Position numbers and translations under genes: made by a program. Of a stretch of DNA of 64,000 nucleotides, positions 1 to 64,000 are shown in pieces (within the stretch, counting starts at the first letter, position 1; each line of letters begins with the position of its first letter). The notes beneath the pieces were generated by a model. That model was not told the origin of the DNA. It ran no database searches and saw only the letters and a list, made by a program, of their open reading frames with translations. The DNA is from Nostocales cyanobacterium (GTDB taxonomy: Bacteria; Cyanobacteriota; Cyanobacteriia; Cyanobacteriales; Nostocaceae): NCBI GenBank assembly GCA_004292695.1, contig RDXV01000003.1:1-64000 (forward strand), in the 5' to 3' direction.

Positions 1-81
1 TCACTTTAGTTGTCCGCGACTACATTGTGGACAATCTTACCAATGCTTATGGTGCTTAATCTACATGAATTAGTTTTTTTG

Positions 82-741
82 TCAATGCGTAACTCCTATA
101 ATAGTAGCTTCTCTTTGGGCTTTGGTACGGGCTTGGGTGAGAAGATGACTGTGGGCGATCGCCACCGATAGTTGTTCCACTACCATTTGCATCGCTTCTA
201 GTTCATATTTTGATATTTCACGACGTTGGGAATGATGGGAAACTAATAAACCCCACAATTGATATTGATGAATAATTGGTGCAACTACGGAAGATTTTAC
301 CCCCATTGCTTTTAAATATTCTATGTGACAAGGGTCTACAGAACGATAATTTATATCTTCATAGATAGTTTCCCCGGTTTTCAAGTCAATTACAGGACTT
401 TGGCCGATTTTCCCCTCATCCACATTCACCACTGAACGCACCCGTGATTTAATAAACATTTCTCGTGCATGGGGTGGTATGTCATCAGCGGGAAAGTTTA
501 AACCCAATAATGAAGGTAGACGATCTTCATGTATAGCTTCAGCAATTACTTGTCCACTACCATCATCATGAAATTGATAAATCATCACTCTGTCAGTTCC
601 CAACAAAAAACGAACTTCTGTGGTGGCGGTACTAATAATTTCGTCTAATTCTAGAGATTGCCTAATACTTTTGGTAATCTGACGTAGTAAAGATTCTTGT
701 GTTGTGCCTTTTTCCAGGTCTAAAGGAGGGGTATATTTCAT
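82..741 (-). CDS. Phytochrome-type GAF (bilin-binding) protein, probably C-terminally truncated
   Basis: A single phytochrome-family GAF domain fills almost the whole 219-residue protein. Visible signatures are FPADDIPPHARE, the equivalent of the phytochrome PxSDIP motif, and DPCHIEYLKAMGV, whose Cys-His pair is the usual cyanobacterial bilin-attachment and pyrrole-contact site, followed by WGLLVSHH. Start: ATG at 741 is preferred over an in-frame TTG four codons upstream. In relatives this domain is followed by a coiled linker and further GAF or histidine-kinase domains; here the linker (QARTKAQREAT) begins and the frame stops eight residues later. I infer a bilin-binding light sensor that has lost its output module, or a stand-alone GAF protein. 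No kinase sequence is visible in the remaining 81 bases. Confidence 0.75.
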   Translation of the reverse strand: MKYTPPLDLEKGTTQESLLRQITKSIRQSLELDEIISTATTEVRFLLGTDRVMIYQFHDDGSGQVIAEAIHEDRLPSLLGLNFPADDIPPHAREMFIKSRVRSVVNVDEGKIGQSPVIDLKTGETIYEDINYRSVDPCHIEYLKAMGVKSSVVAPIIHQYQLWGLLVSHHSQRREISKYELEAMQMVVEQLSVAIAHSHLLTQARTKAQREATIIGVTH

Positions 742-1031
742 TTTTTTATACAATTAACTATTATTTTACTACAGTCTCTTATTATTATTATTAATAATAT
801 TTAAAGATTTATCTCAAAGCTTTGTCTTCAGTAAGACTACGGCTAATCATCTGATGTAGTAATTATTAATTCTCCTGTAATTTTCCAGGAATTTCCCAGT
901 AATTTTCCTCATAGCTACAGTTATGAAGATATTTTTTATTTCCCGATCAGTAAAAATCCCCGAATTTTGGAATAAGTCGAGGATATTTTAGGTAAAACTC
1001 TGATTTTTGGTGATGATGTTGACTGCCAAAA

Positions 1032-3557
1032 TTACACTTCAGCCAAATTTTCCTGTTCTCGTTCGACAAAAGTTTGTACACGCTGACGATAACTCCGCAA
1101 ACTATCATCAGCCCAATCACGATCACTACTATTAGCAAAGAGATGTACTAAAGGTTCACTAGCATCAGGTAAAACCAACACCCAATTATCATCATAGGGT
1201 TGGCAAATTTTCACCCCATCAATTAATTCCAAATTTTGGGCGGGGTGAGTTTCCACTAAATAACGCATTAACGCACCCTTAGCTGTCCAAGGACAACGAA
1301 CAGTATAACTTTTATGAATCACACGTGGTAATTCAGCCCGGACAGTGGTTAGCGATCGCTCTTGAATAGTCAGCATTTCAATTAACTTAGCAATGCAAAA
1401 CATGGAATCAAACCCCGGATGTAGATGGGGGAAAATAAACCCAGTTTCTCCACTACCACCTAAAACCACGTTCGGATTTTTCTGACAAGTTTCCATTAAA
1501 GCTGTCGGGTTAGCTTTAGTTCTAATTACCCTGCCATCATGACGGCGGGCTACCTGTTCCACTGCACTGGAAGCATGAACGGGAACAACCACCGAACCTC
1601 TAGGATTAGAGGTTAACATCATTTCTGCCATCAAAGCCGTTAGCATTTCCCCCCTAATTGGGTAGCCAGACTCATCCACTAAAATTAACTGTTCCCCATT
1701 GGCGGATACTTGCACACCAAAGTTAGCTTTCACCGCTTCCACTACATGACCTAACTGAGTGAGTAAAGCCTCTCTCGTAGTATTATTCATGGAGGCTTTG
1801 TTAACACTGGCATTTAAAACCACTGCATCAGCCCCAAATTTATCTAACATCTGCGGTAAAACTGCCCCGGACACTGCATATACATAATCAATCACCACCT
1901 TAGCCCGACTATTACGCAAAGTCTCTACATTCAATAAATTTTCAAAAGCCTTACAATAACGATCAATCATTTGCGTAGGGTAGACAACATCACCAATTTC
2001 ATGACTTTGCGCTCTCCGCATATCTTCTTTAAAATATGCTCCTTCTATTTTCTTTTCTTGAGCTTTGGTAATGTTAATACCTTTATTGTCCATGAATTCA
2101 ATCAAAATATAATCAGCCCGATCTGGATGTACTCGGACATGAATACCCCCCGCTACCCCCAAGGTGGGAATGACGGTTCTGGTGATGGGAATGGCTGTAG
2201 AGTCAAGATTTTGAACGTCCACACCTACGGACATTAACCCAGCAATTAAGGATCTAGTGACCATTCGTGAGACATTGCGTTGATCACGGGAAACGCTGAC
2301 TTGAGAACCGGGTTTTAATGTTGAACCATAGGCCGCACCTAATTTGACTGCAAATTCTGGACTGATATCAATATTGGCTAACCCCTGTACCCCCCGTTGA
2401 CCAAATAAGTTTCTTTGGGCGGTGTTTCCCCAAATTAAATTAATGTTTAAAACTGCTCCTGATTCTATTTTTTTACTAGGCCAAACTCTGACACTGGGGC
2501 TAATTTGCGCCTCTTCTCCCACTGTGGATAATGAACCAACAACGGCCGCTTCTAAAACATGAGCGCGACGATCTACTCTTGTCCCACGAGAAATTACACA
2601 AGCTGATAATTCGGCTTCATCACCAATTATTGCCCCATTCCAAACTATGGGACGTTTTAAGTTTGCGTCTGCGCCAATGGTGACGTTATCACCGATAATT
2701 GTCCCGTCTTCTATGTGTACTCTCGCCCCAATGCGGCAGTTATCTCCAATAATAGCTGGTGTATGAATTTTGGCACTTGGATCAATGTATGTATTTTTTC
2801 CTATCCATATTCCTGGGGAAACTTCTGGATATGCACATTCTAGTTTGACTTTTTTTGCTAAAGCGTCATATTGTGCTTCTCGGTAAGCATCTAAGTGACC
2901 CACATCACACCAGTATCCTTGGGCAACATAACCATATATGGGTTCATTTCTGGCTAGGAGTAAGGGAAATAAATCTTTGGAAAAGTCAGATTCTGTATTT
3001 TCTGGTAAATAGTGTAAAACTTCTGGTTCTAAAATATATGTTCCTGTATTCACGGTGTCGGAAAAAATTTCACTGGTAGCAGGTTTTTCTAAAAATCTTT
3101 TGATATGTCCATCTTCGTCTGTAATTACTACCCCAAATTCTATGGGGTTGGGAACACGGGTTAATATTAAAGTTGCTTTTGATTTTTTTTGTTTATGAAA
3201 TTCAATGGCCGCTGTTAGATCAAAGTCTGTGACACTATCACCGCTAATTACTAAAAAGGTTTCATCTAAAAGTTCAGCAATGTTTTTGACACAACCCGCT
3301 GTTCCTAATGGTTGATCTTCTTCAATAGCGTAAGTCATCTGTACGCCAAAATCACTCCCATCTTGAAAATAATCTCGCAGTACATCTGGTAAATAATGTA
3401 ATGTGGCAATTACTTCTGTAATGTCATGTTCTCTGAGAAGATTAATAATATGTTCCGCTATGGGTCGGTTTAAGATGGGTACCATCGGTTTTGGTAGATC
3501 GCAAGTTAAAGGACGTAATCTTGTCCCTGAACCACCTGCCATTAATACTGCACGCAT
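1032..3557 (-). CDS. Fused sugar-1-phosphate nucleotidyltransferase / phosphomannomutase-like protein
   Basis: Three modules are visible in 841 residues. Residues 1-235 are a nucleotidyltransferase with [11 protein letters not shown] and the LPKPMVP loop, like GDP-mannose and dTDP-glucose pyrophosphorylases. About 250-370 is a left-handed beta-helix of hexapeptide repeats. About 380-841 is a phosphoglucomutase/phosphomannomutase-like domain. A strong ribosome site (AGGAGG) lies 6 bases before the ATG. The mutase part looks catalytically altered: the TxSHNP phosphoserine loop is replaced by HVRVHPDR (473-480) and the DxDGDR metal loop by SANGEQ (618-623). The architecture is common in cyanobacteria, where it is annotated mannose-1-phosphate guanylyltransferase; the exact nucleotide and sugar cannot be read from sequence. 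Likely role: precursor supply for envelope polysaccharide. Confidence 0.9.
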
Positions 3558-4098
3558 AAATCCTCCTATTTGCAGCCATAGCTACTTTTAGATTAGTCAT
3601 AAAATTTGATTCTTCTTGTTTTAGTTTCATATAAATTTTGACCTTTGAGAAACTTCCACAGGAAATATCTATAGCCATTAAGTAATTTTACTTACTTGAC
3701 TGGGGATTTTTTGATTATGTTCATGGGTTTAAGTGTCATCATATTTTATAGTTGCATAGGACTTGCAATCAAGGAATAGTTTTTGTTAAAAGTTAATTCA
3801 TATTAAAAACAAACTTTAGCGGCTAGGCATTAGTGGGAGGGTTTTGACTTAATTTGATTGTAATTTCTGACTTTTATTTTTCCTGCTGTGACTATTGATA
3901 TTTTGTCATTAATGGGACTAAATATGTTACAACTAGAGAATAACTGAATTCTGAAGTTATTTTATTTTCTGATCAGTTATATCACTTATGATTTGCTGTC
4001 AATCCCTTTTAACTAATGTGTTTTTAATTACTTACTTATTTTAATCACACTTAATTTTAACTAAAATTGTCTGCATTTTACCAAGGGAGTTAATACCG
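3558..4098. other. Gene-free AT-rich spacer
   Basis: This 541-base stretch separates the divergent nucleotidyltransferase gene and the small membrane protein gene. I see no open frame with coding character, no RNA gene and no clear hairpin terminator. It should contain both divergent promoters, but no motif stands out. Confidence 0.5.
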
Positions 4099-4287
4099 AT
4101 GCCAGTAATAATTATTTGTTTAACGGTAGGTTATGTCGTTGGTGCTTGGAAGTTCTGGACTGGTTTTAGCAAAACTCATTTTAAACAAAGTTTGCCTAAT
4201 CGAATTGGTTTTAGTTTACTATGGCCAGTTTTGTTTATTGCTAATTCATCCTATCGTCGTAATTTTAGAAGGGCGCTTAGAGAATAA
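4099..4287 (+). CDS. Small conserved membrane-associated protein (62 aa)
   Basis: A short protein with one hydrophobic N-terminal segment (residues 2-17), a second moderately hydrophobic stretch around 38-48 (FSLLWPVLFIA) and a basic C-terminus (YRRNFRRALRE). AGGGAG precedes the ATG by 9 bases. It resembles short cyanobacterial proteins of unknown function; I do not recognise a named family. Inferred inner or thylakoid membrane location. Confidence 0.6.
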   Translation: MPVIIICLTVGYVVGAWKFWTGFSKTHFKQSLPNRIGFSLLWPVLFIANSSYRRNFRRALRE

Positions 4288-4353
4288 TTCGTAATCTTTC
4301 CTATGGCTACGCCACGCAAGCTATCGGAAACGCTGCGCGAACGTAATTCGTAA
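4286..4353. repeat. Imperfect direct repeat with GC-rich core
   Basis: Two copies of AATTCGTAAT flank a GC-rich core (CTACGCCACGCAAGC ... CGCTGCGCGAACG), clearly unlike the AT-rich surroundings. It resembles small dispersed cyanobacterial palindromic repeats and lies between two convergent genes. No coding potential. Confidence 0.5.
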
Positions 4354-4388
4354 TTTATCATCAATGACAAATTATGAATTACTGTTAA

Positions 4389-4658
4389 TTAAAATACCTG
4401 AATCCACTCTTTGATAGTATACTCTGTCCAAATACCGTTTTGCCAGTATGGATCAGCTTCTACTAACTGACGAACGGTATTTTCGTCTTCTGCTTCGTAA
4501 ATTCCAAAAACTTTGGTAACGTCTTTGGTTGGACCCAAAGTAATTAAAATTCCTGCTTCTTTTTGTTTTGTGAGTCCTTCTAAGTGTGCTTGACGGTGGG
4601 GTTCACGTTTGGTTAGCACGTCTTCACAGTAACTCCCCCACATTACATATTTTGGCAT
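4389..4658 (-). CDS. YciI-like protein
   Basis: An 89-residue protein with the YCII fold pattern: start MPKYVMWG, a central REPHRQAHLEGL segment whose His is the usual conserved polar residue, then GILITLGP and a C-terminal DPYWQNGIWTEYTIKEW segment. Full length for the family. YciI-type proteins are small dimeric ferredoxin-like alpha/beta barrels, some of which cleave or dehalogenate small molecules; the substrate here is unknown. Confidence 0.8.
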   Translation of the reverse strand: MPKYVMWGSYCEDVLTKREPHRQAHLEGLTKQKEAGILITLGPTKDVTKVFGIYEAEDENTVRQLVEADPYWQNGIWTEYTIKEWIQVF

Positions 4659-4798
4659 GGTGTTGTTATTTTTATGATTTGTTAAAGGTTTATTGTATAT
4701 GTATTAGGAATTGTAGTCAATTATGATTAGGAGGAGTTCGGTATAATTTATATTATTAGTCTCTCCTGTATAACTAGAAAATATAGGTTAAAAATTTT

Positions 4799-4954
4799 AT
4801 GATACCGATGATTTCTTTGTTATTTGGTGTTATGGGTCTTGCTATTGGTGCTTTTGCTGCGGGAGGTAAGAATAGACAAGCAGCTAAACATTACAAAAAA
4901 ATTACTAATGAATTAAGTGATAAATATACCAATCTAGAAAATCAATTACAATAA
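4799..4954 (+). CDS. Short membrane-anchored coiled-coil protein (51 aa)
   Basis: A short open frame: Met-Ile-Pro, a hydrophobic glycine-rich segment (SLLFGVMGLAIGAFAAGG), then a charged helical tail (KKITNELSDKYTNLENQLQ) that looks coiled-coil. A second in-frame ATG lies three codons in. It runs in the same direction as the DUF6888 gene 19 bases downstream and could share its transcript. Membrane anchor plus helical tail is visible; function unknown. Confidence 0.5.
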   Translation: MIPMISLLFGVMGLAIGAFAAGGKNRQAAKHYKKITNELSDKYTNLENQLQ

Positions 4955-4973
4955 AAAGGAAGTAATACCTGGA

Positions 4974-5162
4974 ATGCCTACCGATGCTCAACTTAAAAGT
5001 TTGTACCGTGTCACTCATCAACTAACATATTTTATGCTTCAACCCATACATCTAATCTGTATTGATAACAGAAACAAAAACATTTATATTTTAGCTGGAT
5101 ACGATGAAGAAATAGAATTTCAAATTTTACCAAATGGAGATTTATTAGATGAGCCTAACTAA
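4974..5162 (+). CDS. DUF6888-like small protein
   Basis: 62 residues matching the cyanobacterial pattern LYRVTHQLT ... QPIHLICIDNRNKNIYILAG, which I recognise as DUF6888-like. AAAAGGAAG precedes the start. Its last 14 bases overlap the start of the next gene, so the two are probably translationally coupled. Such overlapping small pairs recur in cyanobacterial genomes and resemble toxin-antitoxin gene pairs in arrangement, but no toxin activity can be read from the sequence. Confidence 0.65.
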   Translation: MPTDAQLKSLYRVTHQLTYFMLQPIHLICIDNRNKNIYILAGYDEEIEFQILPNGDLLDEPN

Positions 5163-5364
5163 CTATAATGCCATGTCTGATGCGGAATTAAAGCAATATT
5201 TCCTCAAACATCGTGGAGATAAAATTGCTTTTCAAACATATTTAGACCGAATCAATCAGCGTCCTCAGAGAATTATTGCTGGTTTCAATGATCCTGATTT
5301 TGATGAAAAAGTACAAGCAGCTATTCGTGAAAAGATAGAAAGAAATCGTCCAAATATGCAATAG
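5149..5364 (+). CDS. DUF6887-like small protein
   Basis: 71 residues. The N-terminal half (MSDAELKQYFLKHRGDKIAF) is the DUF6887-like signature; the C-terminal half is charged and helical (DEKVQAAIREKIERN). The start overlaps the 3' end of the DUF6888-like gene by 14 bases in another frame, which argues for coupled expression and a physical partnership. Function unknown. Confidence 0.65.
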   Translation: MSLTNYNAMSDAELKQYFLKHRGDKIAFQTYLDRINQRPQRIIAGFNDPDFDEKVQAAIREKIERNRPNMQ

Positions 5365-5436
5365 GAATATTCTACTATTGCCAAAAAATTAGATTAAAAT
5401 ATTAACATTGCCTCAGTATTTCAGGAGAAAAATATC

Positions 5437-5976
5437 ATGTCTTTAACCATTAAAGAACTAGAAGAAATACAGTTAGCATATCCAGATTATCGTACAGAAT
5501 TAGTAGATGGGAGCATCATTATTATGAGTCCTTCAGGTTATGAACCAGAAGAAGTAGGTACAGAGTTTGCATCTTTGTTAAGAAACTGGGTTAGACCTCG
5601 TAAATTAGGCCGTGTAGTGGGTTCTAGTGCGGGTTTTAAATTACCAAATTCTGATTTACGAGCGCCGGATGTTTCCTTTGTGCGTGCGGAAAGATTGAAA
5701 ATATCAACAGAAGATTATGCGGAATTAGTTCCTGACTTGGTGGTGGAAGTAAAATCTAAAACTGATTCTATAGATAAACTGAGAGAGAAGATTCAAGAAT
5801 TTATGAGTTTAGGTTCACAGGTGGGAATTTTAATTAATCCTAAAACTAGAATTTTAGAAGTTTCTCAAAATGGGGAAACAGTGATTTTTAAAGATGGTGA
5901 TATTTTAACACTTCCTGATTTATTACCTGGTTTTGAGGTGGTAATTTCGGAAATTTGGCCGCCAGTTTTTGAGTAG
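5437..5976 (+). CDS. Uma2 family (DUF820) PD-(D/E)XK nuclease-like protein
   Basis: 179 residues of the Uma2/DUF820 fold, a restriction-endonuclease-like domain greatly expanded in cyanobacteria. Visible core: YRTELVDGSIIIMSPSG with the early acidic residues, LRAPDVSF carrying the catalytic-type Asp, and LVPDLVVEVKSKTDS, the E-x-K strand. AGGAG stands 7 bases before the ATG. One of four Uma2 genes in this window (others near 18.7, 48.2 and 54.5 kb). The cellular role of the family is not established. Confidence 0.85.
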   Translation: MSLTIKELEEIQLAYPDYRTELVDGSIIIMSPSGYEPEEVGTEFASLLRNWVRPRKLGRVVGSSAGFKLPNSDLRAPDVSFVRAERLKISTEDYAELVPDLVVEVKSKTDSIDKLREKIQEFMSLGSQVGILINPKTRILEVSQNGETVIFKDGDILTLPDLLPGFEVVISEIWPPVFE

Positions 5977-6101
5977 TTTTGATAATGGAAGGATAACCAT
6001 TACCTAAACTCGACTACCAAAAATTATGACAAAGCTGCTTTAGAATCAGTATTCTTGACGTGAATACAGAAATTATGACAACTTGTGCAGTAGTCAAAGT
6101 T

Positions 6102-7595
6102 TCAGAAGTTCGTGAGTAATCTGGTTTTTCTCAGAATCAATCTTAATACACTCTCCTCCTCAGCAATAATATCCGCAACCACTTCCATTCCTGGTTGCAG
6201 AGGATATTGTTGTAAATCTTTTTGCAAGAATAGCTTTTCTGGTTCAATTGTCACCTCATAATAACCTGCTGCTGTGATATTATCTTGAGGTAAAATTGCA
6301 TCTGCGGTAATAGACCTAACAGCACCTGTTAAAATACCATAATCTGGATAAGGATAGGTAGAAAATCGCATTTTTACCTTTCCTTTTTGGCAGTTTACCA
6401 CTTCTTGAGCATCACAAACAAAAACTTTACTAATATCAGCAGCAGCAACCCGCGCTTTAATTACTAATGGGGTATGACTCGGAGCAATTTGGGCGATCGC
6501 ACTACCAGAATTTACTACTTGTCCAGGATTTCGCAAATCTAATTTTAAAATATTACCTGTTGCCGTTGCACGAATTACAGTTTTTTGGATTTGTGTTAAA
6601 ACTTGTTTGAGTTCTTTTTGGGTATTATTTATCTGATCTTGAATTTCTATTTGACGTTGAACTAAACTTTCTTTCTCCTGCTGTAACCGAGCTAAATTAG
6701 TTTTACCATTAGCACGTTCAGTAGCTACTTTTTCTTCAGCAATAGAAATTACTGCATTACTAGGATTTAAAAATGCAGCAGACTTTTGACTTCTAGCAAT
6801 AGCAGATGTTACAGCTTCCTGTTTTTGCTGAACCACTTTTTTTTGACTTGCTAATATAGCTTTTTGAGATTCTACAACCTGTGCTTGTTGTGTTGCTGCT
6901 AGTTGTACTTCTTCTAATTGATTTTGAGAAATTGAACCAGATTTGGCTATATCTTCATAGCGTAATCGTTTAACTATTGCAGATTTTAGTCCCGCTTCTG
7001 CACTTTCTAAATTAGCCTGAATTGACTGCAATACAGATTTTTCTTTGAGTAGTTCATTTTGGGCAATTTTGATATTAGCTTTTGCTTCTTCCCATTCACT
7101 ACTAACAGCTATTTTATTATCTTGATAATCTCTTTGTGTACGCTCAAGTTCAGCTAAAGCAGATATAACAAGGCGTTGATGTCTTTCTGTTTCTGTATTT
7201 ATTTGCCTATCTAAAGCCTGAATTTGAGCTTCTAATTGCTCCATTTGTAATTGAGATTTTTGCATATTTACTTGCAGTTGTTGTTTTTGGTTTTGTAATT
7301 GGGTATCATCAATTATTGCTAGAACATCCCCTTTTTTGACTATTTGATTTTCTTGAACAGAGATTTTTTTAACAGTTCCTTCTATGGCAGGTTGCACTAT
7401 CCGCACTTCACCTATGGGACGTACAATAGCAGATGCTTTTACAGTTTGCTGATATTTAGTAAAGGCTGAAATAGTTACAGCCGCACCAACAACACCTACT
7501 AAAAATAGTCCTCCTAATCTTGTAAAAATACTGATATTAGGTAAGTATTCATCGGATTTTGCTGTTGGTAAAAAAGTGGGAATTGTTTGATTCAT
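6102..7595 (-). CDS. HlyD-family membrane fusion protein of the lanthipeptide exporter
   Basis: 497 residues. One transmembrane segment near the N-terminus (LGGLFLVGVVGAAVTISAF), a lipoyl/biotinyl-like half motif (VKKISVQENQIVKKGDVLA), a long Gln/Glu-rich coiled coil (about 95-330), then the second half motif and the beta-barrel domain (ATGNILKLDLRNPGQVVNSG onward). This is the periplasmic adaptor of type I or peptide exporters. It is the last gene of the lanthipeptide cluster, 235 bases after the precursor gene on the same strand, and would link the C39-ABC exporter to an outer-membrane channel. No TolC is present in the window. Confidence 0.9.
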   Translation of the reverse strand: MNQTIPTFLPTAKSDEYLPNISIFTRLGGLFLVGVVGAAVTISAFTKYQQTVKASAIVRPIGEVRIVQPAIEGTVKKISVQENQIVKKGDVLAIIDDTQLQNQKQQLQVNMQKSQLQMEQLEAQIQALDRQINTETERHQRLVISALAELERTQRDYQDNKIAVSSEWEEAKANIKIAQNELLKEKSVLQSIQANLESAEAGLKSAIVKRLRYEDIAKSGSISQNQLEEVQLAATQQAQVVESQKAILASQKKVVQQKQEAVTSAIARSQKSAAFLNPSNAVISIAEEKVATERANGKTNLARLQQEKESLVQRQIEIQDQINNTQKELKQVLTQIQKTVIRATATGNILKLDLRNPGQVVNSGSAIAQIAPSHTPLVIKARVAAADISKVFVCDAQEVVNCQKGKVKMRFSTYPYPDYGILTGAVRSITADAILPQDNITAAGYYEVTIEPEKLFLQKDLQQYPLQPGMEVVADIIAEEESVLRLILRKTRLLTNF

Positions 7596-7830
7596 TTGTA
7601 ATATATAAGGGATGTTTTATTTTACGCATAAATGCAGAAAAAATAAATTATTAACTAATTTTAATTATTGGTAACACTTACTTTAATTCAGGATATTCAA
7701 CTATTTTTATATCACTACCAATTTACAGAAATAGTGATTAGTTGTAAATCAAATCTCCAATTCTGGAAAATGGTATAACCTATTGCTCCTATAGTTGACA
7801 AAAAAGTTGAATACCCTGAAATATCCCTAA

Positions 7831-8055
7831 TTAGATACTGATTTCTTCAAAACCAATGGGTTTTTTACAAGACCAAATAGGTGTGTGGAAAGGGTCTCCA
7901 CAGGTTGTACAACCACCGGAAACAGAAGACATATCTTCATCATCGAGTTCCACTAAACCGGCGGGGTTTACAGGTAATTGTTCCCGTTGTTCCGCACTCA
8001 AACTATGACGATATTCCTCGTCTTTCCAAGCACGAACGATATCTACATTAGACAT
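7831..8055 (-). CDS. Lanthipeptide precursor, mersacidin/lichenicidin-type leader
   Basis: 74 residues. The leader (SNVDIVRAWKDEEYR, PVNPAG, ELDDEDMSSVSGG) matches the mersacidin/lichenicidin-type class II lantibiotic leader, ending in a double glycine at 47-48. Predicted core: residues 49-74, 26 aa, with Cys at 49, 52 and 63, Thr at 50, 51 and 58, and Ser at 62 and 73. Thr58 and Cys63 are well spaced for a (methyl)lanthionine ring; Cys49 at the very first core position is unusual. The core also has a His and several acidic residues. It lies between the ABC exporter and HlyD genes with its own upstream Fur-like site. No second precursor was found. Confidence 0.85.
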   Translation of the reverse strand: MSNVDIVRAWKDEEYRHSLSAEQREQLPVNPAGLVELDDEDMSSVSGGCTTCGDPFHTPIWSCKKPIGFEEISI

Positions 8056-8156
8056 ATTTACCTCACTAAAAAACTCTACATCTTAACTAGGAAATAGTTA
8101 ATATTTCCCACAAGTTGCATTGGTTAAAGTATGATTGTTGACTTTGTGAGCAACTT

Positions 8157-8175
8157 TAAAATAATAATCATTCTC
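8157..8175. promoter_or_regulatory. Putative Fur box upstream of the lanthipeptide precursor
   Basis: The 19-mer TAAAATAATAATCATTCTC matches the classical Fur consensus GATAATGATAATCATTATC at 15 of 19 positions. It sits about 100 bases upstream of the precursor ATG (8055, minus strand). With the stronger box at 13806 it suggests two iron-controlled promoters in this cluster. Match counted by eye; no binding data. Confidence 0.5.
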
Positions 8176-8240
8176 ATTTTAAAAGTCAAGTGTTAAACCG
8201 TATAATTTCGTAATCGTGAAATTCCTCTGTTTTTGTGACT

Positions 8241-10385
8241 CTAAGGAATTAAAAAGTCTAAATGCTCACCTGGAATATCCAGTAATTCTGCTGGAGTACC
8301 TTGTAATTTTAATTTCCCAGCATCTAACAATACAATCCAATCTGCGCGTTTAATAACTCTTGGACGATGACTAATTAAAACAGTCGTTTTTCCCTGACGA
8401 TAAGTGAGTAATTTATCTAAAACTAAACTTTCACTCACAGGGTCTAAACCGGCGGTAGATTCATCTAAAATCAAGATGGGAGGATTAGTAACAATACCTC
8501 TAGCTATAGCTAATCTTTGTTTTTGTCCACCGGAAAGATTTGCACCAAATTCACCTAAAATAGTTTGATATTTTTCTGGTAATTTACTAATAAAAGTATC
8601 CGCATCTGCAACTTGACAAGCGGTGACTATTTGCTCAAAAGTAACTTGAGGACAACCAAGAGATAGGTTATCTAAAATAGAACGACTCCAAAAATGTGCA
8701 TCTTGAGGAACTAAAACTATTTGTTGACGTAAGCAACTAGGATCAATATCTGATAAATTGTAGTGATGAATGCGAATATTCCCAGACTGAGGATAATATA
8801 AACTCGCAATTAATTTTGCTAAGGTACTTTTACCACATCCAGATTTACCAATAACTGCAATTACTTTTCCACAGGGTAAAGTCAGGGAGAAATCCTTTAA
8901 TAAATCAACTCTTCCAGGATGATGAAAATTGATATCTGTACAAATAATATCCGCATTTTCAGGAATATTCACAAAGGGTTTTTGTGTAAATTGTGAAAAT
9001 TCAGGAGTTGAATTAATGACTTCATTTAATCTTTCCGTTGCAGCTTGAGCGCGGGTAAATTCTGTCAAGAACCGAACACAGGTATTAACGAAATTGAGAA
9101 TATTTGTATTTAAACTATTAAAAGCTAATAATTGACCTATGGAAATTTCCCGATTAATGACTAAAATACTACCATACCAAAGCAGAATAATTCCCCCAGC
9201 AGTGGATACCCAACTAGAAAAAATGGTATTTGTTAAAACAATTTGCACAGTGCGAAACATTAAATTTGATTGTCTTCCATAACGAGCTTGAAATTCTGGC
9301 CATAACTCTGGTGCAGCGTTGGTAGTTTTGACAACTAATGCACCTTTAAAGGTTTCTACTAACACACCTTGATTTTCAGCAACTACACCTAAAACTGTGC
9401 GGATTTTTTGCTGTAAATTGGGAAAAGATACGATGGTAGAAATGGTCATTAACACTGCAATAAATATTGATGCTAAAGTCAGTTGGGGACTATAAAATAA
9501 CATCAAAATTAAGGATGTAAGAGCAATTAATAACTGACTGGGTAAAGTTATTCCTACTTGAGAAACCAATTGATTAATAGTCTGAATATCTCTTAATCTA
9601 CTGACTACTTCACCACTGCGACGAGATTCATAATAAGATAATGGTAAACGTAAAATATTACTGGTAAATTCCCAAACTAAATCTAATTCTAAACGATGAG
9701 CAAAATGAGAGACTAAATTACCTTGTACCCATTGTAAACAACTACTAATTAAACTCATGGTTAATATTCCCAGAGCAATACCTGTTAATAATTGGGTGTC
9801 TCCACGTATTAAAACATCATCAGTGAGAATTTGAATTAAAAATGGTGATAATAGGGAAAGTAAACCAACAACAAAATTTATTAGTAAAGCTTCTGTGAGA
9901 ACAAAGCGATAGTTAAAAAGACGTTGGATGAGTTGTTTAAAACCTCCTACCAATTCTCTATCATCTGGTTGTGCTAAAAAATCTGGACGGGGTTCTAATA
10001 GCAACATGACGCTATTTTTCCAACCAGTTAATAAAGCTTCTTTGGTTAAATATCTAATTCCTACTAAGGGGTCTGCAATGATATATTTTTGCTGTTTCTT
10101 TCCATATAATACTGTCCAATGATTCCCTTTCCAGTGAATAATTGCTGGGAGGGGAATTTGTTGTTTATCTACTAATTCTAAAGCAGCTTTTACACCACGT
10201 GCATTAAATCCTAATACCTGCGCTCCTTGTTTTAGATTTAGTAATGTTGTTCCTAGTTGTCCTGTTCCTGTAGCTGCACGTATCCTGTTAATTGTGAATA
10301 TTTGTCCATAATATTTAGATATGGTTGCTAAACAAGCAGGACCACAATCTTCTTCGTTATGTTGTAGGACTATTGGGTATTTCAT
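8241..10385 (-). CDS. C39 peptidase-containing ABC exporter (LanT type) for the lanthipeptide
   Basis: Domains in order: C39 bacteriocin-processing peptidase (about 1-130), six-helix ABC membrane domain, ATPase. From the ATG start, catalytic Cys14 lies in EEDCGPACLA, His89 in GNHWTVLYG and Asp105 in ADP. The ATPase shows Walker A GKSGCGKST, signature LSGGQKQR and Walker B ILILDES. The enzyme should cut the precursor after Gly-Gly and export the mature peptide. I prefer ATG at 10385; a TTG six codons upstream also fits. Transcribed with LanM (upstream) and the precursor and HlyD genes (downstream). Confidence 0.93.
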   Translation of the reverse strand: MKYPIVLQHNEEDCGPACLATISKYYGQIFTINRIRAATGTGQLGTTLLNLKQGAQVLGFNARGVKAALELVDKQQIPLPAIIHWKGNHWTVLYGKKQQKYIIADPLVGIRYLTKEALLTGWKNSVMLLLEPRPDFLAQPDDRELVGGFKQLIQRLFNYRFVLTEALLINFVVGLLSLLSPFLIQILTDDVLIRGDTQLLTGIALGILTMSLISSCLQWVQGNLVSHFAHRLELDLVWEFTSNILRLPLSYYESRRSGEVVSRLRDIQTINQLVSQVGITLPSQLLIALTSLILMLFYSPQLTLASIFIAVLMTISTIVSFPNLQQKIRTVLGVVAENQGVLVETFKGALVVKTTNAAPELWPEFQARYGRQSNLMFRTVQIVLTNTIFSSWVSTAGGIILLWYGSILVINREISIGQLLAFNSLNTNILNFVNTCVRFLTEFTRAQAATERLNEVINSTPEFSQFTQKPFVNIPENADIICTDINFHHPGRVDLLKDFSLTLPCGKVIAVIGKSGCGKSTLAKLIASLYYPQSGNIRIHHYNLSDIDPSCLRQQIVLVPQDAHFWSRSILDNLSLGCPQVTFEQIVTACQVADADTFISKLPEKYQTILGEFGANLSGGQKQRLAIARGIVTNPPILILDESTAGLDPVSESLVLDKLLTYRQGKTTVLISHRPRVIKRADWIVLLDAGKLKLQGTPAELLDIPGEHLDFLIP

Positions 10386-10546
10386 TAGCTCAAGTAAAGA
10401 CAAAAAACGTAAAGATTTAGATAAATATTAATCTAATAATTCAGGATACAGAATACAGGATTGAGAATTAATTATAGTTTTCGAGTTATTCTTGACAATT
10501 GATTTGAAAACATACTTGTATAGCTCATTTCTACAAACAAATATTC

Positions 10547-10570
10547 TGACTCCTGACTCCTGACTCCTGA
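10547..10570. repeat. Short tandem repeat CTGACTC
   Basis: Three-plus copies of a 7-bp unit (CTGACTC) in the 190-base spacer between LanM and the exporter gene. Typical STRR of heterocystous cyanobacteria. It is inside the presumed lanthipeptide transcript. Confidence 0.8.
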
Positions 10571-10573
10571 ATT

Positions 10574-13500
10574 CTAAAATAATATTTTGGGTGGTTCAAG
10601 TAGGAGGATGGAGGGTATTTTTTCGGGGTAAGCTAAACGTAATAGTCCGTAACCAATACCAGCTAAACCTGTCATTAATCCTGGGGTTTCTATACCTAAT
10701 GGTACACCACAAAGGGGGTTATTTGTTTGCAGATCATTTAAAATTTGGGAGGCGATTTTTGCGGTTTCTCTTTCTAGTTCTGGGTAATCTAATTTGGTTT
10801 TTGCTGTTATTAATAAGTCAATGTTTCCTAAGTCTCCATGACAAAGACAATGGTTATTTCCAAATCCTTGTTTGATGGTGGTTGCAATGGCAGTTTCGGT
10901 TTCTTTATACATTAATTGATTTAGTATATCTACGGGAATGTCTAACCTTCCTAACCCAATTCCAGGCGCTCCACTACACCATGCTGTCATGCAACTATTT
11001 TTGACATTAGTTTGCCGTAAATCTAACCAGTTATTCTCTTGGGGTTCAAAATGGCTGCGTTCATAGTTGATAGCTTGTATAGCTGCGGTCTCAAATTCAT
11101 GATTTCCGGTAATTACAGCTAGTTTAGAGAGCGCCCAAGCAAAACCAGCCGCCCCATGTGCAAAGCCGGTTAATGGTTGGTTTTCTCCTGCTGGTGATTG
11201 CCAACCGATACCAGTATTTTGGTTTTGTGCTTGGGTAAGAAGATGTTGACCACATTGTATAGCAATATCCAAAATATATTGATTTGGGAAAATGTTGTAA
11301 AAGCTCAATAAGCTACCAATACAACCAGCAGCACCCGCAATTATATCTAATTGTTGATCTTGTTCTATTAAGGGTGAAAGTTCTTCTACTAAAATGTAAG
11401 CGTCGGCAATTAAATCTGGTTCTCTCCATAAAATTCCTAAATGGGTAAAGGTGTAAATTATTCCTCCCCAACCACTAAAAGCACCTATAAATTTGATTGA
11501 GGTTGTTGTTAGTTTGTGTTTTAAAGTTTTAATTGCTGCTTTGGCTAAATTTGTGTAAGTTGGATTTTGGGTGATTTGTCCTATATAAGCTAAAAATAAT
11601 GCTATTCCAGGAATACCTGCGTATAGGTCTGTACCTAGAGGTGCTAATGTCCATTGATGACTGGGGGTAAGAGTTAAACCCATCCAGTTAATAAATTCAC
11701 TATTTTGATAGGATAGTATTTGTAGTCTGTTAGCAATTTTACAGGCTGTTGCTAATAATTCACTCTGTAAATTTTGGTTTTCAACTTTGTTTATATTAGT
11801 TTTTTGCCCTAATTTAATTTTATGAATATCAGCATTAGCACTTATTTGTAATGTCGCTAAGGATGTTTTTATAAACCATGTTTGTTTTTCTAAGTCTTCT
11901 TGATTCAGTTTAGTTAGACGCTGATGTACTAATTCTATTCCTGATTGATGAAAAAATTTAGGGATGTGTAATTTTGTGTTTTGATGGAATAAGTCGCGGG
12001 AATGGGGATAGGTTGTAAACAGGGGAATATCACTTTTCCATAGTGCTTTCTGTTCTGCGGTGATAATTTGACTGAGTTGCGGACGTTGTTTTGCTTCTAT
12101 CCAAAGTTTATCAAATAGGCAATCGCGTTCTAAGGCATCTCTCAAAAAATCAGGATGATAACTTTCCCGCAATAATAAAGCATATACTCTACTGGGTCGC
12201 ATCACTACTCTTACTTTGTCTTCTGCAAATTGCGTTAAAATTTCTCTCAATTCTTGCTGATGTTCTAATATAATCTCATAAATTCTTTTAAATCCATCAA
12301 TTACAAACTCTGTATATTCCCAAACATTGATTTCCTGTTGATTTAATTTAGGTCTATTTTGACTACCCACCATTACAGTCTGTTGACGTTCTATCTTCAT
12401 GGTGTCTGTCCCTACCTGTGATAGTTTTGGGACTTTATCCGGTGCTAACTGTCCTCCAGCACCTCCTAAACCACTCATGTCAATTCCGGCAGCTTGCGTA
12501 TTTCCCCAGACTATTTGCGGTAACAAACCAACGCGCAATACTGAATCTGCGATCATCTCCCGATCTAAATTATCTGCTGCTGTGGTTTGAGAATCACTAT
12601 GAGGATGAAATAAAGATTCTAAATCTATTAATATCGGATGTTCTCCTGCTGCAATCAAGTTTTCAAAGTGAAAGTCTGTGGCTTCTAAGATGTACAATAA
12701 TCCTAGATAACCCCCTTGACGCTGGTAAAATCTGTTAATTTCTTCTTGGTAAAAACAAGGATGAGAACTGACAAATTCTACCCAACCGTAATTATGAAGA
12801 TTGAGAATATTTAAAGTCTGAAAATTTGGTTTAAAGCCTTTTGCATTTAACCATGACAGCAGTTCTTGAAAATGCTCATCTACTGCTAAGGATCTGGGTT
12901 TATAAACTAACTGCCAACCGCTAGAAAATTGAAGTATAATAACTGACTTACCGTTATTATGGCTGTCACCTTCTCCCCGCTTGACTTTGATGAGTTTTCC
13001 AGGGTTTACAGGTGGTTGAAATTGGTAACAAATTTTTTCCCAATCTTGATGAAGATGCTGAATAAATTCTAAGCTATTTTCTACCCAGCGATTAATTGTT
13101 TCTAAGACTTGTCTAGCTAAAACTGGGTATTCTTCCCATAATGCTAGTTGTACTTGGGGATTTTGTAACCGTTGTATAAAACTACTAAACCGCTCTTGGG
13201 AATTTTCCCCGGTTAATACACCTTGCAATCTGGCTACATTCAGTTCTAATATTAAGGTAGAGTTGAGCATTAACAGTAGATTTTCTGGTAATCCCTCTAA
13301 TAAAACATCCTGAATATCCCGTAAATTATCAGGCAGATTTTGTATATTATATATCTTATTTAATCCTGTTTTTAATTTAATCATACCTTGAGCAAGGAAA
13401 GGTGCGATCGCATTCAAAAACCCAAAACAAGGATGTGTAGATAAACTAGAACCAGATAACAGCGTTGCAATATCTTGATCATCTAAATTTTTGTAAGCCT

Positions 13501-13765
13501 GATCAATTTCTTTTACCCACGTCAAGGATACAGGTGCTACAGTTTGTCCTAAAATTCTGCAAAACTGCTCTTCACTAATTCCCTCAGTAGCTAGTTTTTG
13601 AGCAAATAAGTCTGTACTCTTCCAAATTGAATCTGATTTCCACCGTCTTAATCTTTTTAACCCCAATTCAGTATCATACACCACTTCCTCAGAAACACCC
13701 GCAATTCGTTCCTGTAACAACATAGCGCGAAACCAAGCAGAATCTTGACTGTTAACTTTTTTCAT
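10574..13765 (-). CDS. lanM: Class II lanthipeptide synthetase LanM
   Basis: About 1063 residues, normal LanM length. The N-terminal two thirds are the DUF4135 dehydratase, with kinase-like catalytic segments DFHFENLIAAG and PILIDLESLFHP. The C-terminal LanC-like cyclase has the zinc ligands Cys940 (WCSGAPGIG) and Cys985-His986 (CLCHGDLG), counted from the ATG. This is the standard Cys-Cys-His zinc site, not the three-Cys site of promiscuous ProcM-type enzymes. It dehydrates Ser/Thr of the precursor core and closes thioether rings. Start: ATG at 13765 has GTGAG seven bases upstream; GTG at 13777 is possible. First gene of the cluster; its promoter overlaps a strong Fur-like box. Confidence 0.95.
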   Translation of the reverse strand: MKKVNSQDSAWFRAMLLQERIAGVSEEVVYDTELGLKRLRRWKSDSIWKSTDLFAQKLATEGISEEQFCRILGQTVAPVSLTWVKEIDQAYKNLDDQDIATLLSGSSLSTHPCFGFLNAIAPFLAQGMIKLKTGLNKIYNIQNLPDNLRDIQDVLLEGLPENLLLMLNSTLILELNVARLQGVLTGENSQERFSSFIQRLQNPQVQLALWEEYPVLARQVLETINRWVENSLEFIQHLHQDWEKICYQFQPPVNPGKLIKVKRGEGDSHNNGKSVIILQFSSGWQLVYKPRSLAVDEHFQELLSWLNAKGFKPNFQTLNILNLHNYGWVEFVSSHPCFYQEEINRFYQRQGGYLGLLYILEATDFHFENLIAAGEHPILIDLESLFHPHSDSQTTAADNLDREMIADSVLRVGLLPQIVWGNTQAAGIDMSGLGGAGGQLAPDKVPKLSQVGTDTMKIERQQTVMVGSQNRPKLNQQEINVWEYTEFVIDGFKRIYEIILEHQQELREILTQFAEDKVRVVMRPSRVYALLLRESYHPDFLRDALERDCLFDKLWIEAKQRPQLSQIITAEQKALWKSDIPLFTTYPHSRDLFHQNTKLHIPKFFHQSGIELVHQRLTKLNQEDLEKQTWFIKTSLATLQISANADIHKIKLGQKTNINKVENQNLQSELLATACKIANRLQILSYQNSEFINWMGLTLTPSHQWTLAPLGTDLYAGIPGIALFLAYIGQITQNPTYTNLAKAAIKTLKHKLTTTSIKFIGAFSGWGGIIYTFTHLGILWREPDLIADAYILVEELSPLIEQDQQLDIIAGAAGCIGSLLSFYNIFPNQYILDIAIQCGQHLLTQAQNQNTGIGWQSPAGENQPLTGFAHGAAGFAWALSKLAVITGNHEFETAAIQAINYERSHFEPQENNWLDLRQTNVKNSCMTAWCSGAPGIGLGRLDIPVDILNQLMYKETETAIATTIKQGFGNNHCLCHGDLGNIDLLITAKTKLDYPELERETAKIASQILNDLQTNNPLCGVPLGIETPGLMTGLAGIGYGLLRLAYPEKIPSILLLEPPKILF

Positions 13766-13805
13766 CTTTTTACTCACTCGGTGTTTACACTATTGCTCTG
13801 ACTAT

Positions 13806-13824
13806 GATAATAATTATCATTATC
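13806..13824. promoter_or_regulatory. Fur box in the LanM / iron-porin divergent promoter
   Basis: GATAATAATTATCATTATC matches the 19-base Fur consensus at 17 of 19 positions. It lies 41 bases before the LanM ATG (minus strand) and 52 before the porin ATG (plus strand), so one Fur-type repressor could control both. An iron porin on one side makes iron control of the divergent region credible. Sequence match only. Confidence 0.75.
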
Positions 13825-13875
13825 GTGATACTTGTGTAAAGCAAATCCAAATTAGGGTGTATCGGTGAGGAAGTG

Positions 13876-15573
13876 ATGTTAAAAGTTTTATCAGGTTTAC
13901 TCTTAGCAACCCCGGTAGTTTTTATATCTCCGGTAGCGTGGGGGAGTGAAATAGAAGAAAATAATGATGTAGCACAAGTCAACTCTGTATCTCAGTTATC
14001 TGATGTACAACCCACAGACTGGGCTTTTAGTGCGTTACAATCTTTAGTAGAAAGGTATGGTTGTGTAGCAGGGTATCCCAACGGTACATACCGAGGAAAC
14101 CGCGCTATGACTCGTTATGAATTTGCTGCTGGTTTAAATGCTTGTTTAGATAGAGTAAATGAGCTAATAGCCACAGCTACAGTAGATGCATTTCAAAAAG
14201 AAGATTTAGCCACTTTACAACGGCTACAAGAAGAATTTAACGCCGAATTAGCAACTTTACGCGGGCGGGTGGATGCTGTAGAAAACCGCACCGAAATGTT
14301 AGAAAGTCAACAATTTTCCACCACAACAAAACTTTCCGGTGAAGCGATATTTGCGGTGACAGATGTATTGAGTGGAGATAGTGATCCTTTTGGGGTGGAT
14401 GTACCGCGCAACAGCACTATTTTTGCTAACAGAGTGCGGCTGAATTTAATCAGTAGTTTTACAGGACAAGATGAGCTAAAAATTAGACTCCAAGCTGGTA
14501 GCACACCACACCCACAAAGGGCGGGGGGTTTTCGCTATGGTGCAGATCCAATTTTAGCCCAGTTCAACAGTAGACAAACAACACCAGAAGGTTCACAAAC
14601 CTTTAACCACGAGTTTCCAGATCAAGCAGGTAGTGTAGAAATAGGTACGGTTAGTTATAAATTTCCTGTTGGTAAAAAATTACGAGCAACTGTATTTGCC
14701 AACAGGGGAGAACACGTAGATTATTTACCCAATGTATTTAGTACCTTTAATGATGAAGATGGCGGTTCTGGTTCACTTTCCACCTTTGCCCAATATAGCC
14801 CAATTTATCGGATTGTTTCCCAAGGTGCGGGTTTAGGGTTGAATTATGAGTTGAGTTCGGGGATTAACTTAACTTTAGGTTATTTAGCTCCCAATGCCGA
14901 AAGTCCAGAAAATTTAACTCCTGATAGCGGTAATGGAACGACAGCAGGAGGTTTATTTGGTGGTCGCTACTCAGCTTTGGCACAATTAAGTATTAAACCT
15001 AGTAGAAATTTAGCTTTTGGCTTAACTTATGTCAACGGTTATACAGCAGGAACACCCACTTTCCTCAATGATGTGGGAACAATTTCCGCAAATTCACCGA
15101 GTTTAATTTCCGATAATTCCCGTAGAGAAATTAACGCTTATGGTGTAGCTGGTTTGTGGGAAGTTTCGCCGAAATTTACCGTTAATGGTTGGTTTATGTA
15201 TGCTAACCAACAAGGTAGATCCGCAGGAACAAATAATGAGAGTGCAGATGTTTATAGTTATGCGATCGCTCTAGGTTTTCCTGATTTGGGTAAAGAAGGT
15301 AATTTAGGAGGTATTGTAGTAGGTGTTCCTCCTTATGCTACTCGTTCTGGTATCGCTTCACCTGCTTTTAGAGCATTTTTCGGTGGTGGAACTGACTTAA
15401 TTAGCACTATTCCTAATAGTGCTACACCGTTGCATTTGGAAGCTTTTTATAAGTACAAATTAAATGATCATATTTCCATTACCCCTGGTGTAATTTGGCT
15501 AGTTGCTCCCAACCAAACCAGTAATAATCCTGATGTAGTTATTGGTACTGTGCGGACTACTTTCACCTTTTAA
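13876..15573 (+). CDS. SLH-OprB type porin (iron-uptake porin family)
   Basis: 565 residues. A hydrophobic N-terminal stretch (LSGLLLATPVVFISPVAWG) is the signal peptide. An SLH domain follows (VQPTDWAFSALQSLVERYG, YPNGTYRGNRAMTRYEFA), then a coiled-coil segment (LQRLQEEFNAELATLRGR) and an OprB-type beta-barrel ending in the outer-membrane signature TTFTF. ATG at 13876 with GAGGA four bases upstream is preferred over GTG at 13873. This family is the major cyanobacterial outer-membrane porin group, and members are implicated in iron uptake. The Fur box 52 bases upstream supports that role. A strong terminator follows. Confidence 0.9.
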   Translation: MLKVLSGLLLATPVVFISPVAWGSEIEENNDVAQVNSVSQLSDVQPTDWAFSALQSLVERYGCVAGYPNGTYRGNRAMTRYEFAAGLNACLDRVNELIATATVDAFQKEDLATLQRLQEEFNAELATLRGRVDAVENRTEMLESQQFSTTTKLSGEAIFAVTDVLSGDSDPFGVDVPRNSTIFANRVRLNLISSFTGQDELKIRLQAGSTPHPQRAGGFRYGADPILAQFNSRQTTPEGSQTFNHEFPDQAGSVEIGTVSYKFPVGKKLRATVFANRGEHVDYLPNVFSTFNDEDGGSGSLSTFAQYSPIYRIVSQGAGLGLNYELSSGINLTLGYLAPNAESPENLTPDSGNGTTAGGLFGGRYSALAQLSIKPSRNLAFGLTYVNGYTAGTPTFLNDVGTISANSPSLISDNSRREINAYGVAGLWEVSPKFTVNGWFMYANQQGRSAGTNNESADVYSYAIALGFPDLGKEGNLGGIVVGVPPYATRSGIASPAFRAFFGGGTDLISTIPNSATPLHLEAFYKYKLNDHISITPGVIWLVAPNQTSNNPDVVIGTVRTTFTF

Positions 15574-15609
15574 GAGAAAATTGGCGTTGAATAAATTAAT
15601 ATCAAAACC

Positions 15610-15652
15610 GCGACTGCGGCCTTGCGCTACACCCACCGCAGATCGTTTTTTT
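15610..15652 (+). terminator. Rho-independent terminator of the porin gene
   Basis: CGACTGCGG pairs with CCGCAG-A-TCG (one bulged A) across a 16-base loop, followed directly by seven T. It lies 37 bases after the porin stop and is the clearest terminator in this part of the window. Confidence 0.75.
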
Positions 15653-15765
15653 AAATTTTTAATTGGTTATTTATTTTTTCGTGGAGGCAGGGAACAGGGA
15701 ATAAAATGGTGTGTACTTCATTAGACTGGGAAACGCTGTAACGGAAATTGGCAATTAGTAAATAA

Positions 15766-15812
15766 TATCCAAATATTACCAATTACCAATTAACCAATTA
15801 CCGATTACCAAA
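15766..15812. repeat. Short tandem repeat, ATTACCA unit
   Basis: Degenerate 7-bp repeat (ATTACCA, with AATTACC variants) between the porin and the convergent pheT gene, reaching almost to the pheT stop codon. Typical Nostocales STRR. Confidence 0.75.
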
Positions 15813-15814
15813 TT

Positions 15815-18250
15815 TTAACTTCTCAAACTCACACCAAATTTTTCTACTAATGCTTCCCGGACTTTATTATGCACCGGTTCAACATCGTTATCTGTGAGAG
15901 TGCGATCGCCAGCACGATAAACTAAACGAAAAGCTAAACTTCTCTGTCCTGTGGGTACATTTTCACCGCGATATTCGTCAAAAACTTCTACAGATTCTAA
16001 CAAACCTTTACCAGTTTTAGTAATCACTTTTTCGATTTCAGAAACTGTTAAATTCACAGGTGCAAAGAAAGCAATATCTCGATCACTAGCGGGATAGGTA
16101 GAATACGCTTTAAATTTAGGGATAATTAAATCATCATTATCCAACGCATTTAACAAAGTATCCAAACTAATTTGGAATACATAAACCGCATCGGGTAAAT
16201 CTTTTTCTTTTCTTAATTGCGGATGAACTTGACCAAAACTTCCGAGTCTATTACCACCCAACCATAGGGAAGCAGTTCTTCCGGGATGTAAACGCGGATC
16301 TCTATTTTCTGGTTGAAATTCTATCTGTAAACCAAACTTACCAAAGACATTTTCTAATATACCTTTAGCTTCAAACCATGTCATGGGTTGTTCTTTTCCA
16401 CCCCTTGACCATTTACCAACACTAGCATCACCACCCATGATACCAGCTAACATTTCCGCTTCTTCTAAACCTTCTTCTTCTTGCCAGAAAATGCGCCCAA
16501 TTTCAAAACCGTTTAATGCACCATTTCCCTGTTCTAGATTATATTGAAAAGCATCAATTAATCCAGAGATTAAATCAGTTCTTAAAGCTGAATATTCTGC
16601 CAATAATGGGTTACTTAAAACAATTTGTCTGTCTTCACCTGGTTTAACTAAAGAATATTGCATTAATTCTGTTAAACCTTCAGCACGCAGATATGATCTA
16701 ATTTTTCTCAGCAGTTCTTGATCTAAAGGTAAATAACCAGGTTCGGTTTTTTCTGGTAAAGTATCCACGAAGTTATCATAACCATAAAGACGGGCAATTT
16801 CTTCAATTAAATCTATTTCCCGTTCTAAATCTCGGTAACGATAAGGTGGTACTTTAACTGTCCAAGTCCGGTTATTATGATCAGTTAATTCACATCCTAA
16901 AGCAGAAAGAATTCTCTCTACATCTGCTGCTTGTAATTCTCCTGTTTCTACTCCTAAATCTACGGGACCTAAGAAGTCGTTAATTCTATCTAATCTGAGT
17001 AAAATTGAATGTGTCCAGGTAGTAGAATCAGGACGATAATCAGCAATTTTCTGGTCTAAAATTACCCCATTTGCTAATTCTTGAATTAGGGATAAAGCCC
17101 GGTTACAAGCTGTTTCTAATTCTGCCCGATTTACTCCTCTTTCATATCTCCCAGATGATTCACTTCTTAACCCTGCACTGCGGGAAGAACGACGAATAGG
17201 AACAGAATCAAATAATGCAGCTTCTAAAACTAAACTGGTTGTGTTTTCATCAACTTCTGTTTCTTCTCCACCCATGACTCCTGCTAAAGCTACGGGTTTA
17301 TTGTTAGCAGTAATTAATAAATTTTGGGTGGATAAATTTCGGGTTTGTCCATCTAAGGTTTTGAGTTTTTCCCCAGTTTCAGCAAAGCGGACACCAATGG
17401 TTAATTTATCATCACCAGCAACAGATTTTAACTTGGTTTGATCAAATGCGTGTAGCGGTTGTCCCCATTCTAATAATACATAGTTGGTTATATCTACCAC
17501 ATTATTAATAGGACGTATTCCCGCAGCATTTAATTTTTGTTGCAACCATTGAGGAGAAGGGGCAATTTTTACCTGATCAATTACAGTTCCAATATAAGCT
17601 GGACAGGCTTGATTTTCGGAAATCTTTAAACTTAAATTCCCTGTTTCTTGGTGAATTGTTATTGCTGGTGGTTCAGGAATGGATAATTTTCCGCCGGTTA
17701 AAGCTGCAACTTCCCGCGCAATACCCACCATAGATAAAGCATCTGCACGGTTAGCGGTTGCGGTGACATCTAAAATGACATCATCTAAACCTAAAAATGG
17801 ACGGACATCAGTACCCACTGTGAGGTTTTCTTGGGTGAAGATATGAATACCATCTACATCGGTGGGTAAACCTAGTTCTTTTAGGGAACATATCATTCCG
17901 TTGGAGGGTACACCTCTAAGTTTTGTAGGTTTAATTTTTAAGTCAATGTTGGGTAAGTAAGTACCTTTGGTTGCTACTGGTACATAGATGTCTGCGCGAA
18001 CGTTGGATGCACCACAGACGATATTTAATGTTTCTTCTCCACCTACATCTACTGTACAGACGCTGAGTTTATCTGCGTTGGGGTGCTGTTCCCGTTGTAG
18101 AACTTTACCAATCACAACGCCATCCGCCCAAGTGCGCCGATCTTCTATATCTTCGACTTCAAACCCTGCCATTGTCAAGGTTTCGGCTAGTTCTTCTGGA
18201 GTTTGGTTAATTTCTACGAGTTCCCGTAACCAATTGAAAGAGATACGCAT
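15815..18250 (-). CDS. pheT: Phenylalanine--tRNA ligase beta subunit
   Basis: 811 residues, the normal bacterial length. The N-terminal tRNA-binding EMAP/OB domain ([20 protein letters not shown]), B3/B4 editing domain (including [21 protein letters not shown]), B5 domain, catalytic-like core ([20 protein letters not shown] region) and C-terminal ferredoxin-fold anticodon-binding domain ([16 protein letters not shown]) are in the expected order. With PheS, encoded elsewhere, it charges tRNA-Phe. Stands alone in this region. Confidence 0.97.
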
Positions 18251-18351
18251 TTAGTTGTGGTTGTGTTTGGATTTGTGTTTTGCTTTTATATGTTATACCA
18301 AATTAAAATAACCCTGCATAGAATAATTTTGATATAATTTTCTTGAATAAT

Positions 18352-18385
18352 TGAACGCAGATGAACGCGGATAAACGCAGATAAA
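18352..18385. repeat. GAACGCAGATAA-type tandem repeat
   Basis: Three degenerate copies of a 10-12 base unit (GAACGCAGAT, GAACGCGGATAA, ACGCAGATAA). The same family recurs at 35527 and 47883. Confidence 0.75.
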
Positions 18386-18439
18386 GAAAGATAAATTATG
18401 GGGTTTTATTAATCAAAGTTGTTTGGCAATAATGCTGTA

Positions 18440-18649
18440 TTAATTATAACTTATTTTTTTGAATCTTTGTTGTTGATAGTCATAATCTTCTTCATATTCA
18501 ATTGTACCAAATAGCTCGATAATTTCCTGCTGTTTTCTCATTTGTATATACTGTTTTAAAGCTTCTGCAATTACAGCACTTTGATCACTGTAACCACTAT
18601 AAGATCCCCGACTTTTTTTATTATTTGTTAATATAATTGTAAATTGAGA
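18440..18649 (-). pseudogene. Antitoxin (VapB/CopG-like) remnant disrupted by a palindromic repeat
   Basis: An open frame of 69 codons with no ATG, GTG or TTG at its beginning. Its C-terminal half (GYSDQSAVIAEALKQYIQM, then LFGTIEYEEDYDYQQQRF) looks like the helical part and tail of a ribbon-helix-helix VapB-type antitoxin. The N-terminal half is encoded by the 65-bp palindrome at 18602-18666 and looks unrelated. I infer that the palindrome inserted into the 5' part of an antitoxin gene and removed its DNA-binding strand and start. No toxin gene is adjacent. Confidence 0.6.
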
Positions 18650-18666
18650 TCAGAAGTCGGGGATCT
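18602..18666. repeat. Palindromic repeat AGATCCCCGACTT...AAGTCGGGGATCT, copy 1
   Basis: 13-bp perfect terminal inverted repeats around a 39-base AT-rich loop. A second copy of the same length class is at 20806. The element overlaps the 5' part of the antitoxin remnant. Small palindrome/MITE-like repeat with no coding capacity of its own. Confidence 0.85.
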
Positions 18667-18716
18667 GTGTATTATTTCTAAATCTGTGATCATATTCTAT
18701 ATTCTCTAATTTTCAT

Positions 18717-19292
18717 TCACCAAACTATTGCCATATCTAAAATAAATCCTGGTAAGATATCTTCCCCTGATAATTCTAAGGGTGCGGTTAATATTTCTAC
18801 TGGTTGACCTAAACGATAAATTTCTACTTGCTGCATTTTGGGATTAATCAACCAACCTAATTTTACACCGTTTTCTATGTATTCTTGCATTTTCTTTTGT
18901 GTTTCTTGCAAGCTATCTGTGGGTGACATTAGTTCTAGTACAAAATCAGGAGCGATGGGGGGAAATTTGGTTTTTTCTTCTGATGTTAAATTATCCCATC
19001 TTTCTTTTTGAATCCATGCAACATCGGGAGAACGATTTGCACCGTTAGGAAGTTTAAAACAGGTGGAAGAATCAAAACACACTCCTAGTTTATGTTTACG
19101 ATTCCAAATTACAAAGTCAGCGTTAATTTCTGAGTTACTTCTTCCAGTTTCTCCACCTGTGGGTGACATAACTAATAATTCTCCTTTTGCGTTGCGTTCA
19201 AATTTGACATCAGGATTTTCCCGACATAGTTGATAAAATTGATCGTCGCTAAATCTGATGATAGGGTTTAGGTTAATGGTAATAGCTGTCAT
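18717..19292 (-). CDS. Uma2 family (DUF820) nuclease-like protein
   Basis: 191 residues from ATG at 19292; an in-frame TTG 21 codons upstream is less likely. Core motifs: the early Glu-containing strand ELLVMSPTGGETG, ANRSPDVAWI with the catalytic-type Asp, and APDFVLELMSPTDS in place of E-x-K (here E-L-M), so the usual catalytic Lys appears replaced by Met. C-terminal KLGWLINPKMQQVEIYR and a hydrophobic end. Function of the family unknown. Isolated gene between the antitoxin remnant and pyrB. Confidence 0.8.
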   Translation of the reverse strand: MTAITINLNPIIRFSDDQFYQLCRENPDVKFERNAKGELLVMSPTGGETGRSNSEINADFVIWNRKHKLGVCFDSSTCFKLPNGANRSPDVAWIQKERWDNLTSEEKTKFPPIAPDFVLELMSPTDSLQETQKKMQEYIENGVKLGWLINPKMQQVEIYRLGQPVEILTAPLELSGEDILPGFILDMAIVW

Positions 19293-19632
19293 TGTCAATA
19301 TGGGGTAATGTTTATAGTTAGTGAATTTGTCTGAATTAGGATATTCTGAATTCAATTAAAGGATTTACGGGATAAAAACAGGTATTTTATCAATGATTAA
19401 CCATGATTATAATTAACTAGATAATTAGTAACTAGAGTTAGCTAATTGATTTTTAATTAATAGTTATAGTTTCTTATCAATCATCTATATTATATCAAAT
19501 CAGGTTCAAAAATTGAATTTACTTTAATTAAATATGATATAATATGATAGAATTTACCAGTTTCTTTTTAATTTATCCTGTCAATCCTGAAATCCTGGAA
19601 ATCCTGATTCAGACAAGTTGAGTTCAGATTAA
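19293..19632. other. Gene-free AT-rich spacer with a partial dispersed repeat
   Basis: 340 bases between pyrB and the Uma2 gene, very AT-rich (runs such as ATATGATATAATATGATAG). It contains no convincing gene. Its distal end holds the right arm of the 187-bp MITE family (19575-19616). Confidence 0.5.
19575..19616. repeat. Solo right arm of the 187-bp MITE family
   Basis: TCAATCCTGAAATCCTGG followed by AAATCCTGATTCAGACAA corresponds to the right terminus of the complete elements at 33473 and 34576. No left arm is present nearby. Confidence 0.65.
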
Positions 19633-20640
19633 TTATCCTTTACCACCACCGATAAAATATAATAATGCCATTCTCACGGCTACACCGCTAGTTACCTGAT
19701 CTTGAATTAAACTAAATTCTGGATCATCCATTAAGTCAGAACTTATTTCTACACCTCTGTTAACTGGTCCAGGATGTAAAACTTTGACGTTAGGTTTACA
19801 TAGTTTGATTTTTTCTCTGGTAATGCCAAATAGTTGATGATATTCTCTTAAACTGGGTAGTAAATGGGAGGTCATGCGTTCTTTTTGTAAACGCAAAGTC
19901 ATGACAAAATCGGCGTTTATTAATGCTGGTTCTAGTCGCCAATGGCTAAATAATCGTTGTTCTTCAAAGTTTTCTGGTGGGATGATTCCTAAATATTCAG
20001 CAAAGAATTTAGGTAATAATGTGGGGGGTGCGGCGAGGTGAACTTCTGCACCACTAGCTATTAAACTCCAAATATTAGAACGGGCTACACGGGAATGTAA
20101 AATATCACCAACAATGGCGATTTTTTTACCTTTTAATAATTCAATTCTTGGTTTTTCAGGATTAATTAATCTACAAATTGTGAATAAATCAAGTAATCCT
20201 TGGGATGGGTGTTCATGTTGTCCATCACCTGCATTTAAAACGCTGACTTTTTCTCCTAACCGATCCATTTCTTGGGCGATCGCCTGGGGTACTCCTGCTT
20301 CTTTATGACGAATTACCATAATATCTGTACCCATTGCTAGGTAGGTTTTAGCAGTGTCTAATATTGTCTCTCCTTTGGTTAAGGAAGATGTGGACGCTGC
20401 AAAATTTAAGGTATCTGCACTTAATCTTTTTGCTGCTATTTCAAAGCTACTACGGGTACGGGTGGAAGGTTCAAAAAATAAGTTTGCTACTACTTGTCCT
20501 TGTAATGTGGGTACTTTTTTAGTTCTGCGAGATAGTACCTCTTGAAATGATGCTGCTGTTTGCAGTACGGCGTTATATTCAGCGGTGGTAAAATCAGCTA
20601 AGGAAAGGATATGATGACGATTCCAAGTATGGGTAGACAT
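19633..20640 (-). CDS. pyrB: Aspartate carbamoyltransferase catalytic subunit
   Basis: 335 residues. Carbamoyl-phosphate site [34 protein letters not shown] (the HPxQ motif) and the aspartate-side loop [10 protein letters not shown] with LHPGPVNRG are all present. Transfers a carbamoyl group to L-aspartate in pyrimidine synthesis. No pyrI-type regulatory subunit is adjacent, as is usual in cyanobacteria. Confidence 0.97.
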
Positions 20641-20805
20641 TTAGATATGAATTTTCAGATTTTCGATGATTTAGTATATGGTAATAGATTGATGTTCATT
20701 TTGTGATGATTATGAATCAATTATTACTTTTTTTATAGCAAATTTATGTAACTTGATATAAGTTTGCGTTTTATTAATATCTAAAATTGACGATTTAGTA
20801 TGATA

Positions 20806-20871
20806 AGATCCCCGACTTCTTTTGTTTATTGTGTCCACAAATGATAAATTAATATCAGAAGTCGGGGATCT
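20806..20871. repeat. Palindromic repeat AGATCCCCGACTTCT...AGAAGTCGGGGATCT, copy 2
   Basis: Perfect 15-bp inverted termini around a 36-base AT-rich middle. Same family as the copy at 18602, about 2.2 kb away, here in intergenic DNA. Confidence 0.9.
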
Positions 20872-20950
20872 GGGTATGAACGATTTCTATAGCTGAATAC
20901 TTACGGTTGATTTCTATTTAGGGAAATATCATACTTCAATATTTGATATT

Positions 20951-21045
20951 ATTAAACCGCAAAGAACGCAAAGGACTCAAAGGTAAGAGATTATGAGAGA
21001 TTTTTTAGTGTTGGGCGTTCGTTTTTTGAAAGTTGGGATGTGAGA
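20951..21045. repeat. Dispersed ~95-bp repeat beginning ACCGCAAAGAACGC, copy 1
   Basis: ACCGCAAAGAACGCAAAGG, CAAAGGTAAGAG, GAGATTTTTTAGT and a later GGGATG match, in the same order, the block at 62892-62996. No coding potential. Lies about 60 bases upstream of the orphan antitoxin gene. Together with the palindrome at 20806 it accounts for part of the 460-base gene-free region after pyrB. Confidence 0.7.
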
Positions 21046-21100
21046 AATTGATGATTTATAATATAATTAAGTTATACTATCAGATAGTAAACGTAAAACC

Positions 21101-21358
21101 ATGACTATTGAACAAGCAGTTTTAGAAAATTTGCGAGAATTACCAGTAGATAAACAACAGGAAGTTTTAGATTTTATTCAATTTCTCAAACATAAATTAT
21201 CAGCAGAGAAATCACATATTAAACCTGATGGTGAAACTTTCTGGGAAATGACTTTGCGATTTCGGGAAAGGATGGATCGGGAAGGTGTAGAATTTACAGA
21301 TGAAGATTTTGCTAATCTGAGAGATCGCAGTCTAGGAAGAGAAATTGATTTTGTCTGA
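21101..21358 (+). CDS. Orphan DUF2281/VapB-like antitoxin
   Basis: 85 residues. N-terminal LRELPVDKQQEVLDFIQFLKH is the DUF2281/VapB-type helical signature; the C-terminal RDRSLGREIDF is the typical toxin-binding tail. No toxin gene follows: the 187-bp-family MITE arm begins at the last codons, and the bases TTGTCTGA of the repeat supply the final Val and the TGA stop. I infer an orphan antitoxin, its former partner possibly lost when the repeat inserted. Confidence 0.8.
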   Translation: MTIEQAVLENLRELPVDKQQEVLDFIQFLKHKLSAEKSHIKPDGETFWEMTLRFRERMDREGVEFTDEDFANLRDRSLGREIDFV

Positions 21359-21397
21359 ATCAGGATATCCAGGATTTAAGGATTTACAGGATTTCAA
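21352..21397. repeat. Solo left arm of the 187-bp MITE family
   Basis: TGTCTGAATCAGGATATCC followed by AGGATTTAAGGATTTACAGG matches the left terminus of the elements at 33473 and 34576. It overlaps the stop codon of the antitoxin gene. Confidence 0.8.
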
Positions 21398-21419
21398 GTG
21401 TAATATATGTGATTTAGTT

Positions 21420-21448
21420 GGTTGGGTTAGACTTTTGTTAACCCAACC
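21420..21448. terminator. Hairpin between convergent genes
   Basis: GGTTGGGTTA and TAACCCAACC form a perfect 10-bp stem with a 9-base loop. It lies between the convergent antitoxin and XRE genes and could end both transcripts, although no long T run follows. The same arms occur in a widespread cyanobacterial palindromic repeat. Confidence 0.5.
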
Positions 21449-21465
21449 TACAATAATGCAATCAT

Positions 21466-22437
21466 CTAATTTTGATTATTATTTCTTGGTAATGGTGGTA
21501 AATATATGGAGAGATCACGATAATTTATAAGATTACCTTCTTCATCTTCTTGACAGCGAATTTCCCAAAACTTAGTTGCTGGAATTTCTATTAAAGCAAC
21601 TTTTTCCAGATTAATAAATTCCATACTCCCACCTTCATCTTCTTCTCTGATGAATTTCACCTCTACAATTCCATCTTGAAATTCTGACAAATCTGAACAG
21701 AGTATGTTATCTAAAAAATGCAAACTTTTACTACCATCACTCCAGTAAATATTGAGATAATTAAATTTTTCCCATGAATTCCAGTTTTTATCATTTGCTT
21801 CTAATTCTTGCACTAGAGATTTGATTCCTTGAGATAACGCTTCCGAAATATCAAATATTTTAGCTATTTCTTGAATATCTGATTCAGGATGAACCTTATC
21901 CCAATCAGTCAATATTCGATAAATTTCAGGATTATAAAATGTTGGTGCAGGTTCTTTATCATCACTATAAACATAAGCTGATTTTAGATAGTCAAGATTG
22001 ATAAATAAAATATAATTATTTAAGGTTTCTATAATTAACCATTTTCCCCAAGATTCTTCATCATCATATCTATGACGAAAACATTTATAAATAGATTCTG
22101 CAACTTTTTCATCAATAGGATAATCTTGAACTTCTTCTACACCATTAAAGGTTAATTCAACTCCACCATAATATGCAATAATATCTCTACCACTTGTTTG
22201 CTCAAACTCTCGTGCAAATATTGAACAATAACCTGTATATCCTTCTTGTCTTAATCCTAGTATTTCATCTAATGAACAACTTAATACCATAGCTAAATCT
22301 TTTAGTGTGCTATTAGGAATTTCTAATTTACCCTCTTCCCAAAGTTTGATATTATCTTCAGTTGTATTAATTTCTTCTGCTAGTCTAGCGCAAGATAATT
22401 TTCTTTCTTCACGTAATTGTTTAAGCTGAGTGTTCAT
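21466..22437 (-). CDS. XRE-family helix-turn-helix protein with uncharacterised C-terminal domain
   Basis: 323 residues. Residues 1-62 form an XRE helix-turn-helix (LKQLREERKLSCARLAEEI, LKDLAMVLSCSLDEILGL). The remaining 260 residues are acidic, have no motif I recognise, and contain several aromatic strands (ELTFNGVEEVQDYPIDE, WLIIETLNNYILFINLDYL). A DNA-binding regulator with a sensor-like domain is a reasonable inference. It lies next to a PIN toxin pair on the same strand but is separated by 190 bases, so operon membership is doubtful. Confidence 0.7.
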   Translation of the reverse strand: MNTQLKQLREERKLSCARLAEEINTTEDNIKLWEEGKLEIPNSTLKDLAMVLSCSLDEILGLRQEGYTGYCSIFAREFEQTSGRDIIAYYGGVELTFNGVEEVQDYPIDEKVAESIYKCFRHRYDDEESWGKWLIIETLNNYILFINLDYLKSAYVYSDDKEPAPTFYNPEIYRILTDWDKVHPESDIQEIAKIFDISEALSQGIKSLVQELEANDKNWNSWEKFNYLNIYWSDGSKSLHFLDNILCSDLSEFQDGIVEVKFIREEDEGGSMEFINLEKVALIEIPATKFWEIRCQEDEEGNLINYRDLSIYLPPLPRNNNQN

Positions 22438-22626
22438 AACTCTTGAATTGAGTGTTAAATATGGTACTTGTTATAGTATACACTTAAATATTAAATTAAT
22501 TTTTCTCAAGTGCTTACACAACAGCAAAAAATTTTAAATCAACAAGAATAACTAATTAATTTGAATATCAATTTTTTGTATTTATTCAGTAGTAAAAAAA
22601 CCACAATAAACTTAAATCATATAGAT

Positions 22627-23046
22627 TTAATCAACCCAATTAACAACTTTAATTCCTGGTATTTGTTGAAAATGACGCAGATTTCTCGTCACTAAAGTAG
22701 CACGATTGACTAATGTAATACTAGCAATTAATAAATCAGCTTGTCCTATTTTACGCAATTTAGAACTAGCACGTAACCGGTTAAATTCTTCCGATGATAA
22801 TTGATTAATGGGAATAATCGGTATTTGATTTAATAGTTCTTCTGTGCGAAATAATAACTCCTGTGCTTTAATTAATTTTTCTCCTGTATCAGCTTTCAAA
22901 ACATAATCAATTCTTCCTCTTAAAACCTCAATTTTAGTAATAATAGTAATCGCAATTATCTCATCTTCTATAGAATTTAATCGCTTGACTACATTAATAT
23001 TTCCTGCGTGTAGATGCGTTAGTGTATCAGTATCTAATAAGTACAT
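22627..23046 (-). CDS. PIN-domain (VapC-like) toxin
   Basis: 139 residues. PIN acidic residues are visible in YLLDTDTLTHL (first Asp cluster), ITKIEVLRG (Glu) and IGQADLLIASITL (Asp), and the C-terminal TLVTRNLRHFQQIPGIKVVNW is typical. Expected to be a metal-dependent ribonuclease. Encoded 12 bases after its likely antitoxin, same strand. Confidence 0.85.
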   Translation of the reverse strand: MYLLDTDTLTHLHAGNINVVKRLNSIEDEIIAITIITKIEVLRGRIDYVLKADTGEKLIKAQELLFRTEELLNQIPIIPINQLSSEEFNRLRASSKLRKIGQADLLIASITLVNRATLVTRNLRHFQQIPGIKVVNWVD

Positions 23047-23058
23047 TTATAATATTAA

Positions 23059-23358
23059 TTATATGTTATCATCACCTTCAAATTCTGCCCTACCTCTAGC
23101 TGCATAAATAGATGATCTTAAATCAGCTAAAGAATCATCATCAGCAAAAACACCAGCTTGTTGAATGAGAATAGCACGATTATGAGGAGAAGATAACCAT
23201 TCATCAATAGCGACTTTTAAAAATCTCCAATTATCTTCTATTTTTCTCCCAGGAATATTTCCAGATAATGCTTGACGAATAACAGCCTCTTGGGGTAAGC
23301 GTAAATATTCTGCCACTTCTTCAATAGTTAATACTTCTGGTAATACAGCTTTAGTCAT
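23059..23358 (-). CDS. Excisionase-type helix-turn-helix antitoxin
   Basis: 99 residues. An N-terminal MerR/excisionase-like DNA-binding domain (LTIEEVAEYLRLPQEAVIRQA, then IPGRKIEDNWRFLKVAIDEWL) and an acidic C-terminal tail that would bind the toxin. Directly upstream of the PIN gene. I infer a type II TA pair in which the antitoxin also represses the promoter. Confidence 0.75.
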   Translation of the reverse strand: MTKAVLPEVLTIEEVAEYLRLPQEAVIRQALSGNIPGRKIEDNWRFLKVAIDEWLSSPHNRAILIQQAGVFADDDSLADLRSSIYAARGRAEFEGDDNI

Positions 23359-23574
23359 GATTACCTTTAAAATAATTAGATTGTGTATATAATTATATTA
23401 TATGCTCACAAGTTTATAAATAAAAAACTTAAAAACTATTAACACTAACCCAAAATATAACTCAAACTCTCTTTCTCTGCGTCTCTGCGGTTCGTTCCTT
23501 CCTAAACCTCATCAAATAATCGGCAATAAGTGATAAGTAATAATATTACCCATCACCCATCACCAATTACCAAA

Positions 23575-24522
23575 TTAATTAAGTGCTTCCGCACCACCCA
23601 CAACTTCCAGAAGTTCCTGAGTAATAGCAGCTTGACGCGCCTTATTGTAAGACAACGAAAGAGTTTTAATCAACTCACCAGCATTATCACTAGCATTACT
23701 CATCGCCGTCATCCGTGCAGCAAGTTCACTAGCTGCGGACTCTTGTAAAGCTCTTAATAACTGATTACTCAGATATAAAGGCAACAAAGAATCTAAAATT
23801 TGTACAGGGTCTTGTTCAAAAATCATGTCACGGGGTAAAGGTGCAACATTACTAGCAACCTTCTCCCGTTCCACTTGAAACTGACCACCACGAGTAGTTA
23901 AACGGAAAACTTCATCATCTGCGGTTTCCAAACCTTGAGTATCCAAAGGTAACAAAGTTTGCACCACAGGACGAGAACTAACCAAAGACACAAACCGAGT
24001 ATAAATTAACTCAATTCTGTCTACCTTCTCTGACAAGAACAAAGAAAGTAACTCATCAGCGATATTAGTAGCTTCCGCTGCGGTAGGAATTTGTTCCAAA
24101 CCAGTGTAGTTAGCGTCAATGTTGTAACCACGACGTTGGAAGTATTGAGTAGCTTTGCGACCAACAACCACCAAAGTCACATCTAAACCTTCCGCTTGCA
24201 GTTCCTTAGCGCGGTTTTCTGCACGACGGATGACGTTAGAATTGTAACCACCACACAGACCTCTATCACCGGAAACCACCAACAAACCAACGGACTTAAC
24301 TTCCCGTTTTTTGAGCAGAGGTAGGTCTACATCTTCAAACTTCAAGCGAGTTTGTAGACCGAATAATACTTGTGCTAAACGGTCAGCAAAGGGACGGGTA
24401 GCAATTACCTGTTCTTGGGCGCGACGTACCCGTGCTGCTGCCACTAACCGCATAGCTTCAGTAATTTTTTTGGTATTTTTGACCGACTGAATGCGATCGC
24501 GTATTGCTTTGAGATTAGGCAT
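23575..24522 (-). CDS. atpG: ATP synthase F1 gamma subunit
   Basis: 315 residues (also called atpC in cyanobacteria). The N-terminal helix [35 protein letters not shown] and C-terminal helix ([20 protein letters not shown]) form the rotor coiled coil. [12 protein letters not shown] is the family signature. The cyanobacterial/plastid-type insertion around residues 195-235 is present (length 315 rather than about 287), but without the two regulatory Cys of plant gamma. Last gene of the atp operon, 154 bases after atpA with STRRs between. Confidence 0.96.
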
Positions 24523-24534
24523 AATATTTCACAA

Positions 24535-24583
24535 GAATTCAGAATACAGAATACAGAAGTCAGAAGTCAGAAGTCAGAAGTCT
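24535..24583. repeat. Short tandem repeats in the atpA-atpG spacer
   Basis: CAGAATA and CAGAAGT 7-bp units repeated six to seven times. A second tract (CTGACTC units) and a GC-rich block with GGCAGT/ACTGCC arms follow at 24590-24672. The whole atpA-atpG spacer is therefore repeat-derived. Confidence 0.85.
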
Positions 24584-24589
24584 GGAATA

Positions 24590-24672
24590 TTCTTACTCCT
24601 GACTCCTGAACGGCAGTTGCTTTATGCCGGGAAACCCGTCCACCGCACTGCCTCCTCCTGACTCCTGACTCC
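24590..24672. repeat. GC-rich dispersed repeat flanked by CTGACTC STRR units
   Basis: TACTCCTGACTCCTGA, then a GC-rich core with arms GGCAGT (24612) and ACTGCC, then TCCTGACTCCTGACTCC up to the atpA stop. The core has been set inside, or between, two STRR tracts. Confidence 0.7.
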
Positions 24673-24676
24673 TTAA

Positions 24677-26209
<1,533 letters not shown>

Positions 26210-26230
26210 TCAGTGTTCTTTCAAGACAAA

Positions 26231-26318
26231 AGAAGTGATTAGTGATTAGTGACTGGTGACTGGGAAGAATATGATTCATTACCCATTACCAATTACCCAT
26301 TACCAATTACCCATTACC
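26231..26318. repeat. Short tandem repeats in the atpH-atpA spacer
   Basis: Two tracts: GTGATTAGTGATTAGTGACT and ACCCATTACCAATTACCCAT, both 7-bp based. They abut the atpH stop codon. Confidence 0.85.
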
Positions 26319-26872
26319 TAACCATTAGTTAAGCGCAAAGAAAGGCGACGTAGTTGACCACGTAAGCTGGCATCAATTACTTGAGAACCTACTTTAATCA
26401 CTACACCACCAATTAAATCGGTGTCTATTTTGGTTTCGATTTCTACTTCCCGTGCTTTAGTAATAGCAAGTACCTTGTGTTTTACCAATTGCAATTGCTC
26501 GTCTGTTAAAGCAACCGCAGAGGTAACTTCAGCTAATACGGTCTGATTGAGTTGCCGTAATAAAGCTAAATACTGCTGTAAAATTGGCTCTAGGAAAGCA
26601 ATTCTTCTTCTATCTACTAAAAGAAGTAAAAAGTTACGCAAATAGGGGTTGACACCTTCCCCTAGTAACTGTTTAATCAGGTTCTTTTTGTTTTCAGGTT
26701 GAATAAATGGGTTATCCAAAAAGTTTTGGAGTTCTCCAGAACCTGCAATCAAACTAATTAAACTTCTCGCATCTGTGCCAAATTCTTCTGTCAAGTTATT
26801 TGACTGAGCGATGGATAATAAAGCCTGTGCATAAGGCTGGGCTACTTCAGCGGTAGCTGCATTGTTTTTCAT
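26318..26872 (-). CDS. atpH: ATP synthase F1 delta subunit
   Basis: 184 residues (older cyanobacterial name atpD). N-terminal helical F1-binding domain (AEVAQPYAQALLSIAQ) and C-terminal domain ending IGGVVIKVGSQVIDASLRGQ, the family signature. Forms the peripheral stalk with b and b'. Two bases separate it from atpF, so the two are probably translationally coupled. Confidence 0.96.
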   Translation of the reverse strand: MKNNAATAEVAQPYAQALLSIAQSNNLTEEFGTDARSLISLIAGSGELQNFLDNPFIQPENKKNLIKQLLGEGVNPYLRNFLLLLVDRRRIAFLEPILQQYLALLRQLNQTVLAEVTSAVALTDEQLQLVKHKVLAITKAREVEIETKIDTDLIGGVVIKVGSQVIDASLRGQLRRLSLRLTNG

Positions 26873-26874
26873 GC

Positions 26875-27432
26875 TTAACCTCCCAATTGCGCGATGCTGC
26901 GGTCAATAATAGCTTTTTGAGCATCCTCAGCAATCCCAGCTTTGAGTTCAGATTCAGCCTTTGCTAATGCTTGAGCTACTACTCTCTGCTTCAATTGAGC
27001 GATCGCTTTATCTAGTTCTGCATTCAAATCAGCTGCACCAGCGGCCTGCATTCTCTCAACGTCAACAGCAGCTTGAGCTAAAATTGCTTCACCAGCAGCT
27101 TTAGCACTTTCTTCTGCTTTTGCTTTAATTGAGGTTGCCTCAGTCTGAGCTTGTGTCAGTCTTTGTTGAGCTTCTTGCAACTTACTAGCAGCTTCTGCTG
27201 CTCTTTGTTCTGCACTCTTAATTGCTGTTTCAATATTTTCTCGACGTGCTTTGAGGTTGCCACCTAAAACTTTACGTCCAAATATAAACAGCACAGTAAT
27301 AATAATGGCAAGGTTAATTAGGTTGGTCTCTAAAATATTAGTATTTAGACCAAAACCACTATGTTCTGCTCCCTCTGCCAGTTCACCTCCGACGGCGGCT
27401 GCTTCCGCCATCAATAGTACAAAAGTCCCCAT
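26875..27432 (-). CDS. atpF: ATP synthase F0 b subunit
   Basis: 185 residues. One transmembrane segment ([20 protein letters not shown]) after a 36-residue N-terminal extension, then a long Ala/Glu/Gln coiled coil. The dimerising partner b' is encoded just upstream. Confidence 0.96.
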
Positions 27433-27485
27433 GTTTTTCTATCCACAACTGCGCTGCCAAATTCAAAATATTTTGTCAGTTTCAG

Positions 27486-27516
27486 AAGGCAAAAGGCAAA
27501 AGGCAAAAGGCAAAAG
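27486..27516. repeat. Short tandem repeat AGGCAAA
   Basis: Four copies of AGGCAAA in the spacer between the b' and b genes. A second tract, AATGACT/AATGACC, follows at 27546-27583. Confidence 0.85.
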
Positions 27517-27545
27517 TTGACTCTTTTGTTTTGAGTTTCACTAAT

Positions 27546-27583
27546 AACCAATGACTAATGACCAATGACTAATGACTAATGAC
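27546..27583. repeat. Short tandem repeat AATGACT
   Basis: Five copies of AATGACT/AATGACC, 12 bases before the stop of the b' gene. Same spacer as the AGGCAAA tract. Confidence 0.85.
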
Positions 27584-27594
27584 AATTCTGTGAG

Positions 27595-28086
27595 TTAGCG
27601 TTGGCCTACTAAGTCAGCACCTAACAGCTTCTCTAGTATTTGGCGACTGAGGGCATCTACCTGTGCTTCTAATGAAGCCAAAGCTTGTTGTTTTTGCTGC
27701 TCAATTTCACCAGCGGCTTTTTCTCTTTGCGCCTGGGCTTCTTGTTGCGCGGCAGCTATTTTCTGAGCCGCCATCTTTTGCGCTTCTGCTTGGGCTTGGG
27801 CAATAATTGTTTGCGCTTGTCTTCTTGCACCGGCTAGTTCTTGCTCGTACTGCTCGGCTAATTTTTCTGCTTTTGACAAGCGTTCTTGGGCATCCAATTG
27901 ATTGTTACGGACATATTCGTTACGTCCATCAATGGCTTTACCCAGTGGTTTGTAGAGAGTTGCGTTTAATATCAGGGCTAAAACTAGAAACTGAATTGCC
28001 ATTAAAGGCAAGGTCGCATCTAAGTCAAACAAGCCCCCTTCCTTGGCAACTTCTTCTACTGCCAATAAGGTGATCCAATGTGTCAT
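27595..28086 (-). CDS. atpF2: ATP synthase F0 b' subunit
   Basis: 163 residues (also called atpG in cyanobacteria). Transmembrane segment [20 protein letters not shown] near the N-terminus and coiled coil beyond ([20 protein letters not shown]). The duplicated b-type subunit is characteristic of cyanobacteria and chloroplasts. Confidence 0.95.
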
Positions 28087-28148
28087 GGTTGCTTGTTCCT
28101 ATCTATGATTGTAGTCCTGAGTTATAATTTACAGATGTTACGAGTTAT

Positions 28149-28198
28149 GAGTTAGTGAGTTGTCATTTTAACTCCTAACTCTTAACTCCTAACTCTTA
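28149..28198. repeat. Short tandem repeat TAACTCC/TAACTCT
   Basis: Seven-base units (GTTAGTGAGTT, then TAACTCCTAACTCTTAACTC) between atpE and the b' gene. Confidence 0.75.
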
Positions 28199-28232
28199 AT
28201 TTTTTTCACTCAGCACTCAGACTGTGTACTAA

Positions 28233-28490
<258 letters not shown>

Positions 28491-28530
28491 TTACTTTTAC
28501 AGGGTTAGTTGTTGAACTTGTAGAGTTAGA

Positions 28531-28689
28531 GTCAGTTATCAGTTATCAGTTATCAGTTATCAGTTATCAGTTGTCAGTTATCAGTTATCAGTTGTCAGTT
28601 TTCAGTTGACTCAATTTCTGTCACCTGTCACCTGTCACCTGTCACTTGTCACCTGTCACCTGTCACCTGTCACCTGTCACCTGTCACCT
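28531..28689. repeat. Long double STRR in the atpB-atpE spacer
   Basis: About eleven copies of TCAGTTA (with TCAGTTG and TCAGTTT variants) up to 28610, then about ten copies of CACCTGT (one CACTTGT) from 28619. Together the largest STRR of the window, inside the atp transcript. The two units are unrelated, so two independent expansions lie side by side. Confidence 0.95.
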
Positions 28690-28717
28690 CATGACTGACT
28701 TTTGTCATTTGAGGGGT

Positions 28718-29473
28718 TTAGTGAGAACCCTCATGCTCTTCGCCATGATGATCTTCCATCGCTTCACCAATGTAGGCAGCGGCGAGGGTGGCAAAAATTA
28801 GAGCCTGAATAGCACTTGTGAATAATCCCAAGGCCATTACTGGCAATGGTACAAACAGAGGCACTAGCAAAACTAGCACGCCTACAACTAATTCATCAGC
28901 TAGAATGTTACCGAATAAACGGAAACTTAGGGATAAGGGTTTGGTGAAATCTTCAATAATTTTGAAGGGCAACATAAAGGAAACTGGTTGCACATAGTTG
29001 CCGAAGTACCCTAAGCCTTTCTTGCTGAATCCAGCATAGAAGTAAGCTAATGAAGTTAACAGTGCTAAGGCAACTGTTGTGTTAATGTCGCTGGTGGGTG
29101 CGGCCAGTTCACCTTCTGGCAAATGAATTAGTTTAAATGGAACTAATGCCCCTGACCAGTTGGACACGAAAATGAACAAAAACAATGTGCCGATAAATGG
29201 CACCCAGGGACGATATTCTTTTTCGCCGATCTGGTTTTTTGCTAAGTCCCGAATAAATTCTAGGGCAAATTCCATCAGGTTTTGAATGCCGCTAGGAATG
29301 CGTTTAACGTTGCTGCTTGCTAAGAGTGAAGCTAGTGTTAATACGCCAATTACAAACCAGGAGGTGAGAAACACCTGTCCATGTAGCTTTAAGTTGCCTA
29401 TTTGCCAGTACAGATGTTTACCCACTTCCAATTCTGCTAATGGAAGGGAGTAGAAGTTGAGAAAATTCAGCAT
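28718..29473 (-). CDS. atpB: ATP synthase F0 a subunit
   Basis: 251 residues with five to six transmembrane segments. [21 protein letters not shown] contains the essential Arg of the proton path; [20 protein letters not shown] is typical of the cyanobacterial subunit. C-terminus His/Glu-rich ([12 protein letters not shown]). 51 bases after the subunit I gene. Confidence 0.97.
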
Positions 29474-29524
29474 TTTCTTCTTAGTTGGATCGCTTCTCTC
29501 ATCTTACTGGAGAAACAGGGCGTT

Positions 29525-30025
29525 TTAAGGTTGCCGGAGCTTTGTGGAGTCAGAGATAAACGCCACTCTAACTACGTATATGATGAGTGTGGCTTTGTAG
29601 GTGAGAAATCCCAAGAAGATGGGCATGATTTCCAGTTGTTTCAACTTTGATGCTAACAAAATCAGGATGACTAATAAAGCTAACCTGGTTTTACTCAGCT
29701 TTTGTTTCTCTGTACCTAGTCGCTCTACATCTTTGGCCAACATCCTCAAGTAAACCACACCTGTACACGCCCCTAATAAATAATTTAGAGCAATGTTGAG
29801 GGAATAGAAAACCCAAACAGAGATGAAAATGACCCCTGTTAACACGAGTGTGATAACGAGCAACTCTTGGTAGAGTTGATAGAACTCCTGCATGGAGGAG
29901 CTTGTTGGCTGTTTTTCTTCAGAACGAGCTTGAGAGTCTTGTTCTGTTGTCGGAGTGGGTGCAATTTGTTCTTCTGACAAGCTCACGGGACTTGAAACCA
30001 GTACAGCTAAATAGGGTGACTGCAC
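29525..30025 (-). CDS. atpI: ATP synthase subunit I-like protein
   Basis: 166 residues. Four transmembrane segments follow a polar, Ser/Glu-rich N-terminal 45 residues: [47 protein letters not shown] and [19 protein letters not shown]. First gene of the operon, as in other cyanobacteria; the family helps assemble the c ring. The start is GTG at 30025; Met45 is an alternative that would remove the polar extension. Confidence 0.85.
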
Positions 30026-30102
30026 ATTCAGTCAGCTGAATCATATCACGTTCTGGTAACAATACTTTAGAAAAAAACAATTATCTTATTTTTTAGGGAA
30101 CA

Positions 30103-30126
30103 GGGAACAGGGAACAGGGAACAGGT
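30103..30126. repeat. Short tandem repeat GGGAACA
   Basis: Three and a half copies of GGGAACA upstream of the atp operon, followed by a C/T-rich tract (CATCTCCCCATCTCCCC) that reaches the methyltransferase stop. Confidence 0.8.
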
Positions 30127-30174
30127 AAAGGATGATCATTTATCCTCCCTCCCATCTCCCCATCTCCCCATCTT

Positions 30175-31362
30175 CTACACTCTCTCGCTGGGTGTTAATA
30201 AAAGTAGTTGCTGTTTTATTAGTTTTTTGACTCCGTTTAATTCTAATTCAACTTGACTGATAAGATCCGCTATTTTGGCATTACCATTACATTTCTGCAT
30301 AAATTCAAATTCTGCATCTGATAAATTGATGATTTGGTAATCGTAGTTAAATATACATTTGCTGGGAAACCCATCTATACAGGGGTTAAGTTCGGGTGTT
30401 GCTGCTAATAAGCTGTTATCGTCTTTCCAGTCGTGTTTAGTTAATGGGGGACGTGTGAGGAAAAATTCATAATGTGTTACTTCTGGATTCAGTAATTCTA
30501 TCAGTCTGTATTTTTGGCGTTCTGTGAGTTCTCCTGCTCTCTCTATTAACTCTGGTGCTTTACCCAATAGTCTTTCTAAATCCCAAAACCCAGGATTGGA
30601 AAATCCTACAAAGTCTAATTCTGAAGCGTCTATTAATTCAAACAGTGTATCAATATTGTAGTCTGTTTCCTGGGGATGTACGTACATATCCGCAAAACAT
30701 TCATCCCTTTGGTTTTCCATTGCCCATCTTTCTTTTTCCCTCTTGACAAGTCGGTTATTTTCTGGTAATGAAGCAAATATTTTTCTACCGACTTGTACAC
30801 CATCCCGATAGTCACCGCGTTTATCACCTTGGAGAAGGGCGATCGCCTTTTGCATTAGTTGTATTTCCCATCTTCCCAATTCTCCATACACAAAAATGTG
30901 CATTAACCCACCAGGAGCGAGTTTTTTCGCTAATGCTTGAATACCACGAATGGGATCGGGTAGATGATGAAGCACACCAACACAATTAATTAAATCAAAT
31001 TGTCCTGGTATTTGTTCCACATCGTAAATACTCAGGTGATGAAATTCTACACGGTCAGCGCCGGAACTTTGACAGCGTTTTTTGGCTACTTCTAATGTAC
31101 CAGCACTTAAATCAATTCCCACTACCTGCGCTTGGGGGTTGAGATGTACTAAATATTCTGTTCCGACTCCTGAACCACAACCAGCGTCTAAGATGCGGAT
31201 ATCTTGTTTTGGTGGTTTTCTACCTGTGCAGAAGTTGTAAGCAGCTAACCAATTCCAACGCCAATTATATCCTGGTGGTGGTTCATCCAGGATGGGTTCG
31301 GGGGGGAAAGGGTAGGTATCGTAGAGTTTCGCAACAGCAGCACTTACTTGGGAGTCGGACAT
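30175..31362 (-). CDS. Class I SAM-dependent methyltransferase
   Basis: 395 residues. The SAM site is RILDAGCGSGVGTEYL with the acidic VVGIDLSAGTLEVAKK and the motif-IV region FDLINCVGVLHHL. The N-terminus (KLYDTYPFPPEPI) is typical of a cyanobacterial group. The C-terminal 100 residues form a separate, possibly winged-helix segment (LSDAEFEFMQKCNGNAKIADL). Substrate unknown. Transcribed away from the TA pair, towards the atp operon. Confidence 0.88.
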   Translation of the reverse strand: MSDSQVSAAVAKLYDTYPFPPEPILDEPPPGYNWRWNWLAAYNFCTGRKPPKQDIRILDAGCGSGVGTEYLVHLNPQAQVVGIDLSAGTLEVAKKRCQSSGADRVEFHHLSIYDVEQIPGQFDLINCVGVLHHLPDPIRGIQALAKKLAPGGLMHIFVYGELGRWEIQLMQKAIALLQGDKRGDYRDGVQVGRKIFASLPENNRLVKREKERWAMENQRDECFADMYVHPQETDYNIDTLFELIDASELDFVGFSNPGFWDLERLLGKAPELIERAGELTERQKYRLIELLNPEVTHYEFFLTRPPLTKHDWKDDNSLLAATPELNPCIDGFPSKCIFNYDYQIINLSDAEFEFMQKCNGNAKIADLISQVELELNGVKKLIKQQLLLLTPSERV

Positions 31363-31431
31363 GATTAGGAATAACGCAGCATTTATGAGTTTACCGGATG
31401 GGGGGATTTTGGGGAAGGTTGAACAGGTAAA

Positions 31432-31794
31432 TTATTCGTTTTGATTTGATTCAGCTAAAATGTTTTTAATTTCCTGTGGAGTGATATCTTCTTGATCTGA
31501 TTTAGAGTAAATGGTTAATAGAAGTACATTGGTTGGTGATTCAACTTGATAAATGATGCGATAACCAGCACTTTTGCCTTTTTGAATGTTGCTATTTTTG
31601 ACTCTGACTTTAAAAACAATATAATTTTCACCCAGTCTAGATATTCTATCACCTAGAAAATTACCGACTTTAATTTGCTCAATTATTGCTTGAGTATCAG
31701 AACGAATATTCCGGTATTTCTTAGCAAGATAACGCAAGTTATTTTGGTATTCAGGTGTTAATTCTATTTCTATTATTGGCAGTTCATTCGACAT
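31432..31794 (-). CDS. RelE/ParE-type toxin
   Basis: 120 residues. ITELTPEYQNNLRYLAKKY-like N-terminal helices (EIELTPEYQNNLRYLAK) and the strand-rich C-terminal YRIIYQVESPTNVLLLTIYSKS are the RelE-superfamily pattern, with Arg in the GYRIIYQV strand. The start overlaps the antitoxin end by 11 bases. Expected to be an mRNA interferase. Confidence 0.8.
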   Translation of the reverse strand: MSNELPIIEIELTPEYQNNLRYLAKKYRNIRSDTQAIIEQIKVGNFLGDRISRLGENYIVFKVRVKNSNIQKGKSAGYRIIYQVESPTNVLLLTIYSKSDQEDITPQEIKNILAESNQNE

Positions 31795-32038
31795 CTATTC
31801 CCTCCCACATTTGAGATAGGGGAATACGTTTTCCAGCTTTTGCTTCTTGTACTGCTCTCTTTAAACTAGCTTTGATTTCTTCAATAGGAGTATCATCATT
31901 GTCGGTTTCTAATTCATCTGTAGGTTCAGTAAAGAGAATTATTACTCTGACTTTTCCGGGTATTTCTACATTCAGGGGTTTGTCTAAAAATAATTCTCCT
32001 TTTTCATCAATGTTACCTGTGACTTCTATTGCTTTCAT
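31784..32038 (-). CDS. Antitoxin of a RelE-type pair
   Basis: 84 residues from ATG at 32038, which has GAGGA seven to eight bases upstream; an in-frame TTG 16 codons earlier is not favoured. N-terminal strand MKAIEVTGNIDEKGELFLDKP and a C-terminal helix (EIKASLKRAVQEAKAGKRIP) ending LSQMWEGID, the usual toxin-embracing tail. Overlaps the toxin gene, a classical TA arrangement. Confidence 0.78.
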   Translation of the reverse strand: MKAIEVTGNIDEKGELFLDKPLNVEIPGKVRVIILFTEPTDELETDNDDTPIEEIKASLKRAVQEAKAGKRIPLSQMWEGIDVE

Positions 32039-32134
32039 TTGTTTATCCTCATGATTATTTATATTTAGTTTAACGGTTGTTGGCAATTTTGAGTCTCATG
32101 ACTTAATTTTTCGATAAAAACCAATATTTATAAC

Positions 32135-32226
32135 AGAACTTACGCAAAACAGAACAAAATGATTGGTATTTCGTAAGTTACCACTACGCAATCATAAGGG
32201 TTTTGAAAACCTCGTGCGTAAGTCCT
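32135..32226. mobile_element. MITE-like element with AGRACTTACGCA termini
   Basis: About 90 bases bounded by AGAACTTACGCAAAAC and, inverted, AGGACTTACGCACGAG; the 9-bp core ACTTACGCA is a perfect inverted repeat. Too short to code. These termini resemble those of small non-autonomous transposons in Nostocales. It sits in the 439-base gene-free region between the TA pair and the pentapeptide gene; the rest of that region shows nothing recognisable. Confidence 0.65.
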
Positions 32227-32477
32227 ACATAAGTTATTTGCATGGAATTATTGTAAAACAAAAATATATTTTTACGGGTAACATTGTGTTTACTTGACTA
32301 AGTAACTTGTTTAGTAATATACTGTCATGGGTGGGGTAAATATGTAAATAAAGGCGATCTCTCTCAAAAGATCAATATATAGTTACGTTTATCAAGACAC
32401 TGCAAAAATCAGTGTTTTGGTTATTGGTGTATTCAATCATTTTCTTAGATTAAAAATTCTATTTTGGACTTTAAATC

Positions 32478-33374
32478 ATGGATGAACAAGCACTCAAACA
32501 AGCATTGATTAATCTTCCTGATGATGCACTGGAAGTTATCGTATCTAAAGATCCGGCAATTCTGAAAACATTAACTGTGGCAGAATTAAAGAAAATTGCT
32601 AAAAATCGTGGTATTGTGGGTTTTAGTAAGAAAAGTAAAGATGCTTTAGTTGAATTATTAAGTAGTGATTTTGATCCCAAAGCTGAGGAAATATTAAAAC
32701 TCTATGCAAGTGGAATAAGAGATTTTAGTCCTAACATCCATGAAGATGAAATTCACTGGGATGGAATTAATTTATCAGGAGCTAATCTTAGTGAATCTGA
32801 ATTACATATTTTCATAACTAACGCCAACTTACGTAAGATAAATTTGAGTAAGTGTGATTTGAGGGATACTGATTTTACAAATAGCGATCTTTCTCATGCA
32901 AATTTAGAATCTGCTAATTTAGAGTCTGCTGACTTGCGGGGTGCAAACTTAACGGGTGCAAATTTGAAAAATGCCAATTTAGAATGGAGTAATTTAGAAT
33001 CTGCTAATTTGAAAGGTGCAGATTTAAGAGGTGTGAAACTAGAAGATGTAAATTATGATAGTTCTACTCAATGGCCTGACGATTTTGATCCAGATTTTTC
33101 TATTGGTGTTTGGTTAGATGATGAGACTTTTGTAAGATGTAATCAAATCAGAACCATAGAAATCGCTAGAAGTTGGGATTCATTTGCTAATGCTTTGGTT
33201 CAAATGGGTTATAAAAAGAAAATTTCTAAAATTTTAGATAACGGAGAAGACGATTATTATTTATTGAGTGATTTACCAATTGATTTTGATGAGTTAGTTG
33301 GGATGGACTGGGATTATTTGGAAATCAGAAGTTCTGTGTTAATAGGAAGTTTAGTTTTAGAAGAGATATTATGA
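32478..33374 (+). CDS. Pentapeptide-repeat protein with N-terminal Rho-N/SAP-like domain
   Basis: 298 residues. Residues 30-65 (LTVAELKKIAKNRGIVGFSK) resemble the Rho N-terminal/SAP-type helix-extended-loop-helix fold that binds nucleic acid. Residues about 95-190 are about 19 pentapeptide repeats of A(N/D)L-type (SGANLSESEL, ESANLESADLRGANLTGANL). The C-terminal 110 residues are acidic and unrecognised. Its TGA overlaps the ATG of a short downstream open frame. Combination of a DNA/RNA-binding-like head and a pentapeptide helix is unusual; function unknown. Confidence 0.8.
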   Translation: MDEQALKQALINLPDDALEVIVSKDPAILKTLTVAELKKIAKNRGIVGFSKKSKDALVELLSSDFDPKAEEILKLYASGIRDFSPNIHEDEIHWDGINLSGANLSESELHIFITNANLRKINLSKCDLRDTDFTNSDLSHANLESANLESADLRGANLTGANLKNANLEWSNLESANLKGADLRGVKLEDVNYDSSTQWPDDFDPDFSIGVWLDDETFVRCNQIRTIEIARSWDSFANALVQMGYKKKISKILDNGEDDYYLLSDLPIDFDELVGMDWDYLEIRSSVLIGSLVLEEIL

Positions 33375-33436
33375 ATGAATTAGAAGACGCTATTGATGAT
33401 GGAAAAGTTAGACTTTTAATCTTTTTGTATACTTGA
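33371..33436 (+). pseudogene. Short truncated open frame coupled to the pentapeptide gene
   Basis: ATGA overlap with the preceding stop, then 21 codons (MNELEDAIDDGKVRLLIF...). The tight coupling suggests a real second gene that has been cut off; the MITE at 33473 starts 37 bases after its stop. Probably the remnant of a partner gene. Confidence 0.45.
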
Positions 33437-33472
33437 TTAATTTGGTTGGTAATTGGGAGTTGTTAGTTGTGG

Positions 33473-33659
33473 TTGTCTGAATCAGGATAACCAGGATTTG
33501 AAGATTTACAGGATTGCAGTTTATAGATTTTCTGTAAATATTTAATGATGATAAATTTTGATGCAGATCAAAAATATATTTCCTATCATTCAAAGAAAAC
33601 TATAAATAATCAAAAACATCCTGTAAATCCTTTAATCCTGGACATCCTGATTCAGACAA
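33473..33659. mobile_element. 187-bp MITE, copy A
   Basis: Starts TTGTCTGAATCAGGATAACC and ends GGACATCCTGATTCAGACAA, which are inverted copies of each other with a few mismatches. The middle is AT-rich, without coding potential. Nearly identical, base for base in length, to copy B at 34576, in the same orientation. Partial copies occur at 19575, 21352, 38472, 38860 and 47930. Confidence 0.88.
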
Positions 33660-33731
33660 TTTAATTATTCCTTGTTTTCCTTTATAATCAAAATATTAAA
33701 CATTATAAATAACTAAACAGGAGTAAAAAAA

Positions 33732-34130
33732 ATTATTAATCATCAACCTCAACTCATCCCAGGAGAAGGAACTGTAGGTACTTATGGAGACTTACTAAAA
33801 AAAGGACGCAGAGGAGATAACCTCACACCTCATCATATACCTGCGGATGCTTTTATGAAAGCGAAAGTTACAGGTTATACAACAGATCAAGGATTTGCTA
33901 TCATGATGGAACATTTATCACCAGGAAAAGGAGGCCGTCACCGCTTAACTGTTTCTTATGGTAAACGTCCTAATTTAAACTTATCGCCTAGAATAGTATT
34001 AGCACAAGAAATATCTGATGTTCGTTCTATTTATCTTTCTCAAGGTTTGTATAATAAAAAAATCAGGGAAAGTTTGCAAGCATTAATCAAACTCAATAAA
34101 GTAACTTGGCAATCTATTTTTATTAAATGA
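33732..34130 (+). CDS. Polymorphic-toxin C-terminal domain (orphan toxin tip), non-canonical or missing start
   Basis: The open frame extends well upstream of the first ATG (33855). From ATT at 33732 it encodes 132 residues including LIPGEGTVGTYGDLL, GRRGDNLTPHHIPADAFM and HLSPGKGGRHRLTVSYG. The His-His-Ile-Pro and Gly-Arg-His segments look like nuclease-type toxin tips at the C-termini of polymorphic toxins. AGGAG (33719-33723) lies eight bases before the ATT, and a TATAAT stands at 33683. Either it starts at ATT and is expressed alone, or it is the broken C-terminus of a larger toxin. The immunity gene follows after ten bases. Exact family not recognised. Confidence 0.6.
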   Translation: MINHQPQLIPGEGTVGTYGDLLKKGRRGDNLTPHHIPADAFMKAKVTGYTTDQGFAIMMEHLSPGKGGRHRLTVSYGKRPNLNLSPRIVLAQEISDVRSIYLSQGLYNKKIRESLQALIKLNKVTWQSIFIK

Positions 34131-34140
34131 GGTAAAAGCT

Positions 34141-34575
34141 ATGAATCACAATAATTTACTAGAAATATTAAAAAATAACCGCTTGATGCAAACAGAAGCA
34201 CAAATTACAAATTTTGAAAATGCTTTAACTGCAATAGCTGAAAATCCTGATGAAAATGATTTATCTGCCTATCATCTGATTTTAGATGATCAATGTCAAC
34301 AACCAGAAGTGATGTTTAGCTTAATTCATTTTCTGGAATCTTTTGATATGGAAAAACAAATTACAGCATTTATTAAAGTTGTTCCCCAATTAATGATCAC
34401 AGCACCTGAATGGACAAGAATTATTCACAACCGGATTTTAAATGATGAATCAGCTTGTCAAGTTTATCAAAACCTATTGCATTCAGCTAATTTAAACACT
34501 CCTCATTTTCTCTATCATCTTTTAGAGGAAAGTATTATGAATAAATTGCAAATGAAAGAAAGTGTATTAATGTGA
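34141..34575 (+). CDS. Imm30-like immunity protein
   Basis: 144 residues, all helical in appearance: LLEILKNNRLMQTEAQITNFENAL, then QPEVMFSLIHFLESFDMEKQ and LMITAPEWTRIIHNRILNDES, a pattern I associate with the immunity 30 family of polymorphic toxin systems. GAGG precedes the ATG by nine bases. It follows the toxin-tip frame, consistent with neutralising it. Copy B of the MITE starts one base after the stop. Confidence 0.7.
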   Translation: MNHNNLLEILKNNRLMQTEAQITNFENALTAIAENPDENDLSAYHLILDDQCQQPEVMFSLIHFLESFDMEKQITAFIKVVPQLMITAPEWTRIIHNRILNDESACQVYQNLLHSANLNTPHFLYHLLEESIMNKLQMKESVLM

Positions 34576-34762
34576 TTGTCTGAATCAGGATAACCAGGAT
34601 TTGAGGATGTACAGGATTGTTATTGATAGATTGTCTGTAAATATTTAAGAATTATAAATTTTGATTCAGATAAAAAATATATTTCCTATCATTCAAAGAC
34701 AACGATAAATGATCAAAAACATCCTGTAAATCCTGTAATCCTGGACATCCTGATTCAGACAA
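34576..34762. mobile_element. 187-bp MITE, copy B
   Basis: Same termini, length and orientation as copy A (33473). Its right end lies five bases before the cobK stop codon; its left end touches the Imm30-like stop. The two copies bracket exactly the toxin/immunity cassette. Confidence 0.9.
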
Positions 34763-34766
34763 TTTC

Positions 34767-35510
34767 CTAATTTCCAATTCTTTCTAACAACCAACTCACC
34801 GCACCTTCAACATCTGCGACTTCTTCACCCATTGGTACAGGTGGACGTTTAATCATGACAACCTTTATTCCTAATTCCCGTGCAGCAATAATCTTAGCAT
34901 AAGTAGCATTACCACCGCTATTTTTACTCACAATTGTATCTATAGAATATTGAATTAAAATCTCTTTTTCCTGTTCTAAATTAAAAGGACCTTTATCATA
35001 TAAAATCAAACCATTGGGAATTAAAGAACCTGGTTTTGGTGGATCAATCATCCGCATTAAAAACCAAATATTTTGTAAATGTGCAAAAGCTGAAATTTCC
35101 TGTCTACCGATAGTTAAAAAAACTCTTTGAGCGTGATTTTCTAACACCAAAGCTGCATTGATATGATCATCTACCTCTATCCAATCATCACTAGGTAATT
35201 TTTCCCAAGGAGGACGATTTAATAATAACCGAGAAATACCTACTTCCTGTGCTGCTTGTGCTGCATTTTGGGAAATTTGAGCAGCAAAGGGGTGAGTGGC
35301 ATCAATTAACACATCTATTTGGTTTTCCCGTAAGTAATTAACTAAACCAGACACACCCCCAAAACCGCCAACACGTACATTTCCTGTGGGTGTAATAGGT
35401 TCACGGGTAGCACCGGCTAAAGATGCGATCGCCTCGATTCCTGTAATATTAGCTACCCTAGAGGCTAATTCTCGCGCATCACCAGTACCACCCAAAATTA
35501 AAATCCGCAT
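34767..35510 (-). CDS. cobK: Precorrin-6A / cobalt-precorrin-6A reductase
   Basis: 247 residues. N-terminal nucleotide-binding ILILGGTGDARELA, DATHPFAAQIS, FLTIGRQEISAF and SKNSGGNATYAKI are the CobK/CbiJ signatures. NAD(P)H-dependent reduction of the corrin macrocycle in cobalamin synthesis. The DUF1636 gene lies upstream on the same strand. Confidence 0.92.
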   Translation of the reverse strand: MRILILGGTGDARELASRVANITGIEAIASLAGATREPITPTGNVRVGGFGGVSGLVNYLRENQIDVLIDATHPFAAQISQNAAQAAQEVGISRLLLNRPPWEKLPSDDWIEVDDHINAALVLENHAQRVFLTIGRQEISAFAHLQNIWFLMRMIDPPKPGSLIPNGLILYDKGPFNLEQEKEILIQYSIDTIVSKNSGGNATYAKIIAARELGIKVVMIKRPPVPMGEEVADVEGAVSWLLERIGN

Positions 35511-35526
35511 AATTACTGATTCTATC

Positions 35527-35554
35527 CGCGTTTATCTGCGTTTATCTGCGTTCC
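35527..35554. repeat. GAACGCAGATAA-type tandem repeat overlapping a gene end
   Basis: Read on the minus strand: GAACGCAGATAAACGCAGAT, continuing AAACGCGGATAG. The GAA-CGC-AGA-TAA part encodes the last three residues and stop of the DUF1636 protein. Same family as 18352 and 47883. Confidence 0.8.
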
Positions 35555-35973
35555 ACTAAACTAGGAATTCTTGCTAAAATCCCATTTTTTAAAGGTTCAG
35601 GACGTTCTGACCAAGGTAAAATACCATCAGGACGATCATAATACTTACTTGCACATTCCAAAATAGCTTCTGCACAACCCTCTACAGGAAGATCACCGAA
35701 TAAATAAGTTAACTTACCTTCACCTGCAAAAGCAACCACACAAGAACGACTACAAGCACTCATACATTCAACTTCTTGGATGGGAAATTTATCCTTTAAC
35801 TCCCAATTTTCGGCGGTTTCTTGAATTTCTCGTAATAATTTCTGACCACCACTTTCACCTATACGTTTACCATCTTGCCACACACTGGCGCAGGTTTTAC
35901 ACACAAATAGACTATGGTAAACAGTACCAGAGTCATCAGCAGAAGTTAGGGGAGAAATGTTAGTGGCAGTCAT
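35542..35973 (-). CDS. DUF1636 protein, putative metal- or Fe-S-binding
   Basis: 143 residues. Cys pairs in SLFVCKTCASVWQDG and the Cys-rich VECMSACSRSCVVAFAG suggest a thioredoxin-like [2Fe-2S] or metal site. DUF1636 genes are repeatedly found next to cobalamin synthesis genes in cyanobacteria, and here cobK follows after 31 bases. A metal-handling role in the cobalamin pathway is inferred. The last three residues (Glu-Arg-Arg) and stop come from a tandem repeat. Confidence 0.82.
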   Translation of the reverse strand: MTATNISPLTSADDSGTVYHSLFVCKTCASVWQDGKRIGESGGQKLLREIQETAENWELKDKFPIQEVECMSACSRSCVVAFAGEGKLTYLFGDLPVEGCAEAILECASKYYDRPDGILPWSERPEPLKNGILARIPSLVERR

Positions 35974-36015
35974 TTGTATCCTGTAAAATTGAAACAGTTT
36001 TAGATTATATCAACT

Positions 36016-36057
36016 AAATTAAAATCTGATAAATTAAAATCTAATAAATTAAAATCT
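36016..36057. repeat. 14-bp tandem repeat over the stop codon of the barrel gene
   Basis: Three copies of AAATTAAAATCTRAT. Read on the minus strand the first copy contains AGA-TTT-TAA, the last two codons and stop of the next gene. Confidence 0.7.
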
Positions 36058-36540
36058 TAAACCTAAACCACCTTGCAAAGATACGGCTGTACCTCCACTA
36101 TTACGGTAAGCATCAAAAGCAATGATAGCATTACCGAAAATTACGGTATTACTGTTAGGAACAACATAATCTATACCTGGTTGTAGCGCAAAAGTAATTT
36201 TATTACCCACAGGAGAAGGTGAGTCACCATTTGCTAATACTACACCTGCACCTAAATAAGCGTCTGTTTGCCAATTTAAAGGAAAATCATAGGAGACTGT
36301 GGGAACTACGGCGGTACTTTCACCGATTAAAGCCTGAGCGCGAAAAGATACAGGAGTTTCTAAGAGTTTGTACCGTAAAGCTAACACCCCACCGACTTGA
36401 GTACCTTCACTTAAACCTACTGTGGGACCGACACCTACATAACTACCATAGGCTACTTGAGCTTGTGCTGGTTGAATATTTGCCGTTAAACCGCAAACAG
36501 CACCAGTTATCAGAATAGAAGCTAAATATCTGTATTTCAT
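36049..36540 (-). CDS. Small outer-membrane beta-barrel-like protein
   Basis: 163 residues from ATG at 36540; the TTG 15 codons upstream is not favoured. Signal peptide YLASILITGAVCGLTANI ending in Ala-Gln-Ala. The rest is alternating strands (GVLALRYKLLETPVSFRAQA, TDAYLGAGVVLANGD) ending in the outer-membrane signal GLGLRF. Inferred small barrel in the outer membrane; no enzyme motif. Confidence 0.72.
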   Translation of the reverse strand: MKYRYLASILITGAVCGLTANIQPAQAQVAYGSYVGVGPTVGLSEGTQVGGVLALRYKLLETPVSFRAQALIGESTAVVPTVSYDFPLNWQTDAYLGAGVVLANGDSPSPVGNKITFALQPGIDYVVPNSNTVIFGNAIIAFDAYRNSGGTAVSLQGGLGLRF

Positions 36541-36697
36541 AGGTTTTATTGTTACACTCCTGTCACCACTTAAATAATATGTCAATCATGATATCTTCAT
36601 CGTCATGTTAGTTAAATTTTGTTAAGATAGGGTATGGCATTAAACAGCCTATTCTCCCCAAAACTTAAAAATTTATCCCCTACCAGAGAAATATTTC

Positions 36698-38392
36698 ATG
36701 TTACGACTTGAACATATCAGCAAAATTTACCCTACAGGCGAAGTTCTCAAAGATATCAATTGGGAAGTTAAACCGGGCGATCGCATTGGTTTGGTGGGCG
36801 TTAACGGTGCGGGAAAGTCAACCCAACTGAAAATTATCTCTGGGGAAATTGAACCTACATCCGGGGAAATTATCCGCCCTGCTAGTTTGCACATCGCTTA
36901 TCTCAACCAGGAATTTGAAGTAGATCCGACTCGGACAGTTAATGAAGAGTTTTGGAAAGTTTTTAAAGAAGCTAACGCAGTACAGTTAGCATTGCACGAA
37001 GTACAGCGGGAAATGGAAACCGCCACACTAGAGGAATTGGATAAACTGATTAATAAATTAGATAAATTACAACGTCAGTTTGAAGCCTTGGATGGTTATG
37101 GTTTAGATGCACGAATTGGTAAAATTTTACCAGAAATGGGCTTTCAAGTGGAAGATGGCGATCGCCTAGTCAGTGCATTTTCTGGTGGTTGGCAAATGCG
37201 GATGAGTTTAGGTAAAATTCTCCTGCAAGCACCAGATTTATTACTACTAGACGAACCGACAAACCATTTAGATTTAGAAACCATTGAATGGTTAGAAAAT
37301 TACCTGAAAAAATTAGTGACTCCAATGGTCATAGTTTCCCATGACCGGGAATTTTTGGACAGACTTTGTACACAAATTGTGGAAACAGAAAGAGGAGTTT
37401 CTACCACATATTTAGGTAACTACTCATCCTATTTGCAACAAAAAGCAGAAAATCAATTAGCACAACTCAATGCTTTTGAAAGACAGCAAAAAGAACTAGA
37501 AAAACAGCAAGCGTTTGTAGATAAATTCCGTGCTAGTGCTACCCGCAGTACCCAGGCAAAAAGCCGAGAAAAGCAATTAGAAAAAATTGAAAGAGTGGAA
37601 GCACCAACCGGATCAGTGAGAACCTTACATTTCCGGTTTCCTCCCGCACCTCGCAGTGGTAGAGAAGTAGTAGAAATTAAAAACCTCACCCATACCTATG
37701 GTGACAAAATCCTGTTTTTAGGAGCAGAATTATTAATAGAAAGAGGTGATAGAATCGCCTTTTTAGGTCCCAATGGTGCAGGAAAATCTACACTTTTAAA
37801 AATGATCATGGGTGTAGAACCTCCCACAGAAGGAACTGTGAAATTAGGAGATCATAATGTTATTCCTGGTTACTTTGAACAAAACCAAGCGGAAGCATTA
37901 GATTTGAATAAAACCGTCATGCAAACTATCCATGATGAAGTTCCCGACTGGACAAATGAAGAAGTGCGGACACTGTTAGGTAGATTTCTATTTACAGGTG
38001 ATACTGTATTTAAGAAAGTGGGAGCTTTAAGTGGAGGAGAAAAAGCTCGTTTAGCACTAGCAAAGATGTTGCTAGAACCAGTGAATTTAATCATTTTAGA
38101 TGAGCCTACCAACCATTTAGATATTCCAGCTAAGGAAATGATGGAAGAGGCGTTACAAAACTATGATGGTACGGCAATTGTAGTATCTCACGACCGTTAT
38201 TTTATCTCCCAAGTTGCTAATAAAATAGTAGAAATTAGAGATGGAGAATTTCGGGTTTATTTGGGAGATTATCACTATTATTTGAGTAAGATTGAAGAAG
38301 AAAAGGAACAAGCAAAATTAGCCGCAATAGAAGCGGAAAAAGCCGCGAAGAAAGCCGCGAAAGCAGCAAAATCAGCAGCTAAGAAGAAGTAA
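36698..38392 (+). CDS. ABC-F family ATPase
   Basis: 564 residues with two ATPase cassettes and no membrane domain: Walker A GVNGAGKST and GPNGAGKST; signatures FSGGWQMRMSL and LSGGEKARLAL; Walker B LLLLDEPTNHLD and LIILDEPTNHLD. The linker between them is charged (FVDKFRASATRSTQAKSRE), as in ribosome-associated ABC-F proteins. C-terminus is an Ala/Lys tail. Probable translation factor of the EttA/Uup group. Followed by a clear terminator. Confidence 0.93.
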   Translation: MLRLEHISKIYPTGEVLKDINWEVKPGDRIGLVGVNGAGKSTQLKIISGEIEPTSGEIIRPASLHIAYLNQEFEVDPTRTVNEEFWKVFKEANAVQLALHEVQREMETATLEELDKLINKLDKLQRQFEALDGYGLDARIGKILPEMGFQVEDGDRLVSAFSGGWQMRMSLGKILLQAPDLLLLDEPTNHLDLETIEWLENYLKKLVTPMVIVSHDREFLDRLCTQIVETERGVSTTYLGNYSSYLQQKAENQLAQLNAFERQQKELEKQQAFVDKFRASATRSTQAKSREKQLEKIERVEAPTGSVRTLHFRFPPAPRSGREVVEIKNLTHTYGDKILFLGAELLIERGDRIAFLGPNGAGKSTLLKMIMGVEPPTEGTVKLGDHNVIPGYFEQNQAEALDLNKTVMQTIHDEVPDWTNEEVRTLLGRFLFTGDTVFKKVGALSGGEKARLALAKMLLEPVNLIILDEPTNHLDIPAKEMMEEALQNYDGTAIVVSHDRYFISQVANKIVEIRDGEFRVYLGDYHYYLSKIEEEKEQAKLAAIEAEKAAKKAAKAAKSAAKKK

Positions 38393-38440
38393 GTTGGTTT
38401 TTAAGAACAACTAAAAACTAATAAAAACAAGTATTTTGTC

Positions 38441-38474
38441 ATCCTCAACTGTTAATAAGTTGGGGATTTTTTTG
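38441..38474 (+). terminator. Rho-independent terminator of the ABC-F gene
   Basis: ATCCTCAACT and AGTTGGGGAT form a 10-bp stem (one G-T pair) with a 7-base loop, followed by seven T. The last T residues overlap the start of a partial MITE copy. Confidence 0.85.
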
Positions 38475-38536
38475 TCTGAATCAGGATGTCTAGGATTTGA
38501 GGATTAACAGGATTGTTATTGATTAATTTTCTGTTG
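38472..38536. repeat. Partial copy of the MITE family (left arm)
   Basis: TTGTCTGAATCAGGATGTCT then AGGATTTGAGGATTAACAGG and ATTGATTAATTTTCTGTT. The same 60-base stretch recurs at 38860, so the 96-residue gene between them is flanked by two direct partial copies. Confidence 0.75.
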
Positions 38537-38539
38537 TTA

Positions 38540-38830
38540 TCAGGAGTTATCTTCCCATTGCAGTTTTCCTCTATAGGATTTGATTCTTTCTTGTTGTTTG
38601 AGTATTTTTAATTGGTGTATTTCTTGTTGAAAATTATGCCAATAATTAAACTGTTCATTGGGTGAATTTTGATGATGATATTCAGCTTTTTCACTACAAA
38701 CTATTTCTATTAAAGTTAGTAAATTATTGATACTATTAGTAAAATCATCGTCATTAGGTAATCTATCCAAGAGTGTTTGATATATTTTTTGTTCTAGTTC
38801 ATTTGCAGAAAGATTTTTCATATTGTTCAT
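38540..38830 (-). CDS. Hypothetical protein, 96 aa
   Basis: Acidic N-terminal helix (SANELEQKIYQTLLDRLPND) and a Gln/Glu/His-rich C-terminal part (HNFQQEIHQLKILKQQERI). Probably all helical. I do not recognise it. It sits between two direct copies of a partial MITE, which suggests an accessory gene. Confidence 0.5.
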   Translation of the reverse strand: MNNMKNLSANELEQKIYQTLLDRLPNDDDFTNSINNLLTLIEIVCSEKAEYHHQNSPNEQFNYWHNFQQEIHQLKILKQQERIKSYRGKLQWEDNS

Positions 38831-38859
38831 AGGTTTTTATGTCCATCATTATCATTCAT

Positions 38860-38922
38860 TTGTCTGAATCAGAATATCCAGGATTTGATGATTAACACGA
38901 TCTTATTGATTAATTTTCTGTT
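38860..38922. repeat. Partial copy of the MITE family (left arm)
   Basis: TTGTCTGAATCAGAATATCC, then AGGATTTGATGATTAAC and TTGATTAATTTTCTGTTAG. Partner of the copy at 38472. Confidence 0.7.
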
Positions 38923-39111
38923 AGCATCACGATTTTAATAATATTATATCATCACCAAATACCTAAATCAGACATATTTATTATATCATTATTTTTCTGA
39001 ATACCGAGTTACAGCTTAGTAATTTATCAATTGACACCTAATATCTAAAATGATAGAATTATGATATACTAATCATCTTCTATTTTTAATTGATTGCAGG
39101 AGGTAAATATT

Positions 39112-39408
39112 ATGTTATCAACAAATATACAGCAGGAATCTGTGATTCAAAGAATCGAAAGAGTAGTAGCGATTTTAATGGAAGAAAATCCTATTTTTAA
39201 AGAAGACCTGAATTACACAGAAATTGTCAAACATATATTTAAGATAGTACAAGAACATTTGACACCGGATCACTTTAATAATATGTCTGATGAGAAGTTA
39301 AAGGATAATTGTGATTTTGTGATGTCAACAGAAATATTATCTAAAATAGGGGATGATTTTACATCTGAACAAATGGCAATTTTTGATGAAGCAATTAAAC
39401 GAAAGTAG
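39112..39408 (+). CDS. Putative antitoxin partner of a PIN toxin
   Basis: 98 residues from ATG at 39112, preceded by AGGAGG at the right distance; a TTG six codons upstream falls inside that ribosome site. Helical, acidic (SVIQRIERVVAILMEENPIF, LTPDHFNNMSDEKLKD). Position 24 bases before a PIN gene makes it the likely antitoxin. No standard antitoxin domain recognised. Confidence 0.62.
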   Translation: MLSTNIQQESVIQRIERVVAILMEENPIFKEDLNYTEIVKHIFKIVQEHLTPDHFNNMSDEKLKDNCDFVMSTEILSKIGDDFTSEQMAIFDEAIKRK

Positions 39409-39432
39409 ATAGATAAATCACAGATAAATAAT

Positions 39433-39834
39433 ATGAGCTACTTGTTAGATACTAACATTGTTTCTTTAGCGATTAAAAATGATTTTCGCATCAAGCAAAA
39501 GTTACAAATAAGCAAATTTGAGGGGATAGATATTTACATTAGCTGTATTACTTATTTTGAAATTAGGAGAGGTTTTCTAGCCTTTGATGCTCCTAAACAA
39601 CGAGAAAGATTTAATATATTCTGCCAAAAATATCCAATCATTTTTTTAGATGATTTAGATATTTTAGAAAAAGCCGCAGAAATTCACGCTGATTTGAGAT
39701 TAAAAGGTTTACCGATTCAAAGTGAAGATGTTTTAATTGCTGCTACGGCAATGATTAAAGGTTTAACTGTGGTTTCTAATGATAGTGATTTGGCAAGAGT
39801 TGAAGGTTTAAGTTTAGAAAATTGGGTGGTGTGA
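39433..39834 (+). CDS. PIN-domain (VapC-like) toxin
   Basis: 133 residues. PIN acidic residues: SYLLDTNIVSLAI (Asp), ISCITYFEIRRG (Glu), IQSEDVLIAATAMIKGL (Asp), and the closing TVVSNDSDLARVEGLSLENW. Full length. Lies 37 bases before the ATPase gene of the next module, on the same strand, so all four genes may be co-transcribed. Confidence 0.85.
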   Translation: MSYLLDTNIVSLAIKNDFRIKQKLQISKFEGIDIYISCITYFEIRRGFLAFDAPKQRERFNIFCQKYPIIFLDDLDILEKAAEIHADLRLKGLPIQSEDVLIAATAMIKGLTVVSNDSDLARVEGLSLENWVV

Positions 39835-39871
39835 TAAAATTAATAGATTGAGAATTTTAGAGGTTTAATTA

Positions 39872-40978
39872 ATGTTATTTCACCTTAATGTTCAACATTA
39901 TAAGAGTCTGTTTAATACTGATATATATTTAGAACCATTGACTGTATTTATTGGTCCTAATGGTTCTGGAAAATCTAATATTTGTGAAGCATTAGCGGTA
40001 TTGTCTGATTTTTTAAATAGAATTATGGATCATCAAGAAAATTCAGACACTATGAGTTTAGTGTATAATTCATTAACAACTGTAAATACAAATCAGCAAA
40101 GTATTAAATCTAAATTTTGGCATGGAAATTTAGATCATATATTATTAGAATGTCGTGCAATAAATGAAAATGCTAATCCTTTTTCAAGGATATTATTTTA
40201 TTTTGACTATACTCAACAAACAGTTAAAATCGAACATTATGATACAAAATATACTGCACAATTTACAAATTTACTAAGAACTTTCCTGGTAAATAATCAA
40301 TACTCAAATTCTCCAATTTCCAAAGCATTAAAAAAAGTCAGCATTTATGATTTTTCTCCAGGAGATATTTCTAGACAAACTTCAACAACTCCAATAATGA
40401 AAAGAACTGGAGAAGGAATAGCTTATGCTTTACTAGATATTTTATTAGCTAATCGGGAAGGTTTTGATGAATTAGAAGCAAGATTAACAAAACTTGTTCC
40501 TAATATTAAAAAAATTGTTTTACCGCGTAGTGAAAATAACACATTTTCCCTGGAATTAGTTGATAAATATTCAGATCATCATATTCCTGCTGCTGATATT
40601 TCCGATGGTACATTAAGACTTTTGGCTTTTTTAACTGCACTTTATCAAGAAGATACTCCCAGTATTATTTGTTTTGAAGAAATAGAAAATGGTGTGCATC
40701 CTTGGTTACTGCATAAAATGATGGAGTTGCTAAAAATTGTTTCTACTGAAGGAATAACTGGAAATCCTGTACAAGTTTTAATTACAACTCATTCTCCTGT
40801 TTTATTAAACTACGTCGAACCTCATCAAGTGCGTGCTGTGGAATTGGATCAAGAAGGTAAAACCCAAGTTCATAAATTACCTGTTGAGTCTATGAGATTT
40901 CAAAAAGCTTTAGAAGCTTATGATGGTGCTTTAGGTGAACTTTGGTTTACTAATGTGTTTGGAGGAAATCCCGCATGA
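39872..40978 (+). CDS. AAA/ABC-type (AAA_21) ATPase of a two-gene defence-like module
   Basis: 368 residues, SMC/OLD-like architecture. Walker A GPNGSGKSN at 28-36, signature-like ISDGTLRLLAFLTALYQ, Walker B IICFEEIENGVHP, H-switch LITTHSPVLLN. The C-terminus LGELWFTNVFGGN is typical of this family. Its stop overlaps the start of a TOPRIM-like gene by ATGA, so the two proteins are surely made together. ATPase/TOPRIM pairs of this kind form anti-phage systems such as OLD, Gabija and PARIS. Role in defence is inferred. Confidence 0.85.
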   Translation: MLFHLNVQHYKSLFNTDIYLEPLTVFIGPNGSGKSNICEALAVLSDFLNRIMDHQENSDTMSLVYNSLTTVNTNQQSIKSKFWHGNLDHILLECRAINENANPFSRILFYFDYTQQTVKIEHYDTKYTAQFTNLLRTFLVNNQYSNSPISKALKKVSIYDFSPGDISRQTSTTPIMKRTGEGIAYALLDILLANREGFDELEARLTKLVPNIKKIVLPRSENNTFSLELVDKYSDHHIPAADISDGTLRLLAFLTALYQEDTPSIICFEEIENGVHPWLLHKMMELLKIVSTEGITGNPVQVLITTHSPVLLNYVEPHQVRAVELDQEGKTQVHKLPVESMRFQKALEAYDGALGELWFTNVFGGNPA

Positions 40979-41721
40979 GTCGGCGAATTCGTATAGGTTT
41001 AATAGCAGAAGGGGAAGCAGAATTAGGCGCGAGTGTTCCTTATATTAAACCAGAAAATGGGGGAAAAGTAATTGCCAGGGAAAATGAAGGTGCATTGCAT
41101 ACTTTAATCAGAAGAGAATTGCTAAATGCTGGTTTTCCAGATTGTGATTTTATCCAAAGACATCCATCAATTAGAGAGAATAAAAAACTTACTTTAAGAA
41201 CTGGACATTCTATTTTAGATCCGAAATATCTAGCCCAAATTGTGATTTTATGGAAACCTGAAGAAGTTGATATGATTCTGATTGTGGTGGATGCAGATGA
41301 TAACATAAATAATCAGAGAAAAATTGATTTAAAAAAGGCTGTAAATAAAATTCGGGATCATCATTTAGATATTGATGAACAACCTATAAATGATCGATCT
41401 GCGGGAGGTTTAGCAATTAGGAATTTTGAAACTTGGTTATTGGCTGATAATCAAACTGTGGCGAATATTTTAGGTGTTGAATTGGCAAATTTGGAAAAAT
41501 TAGAAGATTTAAACAATACAAAAGATATTTTAGAGCAGGCGATCGCATCATCAACATATCTTACAGCAGATATTGGTAATCAACGCCCGCTACAAATTCG
41601 CTGGAATTTGGCTTTTCAGGTAGATTTAGCAATCATGAAAATGAATTGTCCAGATGGATATGCAGGTTTTGTAGAAAATTTACTGATGGCAACAAAAGCC
41701 GTTTTGCCAATCTTGGGATAA
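40975..41721 (+). CDS. DUF4276 TOPRIM-like protein
   Basis: 248 residues. TOPRIM-type acidic positions: Glu12 in GLIAEGEAE, Asp106-x-Asp108 in LIVVDADDN, and the DUF4276 helix LAIRNFETWLLAD (146-158). It lacks an ATPase of its own and overlaps the ATPase gene by four bases. By analogy with OLD-family nucleases it could be the metal-dependent nuclease effector driven by the ATPase. Substrate unknown. Confidence 0.8.
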   Translation: MSRRIRIGLIAEGEAELGASVPYIKPENGGKVIARENEGALHTLIRRELLNAGFPDCDFIQRHPSIRENKKLTLRTGHSILDPKYLAQIVILWKPEEVDMILIVVDADDNINNQRKIDLKKAVNKIRDHHLDIDEQPINDRSAGGLAIRNFETWLLADNQTVANILGVELANLEKLEDLNNTKDILEQAIASSTYLTADIGNQRPLQIRWNLAFQVDLAIMKMNCPDGYAGFVENLLMATKAVLPILG

Positions 41722-41869
41722 CTTGGTATAAATTGAAATAGAAAGATACGCGATCGCTAGGATGAAAGGAAAAATCTACTTAACTAACCAATCAGTAGAA
41801 TTTAACTGATCATCGGCAGTTAGTAGTGGTATCATTCGGATATTACAAAAAGTAAAGGGCAATTTTACT

Positions 41870-43468
41870 ATGACCAAAGCACCTGTAGCTCCTGTGGTGC
41901 TAGTCATTTTAGATGGATGGGGCTACTGTGAGGACAAGCGAGGAAACGCGATCGCTGCTGCCAAAACTCCAATCATGGACAGTTTATGGGCGGCCTATCC
42001 CCACACCCTCATTCGCACATCAGGAAAAGCCGTAGGGTTGCCAGAAGGTCAAATGGGCAATTCGGAAGTTGGTCATTTGAACATTGGCGCTGGGCGTGTA
42101 GTTCCCCAAGAACTGGTACGTATCTCCGATGCGGTAGAAGACGGTTCTTTAGCTGCTAACCCAGCACTTGTGAAAATTTGCCAGGAAGTTAAATCCCGCA
42201 ATGGCAAATTACATCTAGTCGGGCTTTGTTCTGACGGGGGGGTACATTCCCACATTACCCATCTGTTTGGATTACTTGACTTAGCAAAGTCACAGCAGCT
42301 TTCAGAAATATGTATTCACGCCATTATGGATGGACGTGACACACCGCCAACAAGTGGCACTAAAGCCATCAAACAACTGCAAGAGTATATAGACCGCATT
42401 GGTGTAGGGCAAATAGCCACCATCAGCGGTCGTTATTATGCAATGGATCGGGATAGCCGTTGGGATCGAGTTCAACGCGCATACAATGTGATGACACAAG
42501 ACAACGCTGGGAATGGAAAAACAGCGTTAGAGGTCTTGGAAAGTTCTTATGCTGAAGACATTACGGACGAGTTTATTGTTCCGGTCAGAATTGCCCCTGG
42601 CGCAGTTGCACCTGGGGATGGGGTGATATTTTTCAATTTCCGTCCCGACCGCGCCAGACAATTAACTCAAGCCTTTGTCAGTCCAGAATTTCAGGGTTTT
42701 GAAAGACAGCTAATTACGCCGCTGTCCTTTGTGACATTTACTCAATATGACCCAGAGTTACCGGTATCGGTGGCCTTTACTCCCCAGAACTTGACAAATA
42801 TTCTGGGTGAAGTGATTGCAAATCATGGTCTGAAACAGTTTAGAACTGCGGAAACTGAAAAATACGCTCACGTTACTTATTTCTTCAACGGGGGACTAGA
42901 AGAACCCTGTGCAGGTGAAGACCGGGAACTGGTCAGCAGTCCAATGGTGGCCACCTATGATAAAGACCCGGCAATGTCCGCTAAAGCAGTGACAGAGGTG
43001 GCGATCGCCGCCATTGAAAAGGGCATCTACTCCCTAGTGGTTATGAACTATGCTAACCCAGATATGGTAGGGCATACAGGCAAAGTAGAAGCCACAGTTA
43101 CAGCCATTGAAACCGTTGATCAATGTTTGGGAAGACTTGTAGAAAGCGTCGGTAAAATCGGCGGCACAATGTTAATTACTGCGGATCACGGTAACGCTGA
43201 ATATATGTTAGATGAAGACGGAAATCCTTGGACAGCACACACTACAAACCCAGTTCCCTTCATCTTGGTAGAAGGAGAAAGGGTGAAAATACCTGGATAT
43301 GGTACAAATGTGGATTTAAGGAATGACGGTAAATTAGCCGACATCGCCCCCACAATTTTAGATATCCTGCAACTTCCCCAACCACCAGAAATGACTGGTC
43401 AATCTTTACTGAGGGCGGCTGAGTACGATTTACAACTATCTCGCACTCCCACACCAGTAGGGTTGTAA
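41870..43468 (+). CDS. gpmI: 2,3-Bisphosphoglycerate-independent phosphoglycerate mutase
   Basis: 532 residues. Alkaline-phosphatase-fold metal residues: VVLVILDGWG (Asp), the phospho-Ser in GQMGNSEVGHLNIGAGR, DGRDTPPTSG, FFNFRPDRARQ and LITADHGNAEYM. Interconverts 3- and 2-phosphoglycerate with Mn. Followed by a strong terminator. Confidence 0.97.
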   Translation: MTKAPVAPVVLVILDGWGYCEDKRGNAIAAAKTPIMDSLWAAYPHTLIRTSGKAVGLPEGQMGNSEVGHLNIGAGRVVPQELVRISDAVEDGSLAANPALVKICQEVKSRNGKLHLVGLCSDGGVHSHITHLFGLLDLAKSQQLSEICIHAIMDGRDTPPTSGTKAIKQLQEYIDRIGVGQIATISGRYYAMDRDSRWDRVQRAYNVMTQDNAGNGKTALEVLESSYAEDITDEFIVPVRIAPGAVAPGDGVIFFNFRPDRARQLTQAFVSPEFQGFERQLITPLSFVTFTQYDPELPVSVAFTPQNLTNILGEVIANHGLKQFRTAETEKYAHVTYFFNGGLEEPCAGEDRELVSSPMVATYDKDPAMSAKAVTEVAIAAIEKGIYSLVVMNYANPDMVGHTGKVEATVTAIETVDQCLGRLVESVGKIGGTMLITADHGNAEYMLDEDGNPWTAHTTNPVPFILVEGERVKIPGYGTNVDLRNDGKLADIAPTILDILQLPQPPEMTGQSLLRAAEYDLQLSRTPTPVGL

Positions 43469-43524
43469 TTGTAAATTTATCAACCCATCAATTTTGGTGA
43501 TACTTAATCACCACCATACATATT

Positions 43525-43548
43525 AAACCTGCACAGGCAGGTTTTTTT
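43525..43548 (+). terminator. Rho-independent terminator of gpmI
   Basis: AAACCTGC and GCAGGTTT form an 8-bp stem with an ACAG loop, running into T residues. 57 bases after the gpmI stop. Confidence 0.85.
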
Positions 43549-43701
43549 ATCAATCATCGTGTTAACTTTAAATTATAGCAGGAGGCAGGAGGGAAAGCCT
43601 TGTTATATCTAAGTCTCAAAGATTAATCATGTCCTACTATCCTGGCGACAGCTATAATATCTAACTAATATTCTGTGTGATTTTGAGGAAATTTTCATAC
43701 C

Positions 43702-43935
43702 ATGACCATTACCAGTATTGTACAAATAATTTGGGCGCTCTCTGCTTTAGGTTTAATTGTTCTAGTATTACTACATAGCCCCAAAGGTGATGGTATCGGT
43801 GCTATTGGTGGACAAGCTCAACTTTTTAGCAGTACCAAAAGCGCAGAAAACACACTTAATCGCATTACTTGGGCGCTAGTAGTAATTTTCCTTGGTTTAA
43901 CAGTAGTTTTAAGTGCTGGTTGGCTACCCAAATAA
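43702..43935 (+). CDS. secG: Preprotein translocase subunit SecG
   Basis: 77 residues with two transmembrane segments (VQIIWALSALGLIVLVLLH and ITWALVVIFLGLTVVLSAGW) joined by LHSPKGDGIGAIGGQAQLF, the SecG signature. GAGGAAATTTT precedes the ATG. Auxiliary subunit of SecYEG. Confidence 0.93.
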   Translation: MTITSIVQIIWALSALGLIVLVLLHSPKGDGIGAIGGQAQLFSSTKSAENTLNRITWALVVIFLGLTVVLSAGWLPK

Positions 43936-43961
43936 ATACGGTTTTGTTAAAAATTATCGTC

Positions 43962-44813
43962 ATGAACAGGCAAAAGACACAAGGTAAAAGGCAAAATAGA
44001 GAATTTATTAATCATCTGATTTCTCGTCTCCTACCGATGTTTTTTAGGCCTGTTTATTGGCAATTCAAAAAAGTTTTTCACCAATTATTAAACAGGAAAT
44101 TATTAACAGTTCTGACTTTATTAATAAGTACAGGACTGTTAATTGCTTTTAGTTGTTTTTCAGAGAATGCTGTTTTTGGTGAACAGAATATATTAATTAC
44201 ACTGAATCAAAACACTCATCCTTTACCACCTAGCTTAGAAAATTGGCAAGATAAAAATAACAGTGGTGATTATTTTGATCAAATTCAACCTACAAAACAT
44301 GGTTATTTAATTTGGTCAAATTTTCCAATTAAAGTAAATATTCAAACCCCTACAAATATTAATCAACAACAAGCGCAAACATGGGTAAATCAAGTTTCAC
44401 AAACTGTCATGGAGTGGAATAATTATTTACCTTTAGAAATAATTGAAAATCCAGAAAATGCGGATATTAAAATTAGCCGTCAACGTCCACCTTTACAAAT
44501 AGATCCTCAAACTAAAGTTAGTCGTGCGCGTTCTGCATTAACAACTTATGAAGTATATACTAAAGATAATATTTTATCTCACAGATTTACAATTTTATTA
44601 AGTCCTAGTCAAACAGGAGAATATTTAAAATCAGCAGCACGTCATGAAATGGGACACGCTTTAGGAATTTGGGGTCATAGTCTTTTACAAACTGATGCAC
44701 TTTATTTCTCTCAAGTTCGTGAACCTGTGGCGATTTCTCATAGAGATGTGAATACTTTAAAAAAGGTTTATCAACAGTCTACAAATTTGGGGTGGAAGCA
44801 GGTAGAAAATTAA
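43962..44813 (+). CDS. Matrixin-like (M10) metalloprotease, membrane- or lipid-anchored
   Basis: 283 residues from ATG at 43962; a TTG inside secG is the only longer start. A hydrophobic segment LTVLTLLISTGLLIAFSCF lies near residue 50 after a basic N-terminus; the Cys inside it could be a lipobox Cys. The zinc motif HEMGHALGIWGH (HExxHxxGxxH) is near the C-terminus. Probably a peptidase of the periplasm or outer surface. The stop overlaps the convergent DUF29 gene stop. Confidence 0.8.
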   Translation: MNRQKTQGKRQNREFINHLISRLLPMFFRPVYWQFKKVFHQLLNRKLLTVLTLLISTGLLIAFSCFSENAVFGEQNILITLNQNTHPLPPSLENWQDKNNSGDYFDQIQPTKHGYLIWSNFPIKVNIQTPTNINQQQAQTWVNQVSQTVMEWNNYLPLEIIENPENADIKISRQRPPLQIDPQTKVSRARSALTTYEVYTKDNILSHRFTILLSPSQTGEYLKSAARHEMGHALGIWGHSLLQTDALYFSQVREPVAISHRDVNTLKKVYQQSTNLGWKQVEN

Positions 44814-45253
44814 GGCAACCAATTTTTATCTAAAATCTGATCTAGAGTATAAGGACATGATTCTGGTAAATTAATTAGCTGACTTTTGGTTTTTACATAA
44901 TCCAAAGCATTGCTATAAATCATACTTAAATTATCATCTAAATGGTTGCGTAAATTAGTAGTTAAATCTTCATTAATTTGATTACGAAAACTAATAATTT
45001 CGGCTGCCCAATGATGGGCATTTCTGGATTTTTCTAGATCCCAATATTGATAAAGTAAGAAATGTCTAATAATCTGTTCTAACAGACTTCTGACCCTTCT
45101 TTTTTCGTTTTTAGCCAACTCTTCTAACTCTGTAATTAAATTTTCATAATCAATATCTGCTACTTGACGTAATTTGAGAAGTTTAATATTGTTCTCTAAC
45201 CATGCCAAGTAATCATTCTCATATAACTGCTGGATGTCAATGGTTATAGTCAT
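44810..45253 (-). CDS. DUF29 family protein
   Basis: 147 residues. YENDYLAWLENNIKLLKLRQ, then DYENLITELEELAKNEKR and LLEQIIRHFLLYQYW are the DUF29 pattern, a helical family very frequent in cyanobacteria. Function not known. Convergent with the metalloprotease gene, four bases overlapping. Confidence 0.85.
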   Translation of the reverse strand: MTITIDIQQLYENDYLAWLENNIKLLKLRQVADIDYENLITELEELAKNEKRRVRSLLEQIIRHFLLYQYWDLEKSRNAHHWAAEIISFRNQINEDLTTNLRNHLDDNLSMIYSNALDYVKTKSQLINLPESCPYTLDQILDKNWLP

Positions 45254-45374
45254 ATTAAAATTATATAGACTACTTTGATTATAGCATAAGTTAGAGAAAA
45301 CTATTTATTAGTTTATCAAAATGTCACAAAAAAAATTAAAATAATTTTAACAGTTAAAACACAACGATCAAATA

Positions 45375-46622
45375 ATGACTTACTACATTTCTCCTCGGTT
45401 TCTAGATAAGATAGCAGTTCACATCACCAAAAACTTTTTAAATATTCCCGGTGTCAGAGTTCCTTTAATTTTAGGAATTCATGGTAAAAAAGGTGAAGGT
45501 AAATCTTTTCAATGTGAATTAGCATTTGAAAAAATGGGAATAGGTGTCACCCTCATTTCTGGAGGAGAATTAGAAAGTCCAGATGCGGGAGATCCAGCGC
45601 GGTTAATTCGTTTACGTTATCGAGAAACCGCAGAATTAGTCAAGGTTCGCGGTAAAATGTGCGTCTTAATGATTAATGATTTAGATGCGGGTGCGGGAAG
45701 ATTTGACGAAGGAACACAATACACCGTTAATACTCAGTTGGTAAATGCAACATTAATGAATATTGCAGATAATCCCACTGATGTACAATTACCAGGAAGT
45801 TATGATGCTAACCCAATTCGTCGTGTTCCCATTATTGTCACAGGAAATGATTTTTCTACTCTTTATGCACCATTAATTCGTGATGGAAGAATGGAAAAAT
45901 TTTACTGGGAACCTAACCGGGATGATAAGGTGGGAATTGTGGGGGGAATTTTTGCAGAAGATGGACTTTCACCAAGAGAAATTGAACAGTTAGTAGATAC
46001 TTTTGCACATCAATCTATAGACTTTTTTAGTGCTTTGCGTTCTCGTATTTATGATGAACAAATCCGTGATTTTATTCATCAAATTGGTTATGAAAAAATC
46101 TCTATGCGGGTAGTAAATAGTGTAGAACCACCGCCAGAATTTAAGAAACCTAATTTTAGTTTATCTCATTTAATTGAATCTGGTAATTTAATGGTAGGTG
46201 AACAAAAACGGGTAGAAACTTCTCATTTAGTGGATGAATATAACCGTTTAAATCGTGGTAGAGGAAATAAACCTCAAGGTATGATTACAGAAAATCCTGT
46301 TAGTAAACCTGTAATTAATGGAAATGGAAATAATAGTAGTTTCAATAAAATTCATTTAAGTTTAGAAACACAAGCACAGGTGCGACAAATTTTATCTCAA
46401 GGTTATAAAATTGGTGTAGAACACGTTGATGAGAGACGTTTTCGCACCGGTTCATGGCAAAGTTGCGGTAATTTGCAAATAGATGGTGAGTCTGATGCAA
46501 TTTCTACCTTAGAATCTTGTTTAGCTGAATATAGTGGTGAATATGTGAGGTTGGTAGGTGTTGATCCCAAGGGAAAACGTCGGGTGATGGAAACAATTAT
46601 TCAGCGTCCAAATGAGAAATAA
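45375..46622 (+). CDS. rca: Rubisco activase with C-terminal SSU-like domain
   Basis: 415 residues. Residues 1-290 are the AAA+ activase core: Walker A GKKGEGKS (37-44), Walker B region [13 protein letters not shown], arginine-finger segment [15 protein letters not shown] Gly/Asn-rich linker follows, then an SSU-like domain (about 325-415; [48 protein letters not shown]) like those of CcmM. In Nostoc-type cyanobacteria such activases remodel inhibited Rubisco and are recruited to carboxysomes by the SSU-like domain. No rbcL or rbcS is adjacent. Confidence 0.95.
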
Positions 46623-46658
46623 AAAGACTGTACAACAGTAGTTTCTTATTATCTACAT

Positions 46659-46685
46659 GGGGTGAAAGATTTACTCACCCCTTTA
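46659..46685. terminator. Hairpin between rca and the convergent PEP-CTERM-like gene
   Basis: GGGGTGA and TCACCCC form a 7-bp stem with a 9-base loop, followed by TTTAA. Placed where a bidirectional terminator is needed. Confidence 0.6.
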
Positions 46686-46707
46686 ACAAACATTGGTAAA
46701 TTATTTG

Positions 46708-47358
46708 TTAGATTTTGGGAGAATTAGCTATACAAAGACTTTTCTTTTTATGAGTGATTAGGTATCCTCCTAACATAAATAAACCACCGATAAATGCTGG
46801 TTCAGGAACTTGTCTTGGTTGTTCAGAACAATTCGCTAAACTACCATTATCAGGACTACCTATAGAAGCACTACCATCTAAGCAAATGTTGACATCTGCT
46901 AAACTACCAACTGTGACATTGAGATCAGCGTTTGTCTCTAACTTTACACCTTCATCATTAACCATTACTGTTCCATTTAACTGACCATTCGGTTCAATCA
47001 AGTTTTCAGGATTACTTAAAGTTGATGTTAGCGCTGAATCTATTTCTGTAGGATTAACAACAGTAGCAGTTGTTTGCGAATCAGTTGATGCTCCTGCTAT
47101 TGTACCTACAGTAGTATTGGTTGTTTCTTGAAGGCTAGTATTTAAGGTATCGGTTAGTGAAGTTGTAGTTGTAGTTTGAGTGGTATTTTCGATAGTTGTT
47201 GTTGGATTACTCAAAACTGAAGTTGTTGTTTGAGTAACTGTCGTATTGCTGAGTGTACTATTTGGCAACAATATTGCTGAAGCGGGAGTAGCTAAAGTGA
47301 ATAGACTGGAAATGCAAATTAAGTTGCCCAGTAATATCTTTTGGTCAATTTTTTTCAT
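46708..47358 (-). CDS. PEP-CTERM-like exported protein, Thr-rich
   Basis: 216 residues from ATG at 47358. Signal peptide ILLGNLICISSLFTLATPASA. The body is a low-complexity Thr/Asn/Ser region (TTTIENTTQTTTTTSLTDT). The C-terminus has VPEPAFIGGLFMLGGYLIT followed by HKKK, which fits the PEP-CTERM sorting signal (Pro-Glu-Pro, helix, basic end). Expected to be processed by an exosortase and released outside the cell or into the envelope. No exosortase is in the window. Confidence 0.75.
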   Translation of the reverse strand: MKKIDQKILLGNLICISSLFTLATPASAILLPNSTLSNTTVTQTTTSVLSNPTTTIENTTQTTTTTSLTDTLNTSLQETTNTTVGTIAGASTDSQTTATVVNPTEIDSALTSTLSNPENLIEPNGQLNGTVMVNDEGVKLETNADLNVTVGSLADVNICLDGSASIGSPDNGSLANCSEQPRQVPEPAFIGGLFMLGGYLITHKKKSLCIANSPKI

Positions 47359-47633
47359 ATAATTAGAGTGCAATTAAATTGATGATGGGTTGTTAAGTCT
47401 GGCTGTATTCAGGCTCAACAATCTTTTTCTTAATCACAGTTAATTACATAATCAGCAAATTTTCAATTCTGGAAAACACCGAAATCTTACATTGATGAAC
47501 CTAATAGTAACTATTATTGACAATAAATGTATATCTGATCTTCTCAGTAAATAAACGTTTATACTATGATTAATTCATTGATTCTTTATGAAGAAAAGAA
47601 AAAGCTCTCAGTAAGGTTTACATAAGACCAACA

Positions 47634-47678
47634 TTTCGCGCTCCAAACTGCCATAGGGTGAAATTACGGAGAGCGAAA
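47634..47678. repeat. Imperfect inverted repeat TTTCGCGCTCC / GGAGAGCGAAA
   Basis: Eleven-base arms with one mismatch around a 23-base loop that itself is GC-richer than its surroundings. Possible structured RNA or repeat element; identity unknown. Confidence 0.5.
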
Positions 47679-47882
47679 GTTAAGTGATAATAAGAACAAA
47701 TATATTGAGTAAAAAAAGGCATTTGAGAAACAGTAAATCACCAAAAATGCTATCAAAATTTATTCTTAATGGGAATCAATAAGGACGAAAACCATCCATA
47801 GGAGTCAAGTGATTAGATCCCTAACTGATTTTGTATTATTGTCAGTAAATTATAAATTAATCATAGAATTTGATAATCCAAA

Positions 47883-47916
47883 AATCTGCGTTTATCTGCG
47901 TTCATCTGCGTTCAAT
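47883..47916. repeat. GAACGCAGATAA-type tandem repeat
   Basis: ATCTGCGTTTATCTGCGTTC and one further unit; minus-strand orientation of the family at 18352 and 35527. Confidence 0.75.
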
Positions 47917-47929
47917 TATTTTATTTTTC

Positions 47930-47972
47930 TGAAGTAGGATGTCCAAGATTCAAGGATTTACAGGATATGGTT
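47930..47972. repeat. Degenerate MITE left arm
   Basis: CTGAAGTAGGATGTCCAAGA and TTCAAGGATTTACAGGATA resemble the left terminus of the 187-bp element with several substitutions. Confidence 0.5.
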
Positions 47973-48207
47973 TTTAAATTAATTAATTATTTTCAGAATG
48001 AAATTTTTAAACTTTCTGAATTAATTTCTGTTGTAAATTGTAAAAAATATAGTTTAGGCATCCTTAAATTTAGTCGAGTCAGATAAAAATAAACATAACA
48101 TGATGATTGAACTCTGATTATGTTTATGGTTATTAATCATGAAAATTATAATTCACACAAATAAATGTTATAATCAAAAAATTACAACTTGATGCTATAT
48201 CAAAAAT

Positions 48208-48894
48208 ATGATCATTGCACAAGAAAAAGAAACCCAAGAAAACATCTCCCAAGATGTAATATTTCCCCCTGGTGATTTATATAGTGATGAACCTCCCGTG
48301 GAAACAGAACTGCATCTAGAGCAAATTATGCTCTTAATCAAATGTCTCAAATGGTTATGGAAAGATAGAAATGATTTCTATACTGCTGGAAACTTAACTA
48401 TTTACTATAGTCCAAACCAGAAAAAATCAGAATATTTCCGAGGTCCAGATTTCTTTGTGGTATTGGGAACAGAACGTAAAACTCGTAAAAGTTGGGTAGT
48501 CTGGGAAGAAGATGGTAAATATCCCAATTTCATTTTAGAAATTCTTTCACCAACTACAGCAAATACAGATAGAGAACTTAAAAAAGAACTTTATCAAAAT
48601 ACATTCCGCACACCGGATTATTTTTGGTTTGATCCTTATACATTAGAATTTGCGGGTTTTCATTTAGTGGATGGAGAATATCAACCTTTAATAGCAAATG
48701 AAAAAGGACATTTATGGAGTAAACAACTAGGTTTATATTTGGGTATTCATGATGGTTTATTGCGGTATTTCACACAGGAAGGAAATTTAGTTCCTACTCC
48801 TGAAGAAAGCGCAGAAGCAGAAGCTAGAAAAGCTGCACTCTTAGCAGCAAAATTGAGAGAACTAAATATTGATCCAGATACCATTAAAGATTAA
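48208..48894 (+). CDS. Uma2 family (DUF820) nuclease-like protein
   Basis: 228 residues. FRGPDFFVVLGT carries the catalytic-type Asp and YPNFILEILSPTTANTDRE the Glu strand, with the Lys replaced by Leu (E-I-L). YFWFDPYTLEFAGFHL is typical of the larger Uma2 subgroup. A C-terminal Ala/Glu helix (ESAEAEARKAALLAAKLREL) follows. Function of the family unknown. Confidence 0.82.
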   Translation: MIIAQEKETQENISQDVIFPPGDLYSDEPPVETELHLEQIMLLIKCLKWLWKDRNDFYTAGNLTIYYSPNQKKSEYFRGPDFFVVLGTERKTRKSWVVWEEDGKYPNFILEILSPTTANTDRELKKELYQNTFRTPDYFWFDPYTLEFAGFHLVDGEYQPLIANEKGHLWSKQLGLYLGIHDGLLRYFTQEGNLVPTPEESAEAEARKAALLAAKLRELNIDPDTIKD

Positions 48895-49050
48895 GAATAG
48901 TCTTCTGTAAAAACCAAAGAAATCAAAAATTTACCTTTAATCAGTTATATCTGGAATAGCGATTGCTTGTTGTGTTGTTAAAGTTTAGTATAAAATACAG
49001 CGTTGTGTTTTAATAAAGATAATCTCTTTCTGTAGGAAATAACTGTATCC

Positions 49051-49836
49051 ATGAAAACTTCATCTTTGTATCAAAGGTTAACTTGCAACACCGCAATAGC
49101 TTTAGCAACAGTAACTTTGAGTTTATCTCTCGGTAACATCAGTGCATTTGCACAAAACAAACTCACCATTTCCGTACCAGACTTTAAAAATGAGACTACC
49201 TGGTGGTGGTGGCGCAATGGTACATCCACGCAGTTAGCGGATGCTTTAAGTAATGAATTAACATCCACAGGTAAATTTACCGTTGTTGAACGACAAAAAT
49301 TAGGAGAGGTAATTTCCGAACAAGAACTTGCGGAATTAGGTTTAGTTCGCAAAGAAACCGCAGCGAAAAAGGGAGAACTGACAGGTGCGAAATATATTAT
49401 TTTAGGTAAAGTAACATCCTATGAAGAGGGTGTTGAGGAAGAATCTAGTGGTGCAAGCGTCGGTGGTTTACGTTTAGGACCTTTAAGTTTTGGTGGTGGT
49501 AATCGTCAAAATAAACAAAAAGCCTATATAGCCATTGATTTACGTGTAGTAGATTCTAGCACCGGTGAAGTAGTATATGCACGTACAGTTGAAGGACGCG
49601 CTACCAGTGAGTCAGAAAGTAGTGCTGGTTCTGTAGGTCTTTTTGGTGTGAATATTGGTGGTGATAAACAAACCAGTAGTAAAGCGCCTGTAGCAAAAGC
49701 ACTGAGAGCGGGTTTAATAGAAATTACTAATTATCTCAGTTGTGTGATGGTAGAAAAGGGTAGTTGTGTAGCTGAGTATGAACAAAAAGAACAGCGCCGT
49801 CGTGAAAATACTCAAAAAATCTTAGAACTGGAATAA
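49051..49836 (+). CDS. CsgG/LpoB-like exported protein
   Basis: 261 residues. Signal peptide AIALATVTLSLSLGNISAFA. The mature part matches the CsgG-like pattern: LTISVPDFKNET, LADALSNELTSTGKFTVVER, LGEVISEQELAELGLV and GAKYIILGKVTSYEE, then DLRVVDSSTGEVVYA. There is no lipobox Cys after the signal peptide, unlike true CsgG. Probably a periplasmic envelope protein. Followed by a bidirectional terminator. Confidence 0.82.
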   Translation: MKTSSLYQRLTCNTAIALATVTLSLSLGNISAFAQNKLTISVPDFKNETTWWWWRNGTSTQLADALSNELTSTGKFTVVERQKLGEVISEQELAELGLVRKETAAKKGELTGAKYIILGKVTSYEEGVEEESSGASVGGLRLGPLSFGGGNRQNKQKAYIAIDLRVVDSSTGEVVYARTVEGRATSESESSAGSVGLFGVNIGGDKQTSSKAPVAKALRAGLIEITNYLSCVMVEKGSCVAEYEQKEQRRRENTQKILELE

Positions 49837-49883
49837 ATAGGTTTTAGCCAACAAATTGTGAGCAAATAAATAGCAAATTAGAT

Positions 49884-49910
49884 AGACGTTCACAAGGAAC
49901 GTCTTTTTTA
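49884..49910. terminator. Terminator between the CsgG-like gene and the exporter gene
   Basis: AGACGTTC and GAACGTCT form an 8-bp stem with a five-base loop and run into TTTTTT on the plus strand. It lies one base before the convergent exporter stop codon and could serve both genes. Confidence 0.85.
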
Positions 49911-52586
49911 TTAAATATTCATTTGTTGTCGTTGATAAAGTGACCAGTATAAACCCTTTTGTTGTAATAACTCTGTGTGTGTACCCCGTTCAGCAACGAT
50001 ACCTTTTTCCATGACTAAAATTAAATCTGCACGTTTTAAAGGTGCGAAACGGTGAGCAATTAAAAACACGGTACGGTTAGCGGAAACTGTCTGCAAATTT
50101 TTCAATACTTGCTGTTCTGTTTCACTATCTAAAGCGCTGGTAGCTTCATCTAAAATCAAAATTGGTGCGGTGGAAAGAAACATTCTTGCTAAAGCTATCC
50201 GTTGTCTTTGTCCACCAGATAAAGCTGTACCTCTTTCACCCACATTGTTTTCATAACCTAATGGTAATTGACTGATAAAATCATGTGCTACTGCTAGTCT
50301 AGCAGCTTCTACAACTTGTTCAGCAGTGATATCAGGATTTCCTAAACTGATGTTTTCCAAAATTGAACCATTGAATAAAAAATCTTCTTGGAGAACTACA
50401 GAAATTTGTTGTCTTAAAGATGCTAAATCACAACTTTTCAGGTCAAAACCATCAATTAAAATTCTCCCGGATTCAATTTGATAAAGTCTTTGTAACAGTT
50501 TAGAAAGGGTACTTTTACCAGAACCGCTGCGTCCGACAATTCCCACAAATTGACCAGGTTTGACATCAAAGGAAATTCCTTTTAATACAGGTTCAGTTTG
50601 AGGACTATAACGGAAAAATACCTGTTCAAAATTCACCTCTCCTTTTAAGGGTGGTAATACTAAACCTGTACCTGCTTCTGCTTCTGGTGCAACGTTGAGG
50701 ATATCCCCAATTCTATCAACTGAAAGTAGGACTTGTTGGAGATTTTGCCATAATTGCACTAATCTTAATAAAGGTCCTGTGACTCTTCCTGATAACATTT
50801 GAAAAGCGATTAATTGACCAACTGTAAGTTGATGATCTATCACTAATCTTGCACCAAACCAAAGTATTAATAAAGTGGAAAAATTAGTCAGAAAATCGCC
50901 AATGTTGCTACTAATATTTGATGTTGTTGAGGCTTTAAAACCAGTTCTGATAAACTTAGCAAATAAACCTTCCCAACGTTCTCTAGCGACTGGTTCAGCA
51001 GCATGAGCTTTAACAGAATGAATACCGGTAATCGTCTCTACTAAAAATGATTGACTATCCGCACTGCGGTTAAAGGTTTGGTTTAACCAATTTCTTAAAA
51101 TGGGGGTAGCAACTATTGTTAAAGTCGCAAATAATGGAAGTACAGCTAAAGCAACAAAGGTTAAAGGAATGTTGTAATAAAACATCAATCCCAGGTAAAC
51201 AACAGCAAAGATACTATCAAGAATTACTGTTAATGCAGTACCTGTTAAAAATTGACGAATTTGTTCTAATTCTTGGACTCTAGCTACTGTGTCTCCAACT
51301 CTGCGGGATTCAAAATAAGCTAGGGGTAAACGCATTAAATGACGGAAAAGTTGAGCGGATAAACTCAAATCTAAACGTCGTGCGGTGTGGGTAAAAATGA
51401 ATAGTCTGAGGATACCTAAAACAGATTCAAAAACAGCAACTAATAATAAAGCAATGGCCATAACATCAAGAGTTGCTAAACTCTCCTGTACCATGACTTT
51501 ATCAATAATTACTTGGGTAATTAATGGTGAAGTTAAACCTAATAATTGTAGGGTAAAAGAAGCGAGTAATACTTCACCTAATAATTTGCGATATTTCCAA
51601 ACTGCGGGAGTAAACCAAGAAAGATTAAACTTTTCCTGTTGAGAAATTAATTCAACTTGCCATAATTCACCATTCCAAGATGATTCTACTACGGATTGGG
51701 TTAAATATTCACAGGTTTGATTTAAGGGATTGGCAATAATTAAACAATTACCTTTCATCCCATACGCGACAACCCAATTATTAATTTCTTCAGAATTCCA
51801 CTGTAATAAAGCTGGAAAAGATAATTGTCTTAATTCTTTCCAACTTATCTGTAATTTACGCAAAGATAAACCTAATTTCTCTGCGGTTTCTGTGACATTC
51901 TTCGGTTTTTGTCCGCGCAGTTGACGTTGTACCCATTCTAATTGCACTCCATTGTTTAAATATTGCGCTACCATTGTTAAACAAGCAGCAGCAGTATTTA
52001 CACTAATGATAAATGGGTATTCAGAAACTACGGGTTTAGGTGGAGATGGTGGAACACTAACAGATAATTTTGTTTTACTCAAACTTTCTGTTTGTTCCTG
52101 TTTATTACTGTCACCTGTCACCTGTTGACTGTCACCTTTATTATGCCAAAATTCATCAAGTTTAGAATTTTGAAAGTTTTTCCAAATTGATGATTTCCAA
52201 CACAAAACTACAACTTCTTTACTAGCAGAAACAGCTTTACAGTTAGTATATAGAGGTTGTAAATTTCCAAACCATTCACCATCTTGTAAGGTGGCTACAG
52301 GTTGACTATTTTGATCTCGTAACCGGACTTTACCAGTAATAATTAAAAACTGGTGTTCTCCTGTTTCTTCTGACCAAATTTTTTCCCCAAGTTGATATTG
52401 ACAAACTTCTAATTGGTTTTTTAATTCTGCTATTTCTTCAGAATTTAACCAGGATAATGGCGGTTGTTCCCAATGTAAAGCATCTAACACATTGATTCGT
52501 AAATTTTGATGATTCAATTGATAATTAGTTATAGTTAGTTGACTTGTAATTTTACGGTCAGGTTTTGAATTTTCTCCCCTATCCAT
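49911..52586 (-). CDS. ABC exporter with cNMP-binding-like and degenerate C39 domains
   Basis: 891 residues. About 35-145 is a cyclic-nucleotide-binding-like domain (QFLIITGKVRLRDQNSQPVA, LQDGEWFGN). About 190-300 is a C39-like domain whose catalytic Cys is lost: the usual D-C-G is N-T-A (SVNTAAACLTM), so it probably binds but does not cleave substrate. Then the ABC membrane domain and ATPase: Walker A GRSGSGKST, signature LSGGQRQR, Walker B ILILDEATSALD. Similar to HetC-like/HlyB-type exporters. Its start lies 52 bases inside the upstream parvulin gene. Residues 150-161 are encoded by an STRR. Confidence 0.9.
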   Translation of the reverse strand: MDRGENSKPDRKITSQLTITNYQLNHQNLRINVLDALHWEQPPLSWLNSEEIAELKNQLEVCQYQLGEKIWSEETGEHQFLIITGKVRLRDQNSQPVATLQDGEWFGNLQPLYTNCKAVSASKEVVVLCWKSSIWKNFQNSKLDEFWHNKGDSQQVTGDSNKQEQTESLSKTKLSVSVPPSPPKPVVSEYPFIISVNTAAACLTMVAQYLNNGVQLEWVQRQLRGQKPKNVTETAEKLGLSLRKLQISWKELRQLSFPALLQWNSEEINNWVVAYGMKGNCLIIANPLNQTCEYLTQSVVESSWNGELWQVELISQQEKFNLSWFTPAVWKYRKLLGEVLLASFTLQLLGLTSPLITQVIIDKVMVQESLATLDVMAIALLLVAVFESVLGILRLFIFTHTARRLDLSLSAQLFRHLMRLPLAYFESRRVGDTVARVQELEQIRQFLTGTALTVILDSIFAVVYLGLMFYYNIPLTFVALAVLPLFATLTIVATPILRNWLNQTFNRSADSQSFLVETITGIHSVKAHAAEPVARERWEGLFAKFIRTGFKASTTSNISSNIGDFLTNFSTLLILWFGARLVIDHQLTVGQLIAFQMLSGRVTGPLLRLVQLWQNLQQVLLSVDRIGDILNVAPEAEAGTGLVLPPLKGEVNFEQVFFRYSPQTEPVLKGISFDVKPGQFVGIVGRSGSGKSTLSKLLQRLYQIESGRILIDGFDLKSCDLASLRQQISVVLQEDFLFNGSILENISLGNPDITAEQVVEAARLAVAHDFISQLPLGYENNVGERGTALSGGQRQRIALARMFLSTAPILILDEATSALDSETEQQVLKNLQTVSANRTVFLIAHRFAPLKRADLILVMEKGIVAERGTHTELLQQKGLYWSLYQRQQMNI
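52107..52137. repeat. STRR inside the exporter coding sequence
   Basis: ACTGTCACCTGTCACCTGTT followed by GACTGTCACC: the CACCTGT family seen at 28619. In frame it encodes the linker GDSQQVTGDSN between the cNMP-like and C39-like domains. Confidence 0.85.
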
Positions 52587-53293
52587 TTCTCAAATAGTTC
52601 TGTTTGTAGTGATTGTTTTAGTTGATTATTTTCTAAAGATGCTGGTATAATGCTCTCTAATCTGAATAAACTAAAAAGTCCTTCTAGTTCGATTGGTCCA
52701 ATTAATTCTCCTGGGTTAGCCGCATCTATGGGCGCTCTTAAAATATCTGGTAAACTCCCTCTGCTAATTGGTCCCATCATCCCGTTAAAGGTTTTTTCTT
52801 CAGCTACAGAATATTCTTTTGCTAGTTGTTCAAAGCTACTTCCTTCTTCAATTTGGGTACGTAATTCTTCTATAAGTTCACGGTTATCAACCATGATTCT
52901 AGATAGTACAACTCGATCTAAATAAATCTTTCTTTCAATGAAATATTCTGGTAATTTTGGTTCAGTAATTACCGCTTTAAGTTTTTCTAATTTGAAACTA
53001 AAGGTGACAGATTCATAAAATGTTGCATAGTCACTACCATTGTTTTGTAACCAGTTTTTAAACTGTTCTGGATCTGTGAGTTGGTTTCTGAGGCGAAAGT
53101 CAATTATTGACTGTTCAATTAGTGCGGTACTAACATCTATATCGTTTCTAGTAGCTATTTCTGTTTCTAAAATGTGTTGACGCAGAACATCACTAATAAA
53201 CTGATTGAGTTTACCGGATACTTGTAGATACTTGACTACTTGCGCTAGTTCAATTTGTTTGTCGTTAATTGTAAGAAATGATGAAGATTCCAT
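52535..53293 (-). CDS. Parvulin-type peptidyl-prolyl isomerase (SurA/PpiC-like)
   Basis: 252 residues. N-terminal SurA-like helices (LNQFISDVLRQHILETEIATR) and a parvulin domain around 125-215 (VVLSRIMVDNRELIEELRTQ, EEGSSFEQLAKEYSVAEEKT, MMGPISRGSLPDILRAPI, GPIELEGLFSLFRLE). No signal peptide is visible. It overlaps the exporter gene by 52 bases and is surely expressed with it. Such isomerases accompany HlyB-type peptide exporters in cyanobacteria and may prepare the cargo. Confidence 0.88.
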   Translation of the reverse strand: MESSSFLTINDKQIELAQVVKYLQVSGKLNQFISDVLRQHILETEIATRNDIDVSTALIEQSIIDFRLRNQLTDPEQFKNWLQNNGSDYATFYESVTFSFKLEKLKAVITEPKLPEYFIERKIYLDRVVLSRIMVDNRELIEELRTQIEEGSSFEQLAKEYSVAEEKTFNGMMGPISRGSLPDILRAPIDAANPGELIGPIELEGLFSLFRLESIIPASLENNQLKQSLQTELFEKWIGEKIQNLTVKLQVN

Positions 53294-53472
53294 GAATTTA
53301 ATATGATGAATAAAACACTAAAAATCTATACAGGTTTTCCAGGCAATAATAGATAAAACAGTAGAAAAATAAGGTTCATGATGATAAAGATTTGGTGAAT
53401 TATTTATATCAAAAATAAATAATCATCAAGTTAGCATTCATGGGATAAGTTGATGCTGTTAATTATGAACAT

Positions 53473-53506
53473 AAAAAAGCAGCGATCTTACTGTAAAATC
53501 ACTGCT
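53473..53506 (-). terminator. Terminator of the DUF92 gene
   Basis: On the minus strand AGCAGTGAT pairs with ATCGCTGCT (one G-T pair) over an 11-base loop, followed by TTTTT. Lies between the DUF92 stop and the parvulin gene, so the two genes are separate units. Confidence 0.75.
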
Positions 53507-53531
53507 GTAATAGTTAATTTATGGTAAAGTA

Positions 53532-54290
53532 TTAAACAGTTATCAATTGCCAAGTTAGTGCTAGAGAAATTGCTACAACTGCCCCAATTAGGGTATTTAA
53601 GATATTGACGACTTCGTTAGTTAACCAAGTATATTTAGATTGTAATGTTGCACCAATAACACTTTCTAAATTTGTGGCGATAAATGCAGCAATGATACAA
53701 AAAATGATTCCCAAAATATCAATTAAATTCACACTCCAACCAATGAAGGCGATCGCCACAGATCCGACAACACCCGCTAAAGTACCTTCTAAACTTACCG
53801 CTCCTTCTGTACCTCTAGCGACAGGTTGCAGCGTCGTAATTAAAAAAGTGCTTTTTCCATACGCTTTACCCACCTCACTAGCGGTAGTATCTGATAATTT
53901 GGTGCTAAAACTGGCTACATAGCCCAAACATAACAAAAACTTCAAATCAGGTGCAAGTACCACTCCCACCGCACATAAAGCCGCAATTAACGCCGAACCC
54001 CAGACATTTTCAGGACCCCTTGCACCGGATCTTTTTTCTGCAATTCCCGCAGCTTCTTTTTCTTTCATCCCAATACGGGTAACACCTGAACCGACAATAA
54101 AATAAAATCCTACTACCAAATAACCAGGACAACCCAATGTTCCCCAAACAATTACACCCAATAACCAAGCATGAAATATTCCCGCAGGAGTGAGTAATTT
54201 TTTAGGAATTATGGCGACTATCGCTAATAAAATGGTGTTTAAACCTGCACCTATGATCCAAGGGTTGATGTCATTAAGTAAAGATAACAT
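53532..54290 (-). CDS. DUF92 (TIGR00297) membrane protein, VTE6-like phytyl-phosphate kinase
   Basis: 252 residues, six to seven transmembrane segments. KLLTPAGIFHAWLLGVIVWG, KRSGARGPENVWGSALIAAL, SFSTKLSDTTASEVGKAYGK and TEGAVSLEGTLAGVVGS are DUF92 signatures. The plant member VTE6 phosphorylates phytyl monophosphate for tocopherol and phylloquinone synthesis, and cyanobacterial homologues are thought to do the same. The specific activity here is inferred. Confidence 0.85.
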   Translation of the reverse strand: MLSLLNDINPWIIGAGLNTILLAIVAIIPKKLLTPAGIFHAWLLGVIVWGTLGCPGYLVVGFYFIVGSGVTRIGMKEKEAAGIAEKRSGARGPENVWGSALIAALCAVGVVLAPDLKFLLCLGYVASFSTKLSDTTASEVGKAYGKSTFLITTLQPVARGTEGAVSLEGTLAGVVGSVAIAFIGWSVNLIDILGIIFCIIAAFIATNLESVIGATLQSKYTWLTNEVVNILNTLIGAVVAISLALTWQLITV

Positions 54291-54536
54291 TGTTAAAGAA
54301 TGATAGTATTTTCAGTTTTTGATCATACTCGAATTTCCGAAATTTCCGACTGGAGTTTTAGCACTGCTAAACCTCTACAGAAATCAACATTACCCATTTT
54401 ACGTATATTTTCAACATCAAACCAAAAGATTAATCAAAAAATTAATCAACAATAACCTCTGAGTTATTATTTGTCAAATTACTTAAATTACAGTAAATTA
54501 GAAATAATATTTGATTATCATTAATTCTCTAAAACC

Positions 54537-55157
54537 ATGACTCAAGCATTAGCCAAACTTGTTACCTTTGAAGAATTTGTCAACTGGCTACCTGAAAATT
54601 CTGGAGTACGTTATGAATTACATAATGGAGAAATTGTAGAAATGGCACAACCTGTAGGAGAACATGAAGAAATTAAAGGATTTACAACAATTAAACTTAG
54701 TGCATTAATTGACAGATTAGAACTTCCTTATCTTATCCCCAATCAAGCTATAGTTAGACCTGAAGGTAAAGATTCTGGTTATTTTCCAGATGTGTTGGTC
54801 TTAAACCGGGCAAATTTAAAGAATGAAGCATTATGGAAAAAACAATCAATTATCAGTTTAGGTGCATCCATACCTTTAGTAATTGAAATTGTCTCAACTA
54901 ACTGGCGCGATGATTATTATTTAAAATATGCCGATTATGAAGAAATGGGAATTGCTGAATATTGGATTATAGATTATGCAGCCTTGGGAGGACGTAATTT
55001 TTTAGGAAATCCCAAACAACCAACAATTTGTATTTGTAATTTAGTTGATGGAGAATATCAGATTAGTAAGTTTAGAGAAAATGATCATGTAATTTCTCAA
55101 ACTTTTCCAGACTTAAAATTAACTGCAAATCAGATTTTTCAAGTTGGAATAGTTTAG
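54537..55157 (+). CDS. Uma2 family (DUF820) nuclease-like protein
   Basis: 206 residues. VRYELHNGEIVEMAQPVG, SGYFPDVLVL with the catalytic-type Asp, and SIPLVIEIVSTNWRDDYYLK. IAEYWIIDYAALGG follows. Like two other Uma2 proteins here, the E-x-K Lys is not present (E-I-V). Ends 19 bases before the convergent Rpn-type gene. Confidence 0.85.
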   Translation: MTQALAKLVTFEEFVNWLPENSGVRYELHNGEIVEMAQPVGEHEEIKGFTTIKLSALIDRLELPYLIPNQAIVRPEGKDSGYFPDVLVLNRANLKNEALWKKQSIISLGASIPLVIEIVSTNWRDDYYLKYADYEEMGIAEYWIIDYAALGGRNFLGNPKQPTICICNLVDGEYQISKFRENDHVISQTFPDLKLTANQIFQVGIV

Positions 55158-55176
55158 ATTTGCAGTTAATATAAGG

Positions 55177-55968
55177 TTATTCTGATTCTTTTTTATTTTG
55201 CTGTTTTATCGCTTGTTGCACTGTTTCAATATCTAATTCCAGTGCTTCCGCAATTTGTTCTACACTCAACCCCATTTTCAAAAGACGAGGTATGGTTTTT
55301 AATTTTGTTGCTAGTTCTGTTTCTTGCTCAACTTCTTGATAAAATCGAGTTTGTCGCCATTCTGTTAATCCAAACATTGCTTCTAACTCCTGACGGGTAT
55401 AGGTGGAAAACTTGTAAATTAGCATCCTTTCTACTAATTCTAAAAGATAACGACTCTTAGCCGCATCTGCTTGTTGTACTAAACTAATTAAACTTCTCGC
55501 TGTTTCTACTGCTTCATCTTCTGGGGAAACTACTAATTTAATAATTCCTAAACCAATGGAAGATGATGTATCTGTTAATTCATCTAAATAAATTACATGA
55601 ATTTGTCCATTTTGCAGTGAAGTTTGATAAGCGAAGGGAATACCAGGATCAAGACTTCGTTTAGCCCACAATACTACAGCTTGCCATTTTTTATCAGGTT
55701 TATACTGGTTTAAATAGAGAAATACTTCAGTAATTGATCGCCAGTATAAATTATCATCACCTTGAAATTGAACTTCGACAAAATAAATGGGATCTTCTGG
55801 GTATTCTGGTTTGGGTAGAAATACCCCATCTATGCGTCGTGCTAGTTCTTTTATTTCCACTGATGAAAATTCATAGTGTGTAGCTAGTTGGGTTGGTTTT
55901 TCCAGCAGTTCAAATAAGACGCTGGGGAGGTTTTGCAGGAGGGTGTAAAATATGGTGTCTGTCTTCAT
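55177..55968 (-). CDS. Rpn family (DUF2887) recombination-promoting nuclease/transposase-like protein
   Basis: 263 residues. LFELLEKPTQLATHYEFSS, then RRIDGVFLPK (Asp) and PIYFVEVQFQGDD (Glu-x-Gln strand), are the PD-(D/E)XK core of DUF2887. The C-terminal helices LLKMGLSVEQIAEALELD form a helix-turn-helix-like tail common in the family. Rpn proteins are DNA endonucleases; role in the cell uncertain. Confidence 0.85.
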   Translation of the reverse strand: MKTDTIFYTLLQNLPSVLFELLEKPTQLATHYEFSSVEIKELARRIDGVFLPKPEYPEDPIYFVEVQFQGDDNLYWRSITEVFLYLNQYKPDKKWQAVVLWAKRSLDPGIPFAYQTSLQNGQIHVIYLDELTDTSSSIGLGIIKLVVSPEDEAVETARSLISLVQQADAAKSRYLLELVERMLIYKFSTYTRQELEAMFGLTEWRQTRFYQEVEQETELATKLKTIPRLLKMGLSVEQIAEALELDIETVQQAIKQQNKKESE

Positions 55969-56045
55969 TTTTAGTGAGAAGCAGAGTGTAAACTTTTGTC
56001 AGTTTACAATAATCAATGGAGAAATTTATTACTATATTACGATTG

Positions 56046-56459
56046 TTAAATTAACTGATTTTTTAATTCTTGAGGTGACATAACTAAAATAGGTGAACCC
56101 TCAAATCCATTTGCATCACGAGTAACAATTGCCTCCAACCCCCATTTAATCGCAGATGCTACTTGTACCGCATCTTCAAAGTCAGTTAATTTTAATTCTA
56201 TAGCTTGCTCAAGCACTGCACGATCTACTGTACAAACCTCCATTAATTCTAATAATTGAGTTACTGCTGTAATTGCAATTTCAGAACTTTTAGTATGTCG
56301 TCCAACCAAGTAATGCACATCTGTTATTGTTGTCGCTGAAATAAATCCTTCAATTTGTCCTAATTCAACTGCTTCTAGTAAAAATGCAGCATTAGTTACA
56401 AAAGGTTCACGCGCTAACAAAGCATCTAATAAAACATTAGTATCAAATAGAATTTTCAT
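56046..56459 (-). CDS. PIN-domain (VapC-like) toxin
   Basis: 137 residues. KILFDTNVLLDALLAREPF (Asp), SATTITDVHYLVGR (second acidic position), KLTDFEDAVQVASAI (Asp pair) and the end LEAIVTRDANGFEGSPILV fit a PIN ribonuclease. Its ATG shares one base with the antitoxin stop (TAATG). Confidence 0.88.
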   Translation of the reverse strand: MKILFDTNVLLDALLAREPFVTNAAFLLEAVELGQIEGFISATTITDVHYLVGRHTKSSEIAITAVTQLLELMEVCTVDRAVLEQAIELKLTDFEDAVQVASAIKWGLEAIVTRDANGFEGSPILVMSPQELKNQLI

Positions 56460-56686
56460 TATAAATATTTTTGCGCCAATCTTTCATTTAGTAAAGTTTT
56501 CACCTCTTCATCTGTAGGTGGTGGTGTGTCTGTTTTGGCAATACCAATTAAACTTGCAGCTAAACCTTTTGGTTTTGTAGCTGAATGTGTTTTTGGTAGG
56601 AGAGAGCGAGTTAAAAAATTGATTAATTGTCTACGTTCTTCGACAGATAATTTGAGTGCTTGATCTTGAAATTCATCTAAGGTCAT
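56459..56686 (-). CDS. Antitoxin partner of the PIN toxin
   Basis: 75 residues from ATG at 56686 (GAG about seven bases upstream; ATG three codons earlier also possible). N-terminal helical LDEFQDQALKLSVEERRQLI as in DUF2281/VapB-like or addiction-module antitoxins; C-terminal DEEVKTLLNERLAQKYL tail. One-base overlap with the toxin gene. Confidence 0.78.
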   Translation of the reverse strand: MTLDEFQDQALKLSVEERRQLINFLTRSLLPKTHSATKPKGLAASLIGIAKTDTPPPTDEEVKTLLNERLAQKYL

Positions 56687-56887
56687 AATAATCATCTCTA
56701 AATATATAGCACTATTTTATTTTAATATATTGGAATGGCGTTATAGTAAAAAACTTCAAAAACTATTTTCATAATCAAAAATTATCAACCCCTTCAATAA
56801 CAAAGACTCTTTCAGGAGTCCTCGCCAAAAAACAAATTTTGGTATTCAGAACGTCTTTACCGGATTTCCTCGACCTTTAAGGTAACG

Positions 56888-56920
56888 GGATGTCATGTTT
56901 AAACCATGTCTGCTACATCC
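56888..56920. repeat. Nested hairpin, possible IS200/IS605-like end
   Basis: GGATGT...ACATCC enclose CATG-TTTAAAC-CATG, giving an imperfect hairpin with a one-sided bulge. Just left of it, the minus strand reads a short peptide-like stretch ending GRGNPVKTF-stop (56820-56895), which could be a transposase tail. Identification as an IS605-type remnant is tentative. The rest of this 323-base gene-free region shows nothing. Confidence 0.3.
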
Positions 56921-57009
56921 TATGTATTTATTATAGCTTATAAAGTTGGTTTTTACGAAAAGGTGATCGCTTGGCAATTTACCAACTCCTCATAAAAATG
57001 GCGATATCA

Positions 57010-57210
57010 CTAACACTGATATCTATCTCTTATATGGTTATGGTAATACGTTCCCTTAGAATCAGCTAATAACAAACCTTCATATATATCTTTTGGAACA
57101 TTACAGAAGTCGTATGTTCCTCTTTTAGTGAATTGAATTTTCATACGCCTAGTTGTTTCATCATATCCAACAGCACTGATGGCTCTTGATCTTAATGGCT
57201 GCATATTCAT
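57010..57210 (-). CDS. KTSC-domain protein
   Basis: 66 residues, the whole protein being a KTSC domain: SRAISAVGYDETTRRMKIQF, YDFCNVPKDIYEGLLLADSK, GTYYHNHIRDRY. The Lys-Thr-Ser-Cys signature is changed to Lys-Gly-Thr-Tyr. GGAGAT precedes the ATG. KTSC domains occur near DNA and defence genes; no function established. Downstream of the XRE-ImmA gene on the same strand. Confidence 0.8.
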   Translation of the reverse strand: MNMQPLRSRAISAVGYDETTRRMKIQFTKRGTYDFCNVPKDIYEGLLLADSKGTYYHNHIRDRYQC

Positions 57211-57324
57211 TTTGTTATCTCCATCGGGATGAATAAAAACTATTCTTTAGTATACACATATTTTATCTATCAGATACCAAATATGGATAAGAATTTACGC
57301 AGATCAATTAAACATGATGTATCA

Positions 57325-58422
57325 CTAACGAGAATTTGCATCTGATAACTGTGGTCCCTTCAAACCCATTTCTACATTTTCTACCCTTGTACGCAACAGT
57401 TCTGAAGCCTTAAATAATGAAATCAAATCTTCAGCTAAAGCACGATAACACAACCTCTCAAAACGTCTCGGTTGTTCATACTCTCCTCTTTTATTTTCAG
57501 GTTCTAATTCTTCTGGTTCTTGAGTACGCCAATTTCTGGCTACAGATTGAAACATATAGGTAAGAACAGAAGATTCAATAATACCAATGTCCCGTAAACG
57601 TACAAGTAAAGCTGCACCACTCACCCGGTAAATTTTTTTCAGGTAAATCAATTCTTGATAACCTAAAGAATGGCGATGTTTACCTACTTCCTTTTCCAAA
57701 TGAAAACGAGGCATTAAAAAAGCTCCCGCAAATCTAGTTGCTGCTTTTTCTTCATCCTTATCAGATAAATATTGAGGATCAATCAACCGATGACATAATT
57801 CATGAGCAAGGGTTAGTCTTCTGCGCTCCAAGGAACATTTTTTGTTAACAACAATTACAGGTAAATCACATAAACCTACTGGTCTTTTGACAAGACAAGT
57901 AAAACCAGAAACCGCATTTGGTAAATCAACAATCAGAACTTTTAAGCCTTTCTCTTCTAAAAGTTCTGTCATATTAGGAATCGGATCAAAACCTAGTTTC
58001 CAATGATTGCGTAAATTGTTAGCTAAGTCTTCTGATTCCTCAATAGAATGAATTACTTTTAGTTGCTCAAAAGGCTGTTTCCAATTAGTACCATCTAGTT
58101 CTAAAATCTGCTCAATTTGCAAGTATCTTTCTACCCATTCAATCACTTCCGTTTCCACACGGGCGCGATCTTTTGCAGTGGTGCTTGCTTTGGTACGAAA
58201 ATCAACAGCAGTTAATTCAATTCCTTGACTATCCATTAAGTAACCCAAAGTTACCCCCAATGCTTTGCTTAAAGCAATCAAAACATCAGAACTAGGAGTC
58301 ATTTCACCGCGTTCATATTTACCTATCGCTTGTGCGGAAACTTTGCCACCCATAGCTTCGGCTAAACCACGCAGTGAGTAACCCGCTTTTTTTCGAGCTA
58401 GTTTAATACGAGTGCCAATCAT
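57325..58422 (-). CDS. XRE regulator fused to an ImmA/IrrE metallopeptidase
   Basis: 365 residues. Residues 4-62: XRE helix-turn-helix (IKLARKKAGYSLRGLAEAM, AQAIGKYERGEMTPSSD). Residues about 150-260: ImmA/IrrE zinc peptidase, with LAHELCHRL giving HExxH at 207-211 and downstream Glu in EEKAATRFAGAFLMP. Such fusions cleave or regulate repressors in phages, ICEs and DNA-damage control. It is divergent from the DUF2188 gene across a palindromic operator, so it probably represses that promoter and its own. Confidence 0.9.
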   Translation of the reverse strand: MIGTRIKLARKKAGYSLRGLAEAMGGKVSAQAIGKYERGEMTPSSDVLIALSKALGVTLGYLMDSQGIELTAVDFRTKASTTAKDRARVETEVIEWVERYLQIEQILELDGTNWKQPFEQLKVIHSIEESEDLANNLRNHWKLGFDPIPNMTELLEEKGLKVLIVDLPNAVSGFTCLVKRPVGLCDLPVIVVNKKCSLERRRLTLAHELCHRLIDPQYLSDKDEEKAATRFAGAFLMPRFHLEKEVGKHRHSLGYQELIYLKKIYRVSGAALLVRLRDIGIIESSVLTYMFQSVARNWRTQEPEELEPENKRGEYEQPRRFERLCYRALAEDLISLFKASELLRTRVENVEMGLKGPQLSDANSR

Positions 58423-58431
58423 GACGGTGGT

Positions 58432-58470
58432 TAGTTTACAAATTTATGTTAGTATATTTATTGTAAACTA
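58432..58470. promoter_or_regulatory. Inverted-repeat operator of the XRE-ImmA / DUF2188 promoter
   Basis: Perfect 9-bp arms TAGTTTACA and TGTAAACTA separated by 21 bases, centred between the divergent starts. Spacing of two helical turns suits two dimers or a looped tetramer of the XRE protein. Inference from position and symmetry. Confidence 0.65.
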
Positions 58471-58504
58471 TTATGGGAATAAAAAACCCCATAAAGGAGA
58501 CATT

Positions 58505-58723
58505 ATGTCAAAAGTCCATATCGTCCCACATAACGGCGCATGGGCGGTAAGAGTTGAAGGCGACCCCTTCCCATTGAGAATTTACCGAACTCAATACGGA
58601 GCGATTGACTTTGGAAAAAAAGTTGCCCAATCTTATTTTATGGAACTGGTCATTCATCGCTCCAATGGAAGATTTCGTGAGGCTTGGTCTTATGGAAATG
58701 ATCCATATCCCCCCAGAGGCTAA
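58505..58723 (+). CDS. DUF2188-like small protein
   Basis: 72 residues from ATG at 58505 with AAAGGAGA upstream. SKVHIVPHNGAWAVRVEGDP, then AIDFGKKVAQSYFMELVIHR and NGRFREAWSYGNDPYPPRG are the DUF2188 pattern. Divergent from an XRE-ImmA regulator, so perhaps part of a TA-like or prophage-like switch. Function unknown. Confidence 0.8.
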   Translation: MSKVHIVPHNGAWAVRVEGDPFPLRIYRTQYGAIDFGKKVAQSYFMELVIHRSNGRFREAWSYGNDPYPPRG

Positions 58724-58728
58724 ACAAG

Positions 58729-58760
58729 AAGCCCCAAAGATGTGGGAGTCTAAGGGGCTT
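58729..58760. terminator. Hairpin after the DUF2188 gene
   Basis: AAGCCCC and GGGGCTT arms with an 18-base loop, six bases after the stop. No T run follows, so it may be a processing or stabilising hairpin; the true terminator is probably the next one. Confidence 0.4.
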
Positions 58761-58781
58761 GAATAAATCAAATGGTATTTG

Positions 58782-58813
58782 AGGCTGTGGTAATATCTAC
58801 AGCCTTTTCTTTA
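58782..58813 (+). terminator. Rho-independent terminator of the DUF2188 gene
   Basis: AGGCTGT and ACAGCCT form a 7-bp stem with a 10-base loop, followed by TTTTCTTT. Confidence 0.75.
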
Positions 58814-58881
58814 ATTTTCAGTTTAACCCGTTTTACTACTAAAATTTATAAAATATTTATATTCTCCCACCCACTCCCACC

Positions 58882-59310
58882 ATGAACAAAACCATATTTC
58901 ACCTCGCCTTCCCCGTCACCAACATCCCCCAAACCAAAGAATTTTACATTGATGGTTTAGGCTGTATCCCCGGAAGAGAAAACCCCCACGCCTTAATTCT
59001 CAACCTTTACGGACATCAATTAGTTGCCCACATCACCAAAGAAATTTTAACACCCCAAAAAACTATTTACCCCCGACATTTCGGTTTAATTTTCACTCAA
59101 GAAACTGACTGGAAAGAATTACTAGAAACCGCAAAAACCAAACAATTAAATTTTAGAGAAGAACCTAAAAGCCGTTTCTTAGATTCTCCCCTAGAACATC
59201 ACACATTTTTTCTAGAAGATCCTTTTTACAACTTAATGGAATTCAAATATTATCGTTATCCAGAAGCAATTTTTGGCAGTTCTGAATATACAGAAATTGG
59301 TGATAGGTGA
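58882..59310 (+). CDS. VOC-family (glyoxalase/dioxygenase fold) protein
   Basis: 142 residues, two beta-alpha-beta-beta-beta halves. TIFHLAFPVTNIPQTKEFYI begins the first, and HTFFLEDPFYNLMEFKYY ends the second, with the usual metal-ligand Glu in LMEFK. His near residues 7 and 90 could be further ligands. Enzyme activity unknown. Its codons are unusually C-rich (CCC, CAC) at the start. The end (GIGDR-like, stop TGA) runs into a GTGACTG repeat. Confidence 0.85.
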   Translation: MNKTIFHLAFPVTNIPQTKEFYIDGLGCIPGRENPHALILNLYGHQLVAHITKEILTPQKTIYPRHFGLIFTQETDWKELLETAKTKQLNFREEPKSRFLDSPLEHHTFFLEDPFYNLMEFKYYRYPEAIFGSSEYTEIGDR

Positions 59311-59329
59311 CTGGGGACTGGGAAGATGA

Positions 59330-59397
59330 ATAACCCAATGCCCAATGCCCAATGCCCAATGCCCAATAACTAATAACTAATAACTAATAACTAATAG
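59330..59397. repeat. Two STRR tracts between the VOC and lipase genes
   Basis: CCAATGC repeated four to five times, then TAACTAA repeated five to six times. The second tract runs through the stop codon of the lipase gene on the minus strand. Confidence 0.9.
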
Positions 59398-60019
59398 GTT
59401 CATCTAATGCTGCTGCTACTACTTCAAAAGTTCTCTTATCTGTTAACATCCAAGGATGCAGGGCAACGGGTATAATAAATTCCTTACCCACAGGTATTCT
59501 TGAACTTTCAGCAGGGACAATCATTAAATCATAAGGTGTCCAAATAGATGTAAAATTCAACTTTTTCAACATCTCTATATCGGAATTTAAGTCATTTAAA
59601 AAATCACTATCAGGCTGCATTTGTAAAGCACCCTTTAACCAGGCTAAATATGCAATATTTGTGCCATTATGTGGTGAAGAAATAGTAATAAATCTCTTAA
59701 CTCTTTCTATTCCCCCCAATCTTTGAATATAATAACGGCTAACAATTCCCCCCATACTAAAACCCACTATGTCTAATGGTTGTTCTGGTGCAAAGTTGGT
59801 GTTTACATAATTTGCTACTTGTTGCGCTAGTTTGTCTAAAAGCTCAGAACCGTTATTAGGAATTAAATCAAGCGCAGAAACTATCCTACCCTGTTTTCCC
59901 AGGTAACGCGCCATTTTATTAAAAACCGCGCCTGTATCGTTAATTCCATGTACCAGTAAAACAGGGTTACGTCTTTTTTCTTTTAAAATAGGACTGTGCT
60001 TTTTTGTTTTGTTATCCAT
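59384..60019 (-). CDS. Alpha/beta-hydrolase, LipA-like lipase
   Basis: 211 residues from ATG at 60019 (AAGAG seven bases upstream); in-frame ATG at 60064 and TTG at 60073 would add 15 to 18 residues. NPVLLVHGINDTGAVF is the oxyanion-hole region, DIVGFSMGGIVSRYY the nucleophile elbow (G-F-S-M-G), and VALHPWMLTDKR the probable catalytic His. Cytoplasmic by sequence. The last three residues and the TAG stop are encoded by an STRR (TTAGTTA units). Confidence 0.85.
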   Translation of the reverse strand: MDNKTKKHSPILKEKRRNPVLLVHGINDTGAVFNKMARYLGKQGRIVSALDLIPNNGSELLDKLAQQVANYVNTNFAPEQPLDIVGFSMGGIVSRYYIQRLGGIERVKRFITISSPHNGTNIAYLAWLKGALQMQPDSDFLNDLNSDIEMLKKLNFTSIWTPYDLMIVPAESSRIPVGKEFIIPVALHPWMLTDKRTFEVVAAALDEPISY

Positions 60020-60426
60020 AGTAATACTCTTAAAATAAATCTGTGAAAATTTGTCAGTATTCATGAAATCCAATTTTAGGAGATTCTGTAGAAAATATAA
60101 CCAAGTACCAAAGCTATTGGTATCAAGGCTGTGACAGTTTGTGCAGTTACTTAGTTATTATTAATTTTTATTAAGAAAAGTCTCATAATCTTGCTTATAG
60201 ATACGGTAAGATTTAATAATGATTTGGCAGTCTTTCTGGGTTATTTTGCAGTTGTAATGAAGTCATAACAACTACCCCAGAGAATGACTACAAGGTGATT
60301 AAGTAAAAATCCCTAAAATTATTACCGTTAGCAATTTTGGCAACAAATGTAAAATTATGTTGCGATAGTTAACAAATAAGGTAAAACTGTAAAATTTTCA
60401 CAACATTAACAACAGGAGAAAAAGTC
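60020..60426. other. Gene-free divergent promoter region
   Basis: 407 bases between the lipase and the low-complexity protein gene. TACCAA/TTGGTA arms near 60106 form a small hairpin, and TACGGTAAGAT near 60200 may belong to a promoter. No gene seen, apart from the possible longer lipase N-terminus. Confidence 0.45.
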
Positions 60427-60813
60427 ATGTTTGGATTTATCAAAAAGTTAATTGGTGGTATTTTTGGTTTCCTGGGTGGTTTGTTTGGCAAAAAAAATGA
60501 ATTTTACTTAGAACTCAAAGAAGAAGCAGGAGAAACAGCAGCAGCGCCCGCACCAGCGCCCAAAGCAGAACCCGCTACAGTAACCACAGCAGAACCTGTG
60601 AAAGCAGAGAAAGCACAACCAGCGAAGGTAGAGAAAGCAAAACCAGCTAAACCAGAACCAGTAAAAGCAGCTAAAGCAGAACCCGCACCAGCAGCAGAAA
60701 CAACTTTTGCACCCAAATATTTACTATCTACAGGTTCTAGTTCTCGTCGTCGTCCTGGTGCTAATATGAATAGCTTTTTAGACATGGCACGTCAAGTTAA
60801 AGTACCTGGATAA
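60427..60813 (+). CDS. Low-complexity Ala/Pro/Lys-rich protein with amphipathic N-terminal helix
   Basis: 128 residues. N-terminus FGFIKKLIGGIFGFLGGLFG looks like a membrane-surface amphipathic helix. Then an acidic patch, a 60-residue A/P/K/E tract (KAEPATVTTAEPVKAEKAQP), and a conserved-looking C-terminus SSSRRRPGANMNSFLDMARQ. ACAGGAGAAAAAGTC precedes the ATG, a good ribosome site. I know no family for it. It could be a membrane-tethered linker protein. Confidence 0.7.
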   Translation: MFGFIKKLIGGIFGFLGGLFGKKNEFYLELKEEAGETAAAPAPAPKAEPATVTTAEPVKAEKAQPAKVEKAKPAKPEPVKAAKAEPAPAAETTFAPKYLLSTGSSSRRRPGANMNSFLDMARQVKVPG

Positions 60814-60842
60814 ATTTGGTATTTACTAATTATTAATAAAGT

Positions 60843-60892
60843 TGGTCAATCAGTTTTTATTTGTGAATAAAGTCAAATTCTTTGATTGACCA
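60843..60892. terminator. Long-loop hairpin between convergent genes
   Basis: TGGTCAATCA and TGATTGACCA are perfect 10-bp inverted arms around a 30-base AT-rich loop. It sits between two convergent stop codons and is likely a bidirectional terminator or stabilising hairpin. Confidence 0.55.
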
Positions 60893-60897
60893 TTCCC

Positions 60898-61983
60898 CTA
60901 TTTTGATTCGTCATTTCTGGTAAAAATGATTCCACTGTATAAATGAAAAGCTGAATCCCAATTGCTTTTCTCTTTCCTGTAAATTTGGATGTTAGCAGGG
61001 ATTTTATTTAGGGTTTCTGTTTGATCCAAAACCCCTTCTCCGAAAGGTTGAAACTCTGACCATACTTGAGTATTAGTAGTGTTTTCATTAATCCAGCTAA
61101 TTAAATTATTCCAATTAATTCTCATGGTGTTTTGTGTAGCATTGGGTGAAATTTCTAAACCCTGTTGAAAATCGTAACCACTGTCATAAATTCTTAAAAT
61201 ACTGCGTCTTTCGGGTAAGTGTAAATCGCAAAAGTGAGCATAATCTTGAGTTTGGGTTTTCCGTTCTAATTTACCCCGAACATTCAAATCAACAACTTCT
61301 TCAAAAATAGGTAATAAACCCATTACTTTAGCTGTTACTTCTGACCAAGAAAAACTCAAAGAACCCATTTGATTATTGTTACTCGTACAGACAACATGAG
61401 GGTTTTTAGAAGATTGAGAAAAGTATTTAACTTGATAAACTTGAATATTTTGAATGTGTGATAATTTCAACCAAAAACAGGAAATTCCGGCTTGTTGTAA
61501 TTGTTTACCATAAAACTGCATTTCCCCAATTTTACCAATACGATAAACTCGCCAAGCACGACTAGGTAAAACTAACCTAGCAGAATATGGGTCAATTTGC
61601 ATAATTTTAGCAAATTCTTTTGCCGCTAAAGTTCTTTGTTCACTGTTAATGTTAGTTGGTTCTAAAACTAAAATTCCCTGTTCAGCATTAGTTGGTTCTG
61701 CGGTTGCTTCTGCAATAGCTTGTTTTCTTTCTGCTTTTTCTGCATCTTCCAAACGTTGTAAACCCTGACGTGCTTGGGACAAAATTTTATTATTAATTGT
61801 TACCTTTAATAGTTGACGATAAATTTTTTCTGCTTCCTGACGTTTCCCGGAAACTTCCTGTAATTTCGCTACATATAAATGTACCCAAGGATCATCAGGT
61901 GATTTTTTAATTAATGGTTTGAGTAATTTAGCTGCGGTTTGGTAGTCTTGACGTTCCAAGGCGGTGTTAACTTCTTCTAACAT
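60898..61983 (-). CDS. TPR-containing protein, cyanobacterial family
   Basis: 361 residues. Residues 1-75 are two TPR-like units (LERQDYQTAAKLLKPLIKKS, WVHLYVAKLQEVSGKRQEAE). The C-terminal 260 residues are a strand-rich domain of unknown fold (LVLPSRAWRVYRIGKIGEMQ, YDSGYDFQQGLEIS). Five bases after rsmE on the same strand, so co-transcribed with it; a partner in ribosome or RNA work cannot be shown from sequence. Confidence 0.75.
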   Translation of the reverse strand: MLEEVNTALERQDYQTAAKLLKPLIKKSPDDPWVHLYVAKLQEVSGKRQEAEKIYRQLLKVTINNKILSQARQGLQRLEDAEKAERKQAIAEATAEPTNAEQGILVLEPTNINSEQRTLAAKEFAKIMQIDPYSARLVLPSRAWRVYRIGKIGEMQFYGKQLQQAGISCFWLKLSHIQNIQVYQVKYFSQSSKNPHVVCTSNNNQMGSLSFSWSEVTAKVMGLLPIFEEVVDLNVRGKLERKTQTQDYAHFCDLHLPERRSILRIYDSGYDFQQGLEISPNATQNTMRINWNNLISWINENTTNTQVWSEFQPFGEGVLDQTETLNKIPANIQIYRKEKSNWDSAFHLYSGIIFTRNDESK

Positions 61984-61988
61984 AACTT

Positions 61989-62696
61989 TTATACTTCATG
62001 AATAGCGGTAATTAAGGATAAGGCAACTATGGGAGCGGTGACAGCGCGGAGGATACGACGACCCAGGGAAACGGGCTGAAATCCTGATTCTATGGCTATT
62101 TCTAGTTCTGTATCTGTCCATCCTCCTTCGGGTCCAATGGCGATGATCATTTCTGGTAAGGAATTATTAATTACCTTAGTTAAATGGGGATATTCACCAC
62201 GTGCTTCACAGATATAACGATGATTTATTTGACATTCACTAATGGCAGTTTTAAAAGATACAGGTTCTAAGATAGTGGGAACAAAAGCCCTTTCTGACTG
62301 TTCAGAGGCTTCTGTGGCTATGCGTTGCCAACGTTCTAGTTTTTGGGAACTGGGTTTTAATAAGGTGCGATCGCTCAACACAGGTAAAATATAAGTTACA
62401 CCCAATTCAGTACAACAACGGACAATATCATCAAAACCATTGCCTTTGGGTAGTGCCATCATTAAAGTGATAGATACTGGTAGTTCTGTTTTTACCTCCA
62501 ATGGTTCTAAAATATGGGCTTTTTCTGCTGTTAACTGTGCTAACCACCATTTACCTTTGCCATCCATTACAATAAATTTATCCCCATCTCCTAACCGCAA
62601 CACCCTGAGTAAATAATGTTTTTGTTGTGGTGTTAAGATAATAGATGTTTCTTGGATTTGGGAATTGTTGATGGTAATGCGTTGAAGTTGGGACAT
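61989..62696 (-). CDS. rsmE: 16S rRNA (uracil-1498-N3)-methyltransferase
   Basis: 235 residues with a PUA-like N-terminal domain (QKHYLLRVLRLGDGDKFIVM) and a SPOUT knot (MIIAIGPEGGWTDTELEIA, VSLGRRILRAVTAPIVALS), the RsmE signatures. ALPKGNGFDDIVRCCTELGV is typical. Methylates U1498 of 16S rRNA. Confidence 0.95.
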   Translation of the reverse strand: MSQLQRITINNSQIQETSIILTPQQKHYLLRVLRLGDGDKFIVMDGKGKWWLAQLTAEKAHILEPLEVKTELPVSITLMMALPKGNGFDDIVRCCTELGVTYILPVLSDRTLLKPSSQKLERWQRIATEASEQSERAFVPTILEPVSFKTAISECQINHRYICEARGEYPHLTKVINNSLPEMIIAIGPEGGWTDTELEIAIESGFQPVSLGRRILRAVTAPIVALSLITAIHEV

Positions 62697-63145
62697 AGTA
62701 GATATTTTTGCAGTTCAGGGATTTTGAAAACCTCTGATATTGAATTTTTAACTATTGTATATAAGTTACCCAAAAATTAGAGAATAATTAACTATTCCAG
62801 GCACAAAGAACATAAAGGAGAGAAAAGGAAGCATCCCAAATGTGTAAATTTATTTTGATCTCACAGAAAAAATGATCCAAGGTCTTGATATGATTGAACC
62901 GCAAAGGACACAAAGAACACAAAGGTAAGAGAGTTTAAGAGATTTTTTAGTTTTGCGGCGGTTATTTTTTCTGGCTTTGGGATGCGGATAGAGAAAAGTA
63001 TTTTTACTTATTGTGGTTTGATTATCAAATTATATTTTTAAGACTGTAAATTTGATGATTTTTAAATTAAATTGAATAATATTAAAAATGTGTCTATATA
63101 ACTGTTATTTAATTTTTGCACAAAACTCATTCAGGTCAAACTAAA
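62697..63145. other. Gene-free region with a dispersed repeat
   Basis: 449 bases between rsmE and queD (divergent). It holds copy 2 of the ACCGCAAAG repeat (62892-62996). The remainder is AT-rich without a recognisable feature. Confidence 0.5.
62892..62996. repeat. Dispersed ~100-bp repeat beginning ACCGCAAAGGACAC, copy 2
   Basis: Matches 20951-21045 in order: ACCGCAAAGGACACAAAG, CAAAGGTAAGAGAG, GAGATTTTTTAGT, then GGGATGCGGAT. No coding capacity. Confidence 0.7.
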
Positions 63146-63535
63146 ATGCCAAAATGGAAATTATCTACAGAATTTAGCTTTGATAGCGCCCACTTCATCA
63201 AGGACTATAATGGACCTTGTGGGAGAATGCACGGTCACACTTACAAGGTCAGAGTAGAGGTACAATCATCACAGTTACATTCTTCCGAATATTGTCCTCA
63301 TCCGGTGATGATAGCTGATTTTAGAAGTTTACGGTGGGCAAAAAAAGATGTTACCCAAGGGGGGTTAGATCACTGTGTTCTCAACGAAGTGTTACCACCG
63401 GAATATGAAACTACTGCGGAGATGATCGCTAAGTATATTTATGATGAAACTAAAAAGCGATTACCTACAGATGTAAAACTCAAAGTGGCAGTGTCAGAAA
63501 CGCCTAATTCGTGGGCTGAATATGAGGATGATTAA
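63146..63535 (+). CDS. queD: 6-carboxytetrahydropterin synthase family protein
   Basis: 129 residues from ATG at 63146. FSFDSAHFIKDYNGPCGRMH and GHTYKVRVEV contain Cys25 and the zinc His29/His31 (CxxxHGH), the QueD type of active site. LDHCVLNEVLPPEYETTAEM and the closing VSETPNSWAEYE complete the pattern. Converts 7,8-dihydroneopterin triphosphate to 6-carboxytetrahydropterin for queuosine. Confidence 0.9.
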   Translation: MPKWKLSTEFSFDSAHFIKDYNGPCGRMHGHTYKVRVEVQSSQLHSSEYCPHPVMIADFRSLRWAKKDVTQGGLDHCVLNEVLPPEYETTAEMIAKYIYDETKKRLPTDVKLKVAVSETPNSWAEYEDD

Positions 63536-63597
63536 GAACAATTTTTTGCAGATTCTCATGGTTTAATTTTTAAGGTGATAATTAATAACTATGAGAT

Positions 63598-64000
63598 ATG
63601 CAGCAAAAATCAGCCGCCTTAAAGTTTGTAATTTTACTTGGTTTTGTTAGTCTCTGTGCCGATGCCACCTATGAGGGGGCGCGTAGTATTACGGGGGCTT
63701 ATCTAGAAGTATTAGGTTCTAGTGGCACGGCAGTAGGACTCATAGCGGGTTTTGGGGAACTGATAGGTTATGGGTTTCGCTTAGTTATCGGTTATCTCAG
63801 TGATCAAACTCGCAAATATTGGGGAATTACAACTTTAGGCTACATTTTAAATACGGCAGTTGTTCCATTTTTAGCCTTAGCAGGGAGGTGGGAAGTAGCC
63901 GCAGGTTTGATGATGGCTGAACGTACTGGTAAAGCTATCCGTACCCCTCCCAGGGATGCCCTGTTATCCTATGGTGTGAGTCAAATTGGGAGAGGGTTTG
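63598..64000 (+). CDS. MFS transporter, 5' part (cut by the window edge)
   Basis: 134 codons from ATG at 63598, running off the window. FVILLGFVSLCADATYEGAR, VGLIAGFGELIGYGFRLVIG, then YLSDQTRKYWGITTLGY (the MFS loop 2-3 motif) and AERTGKAIRTPPRDALLS match an MFS subfamily of uncharacterised transporters common in cyanobacteria. Substrate unknown. Confidence 0.85.
   Translation, partial: MQQKSAALKFVILLGFVSLCADATYEGARSITGAYLEVLGSSGTAVGLIAGFGELIGYGFRLVIGYLSDQTRKYWGITTLGYILNTAVVPFLALAGRWEVAAGLMMAERTGKAIRTPPRDALLSYGVSQIGRGF

Follow-up and report, generated by a model that had tools for sequence, protein, structure and literature searches.

A class II lanthipeptide cluster with Zur-type boxes in a Nostocales cyanobacterium and its possible role in zinc scavenging

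Introduction

What becomes of a cysteine that occupies the very first position of a lanthipeptide core and has no Ser or Thr on its N-terminal side? This question is raised by a precursor gene, lanA, of a Nostocales cyanobacterium. It is located in the window, i.e. the whole stretch of 64,000 nucleotides (contig RDXV01000003.1) that was analysed here. According to the original prediction, any ring involving this residue (Cys49) must close onto a C-terminal Thr, otherwise the Cys stays free and could bind metal; this ring logic is sound. A Cys at core position 1 is by itself not new, since ring A of mersacidin joins Cys1 to Thr2.

A class II lanthipeptide cluster with a single precursor

The coordinates predicted for the precursor are exact, and translation places the gene on the minus strand, with a leader and a core reading MSNVDIVRAWKDEEYRHSLSAEQREQLPVNPAGLVELDDEDMSSVSGG and CTTCGDPFHTPIWSCKKPIGFEEISI, respectively (Table 1). 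The 26 residues that follow GG48 include, as announced, Cys49, Cys52 and Cys63, Thr50, Thr51 and Thr58, Ser62 and Ser73, as well as His57 and three acidic residues (Asp54, Glu70 and Glu71). The NCBIfam model of the mersacidin/lichenicidin leader (TIGR03898) matches LanA residues 5-48 with an E-value of 1.5e-21 (76.1 bits for a cut-off of 23.5) and stops at the GG. Since this match extends to the GG and genes encoding LanT, LanM and HlyD lie alongside, the ORF is a real class II lanthipeptide precursor gene. The own genome (5.39 Mb in 324 contigs) contains one TIGR03898 gene above the cut-off and a single LanC-like gene, the lanM of the window cluster. The cluster holds one lanA, which bears out its description as a single-core system.

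On the minus strand, the genes are ordered lanM, lanT, lanA and hlyD, and a porin gene diverges from lanM. LanT carries a Peptidase_C39 domain (118.7 bits) together with an ABC domain. LanM matches TIGR03897 (DUF4135 plus LanC) with 1063.7 bits, and its WCSG and CHG motifs align with the WCHG and CHG motifs of LicM2 (6ST5). ProcM-type LanMs have a CCG motif, whereas the window LanM has CHG, and no Nif11 leader model is found among the LanA matches; the system is therefore not of the prochlorosin/ProcM type, and ProcM-like promiscuity was rejected because LanM carries CHG and there is only one precursor. The model matched by the porin, NF033921, bears the name 'iron uptake porin'. Among the annotated genes of the window, none was recognised as conferring immunity. 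Two other genes of the window, encoding a YCII-related protein (4389-4658, minus strand) and a Uma2-type putative endonuclease (5437-5976, plus strand), are apparently unrelated to the lanthipeptide cluster.

Table 1. Features of the lanthipeptide cluster (positions in the window)
Feature	Position	Strand	Basis
HlyD-type periplasmic adaptor, predicted to act in export	6102..7595	minus	Domain match; in 33/33 group clusters
lanA, precursor of 74 residues	7831..8055	minus	TIGR03898; only one above cut-off in own genome
Core CTTCGDPFHTPIWSCKKPIGFEEISI	7834..7911	minus	Translation; His57, Thr58 and Cys63 invariant in 16-row alignment
Leader, residues 1-48, ending with GG	7912..8055	minus	TIGR03898 match, residues 5-48
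lanA promoter-like site TTGACT-17-TATTAT, overlapped by the Zur-type box	8161..8189	minus	Consensus scan
Zur-type box TGAGAATGATTATTA, 12/14 to TGATAATNATTATCA, at -121 of lanA	8162..8176	minus	Motif scan
lanT, Peptidase_C39 ABC exporter, predicted GG cleavage and export	8241..10403	minus	Domain matches
lanM, class II synthetase, zinc ligands intact (WCSG, CHG)	10574..13777	minus	TIGR03897
Perfect Zur-type palindrome TGATAATAATTATCA between lanM and porin gene	13805..13819	unstranded	Genome motif scan
SLH + OprB outer-membrane porin, divergent from lanM	13873..15573	plus	NF033921, 520.6 bits

Related clusters

A related precursor is present in 51 of the 217 genomes of the family. Ten precursors of a shared core type, the own one and nine others, constitute group A. 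The own core and seven others start with CTTCG[DN]P[LF]HT, L010 starts with CTMCGNPNHT, and L008 reads SSLHTGCGNPLHT, i.e. His-Thr-Gly-Cys in place of Cys-Thr-Thr/Met-Cys. A sister group of seven precursors (group B) has HTKTC[KRN]HCC, which follows [DE]PT in six of them. His57, Thr58 and Cys63 of the core are invariant in the A/B alignment, whose 16 rows omit L016, a near-copy within group B. Searches with an A+B profile gave matches in 42 of 388 genomes of the order and in nine of 386 genomes of the phylum, all nine belonging to the order. Sixteen further precursors (L100-L115) make up group C, with cores such as CTPCGNPLHT..., CTTCTGGTGFTHTCNWSC..., C[ST]CGSxxCSMPWHH..., EALEHPHTPTKCTHCC and similar. 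The three groups form the zinc-box group of 33 clusters, in all of which the arrangement recurs.

Groups A and B were delimited from the similarity of their cores and leaders, their own promoters having been viewed, before the control promoters were scored. Group C was obtained with the A+B profile and kept because its lanA promoters score at least 12, so that its lanA-box rate results from construction. The 20 control loci were hand-picked among the other precursors of the family search.

Zur-type boxes at lanA, lanM and the porin gene

As scoring motif, we used the AT-rich, palindromic 7-1-7 consensus TGATAATNATTATCA, which we take to be that of cyanobacterial Zur boxes. Besides the box located upstream from lanA, which lies over a -10 element, a perfect palindrome separates lanM from the porin gene (Table 1) and extends over the -10 elements of the two divergent promoter-like sites found by promoter scan. 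The 5.39 Mb of the genome contain two perfect copies of the motif, this one and another that lies within a long ORF (L061, 1501-1515, i.e. own C307:2994-3008). When up to two mismatches are allowed, 194 sites are found genome-wide versus 209 for the reversed control; as there is no excess, the case rests on the position of the boxes and on their conservation. The one-mismatch sites L062, L063, L067-L070 and L072-L074 have no recognised zinc gene beside them and look like chance occurrences.

On the lanA side, 15 of the 17 promoters of groups A and B carry a box of at least 12/14, which none of the 47 remaining TIGR03898 promoters of the family does (p 8.5e-13; 36 of 5100 shuffles reach at least 12). 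On the lanM side, such a box occurs in 30 of the 31 clusters that could be scored and in none of the 19 controls (p 6.6e-13; 13 of 3200 shuffles). Both p values ignore relatedness among genomes. The lanM-side test left unscored L086 and the control L147, whose LanM start is unusable, as well as L129 (73 bp upstream, score 8). On the LanM tree, the zinc-box label changes twice versus 15.5 times in shuffles; therefore, few independent origins of zinc-box clusters are shown.

Elsewhere in the own genome, the motif lies upstream from thrS2 (by 11 bp) and from hemB2 (by 27 bp), both of which belong to an operon that also holds COG0523, folE and hisI genes. This operon (L094 on own C36, 8471-15214, ordered hemB2 - FAD-type ORF - thrS2 - COG0523 - folE - hisI, with two 13/14 boxes) is likely a Zur operon. 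The motif is also located 76 bp upstream from an operon of TonB receptor, DUF7676, Peripla_BP_2 and FecCD genes on own contig C114. The DUF7676 protein encoded there (L093, 6946-7815, minus strand), in this boxed operon of TonB receptor, substrate-binding protein and FecCD genes, recurs in L086 and L088. In Anabaena, the reported Zur targets include hemB2, thrS2, folE2, COG0523-type genes, znuABC and TonB receptors (PMC6103462). Furthermore, the Zur sites of Anabaena are reported to extend over -10 boxes, and their consensus fits a 15-bp motif located upstream from zepA in cyanobacteria (PMC10957091).

From these sequences, we infer with strong confidence that the boxes very probably mediate zinc control by Zur. 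A FUR paralogue other than Zur, for example Fur, may be the regulator instead: the own genome has four FUR-family genes, and the boxes of this family resemble each other. However, the motif precedes thrS2 and hemB2 and is unlike the FurA consensus of Anabaena, AAATAAATTCTCAATAAAT (PMC4005646), which argues against Fur. Among the seven porins studied in Anabaena PCC 7120, none is reported to be under Zur control (PMC9705863), and a Zur-boxed porin would therefore be new there.

Core residues and rings

All 33 group cores contain a His within their first 26 residues versus 7 of 53 other cores, the counts for His plus Cys are the same (33/33 and 7/53), and Cys1 is found in 23 of 33 versus 1 of 53; for group C this comparison holds partly by construction, the lanM-box test having used a different promoter. 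Four rows without a readable core were omitted from these counts, and the 53 others include L119 and L120 (box 11/14). Among the intact close relatives, conservation of Cys1 held only in part: the residue is present in nine of ten, own included, and is replaced in L008 (HTGC for CTTC), and in the sister group all seven group B precursors lack it.

In all ten group A cores, a Thr is located two residues ahead of the second Cys, and the residue between them is Thr, Met or Gly. These Thr and Cys positions, conserved in relatives, favour Thr50->Cys52 and Thr58->Cys63 as the needed rings, which would leave Cys49 spare and free. Moreover, the wider evidence favours binding of metal by a free Cys49, since the operators are of zinc type, every group core contains a His and zinc-uptake genes lie beside several relatives.

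A Cys1-Thr2 ring is chemically possible, as mersacidin ring A illustrates, and in mersacidin it needs Asp-5 and Glu-3 of the leader (PMC9486960). Cys1-Thr2 is present in LanA, but leader positions -5 and -3 are Ser and Ser, so the exact mersacidin ring A is not predicted. As a full explanation, this ring was rejected because both leader acids are absent and Cys1 is dispensable in L008.

In the unmodified core, the C-x2-C-x4-H-x5-C spacing resembles that of zinc knuckles. This likeness may be lost upon modification, as the rings would consume two of the three Cys. The sulfur of lanthionine binds metals poorly; therefore, two rings would leave few ligands in the window core.

LanM proteins without zinc ligands

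Among LanMs of at least 850 aa, the zinc ligands of the cyclase are lost in 15 of 30 group proteins versus 0 of 18 controls (L076, L082, L086, L144 and L147, in which no LanM ORF reaches this length, were left aside). In the ligand-less LanMs (L083, L127-L131, L133-L136 and L138-L142), the first Cys is replaced by Ser in 14 proteins and by Asn in one, and the His that follows the second Cys by Asn in 13 and by Ser in two. The resulting motifs are WS[HY]G or WNYG and CNG, CSG or GNG. The LanC domain is conserved in other respects: the GFSHG motif is kept, and the LANC_like match amounts to 217 bits in L139. Cys1 cores accompany all 15 losses. Zinc-ligand mutants of the lacticin 481 synthetase reportedly retain dehydration and are impaired in cyclisation.

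Zur-controlled zinc-free paralogues, such as HemB2, have been described (PMC2770081). Outside class III, the zinc ligands are called strictly conserved (PMC10604976), and zinc-free LanM-like proteins, namely LanMbC (CcaM) and CA_C0082, are known (PMC10676384, PMC10301443). Like class III LanKC, these two have a LanC-like domain devoid of zinc ligands, as does half of the group's long LanMs. However, the proteins found here are class II LanMs belonging to zinc-box clusters, and CA_C0082 also lacks dehydratase residues. Given the zinc-free HemB2 paralogues and the lacticin 481 synthetase mutants, the ligand-less branch may spare zinc or leave thiols free.

Neighbourhoods of the related clusters

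Within 10 kb of lanA, hlyD is found in 33 of 33 clusters versus 11 of 20 controls. In the same range, a porin gene was detected in 21 of the 33 clusters, a zinc gene (ZnuA/B/C, COG0523, FolE, HemB2 or ThrS2) in seven (p 0.037), and a zinc or TonB/Fec uptake gene in ten (p 0.008), whereas none of the 20 controls showed any of these genes. These counts are lower bounds, some stretches being short where a contig ends, and are uncorrected for relatedness. The znu genes (znuA/B/C) adjoin L137, L086 and L090, and an uptake operon of TonB/Fec type, related to that on own contig C114, adjoins L085, L086 and L088. Around the own lanA, the same 10-kb range revealed no zinc-uptake gene. The uptake substrate-binding protein shows only a mild enrichment, as it is present in 13 of 17 genomes with the cluster versus 78 of 191 (p 0.009, when three genomes whose status is unknown are entered as negative).

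In the group B clusters L085, L087, L088, L089 and L091, a secreted protein ending with VPEP or similar replaces the porin. Genes of such secreted-looking VPEP/VPDK proteins (L085, 11694-12752 plus; L087, 8635-9729, L089, 9173-10174, and L091, 1686-2702 minus) diverge from lanM across a zinc-type box in these sister clusters, and the L085 copy has no Pfam match.

Possible function of the peptide

Our preferred reading, held with slightly more belief than doubt, is that of a class II lanthipeptide cluster induced by zinc starvation, whose product would most likely be a secreted, zinc-binding, zincophore-like peptide. Binding of zinc by the LanA peptide appears rather probable, and zinc uptake as its purpose may just as well be right as wrong. 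When zinc is sufficient, Zur bound to the two palindromes would block lanM-lanT, lanA-hlyD and the divergent porin gene, a step that the sequence strongly suggests. When zinc falls, LanA would be made and LanM would dehydrate its Ser and Thr residues, then close at least Thr50-Cys52 (or Thr51-Cys52) and Thr58-Cys63, as conservation and the intact cyclase indicate. Judging from their domains, LanT would cut after the GG and export the core, assisted by HlyD and a TolC-type channel. In the mature peptide, the N-terminal Cys49 (through its thiolate and alpha-amine), His57 and the acidic residues might then bind Zn(II) outside the cell. The zinc complex might return through the co-regulated porin or through the TonB receptor/ABC system preceded by a Zur box.

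The product could also be an antimicrobial, Zur or another FUR protein timing its production under zinc starvation; the peptide would kill or inhibit competitors, and the porin would replace an outer-membrane route or give immunity. There are reasons to consider this: Fur-controlled microcins act against competitors under iron shortage, the leader family is named for antibiotics and the export machinery is standard. Furthermore, another cyanobacterial class II lanthipeptide is both antibacterial and antifungal (PMC13060382). However, a His in 33/33 cores and Cys1 in 23/33 are not obviously needed for killing, clusters lie beside znuABC, COG0523 and TonB-FecBCD systems, and the annotated genes of the window include no recognised immunity gene, all of which makes an antimicrobial unlikely, albeit the foremost alternative.

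Alternatively, the peptide may be regulated by zinc and act at home, as an envelope-held zinc carrier, buffer or signal rather than as a diffusible zincophore. The operator common to the lanthipeptide genes and the porin gene would fit such a role, and the VPEP secreted protein found in the porin's place in sister clusters recalls the Zur-controlled ZepA (PMC10957091). Yet a dedicated GG-cleaving exporter and HlyD point beyond the periplasm, and we regard this role as distinctly improbable. Finally, the product might be a common lantibiotic of the mersacidin type, in which a reverse ring joins Cys1 to Thr2, and the boxes might be due to chance or to Fur/PerR. The precedent of mersacidin ring A and a Thr2 directly after Cys1 speak for this reading, but it is very improbable given the box statistics, the missing Asp-5 and Glu-3 and the box also found before thrS2 and hemB2.

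Comparison with known systems

The window system shares with mersacidin the TIGR03898 leader family, LanM and LanT, and a Cys1 followed by Thr2. It differs by the lack of the GDMEAA segment and of Asp-5/Glu-3, by an invariant His-Thr and by its Zur-type operators, and the two cores otherwise show no resemblance. The nostolysamides of Nostoc punctiforme (NpuA/NpuM) are likewise cyanobacterial class II lanthipeptides, but NpuM belongs to the ProcM clade, their cluster has an acyltransferase, and the available part of the source gives them no metal role (PMC13060382). ZepA of Anabaena is, as proposed for the LanA product, a secreted, Zur-controlled cyanobacterial product with His-based zinc handling (PMC10957091). 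However, ZepA is a protein that carries a Sec signal peptide and terminates in a PEP-CTERM segment, whereas the LanA product would be a modified peptide. The zincophores staphylopine and pseudopaline are secreted zinc carriers, zincophores being Zur-controlled in some cases and taken up by TonB receptors in Gram-negatives (PMC10957091). These two are small opine-type molecules, whereas the candidate zincophore proposed here would be a ribosomal peptide.

Our search of an open-access library, with subscription papers outside its scope, found no paper that combines a lanthipeptide with Zur regulation and zinc, no title or opening of an abstract linking these subjects among the matches listed, and no zinc-scavenging role for lanthipeptides. 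The type of gene is known, but descriptions of its zinc control, of the His/Cys core rule and of the branch of zinc-free LanMs appear to be lacking in the literature searched, and there is a good chance that the function is new. More tentatively, and with somewhat more doubt than conviction, we suggest that a family of lanthipeptide zincophores, Zur-controlled and rich in His and Cys, may exist in filamentous and some other cyanobacteria. One branch of it would have a zinc-free synthetase (WCxG->WS[HY]G, CHG->CNG), which would spare zinc as HemB2-type enzymes do or free thiol ligands.

Lanthipeptides have been studied mainly as antibiotics. If the zincophore proposal is true, the class would gain a nutritional role and a ribosomal route to zincophores would be added, which would hint at how some cyanobacteria meet zinc scarcity. 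Nature would also provide, in the ligand-less branch, a way to test whether the cyclase of a class II LanM can work without zinc. The operator and the His/Cys core can be viewed as a function-linked rule for sorting cyanobacterial lanthipeptide clusters.

Decayed and divergent loci

Two loci were placed outside the 33 clusters. The first, L084 (G007), is a decayed cluster in which lanA, lanM and hlyD are all truncated, and its lanA box is still kept. The second, L143 (G324), has the core HPTVRPTTCSCCG and a lanA box of only 11/14; its LanM (13517-16759, minus strand) is also devoid of zinc ligands (WSHG, AQG) and lies outside the groups. In addition, the LanM of G071 is broken into two ORFs (L082, 8625-11813), and the porin gene of G201 is interrupted by an ORF with DUF4277 (L079, 5832-7502, minus strand).

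What the first reader, a model, noticed from the sequence alone, without database searches (positions are those of the whole stretch)
33683..33855. Toxin frame with promoter and Shine-Dalgarno but only ATT where the start codon should be
Seen: TATAAT at 33683, AGGAG at 33719, then ATT at 33732 in frame; the first ATG is 41 codons further on and would remove conserved-looking residues. The sequence upstream is closed by a TAA. Inference: either translation begins at ATT, which could keep toxin level very low, or the gene is an N-terminally truncated tip from a polymorphic toxin. Both fit a stored toxin cassette.
Basis: partly seen in the sequence, partly recalled or inferred. Interest (0 to 1): 0.6.

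Follow-up and report, generated by a model that had tools for sequence, protein, structure and literature searches.

The report
Toxin gene starting at weak AUU codon
A small cyanobacterial toxin gene, paired with its immunity gene, seems to start translation at the inefficient codon ATT instead of ATG, and most relatives across cyanobacteria keep such weak start codons (ATT, ATC, ATA, ACG) behind a strong ribosome-binding site, which would throttle the toxin and which annotation software misses.

Summary
The frame 33732-34130 encodes a 132-residue domain that matches the C-terminal tip of LXG and HINT polymorphic toxins and lies directly upstream of an Imm30 immunity gene (34141-34575). In cyanobacteria the full-length matches are short free-standing genes next to Imm30, so this is not a stored tip of a local polymorphic toxin.

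The missing ATG is not damage. Of 54 non-duplicate homologues, 42 have ATT, ATC, ATA or ACG, nearly all behind a strong Shine-Dalgarno; 12 start at ATG or GTG, mostly with little or no Shine-Dalgarno. Codons before the first ATG (Met42) are under purifying selection (dN/dS 0.04-0.17) and hold conserved D29, H34 and H35. Met42 is internal in the Bacillus LXG relative. RefSeq truncates one homologue at exactly that methionine.

Best explanation: initiation at AUU (33732, or 33735) limits toxin synthesis relative to the AUG-initiated immunity protein. Strong Shine-Dalgarno plus near-cognate start is known (infC, pcnB; cvfC1 and ccpN in S. aureus), and non-AUG starts are known in type I toxins. 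I found no report of it in a polymorphic-toxin-derived toxin/immunity family. Translation itself is inferred; no expression data were available.

The parts
33683..33688 (+). TATAAT, candidate -10 element, 43 nt before the start
   Evidence: Exact hexamer; also in L002, L004, L014-L016, L040, L041, L044, L045. Weak on its own in AT-rich DNA.
33719..33723 (+). Shine-Dalgarno AGGAG
   Evidence: Predicted anti-SD pairing -6.9 kcal/mol; conserved in homologues while surrounding leader diverges
33732..33734 (+). Inferred start codon ATT (near-cognate), 8 nt after AGGAG; the next codon ATT 33735-33737 (11 nt) is the alternative
   Evidence: Homologues have ATT/ATC/ATA/ACG/GTG/ATG at the corresponding place
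33732..34130 (+). Free-standing toxin gene (132 aa), polymorphic-toxin tip domain, probably an HH nuclease
   Evidence: 42% identity to the C-terminal domain of a B. licheniformis LXG toxin; conserved D29, H34, H35, E60, H70, R71
33855..33857 (+). First in-frame ATG (Met42); internal, not the start
   Evidence: dN/dS 0.04-0.17 for codons 13-41; aligned Met is internal in the LXG protein
34141..34575 (+). Imm30 immunity gene, ATG start, GAGGT Shine-Dalgarno at 34129-34133
   Evidence: PF15565 E=7e-34; present beside the toxin in nearly all loci

Best explanation
33732-34575 is a bicistronic toxin/immunity module: a free-standing, nuclease-like toxin domain of polymorphic-toxin ancestry followed by its Imm30 immunity gene. 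Ribosomes recruited by a strong Shine-Dalgarno (AGGAG) initiate the toxin at the near-cognate codon AUU (33732, or the adjacent AUU at 33735). AUU pairs poorly with initiator tRNA and is expected to be discriminated against by IF3, so little toxin is made per transcript. The immunity gene, second in the operon, starts at AUG, so immunity can exceed toxin although the toxin gene comes first. Shown: the layout; conservation of near-cognate start plus Shine-Dalgarno across cyanobacteria; purifying selection on codons upstream of the first ATG; Imm30 pairing. Inferred: actual initiation at AUU, low yield, nuclease activity, neutralisation by Imm30.
For: 42 of 54 non-duplicate homologues have ATT/ATC/ATA/ACG at the start place, 40 of these 42 with strong Shine-Dalgarno pairing. 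In the window's clade an in-frame stop often directly precedes the ATT. dN/dS is 0.04-0.17 for codons 13-41 and 0.17-0.43 for the nine codons before them. Invariant or near-invariant D29, H34 and H35 lie before Met42, and the LXG relative aligns from residue 8. Imm30 starts at ATG in nearly all loci. Toxin is lost before Imm30: 6 loci toxin broken/Imm30 intact, 3 both broken, no clear case of the reverse. The leader is predicted unstructured, so the Shine-Dalgarno is accessible. Precedent: AUU/AUA starts with extended Shine-Dalgarno give about 10% of AUG reporter output in S. aureus (PMC13009471).
Against: No expression data. The exact AUU is ambiguous (L014 and L009/L069 keep only the second, L021 and L070 only the first). 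Some distant weak-start loci (L053, L057, L075-L077, L021, L070) also hold an in-frame GTG or TTG, without a Shine-Dalgarno at working distance in most cases, that could be their start. The contrast in Shine-Dalgarno strength between weak and canonical starts rests on 2-3 independent changes and weak starts were partly located by their Shine-Dalgarno. L019 has a stop in the N-terminal tail with an otherwise intact frame.
Confidence: 0.8

Rival explanations
1. Silent orphan tip: the cassette is untranslated stock for recombination into a full-length polymorphic toxin and never needed a start codon.
For: The domain is a tip of LXG and HINT polymorphic toxins elsewhere; standalone cassettes are known (PMC3482391).
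Against: No full-length parent in the cyanobacterial genomes searched; Shine-Dalgarno and near-cognate codon are conserved; purifying selection extends through the N-terminal part; the same locus is kept in several genera.
Confidence: 0.08
2. Translation starts at the first ATG, 33855 (Met42), giving a 91-residue protein, as RefSeq annotates in Gloeothece.
For: RefSeq places the CDS start of the Gloeothece homologue there; Met42 is invariant.
Against: No Shine-Dalgarno was sought by the annotator's rule beyond ATG/GTG/TTG; dN/dS before Met42 is 0.04-0.17; D29, H34, H35 would be lost; the Met is internal in the LXG toxin and in homologues that have upstream ATG or GTG starts.
Confidence: 0.04
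3. Recent pseudogene that lost its ATG, or an assembly error.
For: Some relatives are clearly broken (L003, L016, L019, L020).
Against: Intact homologues from many assemblies have ATT or another near-cognate at this place, and no ATG form exists in the window's clade; the window's toxin and Imm30 frames are intact.
Confidence: 0.03
4. The toxin is made by coupling or frameshifting from an upstream ORF rather than by initiation at ATT.
For: Some homologues have short upstream ORFs that overlap the start.
Against: None in the window, and none conserved: positions, frames and start codons of those ORFs differ between loci; in-frame stops directly precede the ATT in several.
Confidence: 0.03

Closest known systems
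Conserved non-canonical starts with extended Shine-Dalgarno: S. aureus cvfC1 (AUU), ccpN and infC (AUA) (PMC13009471); E. coli infC and pcnB (AUU; pcnB cited there, infC from general knowledge)
   Same: Strong Shine-Dalgarno followed by a conserved near-cognate start that lowers initiation.
   Different: Here the gene is a toxin of a toxin/immunity pair in cyanobacteria, and the codon varies between ATT, ATC, ATA, ACG, GTG and ATG over the family. No expression data yet.
Type I toxins with non-AUG start codons (reviewed in PMC8167048)
   Same: A poor start codon as a way to limit toxin synthesis.
   Different: Type I pairs use an antisense RNA antitoxin; here the partner is a protein, Imm30, and the toxin is a polymorphic-toxin domain.
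Polymorphic toxin tip plus Imm30: B. licheniformis LXG toxin, NZ_CP021678.1
   Same: Homologous toxin domain (42% identity) followed by Imm30 genes.
   Different: There it is the C-terminal part of a 554-residue secreted effector with LXG and pre-toxin domains; here it stands alone without a delivery part.
Tox-SHH (PF15652), the toxin family reported with Imm30 in PMC3482391
   Same: HH motif and Imm30 partner.
   Different: The motif here is PHH rather than [SG]HH, and the Tox-SHH model matches neither this protein nor anything in 243 genomes of the order.

Membership tests
Polymorphic toxin tip / immunity pair | Toxin domain shared with C-terminal tips of multidomain secreted toxins | tested here: met
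   LXG/PT-TG and PT-HINT proteins end in this domain
Polymorphic toxin tip / immunity pair | Immunity gene directly downstream | tested here: met
   Imm30 in nearly all loci
Polymorphic toxin tip / immunity pair | N-terminal trafficking or delivery domain | tested here: not met
   Frame opens 7 residues before the domain; full-length cyanobacterial matches are short free-standing frames. So it is not a polymorphic toxin proper, only its tip domain.
Near-cognate (AUU-type) start with strong Shine-Dalgarno | No canonical start in the leader, Shine-Dalgarno at 5-11 nt, conserved | tested here: met
Near-cognate (AUU-type) start with strong Shine-Dalgarno | Initiation at that codon shown by profiling, proteomics or reporter | not testable with these tools
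   No expression data on hand
Tox-SHH (PF15652) | Match to the Pfam model | tested here: not met
   No match in hmmscan of the window protein and 42 homologues, nor in 243 genomes
HNH/EndoVII-like nuclease fold | Structural match | tested here: inconclusive
   AlphaFold2 model too poor (mean pLDDT 42); no PDB sequence relative

The most novel reading that the evidence does not exclude
A whole toxin family in cyanobacteria is under selection to keep an inefficient start: lineages switch between strong Shine-Dalgarno plus AUU/AUC/AUA/ACG and AUG/GUG with little or no Shine-Dalgarno, so that toxin output stays in a narrow low range, possibly making the toxin responsive to IF3 or ribosome state.
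Probability: 0.4. Interest if true: 0.8.

Novelty: new variant of a known kind. Interest (0 to 1): 0.64.

Why it matters
It is a comparative case, over many cyanobacterial families, of a gene family that keeps AUU-type start codons, tied to a clear need (less toxin than immunity protein although the toxin gene is first). It shows a blind spot: start models limited to ATG/GTG/TTG cut off the likely active-site residues, so such toxins are hidden or truncated in databases. It also offers a natural series of start codon and Shine-Dalgarno combinations for testing initiation fidelity in cyanobacteria.

Tried and rejected
Pfam, NCBIfam, PHROGs and PDB gave no family for the toxin; a weak PADLOC hit (E 0.0024 to a type II methyltransferase) looks spurious. 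Viral contigs: no relative. Pseudogene by loss of ATG: rejected, the ATT is conserved. Met42 start: rejected. Flanking 202-nt repeats as boundaries of the cassette: set aside, because their end motif occurs 115 times in the genome and blastn showed no copy in the L006, L008 and L021 stretches. infC as an in-genome AUU control: its frame contains an early ATG, so it says nothing. A statistical test of Shine-Dalgarno/start compensation with independent pairs has too few changes. Selection against ATG: 5 codon changes among weak rows and none to ATG in an intact gene of that clade, too few to be significant.

Full report
OBSERVATION. All stated features are present at the stated places: TATAAT 33683-33688, AGGAG 33719-33723, ATT ATT 33732-33737, in-frame TAA 33714-33716, first in-frame ATG 33855, stop TGA 34128-34130. 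No ATG, GTG or TTG lies between the TAA and 33855 in this frame, and no ORF with a canonical start in the other two frames runs across the start.

WHAT IT IS. The next gene (34141-34575, ATG start, 10 nt after the toxin stop) is an Imm30 immunity protein (PF15565, E=7e-34). The toxin itself has no Pfam or NCBIfam family. tblastn against plasmids found it as the C-terminal domain of a B. licheniformis LXG/PT-TG toxin, followed there by two Imm30 genes, and of a Streptomyces PT-HINT toxin. Window residues 8-132 align to the last 128 residues of the LXG protein at 42% identity. So it is a polymorphic-toxin tip domain. Conserved residues over 42 homologues include D29, H34, H35, Met42, E60, G67, G68, H70, R71 and S75-Y76-G77. 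An HH nuclease is the likeliest activity (inference: HH motif, and Imm30 is reported with the HNH-fold family Tox-SHH in PMC3482391), but the fold was not established (poor model; no Tox-SHH model match).

DISTRIBUTION. Matches occur in 54 of 389 genomes sampled at order level, 31 of 217 of the family and 15 of 388 at class level. The full-length cyanobacterial matches are short free-standing frames of about 130-180 aa with Imm30 next to them. A profile search of 386 genomes at phylum level found no longer toxin. In Sphaerospermopsis, Trichormus, Nostoc and others the pair lies near the same methyltransferase gene (window 30175-31362), which speaks for vertical inheritance in this group.

THE START CODON. 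In the window's clade the sequence reads AGGAGTAAATAA-ATT-ATT-AAT or close variants, often with an in-frame stop directly before the ATT. In other lineages the codon behind the Shine-Dalgarno is ATC, ATT, ATA or ACG. Two sets differ: ATG (L022-L025, L059, L060, and the broken L058) and GTG (L062-L066); with the exception of L058 these have little or no Shine-Dalgarno. On a tree of the core (start region excluded; IQ-TREE, 54 cyanobacterial rows plus the LXG outgroup) the six codons need 9 changes, and weak versus canonical needs 3; among the weak rows alone there are 5 changes of codon. Predicted pairing with the anti-Shine-Dalgarno averages -7.3 kcal/mol for 45 weak-start rows and -1.7 for 12 canonical rows. 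In the non-duplicate set 40 of 42 weak starts have pairing of -5 kcal/mol or better, and 1 of 12 canonical starts does. This contrast rests on only 2-3 independent changes, and the weak starts were partly located by their Shine-Dalgarno, so it is suggestive and no proof of compensation. A shuffle control that does not preselect the codon gives 16 of 21 representatives with Shine-Dalgarno plus in-frame near-cognate against 1.1 expected; these sequences are related, so the count is not a probability.

IS THE PART BEFORE MET42 TRANSLATED? Pairwise Nei-Gojobori counts over four groups give dN/dS 0.04-0.17 for codons 13-41 and 0.17-0.43 for the nine codons before them (the script stopped inside the fourth group, so the ATG group was not computed). 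That is the signature of a translated protein. In the window no canonical start is available, so initiation must use a near-cognate codon, and the only ones with a Shine-Dalgarno at working distance are the ATT pair. ATT 33732 has 8 nt spacing and ATT 33735 has 11; both remain possible, because L014 and L009/L069 keep only the second and L021 and L070 only the first. RefSeq annotates the Gloeothece plasmid homologue from the Met42 equivalent, which cuts off D29, H34 and H35. In some distant loci an in-frame GTG or TTG is also present, so the near-cognate start is less certain there.

HOW IT PROBABLY WORKS. The toxin gene is first and immunity second in the operon. A near-cognate start lowers toxin synthesis while Imm30 has an AUG start (ATG at the aligned place in nearly all loci). 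In decayed loci the toxin is broken with Imm30 intact in 6, both are broken in 3, and there is no clear case of an intact toxin without Imm30 (the two candidates, L047 and L061, have altered toxin C-termini). This is what a toxin/immunity pair predicts. Near-cognate starts with extended Shine-Dalgarno gave roughly 10% of AUG reporter output in S. aureus (PMC13009471). The window's leader is predicted unstructured, so the codon rather than RNA structure would be the brake. Expression, toxicity and neutralisation are inferred, not shown. That IF3 discriminates against AUU is established knowledge for E. coli, not tested here.

NOVELTY. Conserved near-cognate starts behind extended Shine-Dalgarno are known in a few genes (infC, pcnB, cvfC1, ccpN; PMC13009471), and non-AUG starts are known for some type I toxins (PMC8167048). 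The literature searches made here turned up no report of this in polymorphic-toxin-derived pairs or in cyanobacteria; the library is incomplete. I rate it a new variant of a known kind.

Noticed in passing
33468-33669 and 34571-34772: Two direct 202-nt copies (90% identical) of an imperfect palindrome flank the toxin/immunity pair; their end motif CATCCTGATTCAGACAA occurs 115 times in the genome with one mismatch allowed. A dispersed repeat family, probably not part of the module.
   Followed up: partly
31432-32086 (- strand): Two small adjacent genes that look like a RelE/ParE-type toxin and its antitoxin, inside a roughly 2-kb stretch (31432-33460) that is absent between the methyltransferase gene and the toxin in L021.
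   Followed up: no
32478-33374: Pentapeptide-repeat protein with an N-terminal SAP/Rho_N-like segment directly upstream of the module.
   Followed up: no
L082 2612-2884 (NC_014502.1 166331-166603): RefSeq CDS of the Gloeothece homologue (WP_041934394.1) begins at the Met42 equivalent, so the public protein lacks about 40 N-terminal residues of the domain.
   Followed up: yes
L003, L016, L019, L020, L050, L058, L064, L078, L079: Toxin copies broken by stops or frame loss, six of nine with Imm30 still intact: the toxin decays more readily than the immunity gene.
   Followed up: yes
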